From assembly GCA_028994555.1 (NCBI GenBank), contig JARDVN010000002.1, positions 62,001 to 126,000 on the forward strand: a stretch of DNA of 64,000 nt. Reading direction: 5' to 3'. Every line of letters begins with the position of its first letter. Positions within the stretch are counted from its first letter, which is position 1. The notes under the pieces are model-generated. The model saw only the letters and a list, made by a program, of their open reading frames with translations. It did not search any database and was not told the DNA's origin. The position numbers and the translations under genes are program-made. Shown one piece after another: positions 1-64,000 of the stretch. The stretch is from Citrobacter amalonaticus. GTDB taxonomy: Bacteria; Pseudomonadota; Gammaproteobacteria; Enterobacterales; Enterobacteriaceae.

Positions 1-1131
1 GCCATCCCCAGCTGATGGGCCAGGTCTTGAGTATCGTCTATCGTACACTCTCAACTCATCTGATCAAAAAAAGCCGGTTACACCAAAGCCTCTGCACAAA
101 CTGGCTCAGTGACTCTTATCCAACGCTTTGGCTCCGCGCTAAATCTCAATGTCCACTACCACATGCTGTTTCTCGATGGTGTCTATGCCGAAGATGACTA
201 TGGCAAGCAACGCTTCCATCGTGTCAAGGCACCCACTTACGATGAGCTGAATACGCTCGCTCACACCCTCAGCCATCGCATCGCTCGCTGCATGGAAAAG
301 CGTGGGATTTTGGAGCGTGATGCCGAGAATACGTGGTTGACACTGGAAGAGGGCGAAGACGATACGCTGACTCAATTACATGGTGCTTCGGTTACGTATC
401 GCATTGCCGTCGGCCCCCAGCAAGGGCGCAAAGTCTTCACCCTGCAAACCTTGCCAGGGCGTGAGGATAAAGCCGACTCAAGCAGTCGAGTAGCCAACCA
501 TGCTGGTTTCTCGCTACACGCCGGTGTGATGGCCGAAGCGCATCAGCGGGATAAGCTTGAGCGCTTGTGTCGCTACATTAGTCGGCCAGCGGTTTCAGAA
601 AAACGTCTGGCATTAACCGCCAATGGGCAGGTGCGTTACGAGCTCAAAACTCCGTACCGCAATGGCACCACCCATGTGATCTTCGAGCCGCTGGACTTCA
701 TCGCCAAACTCGCTGCGTTGGTACCTAAGCCGCGAGTCAACCTCACACGCTTCCACGGCGTCTTTGCACCGAACAGCAAACACCGAGTTCAAGTAACACC
801 CGCCAAGCGGGGCAAGAAGCCCGACAAATCGGAAGGTCTCGATACTAACTGGCGTGACAAGAGTCCTGCAGAGCGCCACCGCGCCATGACCTGGATGCAA
901 CGCCTCAAGCGAGTCTTCAATATTGATATTGAAGTCTGCGAACACTGCGGCGGTCACGTCAAAGTGATTGCCAGCATCGAAGATCCGAAGGTCATTGAGC
1001 AGATTCTCAAGCATCTGAAACAGAAAACAGCCAAGGCGAATGCCGCCAAGCAGCGTGAGCTGCCACCAGAACGAGCGCCGCCACTGACTCCCAGCCTGTT
1101 CGATCCATCACAGAGTCGTCTCTTTGACTGA
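1..1131 (+). CDS. IS91-family transposase, C-terminal part
   Basis: The protein aligns by eye with the ISCR2 transposase: shared blocks are VTLIQRFGSALNLNVH, RYISRPAVSEKRL, PKPRVNLTRFHGVFAPN and the zinc-ribbon-like ENCxHCGG region near the C-terminus. This Y1/HUH-like family moves DNA by rolling-circle replication. The N-terminal third, with the Cys-rich motif seen in the complete copy, lies before the window. The frame is broken at an A7 run (67-73); with six A the frame is open from base 3 to the TGA at 1129-1131. The break looks like a base-calling artefact. Confidence 0.8.
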
Positions 1132-1361
1132 CGACCCCAAATCCAACACTGCTCAACACTGCCAACTTTTAAACGGGGCGGTGGGGCAGTTTGTATCTCT
1201 CGAGCTATCAGGCTAGAGATTTTACCGCCAAATCGAACCTTATTAGAGCGGTTTAGGCTGGACCGGCAGTTAAAATTGGGGCTTGAGCGGTAAACGAGTG
1301 AGGGAATTTCAGGTAAGATACTTCGGATGAGGAGCAAAAAGGTGGTTTATACTTCCTATAC
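1..1361 (+). mobile_element. IS91/ISCR2-like element, 3' part only
   Basis: This is the right part of a rolling-circle IS91-family element related to, but distinct from, the complete ISCR2 at 12194-14038. It holds the C-terminal part of the transposase and runs to an oriIS-like end at 1346-1361 (TTTATACTTCCTATAC), which differs by one base from the ISCR2 end at 14023-14038. The left part lies outside the window. The right end abuts a 5'-truncated IS5-family transposase gene, as expected if the element inserted or excised one-endedly there. Confidence 0.75.
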
Positions 1362-1362
1362 C

Positions 1363-2261
1363 CCTGGATGGACGAACAAGCCATTAAGCAGTGGCATTGC
1401 CTGGTCCACCATGGCCGCCGAGGGAGAGGTTTCCACTACAGTGACACCGCCATTGAGACGGCCCTGATGCTAAAAGGCTTGTTCAAGTTGCCGCTGCGGG
1501 CGCTAGAAGGCTTCATTAACTCGTTGTTCCAACTGATGGCGGTGCCTTTGCAGTCGCCGGACTATAGCTGTATCAGCAAGCGCGCCAAGACCGTCGACAT
1601 CAAGTACCGCCTCCCCAGCCAAGGCCCGGTGGCTCACTTGGTCATTGATGCCACCGGCCTCAAGGTCTATGGCGAAGGCGAATGGAAAATTCGCAAACAC
1701 GGCAAGGAGAAGCGACGAGTGTGGCGCAAGCTCCACTTGGCGGTGGATGCCACAACCCATGCGGTCATCGCTGCCGAAGTCAGCCTGGAGACGGTGGCGG
1801 ATAACGAGGTGTTACCGACGTTGCTCAACCCCTTACGACGCAAGATAAAACAGGTCAGCGCCGATGGTGCGTATGACACCAAGGCCTGTCATGCGCTACT
1901 GAAGAAAAAGGGGGGCGAAAGCCACCATACCGCCGAGAAAAAATGCGGCACCGTGGGAGGAAGGCCATCCCCGCAACGAGGCGGTGACGGCGCTCAAGGC
2001 CGGTGAACTGAAGCAATGGAAGAAAGACTCCGGCTATCACCAGCGCTCGATAGCCGAGACCGCCATGTACCGGTTCAAGCAACTCATCGGGCCAACGCTG
2101 AGCCTGCGGAACTACAACGCCCAGGTGGGCGAAATCCTGGCTGGCGTGAAGGTGATGAACAAGCTGATAGGGCTTGGTATGCCTGTTCGCCAGCCAGTGA
2201 ATTGAGTGGTATCAACGGGTTGGGGAACGGCCATCCAGCGACGGATTTGGTCAACAACGCC
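1363..2261 (+). mobile_element. IS5-family (IS903 group) element, left end missing
   Basis: The right terminal repeat is visible at 2244-2261; read on the minus strand it is GGCGTTGTTGACCAAATC, close to the IS903-type end GGC(T/A)TTGTTGA. The left terminus and the first part of the transposase are gone, replaced by the oriIS end of the IS91-like element. It cannot transpose by itself. Confidence 0.7.
1368..2205 (+). pseudogene. IS5-family DDE transposase, N-terminally truncated
   Basis: The residues from MDEQAIKQWHCLVHHGRRG onwards match the body of IS5/IS903-group transposases, including the DATGLKVYGEGEWK block with the first catalytic Asp, VSADGAYDTKACH with the second, and the Y(2)R(3)E(6)K-like region in QRSIAETAMYRFKQL. 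About 30 N-terminal residues are missing at the junction with the upstream element. A G6 run at 1910-1915 breaks the frame; five G joins both halves. The truncation is real; the frameshift is probably not. Confidence 0.75.
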
Positions 2262-2345
2262 GATAACACCTCGAAATCGGAGTTTATATGGCTTCGTGGG
2301 GGGAGTTATGTGTTTGAGCTTTGTCGCATTAACGCGAATCAGGGG

Positions 2346-2374
2346 TTGACGGCAGAAATGGACTGGAATTACAC
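2346..2374 (+). promoter_or_regulatory. Candidate promoter upstream of armA
   Basis: TTGACG (2346-2351) is followed after 17 nt by TTACAC (2369-2374), a plausible sigma-70 promoter 158 nt before armA. The rest of 2262-2531 shows no gene; it is AT-rich with several homopolymers. Purely motif-based. Confidence 0.35.
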
Positions 2375-2531
2375 TTCTTAGAGTCGGCGTTGCCGGAAAA
2401 TTCTGATTGGATTAGTTGTTCGGGGTGCGAAAACAGTCGTAGTTCGGGGGAAAAACCGAATTTTGACCCGAAACCGCAAAAAACCCGAAATGACAGTTCC
2501 TATCAAATACTTAACTTGTAGGTTCTTTCAA

Positions 2532-3306
2532 ATGGATAAGAATGATGTTGTTAAGAAGATACTTGAATCAAAAAAAGTACGAAAACCTTGATTCAGATAT
2601 TGTTGAAAAGGTTGTTTCCATTTCTGAGAAGAAATATAAATTAAAGGAAGTTGAGAATTATTCTAAAAAGAAATTGCATCAAATATGGGGGTCTTACTAT
2701 TCTGCCTATCCTAATTGGGATAAATTATTAAAAAAGTACAATCAGGGGCAGTTATCAATAGAAGATTTACTAAAGATTCATTCTTCGACGAATGAAAGAG
2801 TCGCAACATTAAATGACTTTTACACTTATGTATTTGGAAATATCAAACATGTCTCATCTATTTTAGATTTTGGTTGTGGCTTCAATCCATTAGCTTTATA
2901 CCAATGGAATGAAAATGAAAAAATAATATATCATGCATACGATATTGATAGAGCTGAGATAGCTTTTTTGAGTAGCATTATTGGGAAGTTAAAGACGACG
3001 ATAAAGTATAGGTTTTTGAATAAAGAGAGTGATGTCTACAAAGGTACTTATGATGTAGTATTCCTTTTAAAGATGCTTCCTGTGCTAAAACAGCAAGATG
3101 TAAATATCTTGGATTTCCTACAGCTTTTTCATACTCAAAACTTTGTAATATCTTTTCCAATAAAGTCTTTATCTGGAAAGGAGAAGGGAATGGAAGAGAA
3201 TTACCAGCTATGGTTTGAATCTTTTACAAAAGGTTGGATAAAAATCCTTGATTCGAAGGTTATAGGGAATGAGTTAGTATATATTACTAGTGGATTTCAG
3301 AAATAA
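2532..3306 (+). CDS. armA: ArmA 16S rRNA (guanine-1405-N7) methyltransferase
   Basis: Methylates G1405 in the decoding site of 16S rRNA and so blocks binding of 4,6-disubstituted 2-deoxystreptamines (gentamicin, amikacin, tobramycin). The product begins MDKNDVVKKILESKKYENL and carries the SAM-binding stretch ILDFGCGFNPLAL, then YHAYDIDRAE. The sequence is recognisable as ArmA throughout. The frame breaks at an A7 run (2570-2576); with A6 the gene gives exactly 257 residues, the known ArmA length. AT-rich composition sets it apart from the neighbouring GC-rich segments. Neighbours match the Tn1548 arrangement (ISEc29, msr(E), mph(E)). Confidence 0.95.
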
Positions 3307-3589
3307 CTCCGCCTCCAAGGCACTCATTTTCTTGGAAAAGTACTAAACTCTGTCCAACGGCTGGAGCCCATTGTGGTGCAGAAAATTCAAATATATATCC
3401 ATTTTCATTCTGGGTTACTTTTACTGGTGTATCCTGACTTCTATAACGGATAGATGCTGTATAGTTATTATTAAGTAATGAAGTTTCGTTTATCAAGTGC
3501 AATTCTGAAACACTTACTATGTTTTTCCAAAGTTTTGGATTATCTTTTCCTTGGACAACATAGAGGATATTTTGAGGAAAAGATAGGTT
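3287..3589 (-). pseudogene. MnmA/TrmU tRNA 2-thiouridylase, C-terminal fragment
   Basis: The open minus-strand stretch encodes a C-terminal domain typical of tRNA-specific 2-thiouridylase: ILYVVQGKDNPKLW, then IRYRSQDTPVKV, FSAPQWAPAVGQSLV and the terminal LGGGVI. The catalytic PP-loop and Cys domains are absent and an in-frame stop lies just upstream (3590-3592). Its 3' end overlaps the last 20 bases of armA tail to tail. Both are AT-rich, so it may be a piece of the chromosome from which armA was captured; that origin is inference. Confidence 0.65.
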
Positions 3590-3646
3590 TCAACTACAGT
3601 TTAGAAGGTTAAAAACAAATGCATGCATGGCTCAAAAGCAATCTAG

Positions 3647-3740
3647 GGAAGGTGCGAATAAGCGGGGAAATTCTTCTCGGCTGACTCAGTCATTTCATTT
3701 TTTCCTGTTTGAGCCGTTTTTTCTCCCGTAAATGCACTGT
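3647..3740. mobile_element. IS5 right-end remnant
   Basis: Begins GGAAGGTGCGAATAAGCGGG, the right terminus of IS5 as I remember it, and continues with IS5-like subterminal sequence before diverging. It is preceded by CTAG (3643-3646), which fits the IS5 target YTAR. No transposase remains. The right boundary is approximate. Confidence 0.6.
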
Positions 3741-3787
3741 ATACCGATATGGGCAGGGCGAAGCGCTAAAGTACAACAATCTTATTG

Positions 3788-3915
3788 TTAGCTATTGTCT
3801 TGGCGTTCCAGAAAATCTTTAAACTCAATAGTATAAAGCCGTAACAGCACCATGGTTAACGCAAAAATAATTGGCCCATAAATCAAACCAATTAAACCAA
3901 AGAGTTGCAAACCAC
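3788..3915 (-). pseudogene. AI-2E/PerM-family transporter, C-terminal fragment
   Basis: Encodes the last ~42 residues of a membrane protein: GDTSGGLQLFGLIGLIYGPIIF resembles the final transmembrane hairpin and glycine-rich motif of the AI-2E (DUF20/PerM) transporter family. It is cut exactly at the left end of ISEc29 (3916). Family assignment rests on a short segment. Confidence 0.45.
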
Positions 3916-5240
3916 CTGAGGTATCCCCAGAAATTCTGTAGTTAAAATAAAATGTTAGTTGATTGGGGAACATTCATGGCGGTTCCTGATCTGATCATTC
4001 GCCAAAACTCCCACACCGCGGATGCTCACCATGAATGTAAAAGCTATGCTCGCTGATTTCCTCACCTTTGTCACGCCAAAATCAATGCATAAAGCCCGAT
4101 TTTCGGTTTTGCTAGATGCGGTAACCGCCCTGGCAAAGGATGCGTGTTGCACCGTTACTGCGATTGGCCGGGCGATGCCTGGCTCTTCAGATAAGGTCAG
4201 TATCAAACGGGCAGATCGTCTACTCAATAATCCTAACCTGCAACGAGAGCTGCCATTGATTTATGCTGCGCTGACGGCTTCTATTGTTGGCCATAAAACT
4301 AAGCCGATGATTTTGGTTGACTGGAGCAATGCCGATACTGCCAAGCGACACTTTATCCTGCGTGCCAGCATTGCCGCTGACGGTAGAGCGTTGACTCTGC
4401 TACAGAAGATTGCCGCCGCAGAAGATTATACCTGCCCACACCTACACGGGGCGTTTTTAAAGCAGCTTAAAGCCATGCTACCCAAGGACTGTAAGCCCGT
4501 AATTGTCACTGACGCGGGGTTTAAAGTTCCATGGCTGAAACAAGTGCGTAAGCTGGGATGGCATTATGTAGCTAGAGTTCGAGGCAATGTGAAGCTTAAA
4601 TTGGCAGAGCAGGACAAGTTTATCAGTGTTAATCAGCTTTATCGGCAAGCGAAGAAGGATCCAAAAAGTGTAGGAAAAATCATGCTTGCCCAAACACAAC
4701 ACTATGAAACGCAGGCCGTCCTGGTTGGCAAAGGTTATAAGCTATTGAAACGCGATAAAAATAAGACGTATAAGGAACCATGGTTGTTGGTGTCATCCTT
4801 AGCTGACTGCCATGGGTATGCGGATAAAATTGCTAAGTGCTACAGTAGCCGAATGCAAATTGAAGAAAGCTTCCGTGATCAGAAAAGTCACCGCTATGGC
4901 CTGGGTAGCGATTTGCATGGTACCAAGAAGAAATCTCGCTTAGAGATACTGCTACTACTGGCCGCATTGGTTAATTGGTTTCATTACCTGCTAGGTAGCG
5001 CAGCGGAGAAAGCGGGTTTGCACCTGCGTTATCAAGCTAACACCGTTAAAAATAGGCGGGTATTGGCCCTGAATTTCCTTGGGATATTACTTTGCAAAGA
5101 ACCCAAACAGCGAATACGCAGGCAATATTATCAGCAGGGACTTAAACAAATACTACAGTGGGTGGTTCAGTGGGACTGGGCAGTAATCAAACAGGCTGAT
5201 AGCTGATTGTATGAATGGAAATTTTGTGGGGATCCCTCAG
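3916..5240 (+). mobile_element. ISEc29 (IS4 family, IS10 group)
   Basis: Left terminus CTGAGGTATCCCCAGAAATT (3916) and, inverted, right terminus CTGAGGGATCCCCACAAAAT (ending 5240) bound 1325 bp, the size I associate with ISEc29. The flanking 9-mers (GCAAACCAC and GTTGTCTAG) do not match, so there is no target duplication: the element has lost one original neighbour through deletion or recombination. It separates armA from msr(E)-mph(E), as in Tn1548. Confidence 0.8.
4022..5206 (+). CDS. ISEc29 transposase
   Basis: A 394-residue DDE transposase of the IS4 family. ILVDWSNAD and VIVTDAGFK contain the two conserved Asp positions and MQIEESFRDQKSHRYGL holds the Y-(2)-R-(3)-E-(6)-K signature with the catalytic Glu. 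It is intact and fills the element. A start at 4031 (MNVKAM) is also possible. Confidence 0.85.
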   Translation: MLTMNVKAMLADFLTFVTPKSMHKARFSVLLDAVTALAKDACCTVTAIGRAMPGSSDKVSIKRADRLLNNPNLQRELPLIYAALTASIVGHKTKPMILVDWSNADTAKRHFILRASIAADGRALTLLQKIAAAEDYTCPHLHGAFLKQLKAMLPKDCKPVIVTDAGFKVPWLKQVRKLGWHYVARVRGNVKLKLAEQDKFISVNQLYRQAKKDPKSVGKIMLAQTQHYETQAVLVGKGYKLLKRDKNKTYKEPWLLVSSLADCHGYADKIAKCYSSRMQIEESFRDQKSHRYGLGSDLHGTKKKSRLEILLLLAALVNWFHYLLGSAAEKAGLHLRYQANTVKNRRVLALNFLGILLCKEPKQRIRRQYYQQGLKQILQWVVQWDWAVIKQADS

Positions 5241-5305
5241 GTTGTCTAGACTTCTTTTAACAGTAAAGTTATCATAAAACTGAATTTTATTTTTTAGGTA
5301 AGTTT

Positions 5306-5329
5306 ATGCATTCTATCCGCATTCGTTAA
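5306..5329 (+). CDS. Leader peptide MHSIRIR upstream of msr(E)
   Basis: A seven-codon ORF with an upstream AGGTAAG ribosome site. Its last three residues, Arg-Ile-Arg, form the Arg/Lys-X-Arg/Lys motif at which macrolide-bound ribosomes are known to stall in other resistance leaders (e.g. the RLR of ErmDL and of the mef/msr(D) leader). The coding bases lie in the 5' arm of a long hairpin (5315-5337 with 5377-5403). Function is inferred. Confidence 0.65.
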   Translation: MHSIRIR

Positions 5330-5515
5330 GACACAACTATTTGCATAGTGACACTATTTTATAATGGTGGGCTTTTGTTGTGTCTTTAAGAATATATGCG
5401 GATATATAAAGTAAAAGTATGCTTAATTTATAAGTATGCTTTTAGTGCATAGTTTCCAGTTATAACTTAATTGACTAGCTATTTGTCCACCCTGTGGATG
5501 AATAGCTTTTTTTTT
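5315..5515 (+). promoter_or_regulatory. Putative macrolide-responsive transcription attenuator of msr(E)-mph(E)
   Basis: Two structures follow the leader peptide. The arms ATCCGCAT..TTAAGACACAAC (5315-5337) and GTTGTGTCTTTAAG..ATGCGGAT (5377-5403) are largely complementary. Then an intrinsic terminator is formed by AGCTATTTGTCCAC and GTGGATGAATAGCT (5477-5506) with nine T (5507-5515), 90 nt before msr(E). A ribosome stalled on the leader would break the first stem, which could prevent formation of the terminator. The remaining 5516-5604 carries the msr(E) ribosome site. Confidence 0.6.
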
Positions 5516-5604
5516 GGGAGGACACTGTGATGCTAGCTTTTGTTTTCACCTAAATCCTGTTTGCTGCATAAAAAATTTCAAGAGCTAAACAGGAGTAAAT
5601 AAAA

Positions 5605-7080
5605 ATGAGTTTAATTATTAAAGCGAGAAACATACGCTTGGATTATGCTGGGCGTGATGTTTTGGATATTGATGAATTGGAAATTCACTCTTATGACCGT
5701 ATTGGTCTTGTGGGTGATAACGGAGCAGGAAAGAGTAGTTTACTCAAAGTACTTAATGGCGAAATTGTTTTAGCCGAAGCGACATTACAGCGTTTTGGTG
5801 ATTTTGCACATATCAGCCAACTGGGCGGAATCGAAATAGAAACGGTCGAAGACCGGGCAATGTTATCTCGCCTTGGTGTTTCCAATGTACAAAACGACAC
5901 AATGAGTGGCGGAGAGGAAACTCGTGCAAAAATTGCTGCCGCATTTTCCCAACAAGTACATGGCATTCTAGCGGATGAACCAACCAGCCACCTTGATCTC
6001 AATGGAATAGATCTACTTATTGGTCAACTTAAAGCATTTGATGGAGCATTACTTGTTATCAGTCATGACCGATATTTTCTTGATATGGTTGTAGACAAGA
6101 TATGGGAGTTAAAAGACGGTAAAATTACGGAATATTGGGGTGGTTACTCGGATTACTTGCGTCAAAAAGAAGAAGAGCGACAACACCAAGCCGTAGAATA
6201 TGAGCTGATGATGAAGGAACGGGAGCGATTAGAATCTGCTGTGCAAGAAAAACGCCAGCAAGCTAATCGATTAGACAATAAGAAAAAAGGAGAAAAATCC
6301 AAAAACTCTACCGAAAGTGCTGGACGACTTGGGCATGCAAAAATGACTGGCACCAAGCAAAGAAAACTGTATCAGGCAGCTAAGAGTATGGAAAAGCGTT
6401 TGGCTGCATTAGAAGATATTCAAGCACCAGAGCATTTGCGTTCTATTCGTTTTCGTCAAAGTTCAGCCCTAGAACTGCACAATAAGTTCCCGATTACGGC
6501 AGATGGTCTGAGCTTAAAATTTGGTAGCCGTACTATCTTTGATGACGCTAACTTTATAATACCGCTTGGCGCTAAAGTCGCTATAACTGGATCGAATGGA
6601 ACAGGGAAAACGTCCTTGTTAAAAATGATATCAGAACGTGCTGATGGATTAACCATATCTCCAAAAGCTGAAATTGGCTACTTTACACAAACAGGATATA
6701 AATTTAACACGCATAAATCTGTGCTCTCCTTTATGCAGGAAGAGTGCGAGTACACAGTTGCGGAAATTCGTGCAGTATTGGCTTCAATGGGGATCGGAGC
6801 GAATGATATTCAAAAAAACTTATCCGACTTATCGGGAGGTGAAATCATCAAACTGCTTTTATCCAAAATGCTTTTAGGAAAATATAATATTTTGCTTATG
6901 GATGAACCAGGAAACTATCTTGACCTAAAAAGTATTGCCGCATTAGAAACAATGATGAAGTCCTATGCAGGAACTATTATCTTCGTATCTCATGACAAGC
7001 AATTGGTCGATAATATTGCTGACATTATCTACGAGATCAAAGACCACAAAATCATCAAGACTTTTGAGAGAGATTGTTAA
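5605..7080 (+). CDS. msr(E): Msr(E) ABC-F ribosomal protection protein
   Basis: A 491-residue ABC-F protein with two ATP-binding cassettes and no membrane segments. Walker [10 protein letters not shown] and signature MSGGEETR followed by ADEPTSHLD occur in the first half; [17 protein letters not shown] and MDEPGNYLD in the second, joined by a charged coiled-coil linker (KEEERQHQ...KKKGEKSKN). ABC-F proteins of this type displace macrolides and streptogramin B from the ribosome. It is followed by mph(E) 55 nt later, one operon behind the attenuator. Confidence 0.95.
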
Positions 7081-7135
7081 TGATAGCCAATCTAATCCGA
7101 ACATTAATTATTGAACTCTTTAAAGGAAATTAAAA

Positions 7136-8021
7136 ATGACAATTCAAGATATTCAATCACTTGCTGAAGCACACGGCTTGTTGCTTACGGACAAAATGAA
7201 TTTCAATGAAATGGGCATTGATTTTAAGGTCGTTTTTGCTCTTGATACAAAGGGGCAACAATGGTTGCTGCGTATTCCTCGTCGTGATGGCATGAGGGAA
7301 CAAATCAAGAAAGAAAAACGCATTTTAGAATTGGTAAAAAAAACATCTTTCTGTAGAGGTTCCTGATTGGAGAATTTCATCTACAGAATTAGTGGCTTAT
7401 CCCATACTTAAAGATAATCCTGTTTTAAATTTGGATGCTGAAACCTATGAAATAATTTGGAATATGGACAAAGATAGCCCGAAATACATAACATCTTTGG
7501 CAAAAACCTTATTTGAAATCCATAGTATTCCTGAAAAAGAAGTTCGGGAAAATGATTTGAAAATTATGAAACCTTCAGATTTAAGACCTGAAATAGCAAA
7601 CAATTTGCAGTTAGTAAAATCTGAAATTGGTATAAGTGAGCAATTGGAAACCCGCTACAGAAAATGGTTGGATAATGATGTTCTATGGGCAGATTTCACC
7701 CAATTTATACATGGCGATTTATATGCTGGGCATGTACTAGCTTCAAAGGATGGAGCTGTTTCAGGCGTTATTGATTGGTCAACAGCCCATATAGATGACC
7801 CAGCGATTGATTTTGCTGGGCATGTAACTTTGTTTGGAGAAGAAAGCCTCAAAACTCTAATCATCGAGTATGAAAAACTAGGGGGTAAAGTTTGGAATAA
7901 ACTATATGAACAGACTTTAGAAAGAGCAGCGGCCTCTCCTTTGATGTATGGTTTATTTGCCTTAGAAACTCAAAATGAAAGCCTTATCGTTGGAGCAAAA
8001 GCTCAGTTGGGAGTTATATAA
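7136..8021 (+). CDS. mph(E): Mph(E) macrolide 2'-phosphotransferase
   Basis: Inactivates 14- and 15-membered macrolides by GTP-dependent phosphorylation. The kinase signature IHGDLYAGHVL (catalytic Asp) and the downstream VIDWSTAHIDDPAIDFA (metal-binding Asp) are present. An A8 run at 7336-7343 breaks the frame; with A7 the protein is exactly 294 residues, the known length. It has a good AAAGGA ribosome site and shares the msr(E) transcript. Confidence 0.93.
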
Positions 8022-8099
8022 TTTAAAAATATGATTGCTGAGAACTGCCTTGTTTTGAAACTTGGTTGGCTTTAATTAGTTTTTAGTATTCTTTATAGA

Positions 8100-8123
8100 A
8101 AATGCCTCGATCAAGGGGCATTT
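8100..8123 (+). terminator. Hairpin after mph(E)
   Basis: AAATGCC (8100-8106) pairs with GGCATTT (8117-8123), 79 nt after the mph(E) stop. The T tract is short. Confidence 0.45.
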
Positions 8124-8132
8124 CTAACAATC

Positions 8133-8160
8133 ATTTAACATAAAATTTCTTATACGAAAT
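8133..8160. other. pdif-type XerC/XerD recombination site
   Basis: Two 11-bp arms, ATTTAACATAA (8133-8143, XerD side) and TTATACGAAAT (8150-8160, XerC side), flank a 6-bp spacer AATTTC. On the minus strand the arms read ATTTCGTATAA and TTATGTTAAAT, the consensus of Acinetobacter plasmid p-dif sites. msr(E)-mph(E) is known as a dif module in Acinetobacter plasmids. The partner site expected upstream of msr(E) is not visible and was probably lost at the ISEc29 side. Confidence 0.8.
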
Positions 8161-8197
8161 GCTTGATATTTCTCTTTAAATATCATTATATTAACGT

Positions 8198-8235
8198 AAG
8201 CCGTTCTGGAGTATAGGGCACCAGAACGGCTTTTT
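8198..8235 (+). terminator. Intrinsic terminator
   Basis: AAGCCGTTCTGG (8199-8210) and CCAGAACGGCTT (8221-8232) form a strong stem followed by T residues. No gene is seen in 8236-8379. Confidence 0.65.
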
Positions 8236-8379
8236 ATTGATTATTCATGTTCCACGATCACTAATTGAGCGATGTTCCACGGTTTTATTCAGTTTTAATA
8301 AACATCATCCGGTTTTTTGAGGAGTCATTATTTCAAGTGCTTGCACTGAAATTGGCTCTTCAAAAAACTGGAGTCTTGG

Positions 8380-8922
8380 CTAACCATATGGAAGGAAAAA
8401 GCGGCTTAGGAAGCCTCTCTTCTTCTGTTCTGGTTCAACATGCTCCGGGATAGGAATACGCTTATTGTCTTGCTGAGGAGTAGTCAATTCGTCATAGTTC
8501 GTTGCTAGTTCCGACCGAGGATCCGTTGCTATATCCTGTTTAAAGCTCTGATCGGTAAAGGTAGTCATATTGGCTTTTGGTGCTTCTAGTAAGCGCTGCA
8601 TAGCTTCAATCTGTTCTTGATAAAACGATTCACGTTCTAAAGATTGATTTTCTCTCTGTATTGCCTGATTTAATTGTTTTTCCAGTATGTCAACTTGACG
8701 TTTTAGTAAGTCAACTTCTGTCAAGTTTTGACTGTTAATTGATTGACTTTGATTGACTGTATCCTCTTTTTTTTGTGGTTCCCCAAAAACTCTTAGGGCC
8801 TCTGAAAAGTCAATTAATCCATCAGATCCTTTAGATAAATTTCCTTTGTTTATATGTGCATATATGGCTTGTCTTGAATATCCATAAAGCTTAGCTAACT
8901 CTGAAACTGACAGTTTTTTCAT
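8380..8922 (-). CDS. Plasmid replication-associated DNA-binding protein (Acinetobacter type)
   Basis: 180 residues: an N-terminal helix-turn-helix (MKKLSVSELAKLYGYSRQAI), a central Gln/Glu-rich coiled coil (LLKRQVDILEKQLNQAIQRE) and a basic C-terminus. Genes of this type sit directly downstream of repAci-type rep genes in small Acinetobacter plasmids. Its exact role is unknown. It is intact but its rep partner is truncated, so it is probably a passenger remnant. Confidence 0.6.
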   Translation of the reverse strand: MKKLSVSELAKLYGYSRQAIYAHINKGNLSKGSDGLIDFSEALRVFGEPQKKEDTVNQSQSINSQNLTEVDLLKRQVDILEKQLNQAIQRENQSLERESFYQEQIEAMQRLLEAPKANMTTFTDQSFKQDIATDPRSELATNYDELTTPQQDNKRIPIPEHVEPEQKKRGFLSRFFLPYG

Positions 8923-8988
8923 TATGTAAACCAGTTTTCAACTTGTGTTAATACCTGACTGTTAACTTAACAATTTCAATTAACAATG

Positions 8989-9743
8989 TCATTGAAATCC
9001 TAATTTTCTGAGTAAAGGAAGTAATTCCTTAAATTTCTCTGCATCTTGCAGCATGGCAGCTATACGTACAGCAAACTGCTGATAGCTTTCTGTGCCTTGT
9101 GAATATTTACTCATCTCAGGAAGCTCTGAGAGCTTGTTGGCGAATAGATGGCGTTGTTTATCTGTTATTTTTGAAAAGAGGTCTAATGTATTCGGATCTC
9201 TTTTAGATTCGACTGAATGCGTGGCTGATTTTTTCTGTTTAAAGCTAAATGAAAAACCAGTAATAGATCTACCTGTTTTATGCTGTTCAACTTTGACAAT
9301 AATATCGGTATGTTCATTTACTTGTTTTAATGCAATGTCTAAAACATATTTTTTAAAATCATACATTCGTTTGTATTCAGTCTCGAGTACACCTATTTTT
9401 TGTCTAAAATCATACATAGTTATGAGAGGCGTTTTTCCAGTACTACGCCATGCAATCAATATTTCATATAAACGAACAGCATAAGCACTTGTTAAATTAC
9501 TTATTTGTTGTATTTCATACTTTGTAAATTGTTCTTCTAACCTAGTAATTAAAGGCACAATAGCAGGGGCAAAAATAAGTCTAACGACAGCTTCATTATC
9601 AATATAAGCCACCTCGCTCACCCATCTTGATTTGTGATTAATAGTGTTACCTTTTTCACTAAGACTCTGATAACTGAATTGTCTTGCAAACAAGTCATCG
9701 CAAGCATCTTTTAACGCCTGATAAGCCGTATTTCGATGTACAC
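8989..9743 (-). pseudogene. RepB-family (Rep_3) replication initiator, truncated by IS26
   Basis: Encodes ~250 residues of an Acinetobacter-type Rep_3 initiator with the two winged-helix regions (HRNTAYQALKDACDDL and YEILIAWRSTGKTP...RKIGVLETEYKRMYDFKKYVLD). The N-terminus is removed at the IS26 left end (9744); the open frame continues a short way into IS26. No iterons are visible here. It marks an origin of the armA-msr(E) segment in an Acinetobacter plasmid. Confidence 0.75.
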
Positions 9744-10563
9744 GGCACTGTTGCAAATAGTCGGTGGTGATAAACTTATCATCCCCTTTTGCTGATGGAG
9801 CTGCACATGAACCCATTCAAAGGCCGGCATTTTCAGCGTGACATCATTCTGTGGGCCGTACGCTGGTACTGCAAATACGGCATCAGTTACCGTGAGCTGC
9901 AGGAGATGCTGGCTGAACGCGGAGTGAATGTCGATCACTCCACGATTTACCGCTGGGTTCAGCGTTATGCGCCTGAAATGGAAAAACGGCTGCGCTGGTA
10001 CTGGCGTAACCCTTCCGATCTTTGCCCGTGGCACATGGATGAAACCTACGTGAAGGTCAATGGCCGCTGGGCGTATCTGTACCGGGCCGTCGACAGCCGG
10101 GGCCGCACTGTCGATTTTTATCTCTCCTCCCGTCGTAACAGCAAAGCTGCATACCGGTTTCTGGGTAAAATCCTCAACAACGTGAAGAAGTGGCAGATCC
10201 CGCGATTCATCAACACGGATAAAGCGCCCGCCTATGGTCGCGCGCTTGCTCTGCTCAAACGCGAAGGCCGGTGCCCGTCTGACGTTGAACACCGACAGAT
10301 TAAGTACCGGAACAACGTGATTGAATGCGATCATGGCAAACTGAAACGGATAATCGGCGCCACGCTGGGATTTAAATCCATGAAGACGGCTTACGCCACC
10401 ATCAAAGGTATTGAGGTGATGCGTGCACTACGCAAAGGCCAGGCCTCAGCATTTTATTATGGTGATCCCCTGGGCGAAATGCGCCTGGTAAGCAGAGTTT
10501 TTGAAATGTAAGGCCTTTGAATAAGACAAAAGGCTGCCTCATCGCTAACTTTGCAACAGTGCC
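9744..10563 (+). mobile_element. IS26
   Basis: Perfect 14-bp terminal repeats GGCACTGTTGCAAA (9744-9757) and its complement (10550-10563) bound exactly 820 bp, the size of IS26. The flanking octamers ATGTACAC and GCGCGACG differ, so it is not a simple insertion; it marks a replicative fusion or deletion joining an Acinetobacter-type replicon remnant to GC-rich mobilisation DNA. Confidence 0.97.
9807..10511 (+). CDS. tnpA: IS26 transposase
   Basis: Starting at MNPFKGRHFQRD the protein is the standard 234-residue IS6-family DDE transposase, with HMDETYVKVNG, NTDKAPAYG and the ECDHGKLK region supplying the catalytic triad. Intact. The open frame extends six codons upstream but the MNPFKG start is the accepted one. 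Confidence 0.96.
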   Translation: MNPFKGRHFQRDIILWAVRWYCKYGISYRELQEMLAERGVNVDHSTIYRWVQRYAPEMEKRLRWYWRNPSDLCPWHMDETYVKVNGRWAYLYRAVDSRGRTVDFYLSSRRNSKAAYRFLGKILNNVKKWQIPRFINTDKAPAYGRALALLKREGRCPSDVEHRQIKYRNNVIECDHGKLKRIIGATLGFKSMKTAYATIKGIEVMRALRKGQASAFYYGDPLGEMRLVSRVFEM

Positions 10564-10657
10564 GCGCGACGAGCAGCAGCACCAGGAGCAGAAGCACGTC
10601 GAGAAAAAGCAACAGCAGATCGAGCAGCGCCCACGGCGGGCCGCTCGCATCGGATAA
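10564..10657 (+). pseudogene. C-terminal tail of a Gln-rich mobilisation protein
   Basis: Directly after IS26 an open frame encodes ~30 Gln/Glu/Lys-rich residues (EQQHQEQKHVEKKQQQIEQR) ending at TAA (10655-10657). Such tails occur at the end of MobA/relaxase-like proteins of broad-host-range plasmids. The rest was removed by IS26. The assignment is tentative. Confidence 0.4.
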
Positions 10658-10761
10658 GTCGAAAAATCCGGCTAAAGTGGCCGAGCTGCACATCAGGCCG
10701 CGCGGTTTTCCTCCCTGATCGCCGGCGCGGTTTCTTCCTCCCTGAACCGCATGCAGACTTG

Positions 10762-10791
10762 CCGCCTCGGACACCCCGAGGCGGTTTTTTT
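10762..10791 (+). terminator. Strong intrinsic terminator
   Basis: CCGCCTCGG (10762-10770) pairs with CCGAGGCGG (10776-10784), followed by seven T. Confidence 0.8.
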
Positions 10792-10804
10792 CGCCTCGCT
10801 CGAG

Positions 10805-11016
10805 CATCGCCGCATCCGACGATGCCGAGACGACCAGGCCGCGCACGTCGAGCTGCAGCATCGCCATTGCCGACGATGGCACCAGGTCGCCGGCGGTGGC
10901 CACCGACCTCGAGCTCGCATCGCCACATCCGACGATGCGCGCCGGCGTCGACCATCGCCAGGTCTGACGATGGCGGCCGCCCTGCCCTGGATCTCGCATC
11001 GCCATTTCTGGCGATG
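10805..11016. repeat. Five spaced 20-bp palindromes
   Basis: Five 20-bp units at 10805-10824, 10859-10878, 10918-10937, 10953-10972 and 10997-11016 fit CATCGCC(A/G)-variable-(C/T)(G)ACGATG; each is an inverted repeat CATCG...CGATG with a variable centre. Start-to-start spacing is 54, 59, 35 and 44 bp. The array lies between the terminator at 10762 and a serine recombinase gene. It could be a recombinase or repressor binding array or a set of RNA hairpins; nothing here decides. Confidence 0.7.
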
Positions 11017-11142
11017 AGATCCACGGAGCGGCCATTTAGACCCGCCAATAACGACCCGGCCAAGATAAATCGCATGACGGCCTTTTTTGGCCGGGGGTAG
11101 CATGACCGGACACTTTGCGTATGCCCAAAGGAGCCCGCAAGT

Positions 11143-11880
11143 ATGCGCAGGACGAAGCCAGTAGCCGCGCCGATGGTGGCGCGGGTCTATCTGCGCGTCA
11201 GCACCGACGCGCAGGACTTGGAACGCCAAGAGGCGATCACTACGGCCGCGAAGGCCGCCGGCTACTACGTCGCCGGCATCTACCGTGAGAAGGCATCCGG
11301 CGCACGCGCCGACCGGCCTGAGCTGCTGCGCATGATCGGCGACCTACAGCCCGGCGAGGTGGTCATTGCCGAGAAGATCGACCGCATCAGCCGCCTACCT
11401 TTGCCCGAGGCCGAGCGCCTGGTGGCCTCGATACAGGCCAAAGGCGCACGCCTGGCCGTCCCTGGCGTGGTCGATCTATCCGACCTGGCGGCCGAGGCCC
11501 AGGGCGTCGCCAAGATCGTGCTGGAAGCCGTGCAGATCATGCTTTTTCGCCTGGCCTTGCAGATGGCCCGCGACGACTACGAGGACAGGCGCGAACGCCA
11601 GCGCCAAGGCATTGAGTTGGCCCGCCAGGCCGGGCGGTACAAGGGCCGCCGTGCTGATCCGAAGCGCCGCGCCCAAGTTGTCGCGCTGCGCAAGTCCGGC
11701 TACAGCATCAACAAGACCGCCGAGCTGGCCGGGTACAGTGCGGCCCAGGTGAAACGGATATGGGCCGAGGTCAGCCAGGCCGAAGCGAAGCAGCACGGCG
11801 CGTTCGTGGAGGACGCATTGACGGAAGCCGATGCCCTGGCCGCTGTCGGCCAGGATGAGCGCCAGGAGGAAAGGGCATGA
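11143..11880 (+). CDS. Serine recombinase/resolvase
   Basis: A 245-residue small serine recombinase. The N-terminal catalytic domain shows VYLRVSTDAQDLERQ (catalytic Ser) and the resolvase block IAEKIDRISRLP; the C-terminal end has a helix-turn-helix (SGYSINKTAELAGYSAAQVKRIW). It acts by site-specific double-strand exchange, probably for multimer or cointegrate resolution of the plasmid it came from. GGAG lies before the ATG. The next gene overlaps by ATGA. Confidence 0.85.
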   Translation: MRRTKPVAAPMVARVYLRVSTDAQDLERQEAITTAAKAAGYYVAGIYREKASGARADRPELLRMIGDLQPGEVVIAEKIDRISRLPLPEAERLVASIQAKGARLAVPGVVDLSDLAAEAQGVAKIVLEAVQIMLFRLALQMARDDYEDRRERQRQGIELARQAGRYKGRRADPKRRAQVVALRKSGYSINKTAELAGYSAAQVKRIWAEVSQAEAKQHGAFVEDALTEADALAAVGQDERQEERA

Positions 11881-12101
11881 AGAAGCCGAACCAAGACGAC
11901 GAGCCGTTTTTCATCACCGAGGAGATTGCGGCCGAAATGATCGCCGGCGGCTATGAGTTCGAGCTGCCGCCCATTCCTTGCACCATCCGCCTACGCGACG
12001 TGCTGGAGCGCATGACCGATGCTGAGCTAGCATTGCAGCCGGGCGAGATCGCCGACCAGGAGCGTGAACGCTGCCGGCGCAAGCCGTGTTCAACCTCATG
12101 A
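11877..12101 (+). CDS. Small acidic protein downstream of recombinase
   Basis: A 74-residue acidic protein (MKKPNQDDEPFFITEEIAAEMIAGG...) that overlaps the recombinase stop codon (ATGA) and is translationally coupled. No family recognised. The C-terminus (RERCRRKPCSTS) may be a junction artefact, because the flanking sequence changes character near 12100. Confidence 0.5.
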   Translation: MKKPNQDDEPFFITEEIAAEMIAGGYEFELPPIPCTIRLRDVLERMTDAELALQPGEIADQERERCRRKPCSTS

Positions 12102-12107
12102 TCTGGT

Positions 12108-12196
12108 CATGGTATTTTTCATGGCACTGAGCCTGATAGTTCTTGCAAATTGTTGTCACTAAAGGGTTTTGTGTGCTTGTTTACAATCGAGTGGGA
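12108..12196 (+). repeat. Promoter-like block shared with the parA upstream region
   Basis: CATGGTATTTTTCATGG (12108-12124) and CTTGTTTACAATcGAGTGGGA (12176-12196) recur in the same order and nearly the same spacing at 22021-22110. The middle is unrelated. TACAAT could be a -10 element. The copies flank the whole ISCR2 resistance island. Confidence 0.55.
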
Positions 12197-14038
12197 GTGA
12201 CGGGCACTGGCTGGCAATGTCTAGCAACGGCAGGCATTTCGGCTGAGGGTAAAAGAACTTTCCGCTAAGCGATAGACTGTATGTAAACACAGTATTGCAA
12301 GGACGCGGAACATGCCTCATGTGGCGGCCAGGACGGCCAGCCGGGATCGGGATACTGGTCGTTACCAGAGCCACCGACCCGAGCAAACCCTTCTCTATCA
12401 GATCGTTGACGAGTATTACCCGGCATTCGCTGCGCTTATGGCAGAGCAGGGAAAGGAATTGCCGGGCTATGTGCAACGGGAATTTGAAGAATTTCTCCAA
12501 TGCGGGCGGCTGGAGCATGGCTTTCTACGGGTTCGCTGCGAGTCTTGCCACGCCGAGCACCTGGTCGCTTTCAGCTGTAAGCGTCGCGGTTTCTGCCCGA
12601 GCTGTGGGGCGCGGCGGATGGCCGAAAGTGCCGCCTTGCTGGTTGATGAAGTACTGCCTGAACAACCCATGCGTCAGTGGGTGTTGAGCTTCCCGTTTCA
12701 GCTGCGTTTCCTGTTTGCCAGCCGGCCCGAGATCATGGGGTGGGTGCTGGGCATCGTTTACCGCGTCATTGCCACGCACCTGGTCAAGAAAGCGGGCCAT
12801 ACCCACCAAGTGGCCAAGACGGGCGCGGTCACCCTGATCCAGCGTTTTGGATCGGCGCTCAATCTGAATGTTCACTTCCACATGCTGTTTCTCGACGGTG
12901 TGTATGTCGAGCAATCCCACGGCTCAGCGCGTTTCCGCTGGGTCAAGGCGCCGACCAGCCCAGAGCTCACCCAGCTGACGCACACCATCGCCCACCGGGT
13001 GGGTCGCTATCTGGAACGGCAAGGCCTGCTGGAACGGGATGTCGAAAACAGCTATCTGGCCTCGGATGCGGTGGATGACGACCCGATGACACCCCTGCTG
13101 GGGCACTCGATCACTTACCGTATCGCTGTCGGTTCACAGGCGGGGCGAAAGGTGTTCACTTTGCAAACTCTGCCGACCAGTGGTGATCCGTTCGGTGACG
13201 GGATTGGCAAGGTAGCCGGGTCCAGCCTGCACGCCGGCGTGGCGGCCAGGGCCGATGAACGCAAGAAGCTCGAACGGCTGTGCCGGTACATCAGCCGCCC
13301 GGCGGTATCCGAGAAGCGGCTGTCGTTAACACGAGGCGGCAACGTGCGCTACCAGCTCAAGACGCCGTACCGGGACGGCACCACGCACGTCATTTTCGAA
13401 CCATTGGATTTCATTGCAAGGCTGGCCGCCCTGGTACCGAAGCCCAGAGTCAACCTAACCCGCTTCCACGGGGTGTTCGCACCCAACAGTCGGCACCGGG
13501 CGTTGGTCACGCCGGCAAAACGGGGCAGGGGCAACAAGGTCAGGGTGGCTGATGAACCGGCAACACCAGCACAACGGCGAGCGTCGATGACATGGGCGCA
13601 ACGGCTCAAGCGTGTTTTCAATATCGACATCGAGACCTGCAGCGGCTGCGGCGGCGCCATGAAAGTCATCGCCTGCATTGAAGACCCTATAGTGATCAAG
13701 CAGATCCTTGATCACCTGAAGCACAAAGCCGAAACCAGCGGGACCAGGGCGTTACCCGAAAGCCGGGCGCCACCGGCTGAGCTGCTCCTGGGTCTGTTTG
13801 ACTGACGAGCCTGAAGGCCAACGATACCAATCAAAATGCTGCGTTCACAGCGCCGCGGCAGGGATCCGCCGTGCTGGTTGTCGGAAAAGGAGCCGCTAGT
13901 GGGAAAGAGGAGGGTAAATTTTCAGCGTTGCTGGCTCCCCGTCAGCCGGATTGGGTTGCATCGCAGGGGTGTCGAAAGAGTCAACTGCGGTCCAAAGCTG
14001 TTGGACTTGGGTGAAAAGGGCGTTTATTCTTCCTATAC
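12194..14038 (+). mobile_element. ISCR2 (ISVsa3), complete
   Basis: A rolling-circle IS91-like element of ~1.85 kb. Its left part (12194-12500) is repeated at 16478-16784. The right end TTTATTCTTCCTATAC (14023-14038) is the oriIS side. ISCR elements move adjacent DNA by one-ended transposition and are the known carrier of floR, sul2 and related genes. The two copies in the same orientation bracket virD2-floR-lysR. Confidence 0.9.
12312..13805 (+). CDS. ISCR2 transposase
   Basis: Intact 497-residue IS91/ISCR transposase. The N-terminal Cys cluster (CESCHAEHLVAFSCKRRGFC) is a zinc-binding domain, followed by LNLNVHFHMLFLDGVY with the HUH-like metal motif, and a second Cys cluster (CSGCGG) near the C-terminus. 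It nicks and replicates from oriIS. Confidence 0.93.
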   Translation: MPHVAARTASRDRDTGRYQSHRPEQTLLYQIVDEYYPAFAALMAEQGKELPGYVQREFEEFLQCGRLEHGFLRVRCESCHAEHLVAFSCKRRGFCPSCGARRMAESAALLVDEVLPEQPMRQWVLSFPFQLRFLFASRPEIMGWVLGIVYRVIATHLVKKAGHTHQVAKTGAVTLIQRFGSALNLNVHFHMLFLDGVYVEQSHGSARFRWVKAPTSPELTQLTHTIAHRVGRYLERQGLLERDVENSYLASDAVDDDPMTPLLGHSITYRIAVGSQAGRKVFTLQTLPTSGDPFGDGIGKVAGSSLHAGVAARADERKKLERLCRYISRPAVSEKRLSLTRGGNVRYQLKTPYRDGTTHVIFEPLDFIARLAALVPKPRVNLTRFHGVFAPNSRHRALVTPAKRGRGNKVRVADEPATPAQRRASMTWAQRLKRVFNIDIETCSGCGGAMKVIACIEDPIVIKQILDHLKHKAETSGTRALPESRAPPAELLLGLFD

Positions 14039-14720
14039 GTGCCGCGTTCCAGGCGGCGACTATGAGGGCTATGTCGATGCCCATGTGCGCCGGCTGGAGG
14101 CGCTACGCCGGGCCGGTATCGTCGAGCGGATCGACGCCGACCAATGGCGCATCCCCGATGATCTGGTCAGCCGTGCCGCCGCCCATGACGCCGGCCGAGA
14201 CAGTCAGGCCAGCGTTCGCGTCCTTTCCCCGGTCGATCTGAACAAACAGATCGGATCGGACGGCGCGACCTGGCTGGACCGGCGGCTGATCCACGGCGAG
14301 ACGGCCGACCTTGCGCCAACCGGCTTCGGGCAACAAGTCCGCGAAGCCATGGACCAGCGCCGCGAGCACCATATCGAACAGGGCGACGCCACCCGCAGCC
14401 GGGACAGCCGCGTCTTCTACCGGCGCAACCTTCTCGCCATCCTGCGGGAGCGCGAGGTAGCCGGCGTCGGATCGGATATGGCTTTGAGTAAGGGCCTGCC
14501 GTTCCGCGCCGCCACGGACGGCGAGAGCGTCAGCGGCAAGTTTACCGGAACCGTGCATCTATCGAGCGGCAAGTTCGCCGTGGTCGAGAAATCCCATGAG
14601 TTCACCCTTGTCCCGTGGCGGCCGATCATCGACCGCCAACTCGGCCGCGAGGTTATGGGCATCGTGCAGGGCGGGTCGGTGTCGTGGCAGTTAGGGCGGC
14701 AGAGGGGGCTGGAACGCTGA
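14039..14720 (+). pseudogene. VirD2-like relaxase, C-terminal fragment
   Basis: From the ISCR2 boundary the frame encodes ~225 residues (VPGGDYEGYVDAHVRRLEAL...GLPFRAATDGESVSGKFTG...) that match the DUF3363 C-terminal region of VirD2-type relaxases commonly found before floR. The catalytic N-terminal domain is missing, so it cannot act as a relaxase. Confidence 0.75.
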
Positions 14721-14800
14721 GTGCGCCCATGCCGCATTGCGAAGCAAAAGATAATCGGATAAAATGTAGCAATTCATATTCGTAAGCGTGGAGTAATCAG

Positions 14801-14830
14801 ATGGGAAATTCCAAGTCAGCAGACAAGTAA
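14801..14830 (+). CDS. Leader peptide MGNSKSADK upstream of floR
   Basis: A nine-codon ORF preceded by GGAG and followed at once by a 10-bp hairpin. SKSADK resembles the SKNADK of the cmlA leader and other drug-sensing leaders of phenicol resistance genes, where chloramphenicol stalls the ribosome. The functional role at floR is inferred. Confidence 0.6.
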   Translation: MGNSKSADK

Positions 14831-14859
14831 GCCGCAACAACCAGTATTGTTGTTGCGGC
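14831..14859 (+). promoter_or_regulatory. Attenuator hairpin between leader peptide and floR
   Basis: GCCGCAACAA (14831-14840) and TTGTTGCGGC (14850-14859) form a perfect 10-bp stem directly after the leader stop codon. It has no T tract, so translational or structural attenuation is more likely than termination. The floR ribosome site GAGGG (about 14922-14926) is not in this stem; a further structure would be needed to mask it. Confidence 0.5.
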
Positions 14860-14936
14860 GCTCTGTAAGGCTAGTCTCATCTGATTGCTGACGAGCAGAC
14901 GTCGCCCGGTATTCCTTAATCGAGGGTTGATTCGTC

Positions 14937-16151
14937 ATGACCACCACACGCCCCGCGTGGGCCTATACGCTGCCGGCAGCACTGCTGCTGATGGCTCCTT
15001 TCGACATCCTCGCTTCACTGGCGATGGATATTTATCTCCCTGTCGTTCCAGCGATGCCCGGCATCCTGAACACGACGCCCGCTATGATCCAACTCACGTT
15101 GAGCCTCTATATGGTGATGCTCGGCGTGGGCCAGGTGATTTTTGGTCCGCTCTCAGACAGAATCGGGCGACGGCCAATTCTACTTGCGGGCGCAACGGCT
15201 TTCGTCATTGCGTCTCTGGGAGCAGCTTGGTCTTCAACTGCACCGGCCTTTGTCGCTTTCCGTCTACTTCAAGCAGTGGGCGCGTCGGCCATGCTGGTGG
15301 CGACGTTCGCGACGGTTCGCGACGTTTATGCCAACCGTCCTGAGGGTGTCGTCATCTACGGCCTTTTCAGTTCGATGCTGGCGTTCGTGCCTGCGCTCGG
15401 CCCTATCGCCGGAGCATTGATCGGCGAGTTCTTGGGATGGCAGGCGATATTCATTACTTTGGCTATACTGGCGATGCTCGCACTCCTAAATGCGGGTTTC
15501 AGGTGGCACGAAACCCGCCCTCTGGATCAAGTCAAGACGCGCCGATCTGTCTTGCCGATCTTCGCGAGTCCGGCTTTTTGGGTTTACACTGTCGGCTTTA
15601 GCGCCGGTATGGGCACCTTCTTCGTCTTCTTCTCGACGGCTCCCCGTGTGCTCATAGGCCAAGCGGAATATTCCGAGATCGGATTCAGCTTTGCCTTCGC
15701 CACTGTCGCGCTTGTAATGATCGTGACAACCCGTTTCGCGAAGTCCTTTGTCGCCAGATGGGGCATCGCAGGATGCGTGGCGCGTGGGATGGCGTTGCTT
15801 GTTTGCGGAGCGGTCCTGTTGGGGATCGGCGAACTTTACGGCTCGCCGTCATTCCTCACCTTCATCCTACCGATGTGGGTTGTCGCGGTCGGTATTGTCT
15901 TCACGGTGTCCGTTACCGCGAACGGCGCTTTGGCAGAGTTCGACGACATCGCGGGATCAGCGGTCGCGTTCTACTTCTGCGTTCAAAGCCTGATAGTCAG
16001 CATTGTCGGGACATTGGCGGTGGCACTTTTAAACGGTGACACAGCGTGGCCCGTGATCTGTTACGCCACGGCGATGGCGGTACTGGTTTCGTTGGGGCTG
16101 GTGCTCCTTCGGCTCCGTGGGGCTGCCACCGAGAAGTCGCCAGTCGTCTAA
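14937..16151 (+). CDS. floR: FloR chloramphenicol/florfenicol exporter
   Basis: A 404-residue major-facilitator (DHA1) exporter with about 12 hydrophobic segments; GPLSDRIGRRP after TM2 is the MFS motif A and RLLQAVGASA the TM4 motif. It pumps phenicols, including florfenicol, out across the inner membrane. The gene is intact. Neighbours virD2 fragment and lysR fragment are the standard floR cassette. Confidence 0.96.
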   Translation: MTTTRPAWAYTLPAALLLMAPFDILASLAMDIYLPVVPAMPGILNTTPAMIQLTLSLYMVMLGVGQVIFGPLSDRIGRRPILLAGATAFVIASLGAAWSSTAPAFVAFRLLQAVGASAMLVATFATVRDVYANRPEGVVIYGLFSSMLAFVPALGPIAGALIGEFLGWQAIFITLAILAMLALLNAGFRWHETRPLDQVKTRRSVLPIFASPAFWVYTVGFSAGMGTFFVFFSTAPRVLIGQAEYSEIGFSFAFATVALVMIVTTRFAKSFVARWGIAGCVARGMALLVCGAVLLGIGELYGSPSFLTFILPMWVVAVGIVFTVSVTANGALAEFDDIAGSAVAFYFCVQSLIVSIVGTLAVALLNGDTAWPVICYATAMAVLVSLGLVLLRLRGAATEKSPVV

Positions 16152-16178
16152 CCGACGACTGGTAGCAGGCCCGCTCCG

Positions 16179-16477
16179 ATGCGGCGCACTAACCATCGAA
16201 ACCTCGTGAATGTCGGTATCCTGTCTGGCAGGATACCGCTCATTTCCCTTGTTCAGTTCATCGCCGTCGCCGAGCATCTGAATTTTCGGCATGCGGCCAA
16301 GGCACTTGGTATCAGCCAGTCGAGCGTCAGCGCGCGTGTGAAAGCGCTGGAGGATAACCTTGGTGTCCTGCTATTTGAGCGCCATGCGCGGGGCGTTCGG
16401 CTAACAGACGCAGGCAGGCACTTCATGGAGCGTGTCACGGCGGGTGTCGATCAACTCGATCACGCAGTGAAGACCGC
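16179..16477 (+). pseudogene. LysR-family regulator, N-terminal fragment
   Basis: Encodes the winged helix-turn-helix of a LysR regulator (FIAVAEHLNFRHAAKALGISQSSVSARVKALEDNLG) and then stops where the second ISCR2 fragment begins (16478). The effector domain is missing. In floR cassettes this gene normally follows floR. Confidence 0.85.
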
Positions 16478-16784
16478 GGAGTGACGGGCACTGGCTGGCA
16501 ATGTCTAGCAACGGCAGGCATTTCGGCTGAGGGTAAAAGAACTTTCCGCTAAGCGATAGACTGTATGTAAACACAGTATTGCAAGGACGCGGAACATGCC
16601 TCATGTGGCGGCCAGGACGGCCAGCCGGGATCGGGATACTGGTCGTTACCAGAGCCACCGACCCGAGCAAACCCTTCTCTATCAGATCGTTGACGAGTAT
16701 TACCCGGCATTCGCTGCGCTTATGGCAGAGCAGGGAAAGGAATTGCCGGGCTATGTGCAACGGGAATTTGAAGAATTTCTCCAA
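16478..16784 (+). mobile_element. ISCR2 left-end fragment (second copy)
   Basis: A 307-bp repeat of 12194-12500, apparently identical, carrying the left end and the first ~60 codons of the transposase. It joins directly to the 3' end of tetA, replacing the last tetA codons. Confidence 0.9.
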
Positions 16785-17950
16785 AGCCCGCGACGCAGCG
16801 CCGGCAGGCAGAGCAAGTAGAGGGCAGCGCCTGCAATCCATGCCCACCCGTTCCACGTTGTTATAGAAGCCGCATAGATCGCCGTGAAGAGGAGGGGTCC
16901 GACGATCGAGGTCAGGCTGGTGAGCGCCGCCAGTGAGCCTTGCAGCTGCCCCTGACGTTCCTCATCCACCTGCCTGGACAACATTGCTTGCAGCGCCGGC
17001 ATTCCGATGCCACCCGAAGCAAGCAGGACCATGATCGGGAACGCCATCCATCCCCGTGTCGCGAAGGCAAGCAGGATGTAGCCTGTGCCGTCGGCAATCA
17101 TTCCGAGCATGAGTGCCCGCCTTTCGCCGAGCCGGGCGGCTACAGGGCCGGTGATCATTGCCTGGGCGAGTGAATGCAGAATGCCAAATGCGGCAAGCGA
17201 AATGCCGATCGTGGTCGCGTCCCAGTGAAAGCGATCCTCGCCGAAAATGACCCAAAGCGCGGCCGGCACCTGTCCGACAAGTTGCATGATGAAGAAGACC
17301 GCCATCAGGGCGGCGACGACGGTCATGCCCCGGGCCCACCGGAACGAAGCGAGCGGGTTGAGAGCCTCCCGGCGTAACGGCCGGCGTTCGCCTTTGTGCG
17401 ACTCCGGCAAAAGGAAACAGCCCGTCAGGAAATTGAGGCCGTTCAAGGCTGCCGCGGCGAAGAACGGAGCGTGGGGGGAGAAACCGCCCATCAGCCCACC
17501 GAGCACAGGTCCCGCGACCATCCCGAACCCGAAACAGGCGCTCATGAAGCCGAAGTGCCGCGCGCGCTCATCGCCATCAGTGATATCGGCAATATAAGCG
17601 CCGGCTACCGCCCCAGTCGCCCCGGTGATGCCGGCCACGATCCGCCCGATATAGAGAACCCAAAGGAAAGGCGCCGTCGCCATGATGGCGTAGTCGACAG
17701 CAGCGCCGGCCAGCGAGACGAGCAAGACCGGCCGCCGCCCGAAACGATCCGACAGCGCGCCCAGCACAGGTGCGCAGGCAAATTGCATCAACGCATACAG
17801 CGCCAGCAGAATGCCATAGTGGGCGGTGACGTCGTTCGAGTGAACCAGATCGCGCAGGAGGCCCGGCAGCACCGGCATAATCAGGCCGATGCCGACAGCG
17901 TCGAGCGCGACAGTGCTCAGAATTACGATCAGGGGTCTGTTGGGTTTCAC
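16751..17950 (-). CDS. tet(A): TetA(A) tetracycline efflux protein with altered C-terminus
   Basis: MFS tetracycline/H+ antiporter with 12 TM segments; GALSDRFGRRP is motif A. The GTG at 17950 gives the usual MKPNRPLIVIL start. The protein is normal to PALRRGLW, then the ISCR2 junction replaces the last ~8 residues with RNSSNSRCT and a stop at 16751. The cytoplasmic tail is not part of the transport core, so activity is likely kept. Divergent from tetR(A). Confidence 0.93.
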   Translation of the reverse strand: MKPNRPLIVILSTVALDAVGIGLIMPVLPGLLRDLVHSNDVTAHYGILLALYALMQFACAPVLGALSDRFGRRPVLLVSLAGAAVDYAIMATAPFLWVLYIGRIVAGITGATGAVAGAYIADITDGDERARHFGFMSACFGFGMVAGPVLGGLMGGFSPHAPFFAAAALNGLNFLTGCFLLPESHKGERRPLRREALNPLASFRWARGMTVVAALMAVFFIMQLVGQVPAALWVIFGEDRFHWDATTIGISLAAFGILHSLAQAMITGPVAARLGERRALMLGMIADGTGYILLAFATRGWMAFPIMVLLASGGIGMPALQAMLSRQVDEERQGQLQGSLAALTSLTSIVGPLLFTAIYAASITTWNGWAWIAGAALYLLCLPALRRGLWRNSSNSRCT

Positions 17951-17999
17951 GTCTGGCCTCCGGACCAGCCTCCGCTGGTCCGATTGAACGCGCGGATTC

Positions 18000-18048
18000 T
18001 TTATCACTGATAAGTTGGTGGACATATTATGTTTATCAGTGATAAAGT
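18000..18048. promoter_or_regulatory. tetA/tetR operators
   Basis: Two TetR operators: TTTATCACTGATAAG (18000-18014) and GTTTATCAGTGATAAAGT (18031-18048), between the divergent starts. TetR bound here represses both genes until tetracycline-Mg binds. Confidence 0.85.
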
Positions 18049-18055
18049 GTCAAGC

Positions 18056-18707
18056 ATGACAAAGTTGCAGCCGAATACAGTGATCCGTGCCGCCCTGGAC
18101 CTGTTGAACGAGGTCGGCGTAGACGGTCTGACGACACGCAAACTGGCGGAACGGTTGGGGGGTTCAGCAGCCGGCGCTTTACTGGCACTTCAGGAACAAG
18201 CGGGCGCTGCTCGACGCACTGGCCGAAGCCATGCTGGCGGAGAATCATACGCATTCGGTGCCGAGAGCCGACGACGACTGGCGCTCATTTCTGATCGGGA
18301 ATGCCCGCAGCTTCAGGCAGGCGCTGCTCGCCTACCGCGATGGCGCGCGCATCCATGCCGGCACGCGACCGGGCGCACCGCAGATGGAAACGGCCGACGC
18401 GCAGCTTCGCTTCCTCTGCGAGGCGGGTTTTTCGGCCGGGGACGCCGTCAATGCGCTGATGACAATCAGCTACTTCACTGTTGGGGCCGTGCTTGAGGAG
18501 CAGGCCGGCGACAGCGATGCCGGCGAGCGCGGCGGCACCGTTGAACAGGCTCCGCTCTCGCCGCTGTTGCGGGCCGCGATAGACGCCTTCGACGAAGCCG
18601 GTCCGGACGCAGCGTTCGAGCAGGGACTCGCGGTGATTGTCGATGGATTGGCGAAAAGGAGGTTCGTTGTCAGGAACGTTGAAGGACCGAGAAAGGGTGA
18701 CGATTGA
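18056..18707 (+). CDS. tetR(A): TetR(A) repressor
   Basis: Class A tetracycline repressor: N-terminal HTH ([15 protein letters not shown] then, corrected, [13 protein letters not shown]) and C-terminal drug-binding domain. A G6 run at 18157-18162 breaks the frame; with five G the protein is exactly 216 residues. Divergent from tetA over two operators. Confidence 0.92.
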
Positions 18708-18792
18708 TCAGGACCGCTGCCGGAGCGCAACCCACTCACTACAGCAGAGCCATGTAGACAACATCCCCTCCCCCCTTTCCACCGCGTCAGAC

Positions 18793-18820
18793 GCCCGTAG
18801 CAGCCCGCTACGGGCTTTTT
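18793..18820 (+). terminator. Intrinsic terminator after tetR
   Basis: GCCCGTAGC (18793-18801) pairs with GCTACGGGC (18807-18815), followed by five T. Confidence 0.75.
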
Positions 18821-19181
18821 CATGCCCTGCCCTAGCGTCCAAGCCTCACGGCCGCGCTCGGCCTCTCTGGCGGCCTTCTGGCGCTCCTGCTGCGGCGTCC
18901 GCTCGTGGGCCGTGGCGCGGGTCCGCGCGCCGGCCTCGTGCGCCTGGCGCTCGCGGGCGAGGTCCGGGGCGGCCGTCTTCACGTTCTGCCTTGCGCAGAT
19001 GAGATAGATCTAGCGTGGACTCAAGGCTCTCGCGAATGGCTCGCGTTGGAAACTTTCATTGACACTTGAGGGGCACCGCAGGGAAATTCTCGTCCTTGCG
19101 AGAACCGGCTATGTCGTGCTGCGCATCGAGCCTGCGCCCTTGGCTTGTCTCGCCCCTCTCCGCGTCGCTACGGGGCTTCCA
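18821..19181. other. Mobilisation-plasmid remnants without intact gene
   Basis: The minus strand of 18821-18980 encodes an Arg/Glu/Ala-rich stretch (ERQAHEAGARTRATAHERTP) like the tail of a MobA/TraI-type protein. The segment from about 19067 resembles IncQ (RSF1010-type) sequence as I remember it. No complete gene is seen. Confidence 0.35.
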
Positions 19182-19262
19182 GGGGTCGTTTGCGGGAAGG
19201 GGCGGAATCCTACGCTAAGGCTTTGGCCAGCGATATTCTCCGGTGAGATTGATGTGTTCCCA
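19182..19262. mobile_element. Tn5393 terminal inverted repeat
   Basis: GGGGTCGTTTGCGGGAAGGG begins a ~81-bp segment matching the long Tn5393 inverted repeat as I recall it, just beyond the 3' end of strB. It is the surviving right end of Tn5393; the transposase genes are absent. Confidence 0.7.
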
Positions 19263-19287
19263 GGGGATAGGAGAAGTCGCTTGATAT

Positions 19288-20124
19288 CTAGTATGACGTC
19301 TGTCGCACCTGCTTGATCGCGGCCGCGATAGCTAGATCGCGTTGCTCCTCTTCTCCATCCGCGTTCCAAGCTGCGGAAAGGCACCCATAAGCGTACGCCT
19401 GGTCGAGCAGGCGACGCGGATCGACGTCCAGCGCACGAGAGAATGCGTCCGCCATCTGTGCAATGCGTCTAGGATCGAGACAAAGGTCGTCTCTGTCAGC
19501 CGGATCGTAGAACATATTGGCGGCGCCAAAGCCCACTTCACCGACCAGACCGACGGGATCTATCACCAGCCAGCCGCGACTGGAGAACATGATGTTTTCA
19601 TGATGCAGATCGCCATGTAGCCCACGCAGTTCCGAGGCATTGCTCATCATTTGATCGGCTATAATCGCCGCGTGGACGTAGTCAGTTTGACAACCTGCGT
19701 TTTGATCATCGCGCGCCCGCTGAAACAAAGCTGCAAAGCGATCCCGGATCGGGAGAAGGGCAGAAGGCAGGGGTTCCTCAGATGCGGCATACAGCTTCGC
19801 CATTAGTTCCGCTGCAATTTCGGTCGCCTGGTAGTCGCCGTGCTCGGCAACGATGTGAGAGAGCATTCGCTCCCCGGCATATTCGAGCAACATCAGATTG
19901 TTCTCACGACCGAGCAACCGGACTGCTCCCCTCCCATTGCGCCATACCAGATAGTCGGCCCCGCGCAGTTCATCAGCAATGTCTTCTATAGGTTTCAATC
20001 CCTTGACGATTGCAGGAGTCCCGTCTGGCAATGAAACTTTCCAAACGAGGCTGGAAAAGGTGTCCGCAATGAGAACAGGTTGCGAAACGTGCCAATGAGC
20101 AGGAAAAACAGGCGGCATGAACAT
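19288..20124 (-). CDS. strB: StrB, APH(6)-Id streptomycin phosphotransferase
   Basis: Starts MFMPPVFPAHWHVSQPV, overlapping the strA stop codon (TGATG), and is exactly 278 residues. GLHGDLHHENIMFS is the catalytic loop and LVIDPVGLVGE the metal-binding segment. Phosphorylates streptomycin at the 6-hydroxyl. Translationally coupled to strA; it follows sul2-strA on the same strand. Confidence 0.96.
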   Translation of the reverse strand: MFMPPVFPAHWHVSQPVLIADTFSSLVWKVSLPDGTPAIVKGLKPIEDIADELRGADYLVWRNGRGAVRLLGRENNLMLLEYAGERMLSHIVAEHGDYQATEIAAELMAKLYAASEEPLPSALLPIRDRFAALFQRARDDQNAGCQTDYVHAAIIADQMMSNASELRGLHGDLHHENIMFSSRGWLVIDPVGLVGEVGFGAANMFYDPADRDDLCLDPRRIAQMADAFSRALDVDPRRLLDQAYAYGCLSAAWNADGEEEQRDLAIAAAIKQVRQTSY

Positions 20125-20928
20125 CAACCCCAAGTCAGAGGGTCCAATCGCAGATAGAAGGCAAGGCGTTCGCGGTCGGGGGGCTTCGATCCCCAATACA
20201 TTGAATAGGACAGCGAAGGCGCGCTCTGCTTCATCTGGCGCTGCCCAGTTCTCTTCGGCGTTAGCAATCATGAGTGCCAAATCGGCATAGCGATCTGCTG
20301 TTCCGAGCCGCCCAAGGTCGATCAGACCCGTGCATTGAAGAGTTTTAGGGTCCACCATGAAGTTCGGCATGCAGGGATCACCATGGCAAACAACCATATC
20401 GGTGCGCTCTTGGTCGAGCCGCACCGGTAGCTCTCGTTCGACACGAGCCAAAAGATCGAGCTGCGGCGTACTCTTGTCCTCGTCCGGTAAGAAGTCGGGA
20501 TTGACGGCATTGCGGGACACCACATCAACGGCGCGTCCGAACATTCGCGACAGCCTGCGCTCAAACGGACATTGATCAACCGATAGGCTGTGAACAGCGC
20601 CAAGTTGCTGCCCCATTGACGGCCACGCTTTGAGCAAATCCGCTCCAGACAGATCAGCCGCCGGTACTCCCGGAATTGCCGTTATCACCAAGCATGCACC
20701 CTCCTGTTCCTCCTGCCAGTTGATGACCTCGGGGCAAGCCACACCTCGACCTTTGAGCCAAATGAGGCGGTCACGCTCTCCAGCGAGCTCACCGCGGCGG
20801 GAAGCAGGTGCGATTTTCGCGAAGGCATGCCCGTCACCACGTCGAAAAACAAAATCACCAGATTCTCCGCCTCTGACAGGCAACCAGTCAGAATGCGATT
20901 CACCAAAAAAAATATTAGTTCGATTCAA
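20124..20928 (-). CDS. strA: StrA, APH(3'')-Ib streptomycin phosphotransferase
   Basis: Begins MNRTNIFFGESHSDWLPVRG; VVCHGDPCMPNFMV is the catalytic loop and CTGLIDLGRLGTADRYAD the metal site. A C6 run (G6 at 20178-20183 on the plus strand) shifts the frame near codon 249 and makes an apparent StrA-StrB fusion. With five, strA ends PLTWG at 20124 and is exactly 267 residues. Phosphorylates streptomycin at the 3'' position. Confidence 0.95.
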
Positions 20929-20988
20929 TGGAGGTTCCTTCAGTTTTCTGATGAAGCGCGAATATAGAGAAATATCCCGAATGTGCAG

Positions 20989-22020
<1,032 letters not shown>

Positions 22021-22110
22021 CATGGTATTTTTCATGGTATTACCAATTAGCAGGAAAATAAGCCATTGAATATAAAAGATAAAAATGTCTTGTTTACAAT
22101 AGAGTGGGAT
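22021..22110 (+). repeat. Promoter-like block, backbone copy
   Basis: CATGGTATTTTTCATGG (22021-22037) and CTTGTTTACAATaGAGTGGGA (22090-22110) match the block at 12108-12196. This copy lies just before the small gene at 22113; TACAAT is a likely -10 and GAGTGGGA overlaps the ribosome site. CATGGTATTTTTCATGG is flanked by ATGG repeats and could be an operator. Confidence 0.55.
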
Positions 22111-22112
22111 AA

Positions 22113-22424
22113 ATGGACGCTAAAGAACTGAACCACATGATAGCTGAGGCCTACAGCCGGGATTTGCAAAAGCCTGAGCTGGTATCGTTCAAAGAGGTGA
22201 GTCGCTGGGGGCGTAAGTACGGTTTCCCCGTCGTATGCACTCTGGCCGATGAAAGTGAAGAAAAGCAGATCCACTGGGCTGCCAGTTTGCTCATTCAAGT
22301 AGCCGGTACTTGGCCGCGAGAAGATATGCCGGAATTGCTCACACCGGAACGGGGCTCCGCGCTGTTCAACGATGCGATGCAGTTATTGGCGAATGGGCTT
22401 GGAGCAGCAAATCAATTGCGCTGA
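22113..22424 (+). CDS. Unknown small protein upstream of parA
   Basis: A 103-residue protein starting MDAKELNHMIAEAYSRDL, with a GTGGGA ribosome site. No signal or membrane segment. No family recognised. A terminator follows at once, so it is transcribed separately from parA. Confidence 0.65.
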   Translation: MDAKELNHMIAEAYSRDLQKPELVSFKEVSRWGRKYGFPVVCTLADESEEKQIHWAASLLIQVAGTWPREDMPELLTPERGSALFNDAMQLLANGLGAANQLR

Positions 22425-22446
22425 CAGCACAAACCTTGTCAATAAG

Positions 22447-22469
22447 CGGCCTTCATGGCCGTTTTTTTT
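22447..22469 (+). terminator. Intrinsic terminator
   Basis: CGGCC (22447-22451) with GGCCG (22457-22461), loop TTCAT, then eight T. Confidence 0.7.
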
Positions 22470-22510
22470 GTTTAAAGTTTGTTTTAACAGAACCATAATT
22501 AGATATTGCA

Positions 22511-22551
22511 GTATCATTTTATGATCGCTACAATCTTTCACATGTGAAAGT
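22511..22551. promoter_or_regulatory. parA upstream palindromes
   Basis: ATCATTTTATGAT (22514-22526) and CTTTCACATGTGAAAG (22535-22550) are both dyads within 50 bases, 49 nt before parA. The second recurs at 25953 and 43393. They may be operators of the partition operon or ParB-binding centromere sites. Confidence 0.55.
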
Positions 22552-22598
22552 TTGGGGGTGGTCTTGATCACCTGCGAGAAACCAAAATAGAGGTGGGT

Positions 22599-23385
22599 AT
22601 GGCAAAAGTAATCAGCTTCGCCAACCAGAAAGGCGGAGTGGGTAAGAGTACCCTCTGTATCCAGCAGGCCTTTTATCTGGCGTTACAGAAGAAAAAGAAA
22701 GTGCTGGTCTTGGATATGGATGGTCAGGGGAACACGTCCTCTCGACTGGCCCCCCAGACGAGAGCTTGAGGATGGTGACTACGAGCCCATCCTCACAGGA
22801 ACCAAAACCGCAGAGCTGTTCGCTTACGAGCTGGACGGCATTGAGGTCATGCACTGCCCTTGCGGTGCAGACCTCATTCATACGCCGAAAAACGACCCGG
22901 ATCTGTTTGAGATGGAGGCTGTGCCTCTTGACCAGGCCATGAATCCGGCTCGCCATTTGGCTGAGCTGTTTGAGAACTACGACTACGTGCTGATTGATTG
23001 TCCGCCTAGCCTCGGCAGAAAGCTGGTGGCAGCGTTGGTGATGTCTACCCATGTGGCATGTCCAGTAAAGCTCTCTGGCTTCGCTGTGGACGGCGTAGAA
23101 GGTCTCCTGAACACGATTATTGGTGTGCGCGAGGCGTACAACCAAGATTTGGAGATCCTGGGCATCGTGATCAACGACATGGACCGCTCTGTCAATCACG
23201 ACAAAGCCCTCAAGTCGCTGGAGAACACAGTTCCGGATCTGTTGTTTGAGAACAAAATTATGCACCGGCCTCCGCTCGATACGGCGACGACTGATGGCAT
23301 CCCTGTCTGGGAGCTTCGCTATGGACATGTCGCGGCCAAAGAAGTTGAGGCGGTGTTGGAAGAACTATTAGAGAAGGTGGGCTAA
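22599..23385 (+). CDS. parA: ParA partition ATPase
   Basis: Walker-type partition ATPase: the deviant Walker A KGGVGKST appears at residues 11-18, LVLDMDGQGN as the A' motif and DYVLIDCPPSLG as Walker B. With ParB it segregates plasmid copies over the nucleoid. A C6 run (22750-22755) breaks the frame; with five C it gives 261 residues. parB starts 3 nt after the stop. Confidence 0.92.
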
Positions 23386-23388
23386 GCG

Positions 23389-24571
23389 ATGGCATTGAAC
23401 AATTTAAAAGGCCTGTCCGAACTTGCTAAAGCCGCCAAAGGCAAGAAAGGCAAAGAGGTTCTTACCGTACCTGTTGACGACGTTGTATCCAAGGTCCAGG
23501 TTCGTAAGCGCTTCCGTAACATTGAAGAGCTGGCGGCAACCTTGCTGACCGAAGGGCAGCAGTCTCCGATCATCGTGTTCCCGAAGAACGAAGAAGGCAA
23601 GTTCGTCATCCAAAAAGGGGAGCGGCGTTGGAGAGCGTGTAAACACGCTGGTATCGAGACCATTGACTTGGTGGTGAATGATAAGGTCCAGAACAACTTG
23701 GACGAGACTGCTGGTGAGCTGATCGAAAACATCCAGCGGGATGACTTGACTCCGGTAGAGATTGCCGAGGCGTTAAACCTGTTTATTGAAGAAGGTTGGA
23801 AGCAAAAGGATATTGCTGATCGGCTCGGTAAGAATATCACTTTCGTATCTACGCATCTGTCGTTGCTCAAGCTACCTGACTGTGTGCGTGAGTTATACGA
23901 TAATGAAGTATGTTCTGATACAGAGACCTTGAATAACCTTCGTCTCTTGTTCGATCTGAATGAAGAAAGATGTCGCGCCGTCTGCGCGGTGGCTATGTCT
24001 GACGGGATTACTCGTAAACAAAGCCGTGAGCTGCTGAATGATGCCAAACGTATCAAAGACGAAATGGAAAAAGGCCCACTGACTGGCTCCCACCAGAATG
24101 ATGAGCTTGGCGCTGGCAACACCGACGAGCAATCCCTCAACTCGGGTGGGGATGGTACGTCGGAACAAACCGGGAATGACGACCTGAACCTTGCCCAGGA
24201 GGAACTGGAAGGGGGGTAAAAATTCCAATGGTCAGGACGATGATGACGAAGACCCTTTGCGTGATGAAGAGGGTGAGCACAAAGATCCTGTCAAGCAGCC
24301 AGATAACAGCGGCAAGGACAAAGATGAAGAAGGCGGTGATGCTCTTCCTCCTCTGCCGAAGGACAAGGAATGGAAGAACGTCCGGGCTGACAGTTTGATT
24401 TTTGCTGTCAACGTTAACCTGGATGGCGAGACCAAACGTGGAGTCATCATGACCGACCGTGTTGCTCTGGTTCCGTCTACTGTCTGGGTTAAAACGCTCG
24501 ATGGCGAAGGCAAGGAAAAGCATGTTCATGTGCCTGTGTCAGACATTGAACTCCTGAGTGTCGAAGGCTAA
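23389..24571 (+). CDS. parB: ParB partition protein
   Basis: ParB/Spo0J family: the ParB nuclease-like domain has ENIQRDDLTPVEIAEAL (box II) and IIVFPKNEEGKFVIQKGERRWRA (box I-like), followed by an HTH (KQKDIADRLGKNITFVSTHL). A G6 run at 24211-24216 produces a premature stop; five G extends it through an Asp/Glu-rich linker to a C-terminal domain ending SDIELLSVEG, 393 residues. Confidence 0.9.
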
Positions 24572-24579
24572 TAAAGGAG

Positions 24580-24602
24580 GCCCAGCCAGAGAGGTTGGGC
24601 CT
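24580..24602 (+). other. Hairpin between parB and the wHTH gene
   Basis: AGGCCCAGCC and GGTTGGGCCT form a stem with loop AGA. There is no T tract; it may tune expression or stabilise mRNA rather than terminate. Confidence 0.45.
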
Positions 24603-24619
24603 GTCAAGAACAGGTGAAT

Positions 24620-24892
24620 ATGAAGATCTCACAGGACATGAAAAGAAAATTTGCTTTGGTGAATGCCCTGTCTAAAACGGAGAAGCCAAGTCTCCAAGAC
24701 CTTCACAAGGCAACAAATATTCCTGAATCAACGATCAAGAGACAGTTGTCTGCCCTGCGTGATGAGTTCGGAATGAATATCTTGTTCGTCAGGGAGTCTA
24801 CCGGCGAACGAGGTGCCACCGGCTACTACATGCTGACAGACTGGGGGATCTTAGACAGGTCTTCGTTCTTGAACCGGTACGGAAAACTGTAA
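24620..24892 (+). CDS. Small winged-helix protein of the par cluster (053-like)
   Basis: A 90-residue protein, MKISQDMKRKFALVNALS..., with a winged-helix pattern (PSLQDLHKATNIPESTIKRQLSALRDEFGM). The ATG has an AGG site 5 nt upstream. It is the third gene after parA-parB; from memory, the IncC gene in this place (053) contributes to plasmid stability. DNA binding is inferred from the fold. Confidence 0.7.
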   Translation: MKISQDMKRKFALVNALSKTEKPSLQDLHKATNIPESTIKRQLSALRDEFGMNILFVRESTGERGATGYYMLTDWGILDRSSFLNRYGKL

Positions 24893-24921
24893 GGTGCCAT
24901 AGAGCAGCGCATTGAATGCAA

Positions 24922-24948
24922 AACCCGCCAATCGGCGGGTTTTTTTTA
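24922..24948 (+). terminator. Bidirectional terminator
   Basis: AACCCGCC (24922-24929) with GGCGGGTT (24934-24941), loop AATC, then a T8 tract. It ends the par operon and overlaps the 3' end of the convergent methylase-like gene. Confidence 0.85.
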
Positions 24949-25581
24949 TGCTGCCACGGTAGCGGCGGTTGCTGGAGGTTTTTCGGCGTAGTAGGCGATG
25001 TTCTTGGTTCGTCTGCTAAGGGTGTCTATGCCGACGATACTCAGCGTTTTGGGAGTGGTATTGCGGGACTCGAAATAATGGAATAGCTGGATCATGCAGC
25101 ACTTCACCATCAACGGATCGATGTCTTCCAGGTAGATTGAGGCTTCTCTCAATGCTTCGGGACCGTGGTTCTCGATCAGGTTTTCCATCCAGTGAATGGC
25201 GTTGATGCCAGAACCACAGCAGGGCTCATAAAAGTCTGCCGAAGACTGTGAGCCAACAATGAGTGACATCAAGCGGCCAATCTCTGGAGGAGTGGGGAAG
25301 TAATTGGTGCCCTTCTTGTGGAAGCCAGACATGCTTAGGACGTAACCCAAAACATCGCTGGTGGGGTCGCGCTTAATGGCGGCAGACAGGACGTGAGAGA
25401 GCTCGAAGGCGACCGGCTGAAGTTCTTCCGGGATCTCCTCCTTGGCTGGGTATAGGCCAGTCTGCAAGTATGCCCACTGGTCAATAAAGGCCTCAACAAA
25501 CCGAGATGTGCCCATTCTGTATCGGGACTGCTCGATGAGAGATAAAGCCTTGGATGTAAGTTGCTGTGTTTCTGGTGACAT
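24946..25581 (-). CDS. DNA methylase-like protein (N6-type motif I)
   Basis: Starts MSPETQQLTSKALSL with GGAG upstream. NYFPTPPEIGRLMSLIVG then DFYEPCCGSGINAIHWME matches the SAM-binding motif I of N6-adenine methylases, followed by IYLEDIDPLMVKCCMIQL. The catalytic (D/N)PPY motif is not visible in its ~211 residues, so activity is doubtful. It sits alone between convergent terminator and a divergent regulatory region. Confidence 0.65.
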   Translation of the reverse strand: MSPETQQLTSKALSLIEQSRYRMGTSRFVEAFIDQWAYLQTGLYPAKEEIPEELQPVAFELSHVLSAAIKRDPTSDVLGYVLSMSGFHKKGTNYFPTPPEIGRLMSLIVGSQSSADFYEPCCGSGINAIHWMENLIENHGPEALREASIYLEDIDPLMVKCCMIQLFHYFESRNTTPKTLSIVGIDTLSRRTKNIAYYAEKPPATAATVAA

Positions 25582-25672
25582 AAGCGCTCCAGTTTGTTCT
25601 GACGAAACATTCAAGAGGTAGAAACGAAGAACCCCGCCGAAGCGAGGTTCTTTGCTTTCCTGCCTGATCGCC

Positions 25673-25816
25673 TTAATGCCGAAGCAAAGACGTCTTGATA
25701 AAGTCGGGGCAACCGGACATTTCCCGGTCGATGAAGTCCTGACGTTTCGCCAGCGGCCATTTCATGAACGCCGCGAGCGGGATGCGCTTATTCGTGTTAG
25801 TATTGCCTTGCAGCAT
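25673..25816 (-). CDS. Small basic protein, unknown
   Basis: A 47-codon ORF (MLQGNTNTNKRIPLAAFMKW...) with a strong AAGGAG ribosome site 7 nt before the ATG. Rich in Lys/Arg with aromatic residues. No family recognised; the ribosome site is the main support. Confidence 0.5.
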   Translation of the reverse strand: MLQGNTNTNKRIPLAAFMKWPLAKRQDFIDREMSGCPDFIKTSLLRH

Positions 25817-26142
25817 AACAAAGCTCCTTAATTGCTTGATTGTGTTGTAAGGGCTGCAACGAAGGTCGAAGAGCGATGCGGCCCTTATTTATGATTATTA
25901 CAGCATCATAAAATAATATCAAGAGACAATAAAACGATACCAAGAAACAAAACTTTCACATGTGAAAGTCTCCCCGCTGTCCACCTCGCACACTCCAAAC
26001 GCCCAAACGCCCAAATAACTTGTCTATCTGCCCAAAATGGGCGCGTAAGCGTCCGATAGAAAGTAATTGTTAGTGAGATATTGACTACACGGAATATGGC
26101 TATATCATAGAATCATAAAATGATGCTGTAAAAGTGATATGT
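25817..26142. promoter_or_regulatory. Divergent regulatory region
   Basis: Holds GCATCATAAAAT (25904-25915), the palindrome ACTTTCACATGTGAAAGT (25952-25969), tandem GCCCAAAC half-sites (about 26001-26016), an AcaCD-like box (26029) and ATCATAAAATGAT (26113-26125). TTGACT (26081-26086) and TATCAT (26103-26108) form a promoter with a 16-bp spacer for the plus-strand genes. Confidence 0.55.
26029..26043 (+). promoter_or_regulatory. AcaCD-like activator box 1
   Basis: TGCCCAAAATGGGCG, 114 nt before the start at 26143. One of six similar boxes on this backbone. Confidence 0.55.
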
Positions 26143-26520
26143 ATGCCAAAGCAAGCAAATCATCTCCGTTTGAAGAAACCTTGCGCCAACTGTCCATTCC
26201 GGAAGGAGGGCGCTATCGAGCTGGCCCCTGGGCGATTAGAAGGCATCATCAACGACATCGTTGAAAACGACATGACGACGTTTCATTGCCACAAGACCGT
26301 GCACTCAAAGTCAGGTGGTGAATGGGATGAAGAGGGTAACTATGCACCTTCGGGACAAGAGTCGATGTGTGCCGGTGCTGCGGCTTACTTGATGAAAATA
26401 GGCAGGCCGACAGTGGCTATGCGAATTGCCTTTGCGTTTGGTGATGCAAAGGTGTCCGACTGGGACGAAGCTCAAGAGCTGGTTGTCGAGCCTTTGGTAC
26501 AAGGGGACCGAAATGAGTAA
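26143..26520 (+). CDS. Cys-motif protein, unknown function
   Basis: A 125-residue protein with an N-terminal CANCPFRKEG motif and later FHCHKTVH and MCAGAAAY: four Cys/His clusters suggest a metal site (DUF6283-like, from memory). First gene of a plus-strand run of small overlapping genes (26143-31.7 kb). The start at 26143 (MPKQANH) is preferred to 26134. Confidence 0.6.
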   Translation: MPKQANHLRLKKPCANCPFRKEGAIELAPGRLEGIINDIVENDMTTFHCHKTVHSKSGGEWDEEGNYAPSGQESMCAGAAAYLMKIGRPTVAMRIAFAFGDAKVSDWDEAQELVVEPLVQGDRNE

Positions 26521-26795
26521 GCGATATGCGGTAGTGCCGCATCCGAAACTGAAACGAGAGTACAAAGGTCGGCTGGTCAGAACTACTCGGGTACTAAAAA
26601 ACGGCTGGGGGGTTGATCCCTCTAGGGGCTGTGGCAACGGTCACGCATCAGTCTCCCAAGGGATCAGAACTGACCTTTGAACCATGCGACTGCTGCGGCC
26701 TGAAAGCCATTATCAGTCATGTAAGCATGGACTCCATTGAATTTATCGAACCGATTACTGAGGAAGAAGATGGACGAGAACAAGCTCAACATTGA
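26513..26795 (+). CDS. Small unknown protein with CDCC motif
   Basis: Overlaps the preceding gene by ATGAGTAA. A G6 run (26607-26612) breaks it; five G gives 93 residues (MSKRYAVVPHPKLKREYKGR...EPCDCCGLKAIISHV...). The Cys cluster may bind metal. Function unknown. Confidence 0.6.
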
Positions 26796-27445
26796 AACGG
26801 TCGATGGGCACAACGAGCTGGTAGTCAGCTTTTTTGTCCAGAATGGTAAGCCTGAGTGACGAGGAAAAGCAGACAGTATTGTCCTGCCTTCCGGACACCG
26901 GCAAACAAACAATCACCCAGCTCTATGAGGCGCTGCGTTCTCAAGGGCACCAGGATCTTGCAGAGAAAGTCGAACCATACCTCCAGCAGGGGGTGTTTGG
27001 GCCGATCTTCGATAACGCCAAGTCCAAGGTGTTCGTTCGGGACGAAGCGCCTTTTTTCCTCATGGATGAAAATCCTTTGAACTGGGATGACGCTAAAGCA
27101 TTCAATCGCCTACGTATGAGTACGACCTGTGTTCTTGGCCGTGGCGGCTGGACTATCGGTGAGCGCTTTGATGACCGCTTTGATACCGAGGTGGGCGGAA
27201 CACAGCTTATCGTCACTCAGTCACTCAACGAAAAAGGTGAGATTGAAGGAGGACTTCCTACCTCGATGTCGCTGAATGACTTTGCTGAGTTCCCTAAACA
27301 GCCAAGGCCTCCTCAAATAGTCGATTACCAGGAAGACAAGCGATACACGCTTGAGGAAGCGGAAGCTATCCCTGAGCTCGCACCAGTGGTTCAGCGTCTG
27401 AAAGAGCGCATCGAAGAGTATGAGGAGAGAAGAGCCCATGATTGA
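26770..27445 (+). CDS. Unknown 224-aa protein
   Basis: Starts MDENKLNIETVDGHNEL inside the preceding gene; a T6 run (26830-26835) shifts the frame, and five T continues into FLSRMVSLSDEEKQTVLSCLPDTGKQ... to 27445. Soluble, with no recognisable motif. Overlap with both neighbours argues for one operon. Confidence 0.6.
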
Positions 27446-27944
27446 CCTGACATGCCGCCTTTGTGCTGGTTCCGGTGTTTATGACTTTTCCCCTTCCAAA
27501 GAAACCTGCGGTATGTGCCAAGGGCATGGGAAATTTGTTGACGCCAAAGCAATGCTGGTGGCTGCCATCGAGCTGGCAAAGAAGCAACGCGAGCCTGTCA
27601 TTGAAGTGGTAATGGGGTTGGTGCTCCAGGGTGTGGATGTTAGAGGGAAGGAGCCTGGAGAGCGGTTCAAGGCTGCTCAGGCCTTTAACGCCCCAGGGCA
27701 CAACCTATTACGATACGGGTGGGATGCTTGGGAGCTCTATGCCCTCCATGAGGGTGTAAGTCCAGAACTTGCATCGCTTGGCCGAAGTGTGATGCGCGAG
27801 TGGCATAGCCATTCATGGGGCCGGTTCAGTGGAGAGGTAGGCTTTAACGCCGCCGAGATCATGATCAAACAGGCCAAAGACAACCCAGAAAAAGCAGAAG
27901 AGCGCTGGGCGTTCCTGCTTAGTGAAGAATGGATGGTGGAGTAA
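27438..27944 (+). CDS. Zinc-finger-like protein, unknown
   Basis: 168 residues with an N-terminal CRLCAGSG...CGMCQGHGK, the CxxCxGxG repeats seen in DnaJ-type zinc fingers. The rest (PGHNLLRYGWDAWELYAL) is unassigned. Overlaps the previous stop. Possible protein- or nucleic-acid-binding adaptor. Confidence 0.6.
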   Translation: MIDLTCRLCAGSGVYDFSPSKETCGMCQGHGKFVDAKAMLVAAIELAKKQREPVIEVVMGLVLQGVDVRGKEPGERFKAAQAFNAPGHNLLRYGWDAWELYALHEGVSPELASLGRSVMREWHSHSWGRFSGEVGFNAAEIMIKQAKDNPEKAEERWAFLLSEEWMVE

Positions 27945-27949
27945 TTGTC

Positions 27950-28261
27950 GTGACAGAACAAACCAATAAGAAATTGATGCTGGATGAGTCTCCAGATATG
28001 CCCCTGCAATTCAAGTGGAGAAAGTTTGGTGGTGCGATTTTTACTGCCACGCAAACAATGGAGCACGTCAAGGAAGGACGTAAGCTCGGGCCGACTCCAG
28101 CAGGGATGCTACCTCAAGAAGTGTGGCTGAACCGCCTGATCGCTATGGAAGAAACCCTGCCACGAGGGAAGTTTTTTGACAGATTCCGCCGCCGCGACAA
28201 AAACGAGCAGTATGACTTGGCCGCCGATCATCTCCGTCTTGTCGGAAAGAAAAAGCGATAG
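27950..28261 (+). CDS. Small basic protein, unknown
   Basis: About 103 residues (GTG start, GGAG 9 nt upstream), starting MTEQTNKKLMLDESPDM and ending in a very basic tail (LVGKKKR). An upstream start at 27929 is possible. Function unknown. Confidence 0.55.
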   Translation: MTEQTNKKLMLDESPDMPLQFKWRKFGGAIFTATQTMEHVKEGRKLGPTPAGMLPQEVWLNRLIAMEETLPRGKFFDRFRRRDKNEQYDLAADHLRLVGKKKR

Positions 28262-28271
28262 GGGGGGATAG

Positions 28272-28772
28272 ATGAAAGCCCAGGCATACCCACCATCAGT
28301 CATTCGTAAAGGCGCTGTGTTGTACGCAGCCCTTTATTACATCTCTGATGATGATAAAGCAAAGGTCGAGGTTACAGAGTGGATAGTTCGCTCTATTCAG
28401 AAACGACGCAACTCAACCAGCGATCAACGCTATGTCAATCTTGCCCAAAAGTTAGATGGGATTACGTGGGGGAAAAGGTCACGGAAGAATGGGGACTTTG
28501 GTTGGTTGCCATCTATACCTAGCTGGTGCTTGAAGCAGTTCCGGGAAGGTGGCGAATTGCCTTTTGGCGTTTATACGACGCGACTGGCCGCTCTCAAGTT
28601 TGCGAAAGTCAGCTTGCAGGAAGAGGTCCAATATTGCGAGGCCGAGCTGAAAAAGGCTCAGACAGAAGAGGATACTCAGGAACTCCAAGAGGAGCTGGCG
28701 GAGAACCAGAGACTTCTGAAAGCTGCTGGAGCAATGGTGAAGCGCGAGCAAAACAAGAAGAAAAGAGGTTGA
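28272..28772 (+). CDS. Coiled-coil protein, unknown
   Basis: 166 residues; the C-terminal half is a Glu/Lys-rich coiled coil (VQYCEAELKKAQTEEDTQEL...) with a basic end. GGGGGG-rich ribosome region upstream. It directly precedes the cytosine methyltransferase gene. Confidence 0.6.
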   Translation: MKAQAYPPSVIRKGAVLYAALYYISDDDKAKVEVTEWIVRSIQKRRNSTSDQRYVNLAQKLDGITWGKRSRKNGDFGWLPSIPSWCLKQFREGGELPFGVYTTRLAALKFAKVSLQEEVQYCEAELKKAQTEEDTQELQEELAENQRLLKAAGAMVKREQNKKKRG

Positions 28773-28775
28773 CCA

Positions 28776-30203
28776 ATGTTACCGATCGTCTCCCCCTCCG
28801 TAGTAACCAAACAACTTGCGTTCAATCGAGTAGGCGATAAACGCAAGGTTAGGGTTTCGTCCAACTTTTTGGATGTTATGGGGTTCAAGCCAGGTATGGG
28901 CATCGCCGTTGAGCCAGGGGAGGGGATGGGCGGTTTTTCGGTGATCCCAGCGACCGATGAACTACAGACACACCAGGTTTATCAGCGCCGGTATCAACCA
29001 AAGAGTCGCTCCAACAACCCGCTGGAAACCGTTATTGAGTTTTCTGGACAAGGGCTCATAGATAAGTGCTTCCCTCGCTATACAGAGCGTTTCCACGTCG
29101 AAATGCGAAAAGGTCGAGTAGTCTTCACTCCCGTCGCAAACAGAGCCTTTGCCATTGCTGATCGGTTCAGAAAAACCAGCCCTTTCCGTGCCTTTGTGGC
29201 ATTGACTGGCGGGGTAGACATTCATGTTATGGAATCGCTTGGCTGGAAGGCTGAGATTGTTTTGGAACATCGTCCAGTTGAAGCCAGAGACAGAGCATCC
29301 GGGCGGAACCTGAGTGAAGTACATGCGCTCAATACGCTGGTGAACAGCTCCCCGCGTATCCTGCTGAATGAAGACATTCATCACCTGGAGCTGGATCGCC
29401 TTGGAGCCTTGCTGGCGGAGTGCCCACCAATTGGTTTGGCCCATTACTCGTTGGGGTGTGATGACCACTCAAACGCCAAAAGTCCAAGGGACAAAGAGCG
29501 TTCTCTTGAAGATCTCTCCACCATGCTCGACATGGTTTACCCGGCACTAAAACAGATCGAGGTCGTGAACCCTGCCGTCGTGCTGGTGGAAAACGTCCCG
29601 AACTTCAAAGCATCCGGAGCCGGGGCGATGATGGGAACGACACTGCGGCGGATGGGGTACTTCCTCACTGAGATGGTCTTGAACGGTCTGGATTTCGGCG
29701 CGTACCAGGGGCGAGAACGCTATTACATGGTGGCGTCGGTCTTCCCTGGGTTCGTTCCACCGAAACCTGAGCAGAGAGCTGGTGGACGATTGTGGCCGGT
29801 GATCGAGAAGCACCTCGGGGATTGTGCAGACGTCACAGCGTTGAAGTCAATTCAGGCCAGAGAGTCAACTTCTCGCAGGATGCCTGCGTTCTTGACGAGA
29901 GAAAGCACCAGTTGCCCGACCATCCTCAAGTCTCAGGATCGTGGGGTAAAGGATGCAGTGTACATCCAAGACGGTGGCCGCATTTACAAGCCATCGGTCG
30001 ATCTGGTTCAGGAGTTGATGTCGATACCTGATAGCTTTGATATTTCGTGGATGGCAAAAGAACAAGCGACAGAAACACTTGGGCAGAGTGTGGATTACAG
30101 ATTGCATTCAGCGGTCATGGCCGCAGTTCGGGATCACCTGAATGTGAATTGCGGTCGCCATACCGTGGTGCAGCACGGTATCAGAAGTAAGGAAGGTAAA
30201 TAA
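28776..30203 (+). CDS. C5-cytosine DNA methyltransferase-like protein
   Basis: 475 residues. Residues 1-58 resemble an AbrB-like beta domain (KRKVRVSSNFLDVMGFKPG). The methyltransferase has motif I VALTGGVDIHVMESLGW (~141-157), motif VI VENVPNF (~271) and motif VIII YQGRERYYMV. The motif IV region is LAHYSLGCDDHSNAKS, with GC (Cys ~228) in place of the usual PC. IncC plasmids carry dcm-like genes, which may modify the plasmid against restriction. Confidence 0.75.
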   Translation: MLPIVSPSVVTKQLAFNRVGDKRKVRVSSNFLDVMGFKPGMGIAVEPGEGMGGFSVIPATDELQTHQVYQRRYQPKSRSNNPLETVIEFSGQGLIDKCFPRYTERFHVEMRKGRVVFTPVANRAFAIADRFRKTSPFRAFVALTGGVDIHVMESLGWKAEIVLEHRPVEARDRASGRNLSEVHALNTLVNSSPRILLNEDIHHLELDRLGALLAECPPIGLAHYSLGCDDHSNAKSPRDKERSLEDLSTMLDMVYPALKQIEVVNPAVVLVENVPNFKASGAGAMMGTTLRRMGYFLTEMVLNGLDFGAYQGRERYYMVASVFPGFVPPKPEQRAGGRLWPVIEKHLGDCADVTALKSIQARESTSRRMPAFLTRESTSCPTILKSQDRGVKDAVYIQDGGRIYKPSVDLVQELMSIPDSFDISWMAKEQATETLGQSVDYRLHSAVMAAVRDHLNVNCGRHTVVQHGIRSKEGK

Positions 30204-30784
30204 TGGCAGTCATTTACTACGGCGAGGGAACCCATGACGCCGGTTTCGTCGGGTTCCGTGTCGCACGAACAGTTGGGGTGGCGGATGATTACCGGCAGGA
30301 ATACTTCTCCTTGAGAGAGTATTCCTACGCAACAGCTCACCGGCTGGCCTACAGCTTGGACCGAAAGTGGGAAGCTGAGGCAGAAGAGGTGAAGCGTCAG
30401 AATAAGACTTGTAAGCGGCGACGCAACTCCGGGCCAAATATCATTGCTGAGGGGCTGAGGGCTTATATCAGTATCGAGAACCGGAGCCGGATGGGGGTGA
30501 AGAGAACCTACTTCGCACCTTGTTTTCTCGTCACAAAGCCAGGCTACGGCAATGGGGATATTGTTTTCAGGATTTCCACTCATGGCTACGCAGAAGCCTA
30601 CGAAAAGGCGGTGGAAAAATATTGTGAGATCCATGATTTGACGGATGAGCAGTATGTTGAGTTGCTTGACCGTATGCCGAGTACAGAGGTGTTCACTGGA
30701 TACCTGCTGAATGCTCTTTTAATACGCGGTCATCGCGCCACAAAAGCTGAAATACTGAGTAAGCTGGGGGGCTGCGAAGAATGA
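30203..30784 (+). CDS. Unknown 193-aa protein next to dcm-like gene
   Basis: Overlaps the methyltransferase stop codon (TAATG). The N-terminal two thirds (VGFRVARTVGVADDYRQEYFSL...AYSLDRKWEAEAEEVKR) are basic, with a beta-rich middle. It resembles AP2-like DNA-binding folds only loosely. Function unknown. Confidence 0.55.
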   Translation: MAVIYYGEGTHDAGFVGFRVARTVGVADDYRQEYFSLREYSYATAHRLAYSLDRKWEAEAEEVKRQNKTCKRRRNSGPNIIAEGLRAYISIENRSRMGVKRTYFAPCFLVTKPGYGNGDIVFRISTHGYAEAYEKAVEKYCEIHDLTDEQYVELLDRMPSTEVFTGYLLNALLIRGHRATKAEILSKLGGCEE

Positions 30785-30891
30785 AGATGACATCACCAAT
30801 AGCAAAGGGAAAAGCGGCCACAACAGAGTGCGTTGCCCAGAGTATCGGTGGGCGCAATAACAGCGCCAGATGTTCAAACCATGTTTTATAG
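30781..30891 (+). CDS. Possible 36-codon ORF
   Basis: Starts with ATGA overlapping the previous stop and reads MKMTSPIAKGKAATTECVAQ to TAG (30889-30891). Coupled translation is plausible, but it is short and unrecognised. Confidence 0.3.
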   Translation: MKMTSPIAKGKAATTECVAQSIGGRNNSARCSNHVL

Positions 30892-30915
30892 CAACACCTC
30901 TTTGGGGGCGGAATT

Positions 30916-31534
30916 ATGTTTTTTGATAACAAAGTAGAATCTCACTCGCTCGTAATGGGAGCCAGCGGGAAGGGCAAATCGGTCTTGTCCGAACAAGTGC
31001 GGAAAAACGCGAGGCTGCGCGGTGATCTGCTGGTGGATACTGAGATGTACCGTGAAGGTCGAGGGTTGAAACCATACGAGCATGAGTACGCTCGTCGCTT
31101 AGTTCTGGGGCTAAGTGGACCGTTGCCGCGTGAACTGCGTGGGAAGCCGGTGACGGTTATCTCTGATGTGTCCAGACCAAAAAAAGGTAAAGCGTCAGCC
31201 AAAGCAATTTGTTAAGACCGTAAATGGCGTCACCCTTGAACGCCAATTGGTGGCAGATGCAAGAGACCAGTTGGAAATGCAAACAGGCGTCTGGCTCAAA
31301 CAACCTCAGCTCATCGAGCTGATGGAAGAGTCGGGCATAGACGAAACTCTAGCCGATTTTGGTGAGGCTGAAACACAGATCCGAGAAATGCTGGCGGATG
31401 CGTTGGCGATGAAACTGGTAGGGCGCTCATGGCCCAAGTGTGGAGCCCTCTATAACGCGGCAGAAAAGTCCGACGTTAACTTTTCCTCCGAGCTTGATGC
31501 TGCGGCAAAAGAAGCTGGATACATGGTTCGCTGA
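30916..31534 (+). CDS. Small P-loop protein, unknown
   Basis: Begins MFFDNKVESHSLVMGASGKGKSVLSEQV; GASGKGKS is a Walker A motif, as in VirD4/FtsK-type ATPases, but no Walker B DEx is seen in this short chain. An A7 run (31179-31185) breaks the frame; with A6 it is 205 residues. An alternative is two adjacent genes, the second starting at 31166. Confidence 0.5.
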
Positions 31535-31741
31535 ATGGGATTTGGTGTGGACAAGATAGATCGGCAAAGTTGGCTCGTTAAATTCAGGCGAGCGAAGTGT
31601 CAGGACACTTTAGACACGATGCGGGATGCGGCCATTCGCAACTATGAAGGGAATATTCGTGTTATCGCGGATATTGTATTGGCCCATGAGGCGAGAGAGA
31701 CAGAAATTGAAAAAGGGATGTTTTGTCTAATAGTTAGATAG
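31535..31741 (+). CDS. Small unknown protein
   Basis: 68 residues (MGFGVDKIDRQSWLVKFRRA...), its ATG directly behind the previous TGA. Probably part of the same operon. No family recognised. Confidence 0.5.
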   Translation: MGFGVDKIDRQSWLVKFRRAKCQDTLDTMRDAAIRNYEGNIRVIADIVLAHEARETEIEKGMFCLIVR

Positions 31742-31766
31742 TCTGATGAGCTATCAGGTGGTGATT

Positions 31767-32046
31767 ATGAAAAAGAGAATACTTCATCTGCCCGTAAAAA
31801 AAGATTTACTTCGATCAGATCAAATCTGGAGAAAAACCAGATGAATATCGCCTCGTCACAGACTACTGGATAAAAAGACTAGAGGGGCGCGAGTATGATG
31901 AAGTCCATGTTAAGTGTGGCTACCCAAAGGCTGGAGATATGTCCAGGATAGAGATTCGTCCTTGGCGTGGCTTCTCAAGGAACGTCATAACGCACCCGCA
32001 CTTTGGAGATTATCCGGTTGAAGTATTCGCCATCCATGTGAATTGA
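31767..32046 (+). CDS. ASCH-domain protein
   Basis: Hidden by an A7 run (31796-31802); with A6 it reads MKKRILHLPVKKIYFDQIKSGEKPDEYRLV...to 32046, 92 residues. IYFDQIKSGEKPDEYR is the hallmark beta-helix start of ASCH/PUA-like RNA-binding domains. ASCH proteins are thought to bind or act on RNA or nucleotides; the target here is unknown. The terminator at 32111 follows. Confidence 0.7.
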
Positions 32047-32110
32047 TTTTGGTATTCTGATTTAAAACTATTGTAGCTCAGGTATCAAAAGAACTTGGGT
32101 AATTAAAGAT

Positions 32111-32129
32111 AAGGGGCCGACGGCCCCTT
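32111..32129. terminator. Bidirectional terminator
   Basis: AAGGGGCC and GGCCCCTT form a near-perfect dyad between convergent gene groups. Confidence 0.7.
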
Positions 32130-32136
32130 AATTGTT

Positions 32137-32625
32137 TTAGTTTGTGAATATTGAACAATCGAGGTGGGATAGCGCTTGTTCGTAGCTACCTTTGTTGTTC
32201 GTCTTACGCAGTGCCACCAGCTCAACAATCAATTGGCTTAAAGCCAGTGATTGAGGCTCCCAGACGCGCTTGCATTTGTCAGCCATGTTGGCATTTACGT
32301 CTGTAATGACGTAGAGGAAATCAGGGACGTCTTTCAAGGTCCCCAGGCCTTTTGCCATATCAACAGCCTCAGGGTTTTGATAGCTTCGAGTGGCGCTCAG
32401 GTCATCGTGGGAAATATAGCTGGCAGATGTCTCAGCGAAACCTAACACCATGCCTTTTCCTGCGCTTTTTGCAATGGCCGAGCCGATAGCTAGAGTTGGC
32501 ATGATGGCCTGACCTATTTGGCGGGTAGATGCAGTTGCCAAGCCTGAGGCGATGTTCTTCCCGGCATCTTCGGCAGTGGCAGAGCTGGTTGTGAGCATCG
32601 CAGTTAAAATGATTTTTCCAAACAT
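32137..32625 (-). CDS. Exported protein, unknown
   Basis: About 162 residues starting MFGKIILTAMLTTSSATAEDA, with a signal-peptide-like N-terminus (cleavage possibly after SATA), and GAGGAATTAAGT before the ATG. A glycine-alanine middle and a Cys near the C-terminus (HLDCSIFTN). It follows topB on the same strand. Function unknown. Confidence 0.6.
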   Translation of the reverse strand: MFGKIILTAMLTTSSATAEDAGKNIASGLATASTRQIGQAIMPTLAIGSAIAKSAGKGMVLGFAETSASYISHDDLSATRSYQNPEAVDMAKGLGTLKDVPDFLYVITDVNANMADKCKRVWEPQSLALSQLIVELVALRKTNNKGSYEQALSHLDCSIFTN

Positions 32626-32639
32626 ACTTAATTCCTCTA

Positions 32640-34835
32640 TCAATCCATAAAGTCCGACTTTTTGAAGGGCATAGTGCCTTTGCAATCGGGATACGCTGTG
32701 CAGCCCCAGAACTTAGAGGCTCGTTTCTTGCCAGGGGCTTTTCCTTTCCTGAGACGCATCGGGCTACCGCAATCTGGGCAGTCTGGACAATCCTCCGCCG
32801 CGATACGTTTCTCGGGTTTCCCTCGGTTGTCTGGGAACGTCTTCTTGCAAGCCTCGTTCTGGCAGCCCCAGAAAAAACCGTTCTTCCCTTTGATCCGGTG
32901 CATCTCTCCACCGCAGTTGAAGCATTCGTGTGAAGGAGGCTTCGCGCCCTCGAAGGCTTTAGCCATCGCGCCACCTTCTTTGGTCAGAACCGGTGCGGCC
33001 ACTTTGAGCTGCTCAACCATTTGGCAGATCCAGGTGGAAATCTGCTTCATGAAGACAGACATGTTCCCGGAGCCGGAGGCAACTTTCTCAAGCTCCTGCT
33101 CCCAAGCCGCAGTCATGCCGGGTGATTTGATGGCTGGTGGAAGCACTGCTATAAGCGCATGAGCCTTATCAGTTGCAAGCAGTACCTTTTTCTGACGCTT
33201 GAAGTAGCCTTTATCAACAGCGCCCTGGATGATGCTTGCGCGTGTTGCTGGAGTGCCTAAACCGGCTGTGTCTTTGAGGATTTGTTTGAACTTCTCCTCA
33301 GTCACGAACCGGGCAATGTTCTCCATCGCGGCAAGCAATGTGGCTTCGGTGAAGTGCGGTGCTGGCCGCGTCATTTTGTTTGCCAGCTCGGCCCCATTCA
33401 GCAAGGCAGGTTCGCCCTGGCTAACCCTGGGGAGCTTCTCTTGTTCAACCGGCGCGTCGGTGTCTTCCCCCCTCGTCCTTGGGACTGCTTTCACTATCAG
33501 AAGCAAACAAAACCTTCCAGCCTTGTTTGGTAGGTGTCTTACCAGCGGACGCAAAGAGGTGACGCCCACACTGCACCTCGATGGAGGTTTTGGTGAACTC
33601 GAACTCGCTGTAGAACTGCGCGATGTAGAAACGACGGATGGCGTCGTAAAGATTGAACTCGATCTCAGACATGGCACTGATGTCTGTTCTGGCCGGTGTT
33701 GGAATGATCGCGTGGTGCGCGGTCACTTTGGCGTCATTGAATACCCTGGCCTTGCGATGAGGATCTGCGCCAGCCACCAGCCCAGAGACGTTCTGATCGG
33801 ACAAAATGAGCGCCTGGAGAATGTCCGGAATGTCTTCCTTTTGGCTCTCGGGTAGATAACGACTGTCAGTACGAGGGTAGGTGGTCGCTTTGTGCGTCTC
33901 GTACAGAGCTTGAGCTGCATCCAGTACCTGCTGAGCTGTGTATCCCCATCGTTTGCTCGCGTATTGTTGCAGCGACGTTAGATCGAAGGGGAGGGGGGGC
34001 TGACTCTTTACCTGGTTTGGTTTCTGCTTTGCTGATAACAGCATTGGCACCATTGACCTGGGAGGCTACCTGCTCGGCATAGGCCTTATTGACGCACCGG
34101 CCTTGCTCGTCACTGCACTCTTCTGGTGGTATCCATTGGGCGGCAAACTGTCCATTCTGTACGGACACGTTCACACCCAGAGTCCAGTATGGTGAGGGGG
34201 TGAAACCGGCGATCTCTCGGTCCCGTTGACAAACAAGAGCGACGGTTGGGGTGATAACCCTGCCAACGTGAAGAGTGTGGTTGAAGCCGACATCTCGGGC
34301 CAGCACTGTGTAGAGGCGGCTCACGTTCATGCCTACCAACCAGTCAGCGCGTTGCCGTGCCAATGCGGCGTAGTAGAGTGAGACCGTATCCTTGCCATCC
34401 TTTACGTTGTTCAGCGCTTTCTTGATGCTTGACTCATCGAGAGCCGTCAAACAAACTCGGCGAATAGGGCCAGAGTAGCGGAATCGATCCAGAAGCGAAC
34501 GGGCGATAGCCTCACCTTCTCGGTCGTAGTCCGTTGAGATGTAGATGGTGCTCGCCTTTTTTGACCAGTCCCTCAACAATTTTGTACTGTTTGAACGCAC
34601 TCTTGCGAACGTTGTACCGCCATGACTCTGGTGCAATAGGGAGGGTCTCCAGTGACCATGACTTGTAGCGTTCGTCATAATCGTCTGGCATATACAATTC
34701 CAGCAGGTGGCCGAACGCCCACGTAATAACGCGGTTTCCTCCATCATGGAGAAATCCATCACCTCGTTGGGAGGCCTTCATTACGCCAGCCAAATCTTTT
34801 GCCTGAGAAGGCTTCTCGCAGATATAAAGGTCCAT
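32640..34835 (-). CDS. topB: DNA topoisomerase III (TopB)
   Basis: Type IA topoisomerase. [19 protein letters not shown] starts the Toprim domain; [17 protein letters not shown] is the metal motif; [13 protein letters not shown] carries the catalytic Tyr; the C-terminus has topoisomerase zinc ribbons (CFNCGG...[16 protein letters not shown]...). Three homopolymer errors (T6 34557-34562, G7 33993-33999, C6 33467-33472) break it; corrected it is 730 residues. Resolves single-stranded DNA links during replication or transfer. Confidence 0.92.
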
Positions 34836-35068
34836 TAAGCAGCTCCTCTCATCTTTGATTCCAGATTCGCCAGCTCAGTCCAGCTTTGAGCCAGACCTTT
34901 GACTTCGGGGTAGTCTCTGGAGAGGTTTTCGAGGACTCCAGAAATGACATAGGCCGCTTCGCTGGAATTACCCCTCGAACCGGCCTCCTGGAGCATGATT
35001 AATAAAGCGTCGAAGAGCTCAGCCTTACGGCCTAGCTCTGTCTGGTTTCTTATTTCAGAGCTTTGCAT
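34835..35068 (-). CDS. Small helical protein upstream of topB
   Basis: 77 residues, wholly helical by composition (MQSSEIRNQTELGRKAELFDALLIML...). It overlaps the topB start by one base and the preceding lipoprotein gene by 19, so all three form an operon. Function unknown. Confidence 0.6.
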   Translation of the reverse strand: MQSSEIRNQTELGRKAELFDALLIMLQEAGSRGNSSEAAYVISGVLENLSRDYPEVKGLAQSWTELANLESKMRGAA

Positions 35069-35668
35069 GGGTTCACCACTGAATAGGGACGCACGGACTC
35101 GCGCACAATGCGGCGATCTGCGTCAGTTACAGCCTGACTGGTGCAAAAGTGCGTCCAGGCATTCAGATAATCTTTATAGGTGTGGGTAGGTGGTATGCAG
35201 CCGGTTACAACGTCCTTGGGGATGTTTGTGGTTCCCTCGGCTTCCACAAAGCGCCAATCGTGCTCGTCCATACCTTTGCCACCATCGCAATAGCGTTCCC
35301 AGCGTGACAACTCGTACAGCGAGTAGCCTTTGCCTTTATTCATGGACTTGAAGGTATTGATGGCTTCGTTGACATCCCCGTGCTGTTTGATCCCTGCTGG
35401 AGTTTTATCTGAACCAGCGGAGTCATCTTTGACCTTGTTCATCGTTGCGCTGACATTACCGTCGCCCAGCACATGGATATAACCAGGTTGACGTAATGCA
35501 GCACCACCGCGCCCCATGTTGTCCCATGCCATCGACAGTTCCCGGCTAACTCGGGCAGGTTTGTCATTTTCGGCAGGGGCAGTCTGGGGCTGAGGCTTTT
35601 GCTCGGGGGGCGTTAGAGGCACACCCGGCCAGAATTGCCACTCCCAGAATTGCTATCAGTTGTCTCAT
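35050..35668 (-). CDS. Lipoprotein, unknown
   Basis: With the G6 run (35605-35610 on the plus strand) corrected to five, the product is MRQLIAILGVAILAGCASN..., 205 residues, with a clear lipobox LAGC. A Pro/Gln linker and a domain with three Cys (RYCDGG, VVTGCIPPTH, CTSQAV) follow. Likely anchored in the outer membrane. Divergent from traI. Role unknown. Confidence 0.7.
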
Positions 35669-35711
35669 CGTGTCGTTCCTCATAAAAAATTGTCGATGAG
35701 CCCATTCTAAA

Positions 35712-35726
35712 AGGGGGGGGGGGGGG
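35712..35726. repeat. Poly-G tract (15 G)
   Basis: Uninterrupted run of 15 G between the lipoprotein start and the traI activator box. Length is unreliable given the homopolymer errors in this sequence. Confidence 0.6.
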
Positions 35727-35749
35727 GATGGAAAGCTGGTTTCTCAAAC

Positions 35750-35764
35750 TGCCCAAATTGGACA
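35750..35764 (+). promoter_or_regulatory. AcaCD-like activator box 2 (traI)
   Basis: TGCCCAAATTGGACA, 93 nt before the traI ATG. Confidence 0.6.
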
Positions 35765-35842
35765 GATAGGCGTGTGTGCGATCTAAAGGTGTTTTGAGAG
35801 CATGTAGCGACGAGAAATACGATAGGAATATGGTCAACCTAC

Positions 35843-38817
35843 ATGCTGAAAGCCCTTAACAAGTTATTTGGTGGGCGAAGTGGAGTGATCGAGACCGCGC
35901 CGAGCGTCAGAGTGTTGCCGCTTAAAGACGTGGAAGATGAAGAAATCCCTCGATACCCACCTTTTGCCAAGGGCCTGCCAGTGGCCCCACTAGACAAGAT
36001 ACTGGCAACCCAAGCTGAACTGATTGAGAAAGTGCGGAACTCTCTCGGTTTCACTGTGGACGACTTCAACCGGCTTGTTTTGCCGGTGATCCAGCGGTAT
36101 GCCGCGTTTGTTCACCTGTTGCCAGCTTCCGAATCACACCACCACCGTGGCGCTGGTGGTCTGTTCCGACATGGGCTTGAAGTGGCCTTCTGGGCAGCTC
36201 AGGCATCTGAGTCAGTTATCTTTTCCATCGAGGGGACGCCTCGTGAACGCCGTGACAATGAGCCGCGTTGGAGACTGGCGAGCTGTTTCTCCGGGCTGCT
36301 GCATGATGTGGGTAAACCGCTCTCGGATGTGTCCATTACGGACAAAGACGGGTCAATCACATGGAACCCGTATTCGGAGTCACTTCATGACTGGGCACAC
36401 CGTCACGAAATCGACCGTTACTTTATCCGGTGGCGCGACAAGCGACACAAAAGACATGAGCAATTCTCGCTGCTGGCGGTGGATCGAATTATTCCGGCTG
36501 AGACTCGGGAGTTTCTGTCCAAGTCTGGCCCGTCCATCATGGAAGCGATGCTGGAAGCTATCTCAGGAACCAGCGTCAATCAGCCTGTGACCAAGCTGAT
36601 GCTTCGCGCTGACCAAGAGAGCGTCTCACGGGACCTTCGCCAGAGTCGTCTCGATGTGGACGAGTTCTCCTATGGTGTGCCTGTCGAGCGGTACGTGTTC
36701 GATGCCATCCGCCGCCTGGTTAAAACCGGAAAATGGAAGGTCAATGAGCCAGGCGCGAAAGTCTGGCACCTCAACCAAGGTGTATTCATTGCCTGGAAAC
36801 AGCTTGGGGACCTTTATGACTTGATCAGCCACGACAAGATCCCCGGTATTCCACGAGACCCTGACACACTGGCCGACATTCTCATCGAACGTGGTTTTGC
36901 TGTACCAAACACGGTGCAGGAGAAGGGTGAACGTGCGTACTACCGCTACTGGGAAGTTTTGCCTGAGATGCTCCAGGAGGCGGCGGGATCGGTGAAGATC
37001 TTGATGCTCCGACTCGAATCAAACGACCTGGTGTTTACGACTGAGCCTCCTGCGGCTGTTGCTGCGGAAGTTGTTGGTGATGTTGAGGACGCTGAGATTG
37101 AGTTCGTTGATCCTGAGGAAGTCGATGACGACCAAGAGGAAGATGTGTCAGCTCTGAACGATGACATGTTGGCCGCAGAGCAGGAAGCAGAGAAAGCTCT
37201 AGCTGGTCTTGGCTTTGGTGATGCGATGGAGATGCTGAAAAGCACCTCAGATGCTGTCGAGGAGAAACCAGAGCAAAAAGATGCTGGATCAACGGAATCA
37301 TCTAAGCCTGACGCTGGCAAGAAGGGTAAGCCGCAGAGCAAACCGGGCAAAGCAAAACCGAAGAGTGATACAGAGAAACAACCCCACAAACCAGAGGCAA
37401 AAGAGGATTTGTCCCCTCAGGACATTGCCAAAAACGCACCACCTTTGGCAAACGACAATCCGTTACAAGCACTCAAGGATGTTGGGGGTGGACTGGGGGG
37501 ACATCGACTTTCCGTTTGACGCATTCAGCGCATCGGCAGAGACAGCCAGCACTGACGCAACAAACTCAGAAATCCCAGATGTGGCAATGCCCGGAAAGCA
37601 AGAGAAGCAGCCAAAACAGGACTTCGTTCCACAAGAACAAAACTCCCTGCAGGGCGATGACTTTCCAATGTTCGGTAGTTCTGATGAACCGCCATCATGG
37701 GCGATTGAGCCGCTCCCTATGCTGACTGACGCACCAGAACAAACAACACCAGCGCCAGCAATGCCACCTACGGACAAACCTAATCTGCATGAGAAAGACG
37801 CAAAGACCTTACTCGTTGAGATGTTAGCCGGGTACGGAGAAGCATCGGCGTTGCTTGAACAAGCGATCATGCCTGTTTTGGAAGGTAAAACGACGCTGGG
37901 CGAAGTCCTATGCCTGATGAAGGGTCAAGCCGTCATTTTGTACCCGGATGGCGCTCGGTCGCTGGGTGCGCCGTCAGAGGTTCTCTCGAAGCTGTCCCAC
38001 GCCAACGCGATTGTTCCAGACCCGATTATGCCAGGTCGCAAAGTTCGTGATTTCAGCGGAGTGAAGGCAATTGTACTGGCGGAGCAGCTTTCAGATGCAG
38101 TCGTAGCGGCCATTAAGGATGCCGAGGCGTCAATGGGGGGGATACCAGGATGCCTTTGAGCTCGTCTCTCCCCCTGGCTTGGATGCAAGCAAGAATAAGT
38201 CTGCACCGAAACAACAAAGCCGAAAAAAGGCGCAGCAGCAGAAGCCTGAGGTTAACGCCGGTAAACCCTCGCCTGAACAAAAGGCGAAAGGTAAGGACTC
38301 CCAGCCACAGCAGAAGGAGAAGAAGGTCGATGTTACTTCTCCGGTTGAAGAGCCGCAGCGCCAGCCGGTCCAAGAAAAACAGAACGTGGCTCGCCTTCCT
38401 AAGCGGGAGGTTCAACCAGTGGCTCCTGAGCCCAAAGTTGAGCGTGAGAAGGAATTGGGACACGTCGAGGTGCGAGAAAGGGAAGAGCCAGAGGTTAGGG
38501 AGTTTGAGCCGCCTAAGGCGAAAACAAACCCGAAAGACATCAACGCGGAAGATTTCTTGCCGTCTGGTGTTACGCCTCAGAAAGCACTCCAGATGCTCAA
38601 GGACATGATCCAAAAACGCTCGGGCAGATGGCTCGTGACACCTGTCCTGGAAGAGGATGGCTGCTTAGTAACCAGTGACAAAGCCTTCGACATGATTGCC
38701 GGTGAAAACATCGGCATCAGCAAACACATCCTCTGCGGGATGCTGAGCCGGGCACAGAGACGGCCTTTGCTCAAGAAACGTCAGGGAAAACTGTATTTAG
38801 AGGTAAATGAAACATGA
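35843..38817 (+). CDS. traI: TraI, MobH-family relaxase
   Basis: Starts MLKALNKLFGGRSGVIETAP. LPASESHHHRGAGGLFRHGLEVAFWA followed by SGLLHDVGKPLSD is the HHH/HD pattern of MobH relaxases (TraI_2), which nick oriT and pilot the strand. G6 (37495-37500) and G7 (38135-38141) runs break the frame; corrected length is 990 residues. The second half is Lys/Glu/Pro-rich and disordered, ending in a basic domain. traD overlaps by ATGA. Confidence 0.92.
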
Positions 38818-40679
38818 CAATGAGTTATGACCCGCTCGCCTACGAGATGCCGTGGCGGCCCAACTATGAAAAAAATGCTGTAGCAGGCTGGCTTGCCGCC
38901 TCCGGCGCGGCTTTGGCCGTAGAGCAAGTCAGCACGATGCCTCCGGAGCCCTTCTATTGGATGACGGGGATCTGTGGCGTGATGGCGATGGCTCGTTTGC
39001 CAAAGGCTATCAAACTTCACCTGCTCCAAAAGCATTTGAAGGGGCGTGATCTGGAGTTTATTTCTATTGCGGAGCTCCAAAAGTACATCAAGGACACGCC
39101 GGACGATATGTGGCTTGGTAGTGGGTTCCTGTGGGAAAACCGCCATGCCCAGCGCGTGTTTGAGATCCTGAAACGCGACTGGACTTCCATCGTAGGGAGA
39201 GAGTCCACGGTCAAAAAGGTTGTCCGGAAGATACAGGGTAAGAAAAAGGAGCTGCCAATCGGCCAGCCCTGGATTCACGGGGTAGAACCCAAAGAAGAGA
39301 AGCTGATGCAGCCACTCAAGCACACTGAGGGGCATTCGCTGATCGTTGGGACCACCGGCTCGGGCAAGACCCGTATGTTCGACATCCTGATTTCACAGGC
39401 CATTCTGCGTGGGGAAGCCGTGATCATCATAGACCCGAAAGGGGATAAGGAGATGCGGGACAATGCACGACGTGCCTGTGAAGCTATGGGGCAGCCGGAA
39501 AGATTCGTCTCATTTCATCCAGCATTCCCGGAAGAGTCGGTGCGTATCGACCCTCTGCGTAACTTCACCCGCGTGACTGAAATTGCAAGTCGTTTGGCAG
39601 CGTTGATCCCGTCCGAAGCAGGGGCCGACCCGTTCAAATCATTTGGATGGCAGGCACTGAACAACATCGCTCAGGGCTTGGTCATCACTCATGATCGTCC
39701 CAACCTGACAAAGCTCCGCCGATTCCTTGAAGGTGGCGCTGCTGGCTTGGTCATCAAGGCCGTTCAGGCTTACTCAGAGCGAGTTATGCCCGACTGGGAG
39801 GCAGAAGCAGCGGCTTATTTGGAGAAAGTCAAAAACGGTTCGCGTGAGAAGATCGCTTTCGCGTTGATGAAGTTCTACTACGACATCATCCAACCTGAGC
39901 ACCCAAACTCTGATCTGGAAGGCTTGCTGTCGATGTTCCAGCACGACCAAACCCACTTCTCCAAGATGGTGGCGAACCTCCTGCCGATCATGAATATGCT
40001 GACGTCCGGGGAGCTAGGCCCTCTGCTGTCTCCAGACTCATCTGATCTGAGCGACGAACGCCAGATCACTGATTCCGCAAAAATCATCAACAACGCTCAA
40101 GTTGCTTATCTGGGGCTCGACTCCCTGACCGACAACATGGTTGGTAGTGCTATGGGGTCCATCTTCCTGTCAGACCTGACAGCGGTTGCCGGTGACAGAT
40201 ACAACTACGGCGTCAACAACAGACCCGTAAATATCTTTGTTGATGAGGCTGCTGAGGTGATCAACGACCCGTTCATCCAGCTCCTGAACAAAGGTCGCGG
40301 TGCGAAACTTCGTCTTTTCGTTGCAACTCAGACTTTTGCTGACTTCGCAGCTCGACTGGGTAGCAAAGACAAAGCGCTCCAAGTGTTGGGGAACATCAAC
40401 AACACGTTTGCTCTGCGTATCGTCGATGGTGAAACACAGGAGTATATCGCAGATAACTTGCCGAAGACCCGGCTCAAGTACGTCATGCGGACTCAAGGCC
40501 AGAACTCGGATGGCAAGGAGCCCATTATGCACGGAGGCAACCAAGGCGAGCGTTTGATGGAGGAGGAAGCTGATCTGTTCCCAGCCCAGTTATTGGGAAT
40601 GCTTCCGAACCTGGAATACATAGCCAAAATTTCAGGCGGAACAATCGTAAAAGGCCGTCTGCCCATATTGACCCAGTAA
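38814..40679 (+). CDS. traD: TraD, type IV coupling ATPase
   Basis: 621 residues, intact. Two hydrophobic segments near the N-terminus (AVAGWLAASGAALAV; MTGICGVMAMA), then VGTTGSGKTRMFD (Walker A) and NIFVDEAAEVI (Walker B). VirD4/TraD proteins hand the relaxosome to the secretion channel. It overlaps traI's stop codon. Confidence 0.93.
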   Translation: MTMSYDPLAYEMPWRPNYEKNAVAGWLAASGAALAVEQVSTMPPEPFYWMTGICGVMAMARLPKAIKLHLLQKHLKGRDLEFISIAELQKYIKDTPDDMWLGSGFLWENRHAQRVFEILKRDWTSIVGRESTVKKVVRKIQGKKKELPIGQPWIHGVEPKEEKLMQPLKHTEGHSLIVGTTGSGKTRMFDILISQAILRGEAVIIIDPKGDKEMRDNARRACEAMGQPERFVSFHPAFPEESVRIDPLRNFTRVTEIASRLAALIPSEAGADPFKSFGWQALNNIAQGLVITHDRPNLTKLRRFLEGGAAGLVIKAVQAYSERVMPDWEAEAAAYLEKVKNGSREKIAFALMKFYYDIIQPEHPNSDLEGLLSMFQHDQTHFSKMVANLLPIMNMLTSGELGPLLSPDSSDLSDERQITDSAKIINNAQVAYLGLDSLTDNMVGSAMGSIFLSDLTAVAGDRYNYGVNNRPVNIFVDEAAEVINDPFIQLLNKGRGAKLRLFVATQTFADFAARLGSKDKALQVLGNINNTFALRIVDGETQEYIADNLPKTRLKYVMRTQGQNSDGKEPIMHGGNQGERLMEEEADLFPAQLLGMLPNLEYIAKISGGTIVKGRLPILTQ

Positions 40680-40728
40680 GAGCAGAGCTATGTGTGACAA
40701 GAAGTATAGAAATTACGAGGTAGCCATC

Positions 40729-41274
40729 ATGGTCGATGTGAACCCTTTCGACAGGGTTATGAATGAATTGAAAAGTCGTGGCCGCAAGAACGCTCACATC
40801 CTGAGCATCCTCCAATTCGACTGGCCTGCATCGGAGGCCATCATCGAGAAGCTGAGCTGCTACATCACAGACGGGATTAAGGCTAATCAGGAGCCTGTGA
40901 TTTACCCGATCATTGAAGAAGCTCTGCATCGCTACAGCCAGCTCGTGTTTCATGAGCAGAGAGAGAAATATGAAGACCCGGCCAGAATTGGGGCATTTCT
41001 GGAAACCCTGATCACCGAAACCTGCCGGGCGTTGGAAGTGCAAATTGTCGATAGTGGCGGTGATTCATGGTCTGTCGATTCAGGAGAGTCGTTCTCACTG
41101 TGGCTTTCTTCCCATCCAGGAGAACTATCCATTAACCCGCAGCCCCATGAGGATGAGACCTCTTTGCGTGGCTTGCTGTATGAGCTCATCACCTGTGAGA
41201 GCGTGAAAACTGTTTTAAGGAGAACCGACTATGAAGAAGCCGTGGTTGCTGGTCGCATGGCTGCTGGTTATTGA
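40729..41274 (+). CDS. Unknown soluble protein between traD and traJ
   Basis: GAGGTAG precedes the ATG at 40729 (MVDVNPFDRVMNELKSRG); an earlier ATG at 40690 is less likely. About 181 residues, soluble, acidic. Its end overlaps traJ by 44 nt. No family recognised; position suggests a transfer-related role. Confidence 0.6.
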   Translation: MVDVNPFDRVMNELKSRGRKNAHILSILQFDWPASEAIIEKLSCYITDGIKANQEPVIYPIIEEALHRYSQLVFHEQREKYEDPARIGAFLETLITETCRALEVQIVDSGGDSWSVDSGESFSLWLSSHPGELSINPQPHEDETSLRGLLYELITCESVKTVLRRTDYEEAVVAGRMAAGY

Positions 41275-41860
41275 GTTGCTGGCAATATTGCTGCTGATCC
41301 CTGGCGACTGGACAGACAGAGCCATCAAAAGGGAATCCGAGCTGGTGGAACAGAGTCTTGGTGTCGAAGCAAGAGACTGGATACAGAACAAAGCATCTAC
41401 CTGGTTCAGGTCGAGCGTTATTGATTCAGGATTCTATGAGGGGATGTACCAAACGCTGATCCCATCAGAAGAGGAGCGCCAGAAGTCCAAGGGGATGCAG
41501 GACATGGGCAAGGGCTGGTTTGTGTGGGTCAAAGGCCGCATGGAAGCCTTTGTCAACGTCATTTACCAGTTCTACACAAGGTTGGCACTGTTAGCCGCGT
41601 GGGCTCCCTATATGCTGATCCTGTTCGTACCTGCGGTATATGACGGGATGATGACATGGCGAATTAAGCGGACCAACTTCGATTATGCGAGTCCGGTTCT
41701 CCATCGTTACAGCGTTCGCGGAACGATGTACCTGATGGCCGGATTGTTCATCGCGTTCTTCATCCCCATAGCGCTCGATCCGGTTGTCATCCCGATGACA
41801 ATGATGACGTGCTGTGTCCTGGTTGGCCTGACGTTCGGCAACCTCCAGAAACGGGTATAG
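41231..41860 (+). CDS. traJ: TraJ, DUF4400-family membrane protein
   Basis: 209 residues with an N-terminal TM (LLVAWLLVIELLAILLLIP) and TM segments around LALLAAWAPYMLILFVPAVY, YLMAGLFIAFFIPIAL and VIPMTMMTCCVLVGL. This is the TraJ of SXT/R391 and IncA/C elements, thought to work with TraD at the membrane. The start lies within the previous gene. Confidence 0.8.
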   Translation: MKKPWLLVAWLLVIELLAILLLIPGDWTDRAIKRESELVEQSLGVEARDWIQNKASTWFRSSVIDSGFYEGMYQTLIPSEEERQKSKGMQDMGKGWFVWVKGRMEAFVNVIYQFYTRLALLAAWAPYMLILFVPAVYDGMMTWRIKRTNFDYASPVLHRYSVRGTMYLMAGLFIAFFIPIALDPVVIPMTMMTCCVLVGLTFGNLQKRV

Positions 41861-41869
41861 GGAGGGAGG

Positions 41870-42316
41870 ATGAGCTACTCCGTTATAAATCAAGATGGGG
41901 TGCATCTGTGCGACATCCCATTGAACGTCTACCAGGTGATACGTCGCCAATCCTTGTCTGCGTTGTGGCTTTACTGGGCGCAGAGCTTGAATTTGGTGAA
42001 GGTGCTCATTGCTTGCGTCGGAAAGATGATCTTTGTGATGCCGGTAATGTGGTTCTGGGTGCTGGTGGTGTGCCGCTTGGTTGAACCAGAACGTATCTCA
42101 GACGTGTCAGGACTTATCTCTCCGGACGTGATCGGGTGGGCCGCTGGTGCGGCCATCACCCTCATTATCTTTTCCGTATTTACACGCCCAGCGTTGTACG
42201 GATACCACAACTTTTTCAAGCAGCATATTTGCTCAAGAGTAAAGCAAGTAACGCCGGAACTCAGAACAGTCACTGGGCCACTGTTCTTTTACCGAAACGA
42301 AATTGGAACGATATAG
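41870..42316 (+). CDS. Membrane protein, unknown
   Basis: 148 residues with two to three TM segments (MIFVMPVMWFWVLVVCRLV; VIGWAAGAAITLIIFSVF) and a GGGAGG ribosome site. It sits in the traJ operon. No family recognised. Confidence 0.55.
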   Translation: MSYSVINQDGVHLCDIPLNVYQVIRRQSLSALWLYWAQSLNLVKVLIACVGKMIFVMPVMWFWVLVVCRLVEPERISDVSGLISPDVIGWAAGAAITLIIFSVFTRPALYGYHNFFKQHICSRVKQVTPELRTVTGPLFFYRNEIGTI

Positions 42317-42325
42317 AGAGGAACC

Positions 42326-42703
42326 ATGAAAGTAACTAATAGACTCCAACTGCTGGCACTGGGGCTGTGTATAGCCGGTACTGCCATCGCGGCTCCTGAT
42401 GTGCTCAATGACGACGCAAAGCTCAAGAACCTTGAGAAGGTGTGTCCCGACTGTCAGATGGTGGCAAAAGATGTACTCAATCTGCGGGTTGAAAACTGCC
42501 AGCTCAAAGACACTTCCAGTGCAATGATGATTGGCACCATGCAAAATGACCCTATGTTTTCGTTTATGCTGGCTGTACACACAGCGGCAGGCTCGGAGGC
42601 ATACAAAACGGTAGTTGGTGCCGCTGGCAACCATGTTGACTGTGAAAACCCGTTGAACTGGATCAAGCTGACCCAGCAAGCGATTAAAGGTGGCAAAGTC
42701 TAA
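42326..42703 (+). CDS. Small secreted protein, unknown
   Basis: 125 residues with a signal peptide (LQLLALGLCIAGTAIAA) and a CPDC pair plus two more Cys (ENCQLK, DCENPLNW), suggesting disulfides in the periplasm. AGAGG ribosome site. Fourth gene of the traD-traJ cluster. Confidence 0.6.
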   Translation: MKVTNRLQLLALGLCIAGTAIAAPDVLNDDAKLKNLEKVCPDCQMVAKDVLNLRVENCQLKDTSSAMMIGTMQNDPMFSFMLAVHTAAGSEAYKTVVGAAGNHVDCENPLNWIKLTQQAIKGGKV

Positions 42704-42775
42704 TGCGTAAGAGAGATTTCTTTTTTTGGAGAGGTGTATGAGGGGAGTGGAGGAGCCACTCTACGACTGAGTGAT

Positions 42776-43366
42776 ATGGAACCATTGGCAAGAAAAGTGT
42801 CGGCAGAGTTCTTCACTGCACAACTGAACCGTATACTGAAAGAGCATGACGGTCAGTTGACGCTCAGCGATGGAACGTCGTACCCCAGCTTTTGGAGCTT
42901 CATCGACAAGGTTGATCCAGAGCAGGTTGGTTTCGTGGAGATCTACGCTCGGCAGGATGTTAACGATAATGTTGAAGCGACACTGGCGTGTGACATCGTT
43001 TTGGTAAATGGTGTGATCACCGTTAAACCTCACTGGTGTGCTTACAAAGACATCAGGGCTGACGAAGTGATTTCCACCTTACTGGTGCCTTTGCATTTGA
43101 AGGCTCTCCAGGGTAAGGCTTACATTCGCTGGGATGATGGTGAAACCGAACCTCTGTTACAAAACGACGACTATCAGGCTGAACTTGAAAATGTGTTTAG
43201 TGTTTCCAAGTACCCATCAGCCATGAGCTGGGGCGATACAGCAGACCAGAAGGTTAAGCAGTACAAGATGGACCTTGAGTGCGCCACAGATGTTGGTCGT
43301 CGAGGTGTCTCATCAGAGCAAGCATGGGATGCTTATCGAGAACTCCGTTACAATAGAACAGTGTGA
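42776..43366 (+). CDS. Unknown soluble protein
   Basis: About 196 residues from MEPLARKVSAEFFTAQL; a GTG at 42734 would add 14 residues. No signal or membrane segment, no motif recognised. Followed by a terminator, so it closes this operon. Confidence 0.55.
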   Translation: MEPLARKVSAEFFTAQLNRILKEHDGQLTLSDGTSYPSFWSFIDKVDPEQVGFVEIYARQDVNDNVEATLACDIVLVNGVITVKPHWCAYKDIRADEVISTLLVPLHLKALQGKAYIRWDDGETEPLLQNDDYQAELENVFSVSKYPSAMSWGDTADQKVKQYKMDLECATDVGRRGVSSEQAWDAYRELRYNRTV

Positions 43367-43370
43367 AACA

Positions 43371-43388
43371 AGCGGCCATCGGCCGCTT
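43371..43388 (+). terminator. Hairpin after 42776 gene
   Basis: AGCGGCC (43371-43377) with GGCCGCT (43381-43387), then a short T run. Confidence 0.6.
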
Positions 43389-43391
43389 TGA

Positions 43392-43409
43392 ACTTTCACA
43401 TGTGAAAGT
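43392..43409. promoter_or_regulatory. Palindrome ACTTTCACATGTGAAAGT, third copy
   Basis: 18-bp perfect dyad, identical to 25952-25969 and, in its 16-bp core, to 22535-22550. Directly after the terminator and 48 nt before an AcaCD-like box. Confidence 0.7.
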
Positions 43410-43456
43410 TTTTCGCCTCCCGCTCTTATCATCTCCTCGAATAAACCTCCATAAAG

Positions 43457-43471
43457 TGCCCAAAATGGGCC
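43457..43471 (+). promoter_or_regulatory. AcaCD-like activator box 3
   Basis: TGCCCAAAATGGGCC, 90 nt before the start codon at 43547. Confidence 0.6.
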
Positions 43472-43546
43472 GTAACAGCACTGTTCCTAGATTGATCAAT
43501 TAAGAGACGATTACTCCGTGATGACGACAAGTTATTTGGAGGGTCT

Positions 43547-43690
43547 ATGTCCGCACAAGCTCACGTCAGAGAAAGCGAAAGCTCATCTGGTTCATTCATC
43601 TCCTGGCAGTTCCTTGTCTGGCAGGTGATGTTCGTTATAGGTGTTGTTGCAGGGATGAACCTGGAACACGCATTCAATTTTCTAGGTTAA
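43547..43690 (+). CDS. Small membrane protein
   Basis: 47 residues (MSAQAHVRESESSSGSFISW...), with a TM segment FLVWQVMFVIGVVAGMNL. GGAGGG lies 6 nt upstream. First gene after activator box 3. Unknown function. Confidence 0.6.
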   Translation: MSAQAHVRESESSSGSFISWQFLVWQVMFVIGVVAGMNLEHAFNFLG

Positions 43691-43701
43691 TGGGAGGAAG
43701 T

Positions 43702-44067
43702 GTGAACCTTAATAAACAATTTTTCTGGTTTTTGATGAACGCGGTGCTGATGTGCATCTTCATCGTTCCAGTGGCCGTCGCGTTTTGGCTGTCTGCTTTT
43801 GCGGCAGGTTTTGACTGGAGTCAGTGGGTTAAGTTGGCTGCTGATACGGCCAACAGAGCTGCAAGTGACCCGGCCAAGGCTCTGGGCACGGTTCAGACCT
43901 ACTGGGGCATTCTCAGCTTCTTCCTGCTGGCGGCGTACAGTCTGATGTTCAAGTTTAAAGCCAATGCTAACAAGGAAGTGAAAACTCTGGAGGTGGCCCG
44001 ACCAGCCAATGAAGTTAGCGTTGCGGCTTCGGAAAAACATTCGGAAGCGGTTCCTCAAAATCAATAA
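43702..44067 (+). CDS. Membrane protein, unknown
   Basis: About 121 residues from the GTG at 43702 (GGGAGG upstream), with two TM segments (FFWFLMNAVLMCIFIVPVAVAF and YWGILSFFLLAAYSLMFKF) and a charged tail. Paired with the small membrane gene before it. Function unknown. Confidence 0.6.
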   Translation: MNLNKQFFWFLMNAVLMCIFIVPVAVAFWLSAFAAGFDWSQWVKLAADTANRAASDPAKALGTVQTYWGILSFFLLAAYSLMFKFKANANKEVKTLEVARPANEVSVAASEKHSEAVPQNQ

Positions 44068-44092
44068 CCGATCCAGTAAACGCAAAAAAAGG

Positions 44093-44103
44093 CGGCTTAG
44101 GCC
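44093..44103. repeat. 11-bp target duplication, left copy
   Basis: CGGCTTAGGCC, repeated at 45526-45536 on the other side of the IS4-family element. Confidence 0.85.
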
Positions 44104-45525
44104 TAATGCTTGTCAGTTAAGTCATTAATATCGCCGTAACGGGTATCGTTGCGGCTTTTTCTTTACCGCCCTAGGGTAATGCCTTTGTCGTCGACTCGGT
44201 AGAACAAAACTTCTAGCCATTGCCAATATCCCATTAATGAATTTTGGTATGTTTCCCGGAGCAACCGCGGGAAGCAGGCTCAGTTGGGCACTCAGGTATA
44301 TCGCAGTTTGTTTAAATCCCATCTGATAGGGCTCTGTATCTTTCAAGCTGTATGCCATCTGAGCCATCATAAACCGCAGTAAGTTATACGCGAGTACCAT
44401 TCCCCATAACTCTTGATTTACTAAGACGGGCTTTTTTGCTCCTCAATGTGAGTTCATTATTCAACATATGCTGCTTCATTTCTCTGAAGCCATGTTCTAT
44501 TTCCCAACGATGCCCATACAGGTCGACAATATCGGCGTTGGGGTATCGAAGTGGATCACTCATTGATGTTAATATCTGAACCCTCTTCCCATTCACGTCT
44601 TTTGTTATCAATCGAGCTCTCAATATCATTGGAGCGTTAGTCCATTTTTTGCGTGCTTGAGGGGATAGACGTAATTCAACTAACTCATCTCCGGAGCCGA
44701 GTTTCTCTACGACTAGGTACTGTGAGCCTTTACGTAATGGGAGCATCCAGTGTTTCTCTACGCCAGAGGACTGCCAATGGTGAAGTAACCCCAGAGCATA
44801 AAATCCTTTATCAAAAATGGTCAGAGAACTATCCGGGGTTTGCTCTGTCAATTTGGCAGCAAGGCCAATTTCGCTCACCTCGGAAACGCTACCAAAATGT
44901 GCGCCCGAAATCAGATGGCTTGTGATCTCCATCTGGCAAACCATGCGAAGTTGCGGCCAATCAGAACGTGAGTGTTCATTGGCTGTTCGCCCAAATACGG
45001 CATCATTTTCAGGGGTATCTGGTGTACGCCATAATGTGCCATCGACAGCCATTAGGGTTAATCCGTTCCAGTGTGATAATGGCAGTTTATCAAGCCAGAG
45101 CTGACTTGTTTTCTCAAATACTTTACGGACTGCATCTTCCCCTAGCCGTTGACGTGCCTGAACAACGGCACTTGGTGCAACGAAAGGCCGGTTACCTGGT
45201 AAAACAATGTCTAAATGAGAAACGAGTTGCGCCATGGAAAGAGAACGAAAAAGGGACATTCCTGTTACAGCCCATACCATCATTTCCATCGGAAGACGGC
45301 GTTTTCTTATCGTAACAACCCCAGCATCCACGAGACATTCATCAATAAGTTCAGCGGAAAGGAGGTCCGAAAGGGCTGTAAATTCTGTTGGAGAGAAAGC
45401 CTGAACAGTCTCGAGTGCTTGGCTAAGTAACATAAAAAAATCCGTAATTTTTGGAATGATTACGGATTTTTGCAGAACTGTAGGATCGTTCAACTCATTA
45501 TTTAGTTCTTAACTGATCGGCATTA
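44104..45525 (-). mobile_element. IS4-family insertion sequence, complete
   Basis: Terminal repeats TAATGCttGTCAGTTAAG (44104) and, inverted, TAATGCcgATCAGTTAAG (to 45525) bound 1422 bp, flanked by an 11-bp duplication CGGCTTAGGCC, the size range of IS4. Without it the flanks join as GGCGGCTTAGGCCGCC with A and T tracts: a terminator. The insertion thus split the terminator between the 43702 gene and traL. Confidence 0.85.
44125..45493 (-). CDS. IS4-family transposase
   Basis: Closely resembles IS4 TnpA: RKRRLPMEMMVWAV, MLPGNRPFVAPSAVVQARQRLG-like block, LMAVDGTLWRTPDTPENDAVFG (Asp), FDKGFYALGLL (Asp) and the YGHRWEIEHGFREMKQ Y-R-E-K signature. A T6 run (44432-44437) breaks the C-terminus; five T gives 455 residues. 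The exact IS name is not recognised. Confidence 0.85.
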
Positions 45526-45561
45526 CGGCTTAGGCCGCCTTTTTTTATTTGTCGCTGGAAG

Positions 45562-45576
45562 TGCCCGAAAAGGGCG
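45562..45576 (+). promoter_or_regulatory. AcaCD-like activator box 4 (traL)
   Basis: TGCCCGAAAAGGGCG, 84 nt before the traL ATG, and 37 nt after the end of the IS4-family element. Confidence 0.6.
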
Positions 45577-45645
45577 CGAAGCCGTGGCAGAAAATCAGTG
45601 ACCCTGAATGAGAATACAGGCCACTAGGAAAAGAAGAGGGTTGCT

Positions 45646-45930
45646 ATGAAGCCTGTAAAGATACCGCGCCGGGTCGATGAGCCCCCCGCATCTGCTGTTG
45701 TGGAGCGCAGATGAGTTGGCCCCGATGCTTTTGGGGCTAACGATAGGGGTCATCATCGGTAAGGCTCTGATCTGCTTTCTGGGGGGGGGTTACTTGTAAC
45801 CAACCTTTATCGCCGATTCAGGGATAACCATCCGGATGGATACCTGCTCCACATGATCTACTGGGCCGGGTTCATCATGACCAAGGCCAAATCTCTCAAG
45901 AACCCGTTTGTCCGGAGGTATTTGCCTTGA
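45646..45930 (+). CDS. traL: TraL, pilus assembly membrane protein
   Basis: Two errors hide the gene: C6 (45682-45687) and a G9 run (45781-45789, probably seven). Corrected it reads MKPVKIPRRVDEPPHLLLW..., 93 residues, with a hydrophobic stretch MLLGLTIGVIIGKALICFLGGLLV and a basic tail. This is the F-type TraL of the mating-pair apparatus. First gene of traLEKBVA. Confidence 0.8.
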
Positions 45931-46554
45931 ACCTGAAAAAGTATCTCAAGACCTGGGAAGGGACCCAAACAGAAAATAAGTGGGGGGCGAATCTTCCAGG
46001 GTGGTCTTATTGCTATCGTTTTCCTGCTGGTGGTCCAAGTATTCAGCAAGGAAACCATCGTCACTATCCAGCCTTTCACGCTCACGGAAGAAGCCTGGGT
46101 GACGAAAAGTAACGCCTCTCAGTCCTATAAAGAGGCTTGGGGTTTCGCTTTTGCTCAGCTCCTTGGCAATGTGACGCCAGGAACCGTTGACTTTGTGAAA
46201 GAACGGATCACCCCGCTTCTCTCCCCGAGCATCTATCAGGACGTGATTGATGCCATCGAAATTCAAGCTCAACAGATCAAGAACGACCGCGTAACCATGC
46301 GGTTTGAGCCGCGTTTTGTTGAGTACGAGCCCAAGAGCGACAAGGTGTTTGTCTACGGATATTCCTACGTCAAAGGGGCTTCTTCTAACGAAGAGCGTAG
46401 CGAACGCTCCTACGAGTTCGCCATCAAGATTTCAAACTACGCGCCCGTGCTGGACTACATCGACACCTATGTAGGAAAGCCACGCACCAAAACTGTTTTG
46501 GAGCAACTCCAGCGCAAAGAAGAAAACCGGAGAAAGCATGAAGAACAACGCTAA
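45927..46554 (+). CDS. traE: TraE, T4SS core protein
   Basis: TTG start overlapping the traL stop. A G6 run (45982-45987) breaks it; five G gives MNLKKYLKTWEGTQTENKWG then an N-terminal TM (LIAIVFLLVVQVF), 208 residues. Corresponds to VirB5-like/TraE inner-membrane pilus assembly protein. Overlaps traK. Confidence 0.85.
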
Positions 46555-47455
46555 ACTTTCGCTCCTGACGCTGTCCTTGGCGCTTGGAACTTCAATGGCC
46601 TATGCCTCGGATGACATTCCTGTTGTCCCGGCCAGTGTTATGAAAAAGGATGTTCCTGCCCCTGTGACGTCAGGACAAAGCTCCCATGAGGTTGTGGGCA
46701 GCATGAATGAAAACCCCTTACTGACGATGAAGCCGGGGGTTAACCAGATCATCCCGATAGCCGTTGGTCATCCGAACCGAATCGTCACGCCTTTCAGCAA
46801 TCCTGAGATCGTTTCAACATCTCTGACCGGGGCGACGGATAACGGCCAGTGTGGTGAGGTCTGCATCAAAGAGAATGTGGTCTATGTCGCCACGGATAAG
46901 CAGTATCCGGTGACTATGTTCATTACTGAAAAAGGCTCGGAAGCCCAAGCTCTCAGCCTGACGATGGTTCCCCGTCGTATTCCGCCCAGAGAAGTCTTTC
47001 TCAAGCTCGATGGTGGTGTAGGTATCACTGGTGCTTTTGCCAATACCAAGGCTGAGACCTGGGAACAGAGCCAGCCTTATGTCGAAACCATCCGGTCGGT
47101 ATTCCGCAAGATTGCTCTTGGTGAAGTCCCTCAAGGTTACACGTTGAACCGCATCCCTGCTGGTGCTGCGGTGCCGAGCTGCGCTCATCCTGGGGTAAAG
47201 GTGGATTTCAGCAAGGGGCAATACATGATGGGCCACCACCTTAACGTGTTCATCGGTGTCGCCCTGAACGTCTCTGATCAGCCTATTGAGTTCAAAGAGG
47301 CGTTGTGTGGGAGCTGGGATGTGGCTGCGGTGACTACGTGGCCGCTTAACGTGCTTGAGCCCGGCCAGAAGACGGAGATCTATGTGGCGAAGAAGCAGAA
47401 GCGTGGTCTCGCACCAACGTCTAAGCGTCCATCGCTGCTGGGAGGTGCCCAATGA
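46538..47455 (+). CDS. traK: TraK, secretin-like outer-membrane complex protein
   Basis: 305 residues with a signal peptide (LSLLTLSLALGTSMAYA). KPGVNQIIPIAVGHPNRIVTPF is the conserved TraK/VirB9 N-terminal motif. It forms the channel collar with TraB and TraV. Intact; overlaps traE and traB. Confidence 0.9.
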   Translation: MKNNAKLSLLTLSLALGTSMAYASDDIPVVPASVMKKDVPAPVTSGQSSHEVVGSMNENPLLTMKPGVNQIIPIAVGHPNRIVTPFSNPEIVSTSLTGATDNGQCGEVCIKENVVYVATDKQYPVTMFITEKGSEAQALSLTMVPRRIPPREVFLKLDGGVGITGAFANTKAETWEQSQPYVETIRSVFRKIALGEVPQGYTLNRIPAGAAVPSCAHPGVKVDFSKGQYMMGHHLNVFIGVALNVSDQPIEFKEALCGSWDVAAVTTWPLNVLEPGQKTEIYVAKKQKRGLAPTSKRPSLLGGAQ

Positions 47456-48770
47456 TTAAGCGATTTTGGACACAGTTAGACCCCAACAAGAAGCGTTGGG
47501 TGTCTATCGCTGGCGGCGTCTTCGTTCTTTTTTGCGGTCGTGACAATGTTCTCTGGTGAACCCAAGAAAGAAGAGAAGCGCGGTCGCCAAGAAACCATCA
47601 AGCACGTTCTCACAGACAAAAACACCCGTGAGATCGGGATAGATTCGTTGTCTGCCGATGTGAAGATGGTGTCTCGTGAAAACTCCGACCTGAAAAAGGA
47701 GCTGGAACGAGTCAAGAAAGAGCTGGAGGAAACCAAAACCACTGCCGGGAAATCCAGTGATGTTGGCCGTGAGATGACCCGCCTTCGTCAAGATTTGGAC
47801 CGCCTGACCCAGAAGAACATGGAATTGGCTAAGAAAGTCGAAACCGGCGCTGCTGGTGGAAAAACATCCTCTTCATCAGAGGATGCCAGAGCCGATGTTA
47901 ATGGTGCATCTGGTGGTGATGGTCAGTTCATGGAGAAAAAGCTCGACTACAAAGATCCTGCATCCTTTTTTCGGGACGCACCGCTTCCTGACTCGAAGGG
48001 TGGGGCTCCTGCAACTGGCAAGGGAGACGGTCGTGATGCAACTAAACCAGGCATCCAAATAGTGAGCTACTCGCAGAAAGCGCCAGAAGTTGAAGAGAAG
48101 GACAACAAGGATGATGAGTCTATCTACCTACCTTCTGGCTCCATCCTGACAGGGGTGCTCATCAACGGTATGGACGCACCAACATCTCAAGGTGCTCGTC
48201 GAGATCCGTTCCCTTCGACCCTCAGGATTCAGAAAGAGGCTATTTTGCCTAACCGCTTCCGTGCGGATGTTCGTGAGTGCTTCCTGATTGTTTCAGGCTA
48301 TGGAGATCTCAGTTCAGAGCGAGCGTACCTGCGTGGCGAGACCTTCTCGTGCGTTCGGGATGATGGGGGTGTCATAGAAGCGAAGCTGGATTCCTATGCA
48401 GTGGGTGAAGACGGTAAGGCCGGTGTCCGTGGTCGCGTCGTATCGAAGCAGGGGCAAATCATCGCCAAGAGCTTGATGGCAGGCTTCCTTGGTGGCGTTT
48501 CCGAAGCCTTTGACGTCAATCCTGTGCCGGTCGTTAGCACTAACCCTGGCTCAAATACCCAGTACCAGTCTGTGTTCTCCGACCAGATGTTGCAGGGAGC
48601 AGCAGTGAAGGGGGCCAGTAAGGCGCTAGATCGCATCGCTCAGTTCTATATCGACATGGCCGAAGGCATCTTCCCTGTTATCGAGGTCGATGCTGGCCGT
48701 CAGGTAGACATCATCGTGACCAAAGGAACCAAGCTACAAATTCGTTCCACCGGGGGGAACCAAGAAATGA
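47452..48770 (+). CDS. traB: TraB, T4SS channel protein
   Basis: VirB10-like. Starts MIKRFWTQLDPNKKRWVSIAGGVFVLFAVVTMF (TM), coiled coil (VKMVSRENSDLKKELERVKKE), Pro-rich linker, and C-terminal beta domain (PSGSILTGVLINGMDAPTS). T6 (47528-47533) and G6 (48752-48757) runs break it; corrected 438 residues, ending RSTGGTKK. The second error fuses it falsely to traV. Confidence 0.9.
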
Positions 48771-49345
48771 AAAATTTGAACATTTTGACCAGAAAGGGCA
48801 GTTCCAGAGGCGAGGCTCAAAAGGAACAGGCAGTAAGATCCGCAAAGATGTTGGGGGTGGGTGCAGCGCTACTTATTTTGTCGGGCTGTTCGACGTTCAA
48901 CATCGGCAAGGATGAGTATAGCTGTCCGGGAATGCCGAATGGTGTTCAGTGTATGTCAGCGCGAGACGTTTACGCCGCAACCAATGACGGAAATGTCCCG
49001 CGTCCAATGAAACCAGAGGAAGTCGAGGCCAAAGCGGAAGCGGATGGCGAAGGTTCCTCAAACGTTTCAGCGAACTCATCTAGCTCCGGAGACCCGGTGA
49101 TTGACAACTATGTCGCACCGCGTCTTCCGGATCGCCCGATTCCAATTCGTACACCAGCACAGGTTATGCGGATTTGGGTAGCTCCCTGGGAGGACACCAA
49201 TGGTGATCTCATCGTGACAGGGTATGTCTATACCGAAATCGAACCGCGCAGGTGGGTGATTGGGGATGGCACACCGCAAAGTGAGCCAGTTTTGAGACCG
49301 CTGCAAACGGTACAACACGAACCGAAGTCTGAAACAACCAAATAG
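48767..49345 (+). CDS. traV: TraV, outer-membrane lipoprotein
   Basis: Overlaps traB by ATGA. ALLILSGCSTF is a lipobox; a later start at 48847 (MLGVGAALLILSGC) would give the more usual signal peptide. Cys pair YSCPGMPNGVQC follows, then a Ser/Asp-rich linker. VirB7-like anchor of the core complex. Confidence 0.88.
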   Translation: MKNLNILTRKGSSRGEAQKEQAVRSAKMLGVGAALLILSGCSTFNIGKDEYSCPGMPNGVQCMSARDVYAATNDGNVPRPMKPEEVEAKAEADGEGSSNVSANSSSSGDPVIDNYVAPRLPDRPIPIRTPAQVMRIWVAPWEDTNGDLIVTGYVYTEIEPRRWVIGDGTPQSEPVLRPLQTVQHEPKSETTK

Positions 49346-49357
49346 GAGATGTTCTTG

Positions 49358-49741
49358 ATGAACGCAAATCAGTTGGCGAATGCCTCAAGTAAAAACAACG
49401 CACTCTTCCTCTTCCTGGGGTTGATGGTGGTAGCCTTCCTGCTCGTGCCGGATCAGGCCCACGCTGGTACTGGTGGTACAGCGTTTGACGACGTATGGGT
49501 AACTCTCAAGGATTGGACCCAAGGTACTTTGGGTCGAATCGTTGCGGGTGCGATGATCCTGGTCGGTGTTGTTGGTGGTATCGCTCGCCAGAGCCTCATG
49601 GCTTTCGCTATGGGTATCGGTGGCGGTATGGGCCTGTACAACTCCCCGACCGTAGTGGAATCCATCATGTCTGCTACTCTGGAACATGCAGAGAAGGTCA
49701 TCCCGGCTGTTGTGCAACTCAGCAATGGCCTGGGGGTGTAA
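49358..49741 (+). CDS. traA: TraA, pilin precursor
   Basis: 127 residues from the ATG at 49358 (GGAG upstream). A long leader (NALFLFLGLMVVAFLLVPDQAHA, cleaved at AHA) is followed by a short pilin with two hydrophobic segments (IVAGAMILVGVVGGIA; LMAFAMGIGGGMGLY), the F-like pilin layout. Last gene of the traL operon before a terminator. Confidence 0.88.
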   Translation: MNANQLANASSKNNALFLFLGLMVVAFLLVPDQAHAGTGGTAFDDVWVTLKDWTQGTLGRIVAGAMILVGVVGGIARQSLMAFAMGIGGGMGLYNSPTVVESIMSATLEHAEKVIPAVVQLSNGLGV

Positions 49742-49773
49742 AAGACACCTTGCCGTTAATCAACGGGTGATAG

Positions 49774-49800
49774 GGGCAGCCTAAAAGCTGCCCTTATTTT
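49774..49800 (+). terminator. Terminator after traA
   Basis: GGGCAGC (49774-49780) with GCTGCCC (49787-49793), followed by TTATTTTTT. Confidence 0.75.
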
Positions 49801-50026
49801 TTGGCAAAAAAGTCCAGTCATAACAAATTCCAACTATTTCCCTAGATTCTACGTCAGTACTTCAAAAAGCATAATCAAAGCCTTGATAAATATGCATTCC
49901 TTCGAAATTCAGCTTTCACCCATTGGGTGAAAGAAAAGTGCTCAAAAATATGTTAAATTATCAGCTTTTATGACTCGATATATGGTAAAATAATAGTAAG
50001 AAAAGTAGTAAAAAGGGGTTCTAATT

Positions 50027-51289
50027 ATGATTAATAAAATTGATTTCAAAGCTAAGAATCTAACATCAAATGCAGGTCTTTTTCTGCTCCTTGAGAATGC
50101 AAAAAGCAATGGGATTTTTGATTTTATTGAAAATGACCTCGTATTTGATAATGACTCAACAAATAAAATCAAGATGAATCATATAAAGACCATGCTCTGC
50201 GGTCACTTCATTGGCATTGATAAGTTAGAACGTCTAAAGCTACTTCAAAATGATCCCCTCGTCAACGAGTTTGATATTTCCGTAAAAGAACCTGAAACAG
50301 TGTCACGGTTTCTAGGAAACTTCAACTTCAAGACAACCCAAATGTTTAGAGACATTAATTTTAAAGTCTTTAAAAAACTGCTCACTAAAAGTAAATTGAC
50401 ATCCATTACGATTGATATTGATAGTAGTGTAATTAACGTAGAAGGTCATCAAGAAGGTGCGTCAAAAGGATATAATCCTAAGAAACTGGGAAACCGATGC
50501 TACAATATCCAATTTGCATTTTGCGACGAATTAAAAGCATATGTTACCGGATTTGTAAGAAGTGGCAATACTTACACTGCAAACGGTGCTGCGGAAATGA
50601 TCAAAGAAATTGTTGCTAACATCAAATCAGACGATTTAGAAATTTTATTTCGAATGGATAGTGGCTACTTTGATGAAAAAATTATCGAAACGATAGAATC
50701 TCTTGGATGCAAATATTTAATTAAAGCCAAAAGTTATTCTACACTCACCTCACAAGCAACGAATTCATCAATTGTATTCGTTAAAGGAGAAGAAGGTAGA
50801 GAAACTACAGAACTGTATACAAAATTAGTTAAATGGGAAAAAGACAGAAGATTTGTCGTATCTCGCGTACTGAAACCAGAAAAAGAAAGAGCACAATTAT
50901 CACTTTTAGAAGGTTCCGAATACGACTACTTTTTCTTTGTAACAAATACTACCTTGCTTTCTGAAAAAGTAGTTATATACTATGAAAAGCGTGGTAATGC
51001 TGAAAACTATATCAAAGAAGCCAAATACGACATGGCGGTGGGTCATCTCTTGCTAAAGTCATTTTGGGCGAATGAAGCCGTGTTTCAAATGATGATGCTT
51101 TCATATAACCTATTTTTGTTGTTCAAGTTTGATTCCTTGGACTCTTCAGAATACAGACAGCAAATAAAGACCTTTCGTTTGAAGTATGTATTTCTTGCAG
51201 CAAAAATAATCAAAACCGCAAGATATGTAATCATGAAGTTGTCGGAAAACTATCCGTACAAGGGAGTGTATGAAAAATGTCTGGTATAA
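50027..51289 (+). CDS. tnpA: ISEcp1 transposase
   Basis: 420 residues, IS1380-family DDE transposase with TITIDIDSSVINVEGHQEGA and FRMDSGYFDEKI supplying Asp residues and RGNAENYIKEAKYDMAVG the Glu region. Intact despite many A runs. It mobilises downstream DNA by using imperfect right ends. Confidence 0.95.
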   Translation: MINKIDFKAKNLTSNAGLFLLLENAKSNGIFDFIENDLVFDNDSTNKIKMNHIKTMLCGHFIGIDKLERLKLLQNDPLVNEFDISVKEPETVSRFLGNFNFKTTQMFRDINFKVFKKLLTKSKLTSITIDIDSSVINVEGHQEGASKGYNPKKLGNRCYNIQFAFCDELKAYVTGFVRSGNTYTANGAAEMIKEIVANIKSDDLEILFRMDSGYFDEKIIETIESLGCKYLIKAKSYSTLTSQATNSSIVFVKGEEGRETTELYTKLVKWEKDRRFVVSRVLKPEKERAQLSLLEGSEYDYFFFVTNTTLLSEKVVIYYEKRGNAENYIKEAKYDMAVGHLLLKSFWANEAVFQMMMLSYNLFLLFKFDSLDSSEYRQQIKTFRLKYVFLAAKIIKTARYVIMKLSENYPYKGVYEKCLV

Positions 51290-51392
51290 TAAGAATATCA
51301 TCAATAAAATTGAGTGTTGCTCTGTGGATAACTTGCAGAGTTTATTAAGTATCATTGCAGCAAAGATGAAATCAATGATTTATCAAAAATGA

Positions 51393-51422
51393 TTGAAAGG
51401 TGGTTGTAAATAATGTTACAAT
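51393..51422 (+). promoter_or_regulatory. Outward promoter of ISEcp1
   Basis: TTGAAA (51393-51398), 18 nt, TACAAT (51417-51422). This is the outward ISEcp1 promoter known to drive downstream bla genes. The region to 51612 holds the element end and the native bla leader. Confidence 0.8.
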
Positions 51423-51495
51423 GTGTGAGAAGCAGTCTAAATTCTTCGTGAAATAGTGATTTTTGAAGCTAATAAAAAACACACGTGGAATTTAG

Positions 51496-52760
<1,265 letters not shown>

Positions 52761-52768
52761 CTGACGAT

Positions 52769-52790
52769 GAGGCCCAGGATATTGGGCCTC
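52769..52790 (+). terminator. Terminator after blaCMY
   Basis: GAGGCCCA (52769-52776) with TGGGCCTC (52783-52790), then CTTTCTTTC. Confidence 0.65.
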
Positions 52791-52853
52791 CTTTCTTTCT
52801 CTTTTTTTCCTGTTGTCATCTACACTTAACAAAAATACAGCAAGGAAAATCCC

Positions 52854-53387
52854 ATGCGCATTTTGCCCGTCGTTGCTGCAGTTACGGCTGCATTCCTGGT
52901 TGTCGCGTGTAGCTCCCCGACACCGCCGAAAGGCGTTACCGTGGTAAATAACTTTGATGCCAAACGCTATCTGGGAACCTGGTATGAAATTGCGCGCTTC
53001 GACCATCGTTTCGAGCGCGGATTGGATAAAGTGACCGCAACATACAGCTTGCGCGACGACGGCGGCATCAACGTTATTAACAAGGGCTATAACCCTGACA
53101 GGGAGATGTGGCAGAAAACGGAAGGGAAAGCCTATTTCACCGGCGACCCAAGCAGAGCCGCGCTTAAGGTTTCTTTTTTCGGCCCCTTCTATGGCGGGTA
53201 TAACGTAATTGCACTCGACCGGGAATATCGTCACGCGCTGGTTTGTGGTCCGGATCGCGACTACCTGTGGATCCTTTCACGGACCCCTACTATTTCAGAT
53301 GAAATGAAACAGCAAATGTTAGCCATCGCGACCCGGGAAGGGTTTGAAGTGAATAAACTGATTTGGGTGAAACAGCCTGGCGCTTAG
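52854..53387 (+). CDS. blc: Blc, outer-membrane lipocalin
   Basis: 177 residues with lipobox FLVVACSS, lipocalin motif [11 protein letters not shown] and the later [14 protein letters not shown]. Binds lipids in the outer membrane. It comes from the Citrobacter ampC locus and has been carried along with blaCMY. Intact. Confidence 0.95.
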
Positions 53388-53701
53388 TGAGTGCTCAGCT
53401 TCAGACCAATAATGCCAGCAACGATCAGCCCAAGGCTCAGCAAACGTGCCGGGCTGGCAGACTCACCCAGCAGCAAAATCCCTGTAATGGCCGCCCCAAC
53501 AGCGCCAATACCGGTCCAGACCGCATAAGCGGTTCCTACAGGCAACGTGCGCATTGCCCAAGAGAGCATGGCGATACTGACGATCATCGCCGCAATAGTG
53601 ATAATGCTTGGCGTAAGACGCGTAAAACCGTGGGTGTATTTCAGGCCAATCGCCCAGACAACTTCGAGCAAACCTGCAATTAATAAAACGATCCAGGACA
53701 T
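53384..53701 (-). CDS. sugE: SugE (Gdx), small multidrug resistance-family protein
   Basis: 105 residues with four TM segments and the SMR glutamate ([17 protein letters not shown], Glu13). The Gdx subgroup exports guanidinium and some quaternary ammonium compounds. Convergent with blc, overlapping by 4 nt. Intact passenger gene. Confidence 0.95.
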
Positions 53702-53958
53702 ATCAGGCTCCAGAACAATGGGGCCGTCCCCGGTGAAAGAAGCGTTTGCAGGTCGTCCTGCAAAGCTAATGTGTGAAATGGCATTTTTGCCCGGAAGAAA
53801 ATGAATTTCAACCTTTTTTATTCACCGCCTGCTAAAAGCAAGAATTAAGCATAATTAGCGGCGTAGTTCCCGCATTTGGCACTCATCGGAGTTCTCTATG
53901 ATGAAGGGCTTTCTGAAACCAGAAAGTCGATTGCCCCTCTTCTGAATGCGAAACGTTT

Positions 53959-54322
53959 ATGCTTAAAATTTTAGTGATTGACCGGTGCCACTTTACCCGC
54001 ACAGGGATAGAGGCCTTGCTTAATCATTCTGGCAGGTTCAGCTCCTCATTTCTGGTATCAGGAATCAATAATCTCCTGTTAGCAAAAGAGCATATTTTGC
54101 AATGGAAACCGCATCTGGTGATCGCGGATTTATACAGTTTTATTAGCGAGACGCACTCCAGTCCGCCAATTAAACCTTTTTTTATGAGTTGTGGCGTCAT
54201 CCCACTAATTTTACTGCAATCAGCAGACAGACAGCATGCACCCATCGTGCCCTCTCAATCCGTAGCCCATTCGGTCTTGACCAAGCACACCACGCTGAAC
54301 ACACTCTCCCACACAATTCAGG
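53959..54322 (+). pseudogene. EcnR-like regulator, truncated
   Basis: A receiver-like N-terminus (MLKILVIDRCHFTRTGIEALL...) and middle of the LuxR-type regulator found beside sugE in Citrobacter. The chromosomal part ends at the inferred ISEcp1 right end (54322); the frame runs on to 54408 in plasmid DNA, adding unrelated residues. The HTH domain is absent. Gene-free 53702-53958 holds only its upstream region. Confidence 0.7.
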
Positions 54323-54327
54323 ATTTC
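54323..54327. repeat. ATTTC duplication right of the ISEcp1 unit
   Basis: Matches 49836-49840. It marks where plasmid backbone resumes. Confidence 0.6.
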
Positions 54328-54333
54328 CTTATT

Positions 54334-54349
54334 TGCTCAAAAAAGGGCA
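54334..54349 (+). promoter_or_regulatory. AcaCD-like activator box 5
   Basis: TGCTCAAAAAAGGGCA, 97 nt before the ATG at 54431, and only 6 bases beyond the ISEcp1-unit duplication. Confidence 0.5.
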
Positions 54350-54430
54350 CTTCCACAGCCCATGTTTATGCACTCCCTCCCGTAACCTCCAGCATTGGGT
54401 TCTTGTAACTCAAAACGAATGGAGAATGCG

Positions 54431-57400
54431 ATGATCAATTTCAAGCCTAAAATTCCGGCGATGCTTGGGGCTCTGGCGGTTCTTACCGCTGGTGCTGCTC
54501 ATGCAGAGCTGCTGGAATACACCTTTAAGGCTCCAGATGGTACGCAACGGTCTCTGACTCCGAATGCCAACTATGCCAACCCAACGGGCAATATCTCGTT
54601 TGCCTTGAGTGCCGGTATCGACCGAAAGGTAAAGATTTCGGTGCTTCGGTCGGATGGAACAGTGGTTTCGACAGCGACCAGCCACCTTCTTGGGGCTACT
54701 GATCGCATCACAGTGGGTGGAAAATCCTACTATGGTGCGGAACTTCAACTACCAGCTCCAGTTGGTGGGGCATACACTATCAGGGCGGAAATTCTTGCCT
54801 CTGATGGTTCTACAGTACAGACGGATGAATACCCTCTTACTGTCGATGTGACGCCGCCAACCTACTCTTCGCTTGCCCCGGTTTATAGTAACTATGGGCA
54901 GGTTACTAGCGGTGATGTTTGGAAACTGGGTCTAGGTGGCTCTGAGGATAATGCCTTTTTTGCTGTCAGGAATCTCTGATGAGTCACCCATCAAAGGCGT
55001 CAAAGCAAAGCTGTATCGTCAAGACGGTTCACTCTACAAAGATGTATCCGTGAACTACGATGACGCTAACGGACAAGCTAGACAGTCTTTCCAATCTGGC
55101 TTTTTCCCAGCCTCTGACTTGGATGAAGTGTTTACACTTCAGTTTGAGATAAGCGATAGCGCTGGAAATAGCTATCTTTCACCTCGTCAAAAAGTGATGT
55201 TTGATAGCATAACCAATGCTCCGTCTGCACCTTTTGGTGTTTATGACCCTTCAAGTACAAACAACTTAGGCCCTGGATTAACCGGATTTGTTGCTTACAC
55301 TGAGGGCATGACAGTTAAAACTAACCCAATCAAGTTAGCTTGGCGTGTTCCGCGTGATAACTGGCATGAGTATAGAGAAGGTGGGATAAATATGACCAAT
55401 GCCTTGGGAGAGATGTCCAAGGTAGGAGAAGATGCCAGCTATGTTTATCTCGTCACAACCGCACCTTATGGCAATACCGACGGCAATTATTGGCGTTGGG
55501 TGAACTTCGGCCAGTGGGGGGGAGGCGGTATTGCTTATAACCTCACACTCTCTCCATCAGCGCCTAAAAGTCCCAGACTTTTGGGTGTGGACTACAATTA
55601 CAGTGATATAGGATGGTCTAGTTTTTACCGCTACTGGGTGAACAATTCTGTTCTTCCTGTCACTGTTAGTAGTATCCGTGTCAAAGTTGAACCAAGGCCT
55701 TACGTTCAAACTGCCGTTCACAGGGGAAGCTGTGAAATTCCTGTTGGTCAAGATAGCTGCGTGATTGCAAATAGCTTCACAATGGCTAAAGGCACAACAG
55801 GGTACGTCCACGATAATGCGACAGTTTTCAATCCGGATAAATCTCTTCGCTCGAATCCTCTTTGGGCAGAGGTTAACTGGAACGATCAGCACTACCCTCA
55901 GCTAAGTCAGCAGTTCGATCAAAATAGCAAGGTATTTACCTTATTCGTTAACCAGCCAGGACGAGGCGCTTACTTTGATAGGCTGCGTCTGCGAAGTGCA
56001 TGGATTGAAGATAGCAAAGGCAACAAGCTGTCTCCAACTGGTGGGTTAATAGCCAACAACTGGGAGAACTACACTTACCAGTGGGATCTTAAAACTCTCC
56101 CTGAGGGGCAATACAGTCTTGTTGCCGCAGCAGAGGAGATGCACGGGCCTTTAACGCGACAACCAATGTTCCAGATAACGTCTGATAGAACGCCACCAAC
56201 CATGACACTCAGTGTGGCAGATGGAGCAGCTATCCAGACTCTAGATGATGTTGTTATTACCTTGGCTGATGCTATCGACCCTTCACCTAAATTGACCTCT
56301 ATTGCCCTTGTAGGGGGGGCCTGCCAATGACAAGGTGCAGTTGTCTTGGCGTGAGGAGTCGAAAGGTCGATTCCGCCTTGAGTACCCGGTAATGTTCCCT
56401 TCTTTGAAGGAAGGGGAATCTTACACGCTGACTGTTTCCGGTGAGGATGCACAAGGCAATGCGGTTCAAAAGGCTGTTGGCTTCGAGTACAAACCTCGTC
56501 AGGTAATGCTGGCGGATGGGATGGATGGCAAGGTCATGGTCCCCGCTGTCACTCATGAATTTGTTCATGCAGATGGCAAACGGATCATCGAAACCAAGCC
56601 GCTGACGCTCAGTGATGGTGCTGTCGTGACAGGTTCATACGACGTGTTTGCGACCCTACGTTCTGATGCGAAAGTACCGCTGGTGGTTAATGGGGTGCGT
56701 ATCGAGCCAGGCCAGACAATGGGGATCATGAGCCAACATGATTTCGGTGCGTCAGGTGGTCGTTTGAGCATTCCGGTTAAACCTGCTGTTCCTGATGTGG
56801 TCGGCTCTTCCAGCCTTCTTGTCATGACCTCCGCGCCGAACTCACCCATCTTGGTTGTGGACATCAATACCTGGAAAGGGACGGCTAAGCTCTCTGCTGA
56901 ATCATGGACAATTCGCCAGGTCATTGACCCAGTGAAAATCTATGCCCTGCCAGAGTCGGGTGTGCCTTGCCGGTTCACCACGAAAGAGGATGTGGCTATG
57001 GCCGCAGACCCAATTCGTGACCCGGTGTGTTTGCTCCAGTGGGACAGAACTCCAGATGAGGCTGAACAAACTACGCAGGACAACAACGGGATGAAAGTTG
57101 CTGGGCTGGTGGGGCAGGCTGTGAGCATTGGTGAACAACCTGTCGAATACAGCCTGTACCTGTTCAGTGGTGACGGTTCCAAGGTAAAAGTTGGGTCTGG
57201 CTCTCAGAACCTGACGGTAACTACTGCCTATGGCTCTGTTGGCTACACCCCGATTGATGACATTGCTCAGGTGAATCGCGTCATTGAAGATTTTGATGTG
57301 AACTTCAAGCAGAGCAAGGGGCCAGACTGTTCTATAACCCTCAGCGCAGACCGTGCGAAAAAAGAGGCCGCGAACAAGGCTGTTGGTAGTGCAAGCCGTG

Positions 57401-59921
57401 CCTGTCTGTTCGAGTGGCAGCAGATCCCCGATGGATTGGTCCAAGACCCGTTATCGGAATCACCTTCGCTCTCTGGTTCATTGGCCTCCAACGGCGTTCA
57501 TCCACTGGGGTGGCGGGTAAGTATTTTCACCCGTAACGGCACTAGGGTGACGTTGAACGACGAGACTTTCAATGTCGAAGCGGTTGACCCACCAGCTCCG
57601 ACCGTTGAACTAGCCTCCGACTACAACTTCAAAGACAACATCTACTTGGTGCCGATGACAGGTAACTACCTGGGTGATGCCATTATCAACTCTGAACGAG
57701 CTGATCTGGATATTGCCATATCGCGCAACTCGGATGTTCTTGAGTCTGAGACCTTCACTCCGGGATGGGGTGCCACCAATAAGGTGTATCGCCGCATCAA
57801 TACCGATGAGCGAGCGTTGTGGGAGGAGACCACCTACAAGGTGAACGCGGCCTACAACAAGGTGCCTGATGTGAAGACTGAGGTTGTCTACCGGGCTATC
57901 TCTGCACCTTCTGACAGTATCCGTCCTATCGTTGAAGTTAAAGGTGATACCGCGATTGACACCCAGGCATTGCCGGTTAGGGTTCTCATCCGTGATCAGT
58001 ACAAACCTGATGGTGACTATGACGCTAACACGATGGGGGTGTGGAAAGTACGCCTGATCCAGCAAAAGGCCTACAACGAGACGGTTGCGCTCACTGATTA
58101 TGCGGAAGCATCGAACGGTGAAGCTCAGTTCTCAGTAGACCTGTCTGGTGTGGATACTTCCTCCGTCCGTATCGCTGCTGAGGCTGTTCTGGAAAGCCCT
58201 GTTGAGGGTTACAACCGCACAGAGTTGTCTATCAGACCTGCCTTCTTGACAGTGCTTCGCGGTGGTGCCATCGGTGCTGGCGTGGAGGCTCGCAAGTTGT
58301 CTGGTGAAGCTCCGTTCACTGCTGTGTTCAAGCTATCTTTGGACGACCGTCAGGATCTCCGGGCTACCGGCCAGGTTGTGTGGGAAACCAGTAAGGACGA
58401 CGGTAAAACCTGGGAGCAGTTCATCCCAGAAGATCGATACAAGTATCAGCTTGTGAAGACCTTCGACAAGGGGGGAGTACCAGGTTCGGGCCAAGGTGGT
58501 GAACGTCAACTCAGGTGCGGAAAAGTACACCGAAGCGGTCAGTGTTGTCGCTTACGACAAACCTGATATTGCTGTTATCGGCCCGACCACGTTGTTTGTC
58601 GGAAGTGAAGGCAAGTACACAGCGAACCTGACGTTGAACGATGAGCCAATCTCCGGTGGCAATGCCATTGTTGAGTGGTCTACTGACGGTGGCAAAACCT
58701 ACGCGCAGACAGGGGATAGCATCACGCTTTCGAGCGATGAAGAAACCCGATACCGCCTGTGGGCTCGTGTGCGCTCTGCCACGGCACCGGCTGATGACGG
58801 CTATGCCTATGAAGTTGCGAAAACGGCGGTTGACTTCCGAGCAGTGAAGGCACCTCGTCCTTACGTGACAGGGCCGCGAGTTATTGAGACCGGTAAGAAG
58901 TATGTGTTCAAAGCCGAAACCAGCCTGCCTTACCGTGGGATGGACGTGAAGCTGAACGGGTTCTTCACGCTGCCTGATGGCTCGATTGTGCAGGGTGATA
59001 CTGCTGAGTACGAACCCTCTGACACTGACCTCAATCAGGCTACTGTAGAAACGAAGTACACCACCTGGATCGAAGGATACCGAGATCAGGGTGCAGAGGC
59101 TTCGCATAGCCTACGCTCCCGCGTTTGGCAGTATGTATGGCCGAGCTTCGGAATGCAGGTTAGGAAGAACGCAGACGTGGCTCCTGCGACGATCACCGCG
59201 TCAGTGCGGCCAATTGCCTTCAACGGCAAGCTGGAAGAGCCGACCTACGAGTGGGAGTTGCCGGAAGGCGCTGTGATTCAGGATCAGCGGCAGGATATTG
59301 TCCGGTCCTTTGTGATCAATGAGCCGGGTGATTACAACATCAAGGTCACTGTCCGTGATGCTCGCGGCCATGAGACCGTGATCGAGCAACCGCTCAAGAT
59401 CGGCCAGGCAGCGCCCTATGCCATTGACCTGCAATACTCTGGCTCGAACAAATACGAGCGTGAGCCTCTGGATGTGCTGTTGCGACCGTACATTTCTGGC
59501 GGCCACCCACGCGACCGTATTTCGACTCGTGTTTATTCGGTAGATGGTACACCGTTGGAAAGCAGTGGTTACTACGGCAGAGCAACTCTGGGCGCTGGTG
59601 AGCACAGCATCAAGCTGAAAATAACCTCAGAAATGGGGCATGAAGCTGAGGGCGAGGTGAACATCAATGTTGCAGAGAACAAGTTGCCTGCATGTAGCCT
59701 GAGCTCACGAGAGACCGTTGGGTCGTGGATCGTCTATGCGAACTGCGAAGATACCGATGGCCGCATGAAGTCCTACGAATGGACCATTGCCGGTGAGTTG
59801 CAGAGCATCAGCTCTGATCGAGTGACTATCAGCAAGGGCACCTATGAAACGATGCCGACCATCTCTCTGGTTGGGGTCGATGACTCTGGGGGGCAAATCC
59901 GAAGCTGTTACCATGAACTAA
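54431..59921 (+). CDS. Giant exported Ig-like repeat protein of the tra region
   Basis: With four homopolymer errors corrected (T6 54956, G7 56313, G6 58470, G6 59888) one gene of 1828 residues is restored, from MINFKPKIPAMLGALAVLTAGAAHAEL (signal peptide) to DDSGGKSEAVTMN. The body is a chain of beta-sandwich-like modules (e.g. LTVDVTPPTYSSL, TSDRTPPTMTLSVADGA, DEPISGGNAIVEWSTDGGKTY, YEWELPEGAVI), typical of Big/PKD Ig-like repeats. Large Big-domain proteins of IncHI plasmids aid conjugation; an adhesin or mating role here is inferred. Confidence 0.8.
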
Positions 59922-59935
59922 GGTTCATTCCTCTC

Positions 59936-59964
59936 AAAGCCCGGTTCAGACCGGGCTTTTTTTT
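59936..59964 (+). terminator. Strong terminator after the Ig-like gene
   Basis: AAAGCCCGG (59936-59944) with CCGGGCTTT (59951-59959), loop TTCAGA, T tract to 59964. Confidence 0.9.
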
Positions 59965-59979
59965 GTATCGCGCTGGAAT

Positions 59980-59994
59980 TGTCCAAATTGGGCT
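59980..59994 (+). promoter_or_regulatory. AcaCD-like activator box 6 (dsbC-traC)
   Basis: TGTCCAAATTGGGCT, 92 nt before the dsbC ATG, right behind the terminator. Confidence 0.6.
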
Positions 59995-60071
59995 ATTACA
60001 GAGGCGAGTCTATTTCCATCCCCCCGGATACACTGCCCAGCATCCAGTAATCCAATCTTAGGGGGATAGAC

Positions 60072-60779
60072 ATGCGGACAAAATTACTTGGGGCGCTGAT
60101 GGTGTTCGGGATTATTACCGGCACGGCTCATGCGTCATCGAAATTGGAAATCACCGATCCCAGAGCGGCGAAGATAGAGGACATTGTAGAGCTACCCATC
60201 AAAGGGGTTCGAGCCGTCCAAAGTGATGGGCAGATCATGTTCCTCTCTGAAAACGGACGATTTGTTATTTCAGGACAAATCTACGACCTGTGGAGCAAGA
60301 AGCCCCTCAACACGATGTCCCAAATGAGGGATGTAGCGGAGCGTATCCACTTCAAGAGCATGGGCATGGATGTGGACACGCTGAACACTGTGTCGATGGG
60401 GCGTGGTGACAAAGAGGTGGTGGTCTTTGTTGATCCTAGGTGCGCGGTTTGCCATCAGCTCATGGGTGATGCCAAATCGCTGGTGGATGATTACACCTTT
60501 AAATTTATCGTGATTCCAGCTCTGGGTGCTGAGTCCAACCGCCTGGCAAAAAACTTGTACTGCGCGAAAGACAAAACCCACGCGCTTGATGCGCTGATGA
60601 ACAACACCCTGGGTTCCCTTCCTTCAAAAGAAACCTGCGACCCCGGCCAATACGACCAAACGCTGCTGACAGCTCATTTCATTGGGATTGAGGGCGTTCC
60701 GTTCGTTGTTGCTCCGGATGGTCGTGTCAGCAAAGGACGTCCGAAGAACCTGAAATCATGGTTGGAGAGTGCTGAATGA
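60072..60779 (+). CDS. dsbC: DsbC-like periplasmic disulfide isomerase
   Basis: 235 residues with signal peptide (LLGALMVFGIITGTAHA). VVFVDPRCAVCHQL holds the thioredoxin-like CAVC active site (~Cys124, Cys127), and GIEGVPFVVAPDG the cis-Pro loop. An isomerase for Cys-rich Tra proteins in the periplasm. traC overlaps its stop codon. Confidence 0.92.
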   Translation: MRTKLLGALMVFGIITGTAHASSKLEITDPRAAKIEDIVELPIKGVRAVQSDGQIMFLSENGRFVISGQIYDLWSKKPLNTMSQMRDVAERIHFKSMGMDVDTLNTVSMGRGDKEVVVFVDPRCAVCHQLMGDAKSLVDDYTFKFIVIPALGAESNRLAKNLYCAKDKTHALDALMNNTLGSLPSKETCDPGQYDQTLLTAHFIGIEGVPFVVAPDGRVSKGRPKNLKSWLESAE

Positions 60780-63225
60780 TCGTAACCATCAAAAAGAAAC
60801 TCGAAGAAACGTTGATCCCGGAGCACTTGCGAGCTGCCGGGATTATTCCTGTCCTGGCCTATGACGAAGACGATCATGTCTTCCTTATGGATGATCACAG
60901 TGCAGGCTTTGGTTTCATGTGTGAGCCCCTGTGTGGTGCCGATGAAAAAGTTCAGGAGCGAATGAACGGTTTCCTGAATCAGGAGTTCCCGTCGAAGACT
61001 ACGCTCCAGTTTGTCCTGTTCCGCTCCCCCGGACATCAATCAGGAGATGTACCGGATGATGGGTTTGCGTGATGGCTTCCGTCACGAGCTGCTGACATCT
61101 GTTATCAAGGAACGGATTAACTTCCTCCAGCACCACACGACAGATCGCATATTTGCCAAGACCAACAAAGGTATCTACGACAATGGCTTGATCCAAGACC
61201 TCAAGCTGTTCGTTACGTGCAAAGTCCCCATCAAGAACAATAACCCGACTGAAAGCGAACTCCAGCAGCTCGCACAGCTTCGCACGAAGGTCGAATCATC
61301 GCTTCAAACCGTTGGTCTGCGTCCTCGCACAATGACGGCGGTGAACTACATCCGGATCATGAGCACCATCCTGAATTGGGGGGCCAGATGCTTCATGGCG
61401 ACATGACTCTGTGGATTGGGAGATGGATAAGCCCATCTGCGAGCAAATCTTCGATTACGGCACCGACGTGGAAGTCAGCAAGAATGGCATCAGGCTGGGT
61501 GACTACCACGCGAAAGTCATGTCAGCGAAAAAGCTGCCTGACGTTTTCTACTTTGGTGATGCGTTGACCTATGCCGGGGATCTCAGCGGCGGCAATTCCA
61601 GCATCAAAGAAAACTACATGGTCGTGACCAATGTTTTTTTCCCTGAGGCAGAAAGCACGAAAAACACTCTGGAGCGCAAACGCCAGTTCACTGTAAACCA
61701 AGCCTACGGGCCGATGCTCAAATTCGTGCCGGTGCTGGCGGACAAGAAGGAGAGCTTCGACACTCTCTATGAGTCCATGAAAGAGGGGGCTAAGCCAGTC
61801 AAGATCACCTACTCGGTGGTTTTATTTGCTCCAACCAAAGAACGTGTTGAAGCGGCGGCGATGGCCGCACGAAACATCTGGCGTGAATCTCGGTTCGAGC
61901 TGATGGAGGACAAGTTCGTTGCTCTGCCGATGTTCCTCAACTGCCTGCCATTCTGTACCGACCGGGATGCAGTGCGAGACCTATTCCGCTACAAGACCAT
62001 GACAACCGAGCAGGCTGCTGTGGTCCTGCCGGTGTTTGGGGAATGGAAGGGGACCGGGACCTATCATGCAGCGCTGATTTCCCGCAACGGCCAGCTCATG
62101 AGTCTGTCTCTTCACGACAGTAATACCAACAAGAACCTGGTGATCGCAGCCGAATCCGGCTCGGGTAAATCGTTCCTTACCAACGAACTGATTTTTTCCT
62201 ACTTGTCCGAGGGGGCTCAGGTCTGGGTTATTGATGCCGGTAAGTCCTACCAGAAGTTGTCGGAAATGCTCAATGGCGACTTCGTTCACTTTGAAGAAGG
62301 AACGCACGTCTGCCTCAACCCGTTTGAGCTCATACAGAACTACGAGGACGAAGAAGACGCGATAGTCAGCCTCGTTTGTGCGATGGCTTCGGCTAAGGGC
62401 TTGCTGGATGAATGGCAAATCTCTGCGTTGAAACAGGTCCTTTCTCGCCTGTGGGAAGAGAAAGGTAAAGAGATGAAGGTTGACGACATCGCTGAGCGCT
62501 GCCTGGAAGAAGAAAATGACCAGCGCCTCAAGGATATTGGTCAGCAGCTCTACGCCTTTACGTCGCAGGGCAGCTACGGGAAATACTTCTCTCGCAAGAA
62601 CAACGTCAGCTTCCAGAACCAGTTCACTGTACTGGAGCTCGATGAACTGCAAGGGCGTAAGCACTTGCGTCAGGTTGTACTACTCCAGCTTATTTACCAG
62701 ATCCAGCAAGAAGTATTCCTGGGTGAACGTAACCGCAAGAAAGTCGTCATCGTGGATGAGGCCTGGGACCTGCTCAAAGAGGGCGAGGTCTCGGTCTTCA
62801 TGGAACATGCCTACCGCAAATTCCGTAAGTACGGTGGCTCCGTTGTCATTGCAACGCAGTCCATCAACGACCTCTATGAGAACGCAGTGGGCCGCGCCAT
62901 CGCGGAGAACTCGGCCAGCATGTACTTGCTCGGCCAAACCGAAGAAACCGTGGAATCTGTTAAACGTAGCGGTCGTCTGACCCTTTCAGAGGGCGGGTTC
63001 CACACCCTCAAAACGGTACACACCATCCAAGGCGTGTACTCAGAAATCTTTATCAAATCGAAGAGCGGTATGGGCGTCGGTCGCTTGATAGTGGGCGACT
63101 TCCAGAAGCTACTTTATTCGACCGATCCGGTGGACGTTAACGCCATCGACCAGTTTGTGAAACAAGGCATGAGCATACCTGAGGCAATCAAGGCCGTAAT
63201 GCGAAGCCGTCGGCAGGCTGCATAA
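60776..63225 (+). CDS. traC: TraC, VirB4-like ATPase
   Basis: Assembly ATPase of F-type systems. AAESGSGKSFLTNE is Walker A, KKVVIVDEAWDLL Walker B, and GGSVVIATQSINDL the later motif. A C5 run (61026-61030, probably four) and G6 (61378-61383) break the N-terminal part; corrected length is 815 residues. It energises pilus assembly at the inner membrane. Confidence 0.93.
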
Positions 63226-63239
63226 CCAGGGAGACAGTA

Positions 63240-63557
63240 ATGGACATTAAATCAATCGCAATCGCCGCCATTCTCGGTGCCGCTGGTGGCTTCGGCGGTA
63301 GCTACTACGTGATGAGCGAACAAACGGCAAGCATCCATCAGCGTTTGAATCAAACCCCGCCAGTGGTCGTGGTTGACTTCGCTAAAGTGGCGTCGGCGTA
63401 TCCCGCTGGTGCCTCTCAGGAGGAAGTTGAAAGGCTGATGGTCAAGACCAATGACGCAATTTTGAAGTTGAAAGACGCAGGTTATTTGGTCCTTGACGCA
63501 AGTGCTGTCGTCGGGGCTCCAAGTGACGTGTACCTCCCTGATGAGGTGCTGAAATGA
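63240..63557 (+). CDS. TrbI-like small membrane protein
   Basis: 105 residues: a single N-terminal TM (IAIAAILGAAGGFGGSYYVM) and a periplasmic region (VVVVDFAKVASAYPAGASQEE...). The position after traC and the FAKV..YP pattern fit F-type TrbI. Intact. Confidence 0.6.
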   Translation: MDIKSIAIAAILGAAGGFGGSYYVMSEQTASIHQRLNQTPPVVVVDFAKVASAYPAGASQEEVERLMVKTNDAILKLKDAGYLVLDASAVVGAPSDVYLPDEVLK

Positions 63558-64000
63558 ATTTTCCACTCAAGAAGTATTTCGTCAAAAAAGGAATCCTGGA
63601 AGCGCTTCGGGGTTAAGGCAGGTGTGACACTAGTGGTTCTTTGGGCTGCTGGTGCGGCCTTTGCCAGCCGCTACCGTATTGGCATTGATCCACAACAGGA
63701 GAAGTGCCTGCCGGGTTACACCTTCTTCCTCATTGATCTGAACGACCAAACTCTGGAGAGGGGAGCGGTTTACGCCTTCCAAGCCAAGAACATGCAGCCT
63801 TTCTACAAGGACGGGACTCGCATGGTCAAAATCCTCACCGGTATGCCGGGGGGATAAAGTCGAGATCAACGATAAGTGGAAGATCACCGTCAATGGTGAT
63901 GTCGTCGGAGAGGGGCTCCAGCTCGCAGGGAAACTACATCTGCCAGAGAGCCACTTTTACGGCAAGACCACGCTGAAAGAGAACAACTACTGGTTTATGG
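63554..64000 (+). CDS. TraF/TrhF-type signal peptidase-like protein (runs off the window)
   Basis: Two errors hide it (A6 63584-63589 and G6 63848-63853). Corrected: MNFPLKKYFVKKESWKRFGV, a TM (VTLVVLWAAGAAFA), then an S26 peptidase-like domain with RYRIGIDPQQEKCLPGYTFF and MVKILTGMPGDKVEI; the GMPGD block carries the family's Lys-containing motif. Probably processes pilin or circularises it. It ends outside the window. Confidence 0.75.

What the first reader, a model, noticed from the sequence alone, without database searches (positions are those of the whole stretch)
14801..14859. Phenicol-type leader peptide and hairpin before floR
A well-spaced nine-codon ORF MGNSKSADK closely resembles the SKNADK leader that controls cmlA by chloramphenicol-induced stalling, and it is followed at once by a perfect 10-bp stem. 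This suggests that floR, usually regarded as constitutive, is inducible.
Basis: partly seen in the sequence, partly recalled or inferred. Interest (0 to 1): 0.75.

Follow-up and report, generated by a model that had tools for sequence, protein, structure and literature searches.

The report
Drug-sensing leader switch before floR
Just before the florfenicol-resistance gene floR lies a tiny peptide gene followed by folding RNA that probably turns the gene on when the drug stalls a ribosome there; others had already described the peptide and first hairpin, and the comparison of relatives made here suggests how that distant hairpin reaches the gene's start.

Summary
In detail: a nine-codon ORF MGNSKSADK (14801-14830), followed at once by a perfect 11-bp (not 10-bp) hairpin (14831-14859), 77 nt before floR (14937). 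It is not new: PMC5890775 and PMC8256890 describe this ORF and hairpin as a putative translational attenuator and report more floR mRNA with phenicols, but leave the mechanism open because the hairpin does not reach the floR ribosome site. Comparing relatives supplies a likely link, a four-arm switch: 1:2 is the known hairpin; 3:4 hides the floR SD and start codon; 2:3 is the alternative. Arms 2:3 and 3:4 co-vary across relatives; control pairings do not. In 398 genomes a model of the element had 14 strong hits, the same 14 places as the FloR/CmlA-clade pump genes. The residue penultimate in the predicted stalled peptide is Ala, Ser or Thr in 39 of 39 distinct leaders, which chloramphenicol stalling favours. 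Folding predicts that stalling cuts the cost of opening the floR start site from about 8 to 4 kcal/mol. So floR is most likely inducible, cmlA-like. Stalling and protein-level induction were not tested.

The parts
14737..14765 (+). Promoter-like site TTGCGA-17-TAAAAT
   Evidence: 9 of 12 consensus matches, mean 0.1 in shuffles; a consensus match only. PMC10866021 (abstract) reports two putative floR promoters.
14788..14793 (+). Shine-Dalgarno site of the leader (GTGGAG)
   Evidence: Sequence; 7 nt before the leader ATG
14801..14830 (+). Leader ORF MGNSKSADK with stop TAA; predicted stall with Asp8 codon (14822-14824) in the P site and Ala7 penultimate
   Evidence: stall position inferred from the phenicol rule and from cmlA
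14831..14859 (+). Hairpin 1:2, perfect 11 bp (arm 1 14831-14841, arm 2 14849-14859)
   Evidence: (98.9% of cells paired in 41 leaders)
14855..14866 (+). Arm 2 as used in the alternative stem 2:3 (GCGGCGCUCUGU)
14895..14905 (+). Arm 3 (GCAGACGUCGC), partner of arm 2 in 2:3; its 3' part lies inside stem 3:4
14889..14937 (+). Hairpin 3:4: outer helix UGACGA 14889-14894 with UCGUCA 14932-14937 (touches the floR start codon); inner helix about 14902-14910 with 14919-14926 (covers the SD)
   Evidence: the inner helix of this allele lacks one conserved pair
14922..14926 (+). floR Shine-Dalgarno site GAGGG
   Evidence: Sequence
14937..16151 (+). floR, 404-aa phenicol efflux pump of the major facilitator superfamily
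   Evidence: annotated floR in the matching plasmid records listed

Best explanation
A cmlA-type translational attenuator. Without drug, ribosomes finish the nine-codon leader, hairpin 1:2 forms, and hairpin 3:4 pairs with the floR Shine-Dalgarno site and start codon, keeping translation low. A phenicol stalls the ribosome with Asp8 in the P site and Ala7 penultimate; its footprint covers arm 1. Arm 2 then pairs with arm 3, hairpin 3:4 opens, and floR is translated. Shown by sequence comparison: the leader, the conserved stall motif, and co-variation of 2:3 and 3:4. Shown by folding only: lower cost of opening the start site after stalling. Published by others: more floR mRNA with florfenicol or chloramphenicol. 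Inferred: stalling, ribosome masking of arm 1, and control at translation.
For: Leader and hairpin shared with cmlA and by 80 of 85 loci. Arm-swap test on 29 leaders under 90% alike: own 2:3 better than all but 10 of 20000 permutations, own inner 3:4 better than all 20000; controls 1:3, 2:4, 1:4 show nothing; with 17 leaders under 80% alike, 97 and 0 of 20000 (earlier runs searches agree). Cells paired on the alignment: 93.9% (2:3), 87.1% (3:4). Start-site opening cost falls from 8.4 (7.6 with the leader included) to 3.9 kcal/mol for the window and is lower in 47 of 50 leaders; with the sequence after hairpin 1:2 shuffled the mean change is -0.2 against 4.4 real, real larger in 48 of 50. Penultimate residue of the predicted stalled peptide A 29, S 6, T 4 of 39 distinct leader ORFs, matching the phenicol rule stated in PMC8987054 (passages). 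In 398 genomes the model's 14 strong hits are the same 14 places as the FloR/CmlA-clade genes. Induction of floR mRNA: passages.
Against: No experiment here. Published induction is measured as mRNA, and PMC5890775 notes no rise in florfenicol resistance of its isolate despite the rise in floR mRNA. The window allele lacks one conserved pair of inner 3:4, and a 4-bp hairpin still touches the SD in the induced fold. The floR2/floR-T1-like leaders L034, L039 and L049 show no predicted release and L001 almost none; L067 and L069 fail when the leader is included in the fold; L039 and L063 do not beat the shuffles. L068 and L070 have lost the leader stop before the stem. With crude fixed-offset arms the swap test was weaker (232 and 861 of 20000). 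Pair counts on the alignment are mixed: for 2:3 the number of pairs with two-sided change was reached by 147 of 500 shuffles, its covariation score by 2 of 500; for 3:4 the cells with two-sided change by 1 of 500, but further pair types by 496 of 500. Hairpin 1:2 hardly varies. Relatedness is controlled only by the control pairings.
Confidence: 0.8

Rival explanations
1. The leader acts mainly on the transcript: a stalled ribosome protects the mRNA or prevents early (for example Rho-dependent) termination, so floR mRNA rises and translation simply follows.
For: The induction reported in the passages read is at mRNA level.
Against: No intrinsic terminator on the + strand: 0 of 50 leaders have a T-rich tail after stem 1:2. 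The co-varying arms cover the start site, which mRNA protection would not need. Both effects may coexist.
Confidence: 0.12
2. The leader is a relic and floR is constitutive; any rise in mRNA comes from elsewhere, such as copy number or the neighbouring LysR-type regulator.
For: One paper calls floR constitutive; five Bacteroidota copies lack the leader region (whether they are expressed is not known); a LysR-type gene lies next to floR.
Against: Leader, stall motif and both alternative stems are kept in relatives down to about 48% protein identity, and all 14 FloR/CmlA-clade genes found in the 398-genome draw have them. The constitutive claim rests on growth phases, with no drug exposure in the passages read.
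Confidence: 0.06
3. The hairpin is a transcription terminator or insulator and its place after a short ORF is chance.
For: On the minus strand the stem is followed by TTACTTGT; 39 of 50 leaders have 5 or more T in 8 there.
Against: Those T letters are the reverse complement of the stop and last leader codons; L004 and L095-L097 have only 1 or 2 T there but keep leader and stem. No T-rich tail on the + strand in any of the 50.
Confidence: 0.02

Closest known systems
cmlA translational attenuator (Tn1696; Stokes and Hall 1991, known here only through passages of the review PMC8876359)
   Same: Nine-residue leader ending in ADK, stop directly before a GCCGCARCAAC stem, two alternative stem-loop pairs, start site hidden; homologous pump gene (about 50% identity)
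   Different: cmlA is an integron cassette; its SD hairpin is ATCCTTTGTTCAAGGAGAT and its start codon GTG; it lacks the outer UGACGA/UCGUCA helix
Putative floR attenuator of ICEApl2/pAR060302 (PMC5890775) and of floR-T1, floR-T2, floRv (PMC8256890); passages read
   Same: A nine-residue ORF and a perfect 11-bp inverted repeat before floR: this is the same element
   Different: Those papers stop at hairpin 1:2, note that it does not overlap the floR RBS, and leave the mechanism open; arms 3 and 4 are added here
ermC/ermB-type and cat/fexA leader attenuators (details recalled; named in PMC5418344 and PMC8876359 passages)
   Same: Drug-stalled leader ribosome frees a hidden start site
   Different: Other leader peptides, hosts and resistance proteins; cat and fexA attenuators overlap the RBS (stated in PMC5890775)

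Membership tests
cmlA-type phenicol-inducible translational attenuator | Short leader ORF with its own SD upstream of the resistance gene | tested here: met
   synonymous codon variation with kept residues across 39 distinct leader ORFs. Translation itself was not tested.
cmlA-type phenicol-inducible translational attenuator | Leader residue that favours phenicol stalling (Ala/Ser/Thr penultimate) at a fixed distance from stem 1 | tested here: met
   39 of 39 distinct leader ORFs; rule from PMC8987054
cmlA-type phenicol-inducible translational attenuator | Two mutually exclusive stems, one of which hides the SD or start codon | tested here: met
   Computational only: co-variation; folding; weaker with crude arms
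cmlA-type phenicol-inducible translational attenuator | Common origin with the cmlA element | tested here: met
cmlA-type phenicol-inducible translational attenuator | Ribosome stalls on the leader with the drug | not testable with these tools
   Needs toeprinting; not seen for floR in the listings
cmlA-type phenicol-inducible translational attenuator | Gene induced by sub-inhibitory phenicols | not testable with these tools
   Published at mRNA level: PMC5890775 and PMC8256890, passages; the 8-fold figure of Lang 2012 is quoted there, the paper itself is not held
Any Rfam release 15 family | Match at gathering score | tested here: not met
   the only match in the window is a Guanidine-II riboswitch elsewhere
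Intrinsic (T-tract) transcription attenuator | Stem followed by a T run on the coding strand | tested here: not met
   (window) and 0 of 50 leaders

The most novel reading that the evidence does not exclude
The whole FloR/CmlA pump family, including chromosomal genes of environmental Proteobacteria, carries one conserved RNA element that is not in Rfam: a phenicol-stalled leader peptide and a four-arm switch that opens the pump's start site, with natural alleles that differ in how well the switch works.
Probability: 0.72. Interest if true: 0.55.

Novelty: already known. Interest (0 to 1): 0.45.

Why it matters
floR is called the most widespread florfenicol-resistance gene (PMC11851438, passage); the window's form of the start region is found at 99% or more in 2049 of 2127 matching plasmid records. 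If floR is inducible, drug tests without pre-exposure and expression studies without drug can mislead. Two papers left open how a hairpin so far from the floR start could act; the four-arm model makes that directly testable, and it would place cmlA and floR control in one old family of drug-sensing leaders.

Tried and rejected
Hairpin as + strand terminator: rejected, 0 of 50 leaders have a T-rich tail. Hairpin 1:2 alone hiding the floR SD: rejected, it ends at 14859 and the SD is at 14922. Rfam scan: nothing at this place. Exact leader-peptide strings in papers: 19 papers hold one, 12 listed, none about floR or cmlA by title. Attempt to find the published floR-T2 sequence by its primers: not among the loci, so its reported strong induction could not be set against a fold. 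Swap test with arms cut at fixed offsets: weaker, probably because the cuts drop paired bases; kept in the report. Second draw of 385 genomes of the class of G400: the only FloR/CmlA-clade gene (E 1e-60 or better) was that of G400, which has the leader but had been chosen through it, so this adds little; one other genome had a weak match to the stem alone (3.3e-4). Alignment A2, and model R1 keep the two slightly wrong ends.

Full report
What is there. At 14801 a nine-codon ORF (MGNSKSADK, stop TAA) stands 7 nt behind GGAG, between an ORF that ends at 14720 and floR at 14937. The next base starts a perfect 11-bp hairpin (14831-14859; -17.7 kcal/mol, 0 of 200 shuffles as stable). cmlA5 and cmlA1 carry MSTSKNADK and MSISKNADK at the same place with the same kind of stem.

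What is already in print. PMC5890775 (passages read) describes a nine-residue ORF and perfect 11-bp repeat before floR of ICEApl2 and pAR060302, calls it a putative attenuator, quotes an 8-fold rise of floR expression with florfenicol from Lang et al. 2012 (not held), and shows by RT-PCR more floR with 2 mg/L chloramphenicol, though with no rise in florfenicol resistance of that isolate. It also says that the structure does not overlap the floR RBS. PMC8256890 (passages read) repeats this for floR variants and says that it is not clear whether the structure takes part. PMC10866021 (passages read) calls floR constitutive from growth-phase qPCR. The listings, and the passages opened from them, showed no paper that proposes further arms for floR; for cmlA two alternative stem-loop pairs are reported (Stokes and Hall 1991, as told by PMC8876359, passages).

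Relatives. FloR relatives were drawn from one genome per species (80 loci kept of 397 relatives) and from four plasmid records. Of 85 loci including the window, 80 have peptide and stem (L083 was missed by the script). The five without are Bacteroidota copies with other DNA upstream. L068 and L070, counted among the 80, have lost the stop before the stem. Nine further, more distant leaders came from unnamed whole genomes (L089-L097), with pumps 48-68% identical to FloR. Together these give 50 leader-to-start sequences after exact duplicates among the first 80 are merged to 41.

The leader peptide. Among 39 distinct leader ORFs (32 peptides) the fourth codon from the end, counting the stop, is Ala 29, Ser 6, Thr 4 times; the residue before it varies among seven amino acids, and Asp follows in 37 of 39. 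PMC8987054 (passages) states that chloramphenicol arrests best with Ala and less with Ser or Thr in the penultimate place. With the Asp codon in the P site that is this position. These sequences are related, so 39 of 39 is not 39 independent events; Ser and Thr do occur in leaders that otherwise differ widely, but no tree was built.

The missing link. Downstream of the known hairpin the relatives share two more arms. Arm 2 (14855-14866) can pair with arm 3 (14895-14905). Arm 3 otherwise sits in a hairpin (14889-14937) that holds the floR SD and touches the start codon. In a swap test, each leader's own arms were compared with arms exchanged among leaders. For 29 leaders under 90% alike, 2:3 beat all but 10 of 20000 permutations and inner 3:4 beat all; with 17 under 80% alike the counts were 97 and 0. 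Stem 1:2 gave 258 and 341. Control pairings 1:3, 2:4 and 1:4 gave nothing (8185 or more of 20000 each). Earlier runs agree (24 leaders; 30 leaders, before two start codons were put right). Arms cut at fixed offsets gave weaker counts, 232 and 861. On the alignment of 41 leaders 98.9% (1:2), 93.9% (2:3) and 87.1% (3:4 with outer helix) of cells pair. The pair counts are mixed. For 2:3 only two pairs show two-sided change, reached by 147 of 500 shuffles, while the covariation score is reached by 2 of 500. For 3:4 fifteen cells show two-sided change (1 of 500), but further pair types are reached by 496 of 500. Clear examples by eye: CCGCCGGAUG with CAUUCGAGCGG in L076 against CCGCCAAAUG with CAUUUGAGCGG in L079, and arm 2 GCGGUG with arm 3 CACCGC in L096-L097.

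Folding. With the ribosome parked on codon 8 the cost of freeing the SD and start codon falls from 8.4 (7.6 if the leader is included) to 3.9 kcal/mol in the window, and is lower in 47 of 50 leaders by either reckoning (before correction gave the same counts). In the window it holds for footprints of 13 to 21 nt. Shuffling the sequence after hairpin 1:2 removes it: mean fall 4.4 real, -0.2 shuffled, real larger in 48 of 50 (not in L039 and L063). The leaders that fail from the stem onward are L034, L039 and L049, and L001 nearly fails; with the leader included L034, L067 and L069 fail. L001, L034, L039 and L049 carry all four floR-T1 screening and qPCR primer sites exactly. PMC8256890 reports floR-T1 mRNA only slightly raised by phenicols and floR-T2 strongly raised. 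This agrees with the model, but it is one comparison after the fact, and floR-T2 itself was not found.

Specificity. A covariance model of the element (R1) was run on 398 whole genomes drawn from the phylum of G001, with Infernal's stricter filters: 14 matches on the gene strand had E 2e-6 or better, and all 14 lie directly before a FloR/CmlA relative. A protein search of the same genomes gave 14 genes at E 6e-159 or better, then a gap to 1.4e-61; these are the same 14 places. Four of the 14 have a leader identical to one used for the model (L086-L088, L109), L085 is a close relative (pump 91% identical), and nine are more distant. Of the weaker hits (4e-6 to 1e-3), two are the reverse strand of the hairpin of the same elements (L110, L111) and the other eleven (L098-L108) have no FloR relative in the fetched flanks. 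In a second draw of 385 genomes only G400, picked because of its leader, had both.

Variation in the window's allele. GAGCGG stands at the SD in 33 of 50 leaders; the window and L008 have GAGGG, L001 and L054 GAGAGG, so the window lacks one pair of the inner 3:4 helix. The window's form of 14860-14945 is in 2049 of 2127 matching plasmid records and 1086 of 1090 matching E. coli records at 99% or more. What this does to expression was not tested.

Verdict. The finding is correct and largely already known. The added part is a mechanism that joins the known hairpin to the floR start, with comparative support, and the evidence that the element belongs to the FloR/CmlA family as a whole. Stalling and translation-level control remain to be shown.

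Noticed in passing
L049:1866-2003: Comamonas testosteroni floR2-like gene has a cmlA-type leader (MSTSKNADK) and cmlA-like upstream DNA joined at the leader/stem to a floR2-type stem and gene: apparently a natural chimera.
   Followed up: partly
L012, L014, L019-L021, upstream of floR: Five Bacteroidota loci carry near-identical floR with the leader and stem replaced by unrelated upstream DNA; in L019-L021 the match to FloR begins at residue 5.
   Followed up: no
L008:1859-2003 and L027: Six bases are duplicated in the loop of hairpin 3:4, like the tandem duplications that PMC5890775 reports for Actinobacillus plasmids.
   Followed up: no
window 53720-53764 (-): Guanidine-II riboswitch (47.2 bits) just before a 105-aa ORF at 53384-53701 (-) that looks like an SMR-type transporter (recalled; no family search run).
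   Followed up: partly
window 14831-14859 (-): On the minus strand the floR hairpin has a T-rich tail and scores as a terminator, because the leader's end codons read T-rich in reverse.
   Followed up: yes
L093: One unnamed-genome leader has a long insertion between arms 2 and 3, yet its start-site opening cost still falls in the induced fold.
   Followed up: partly
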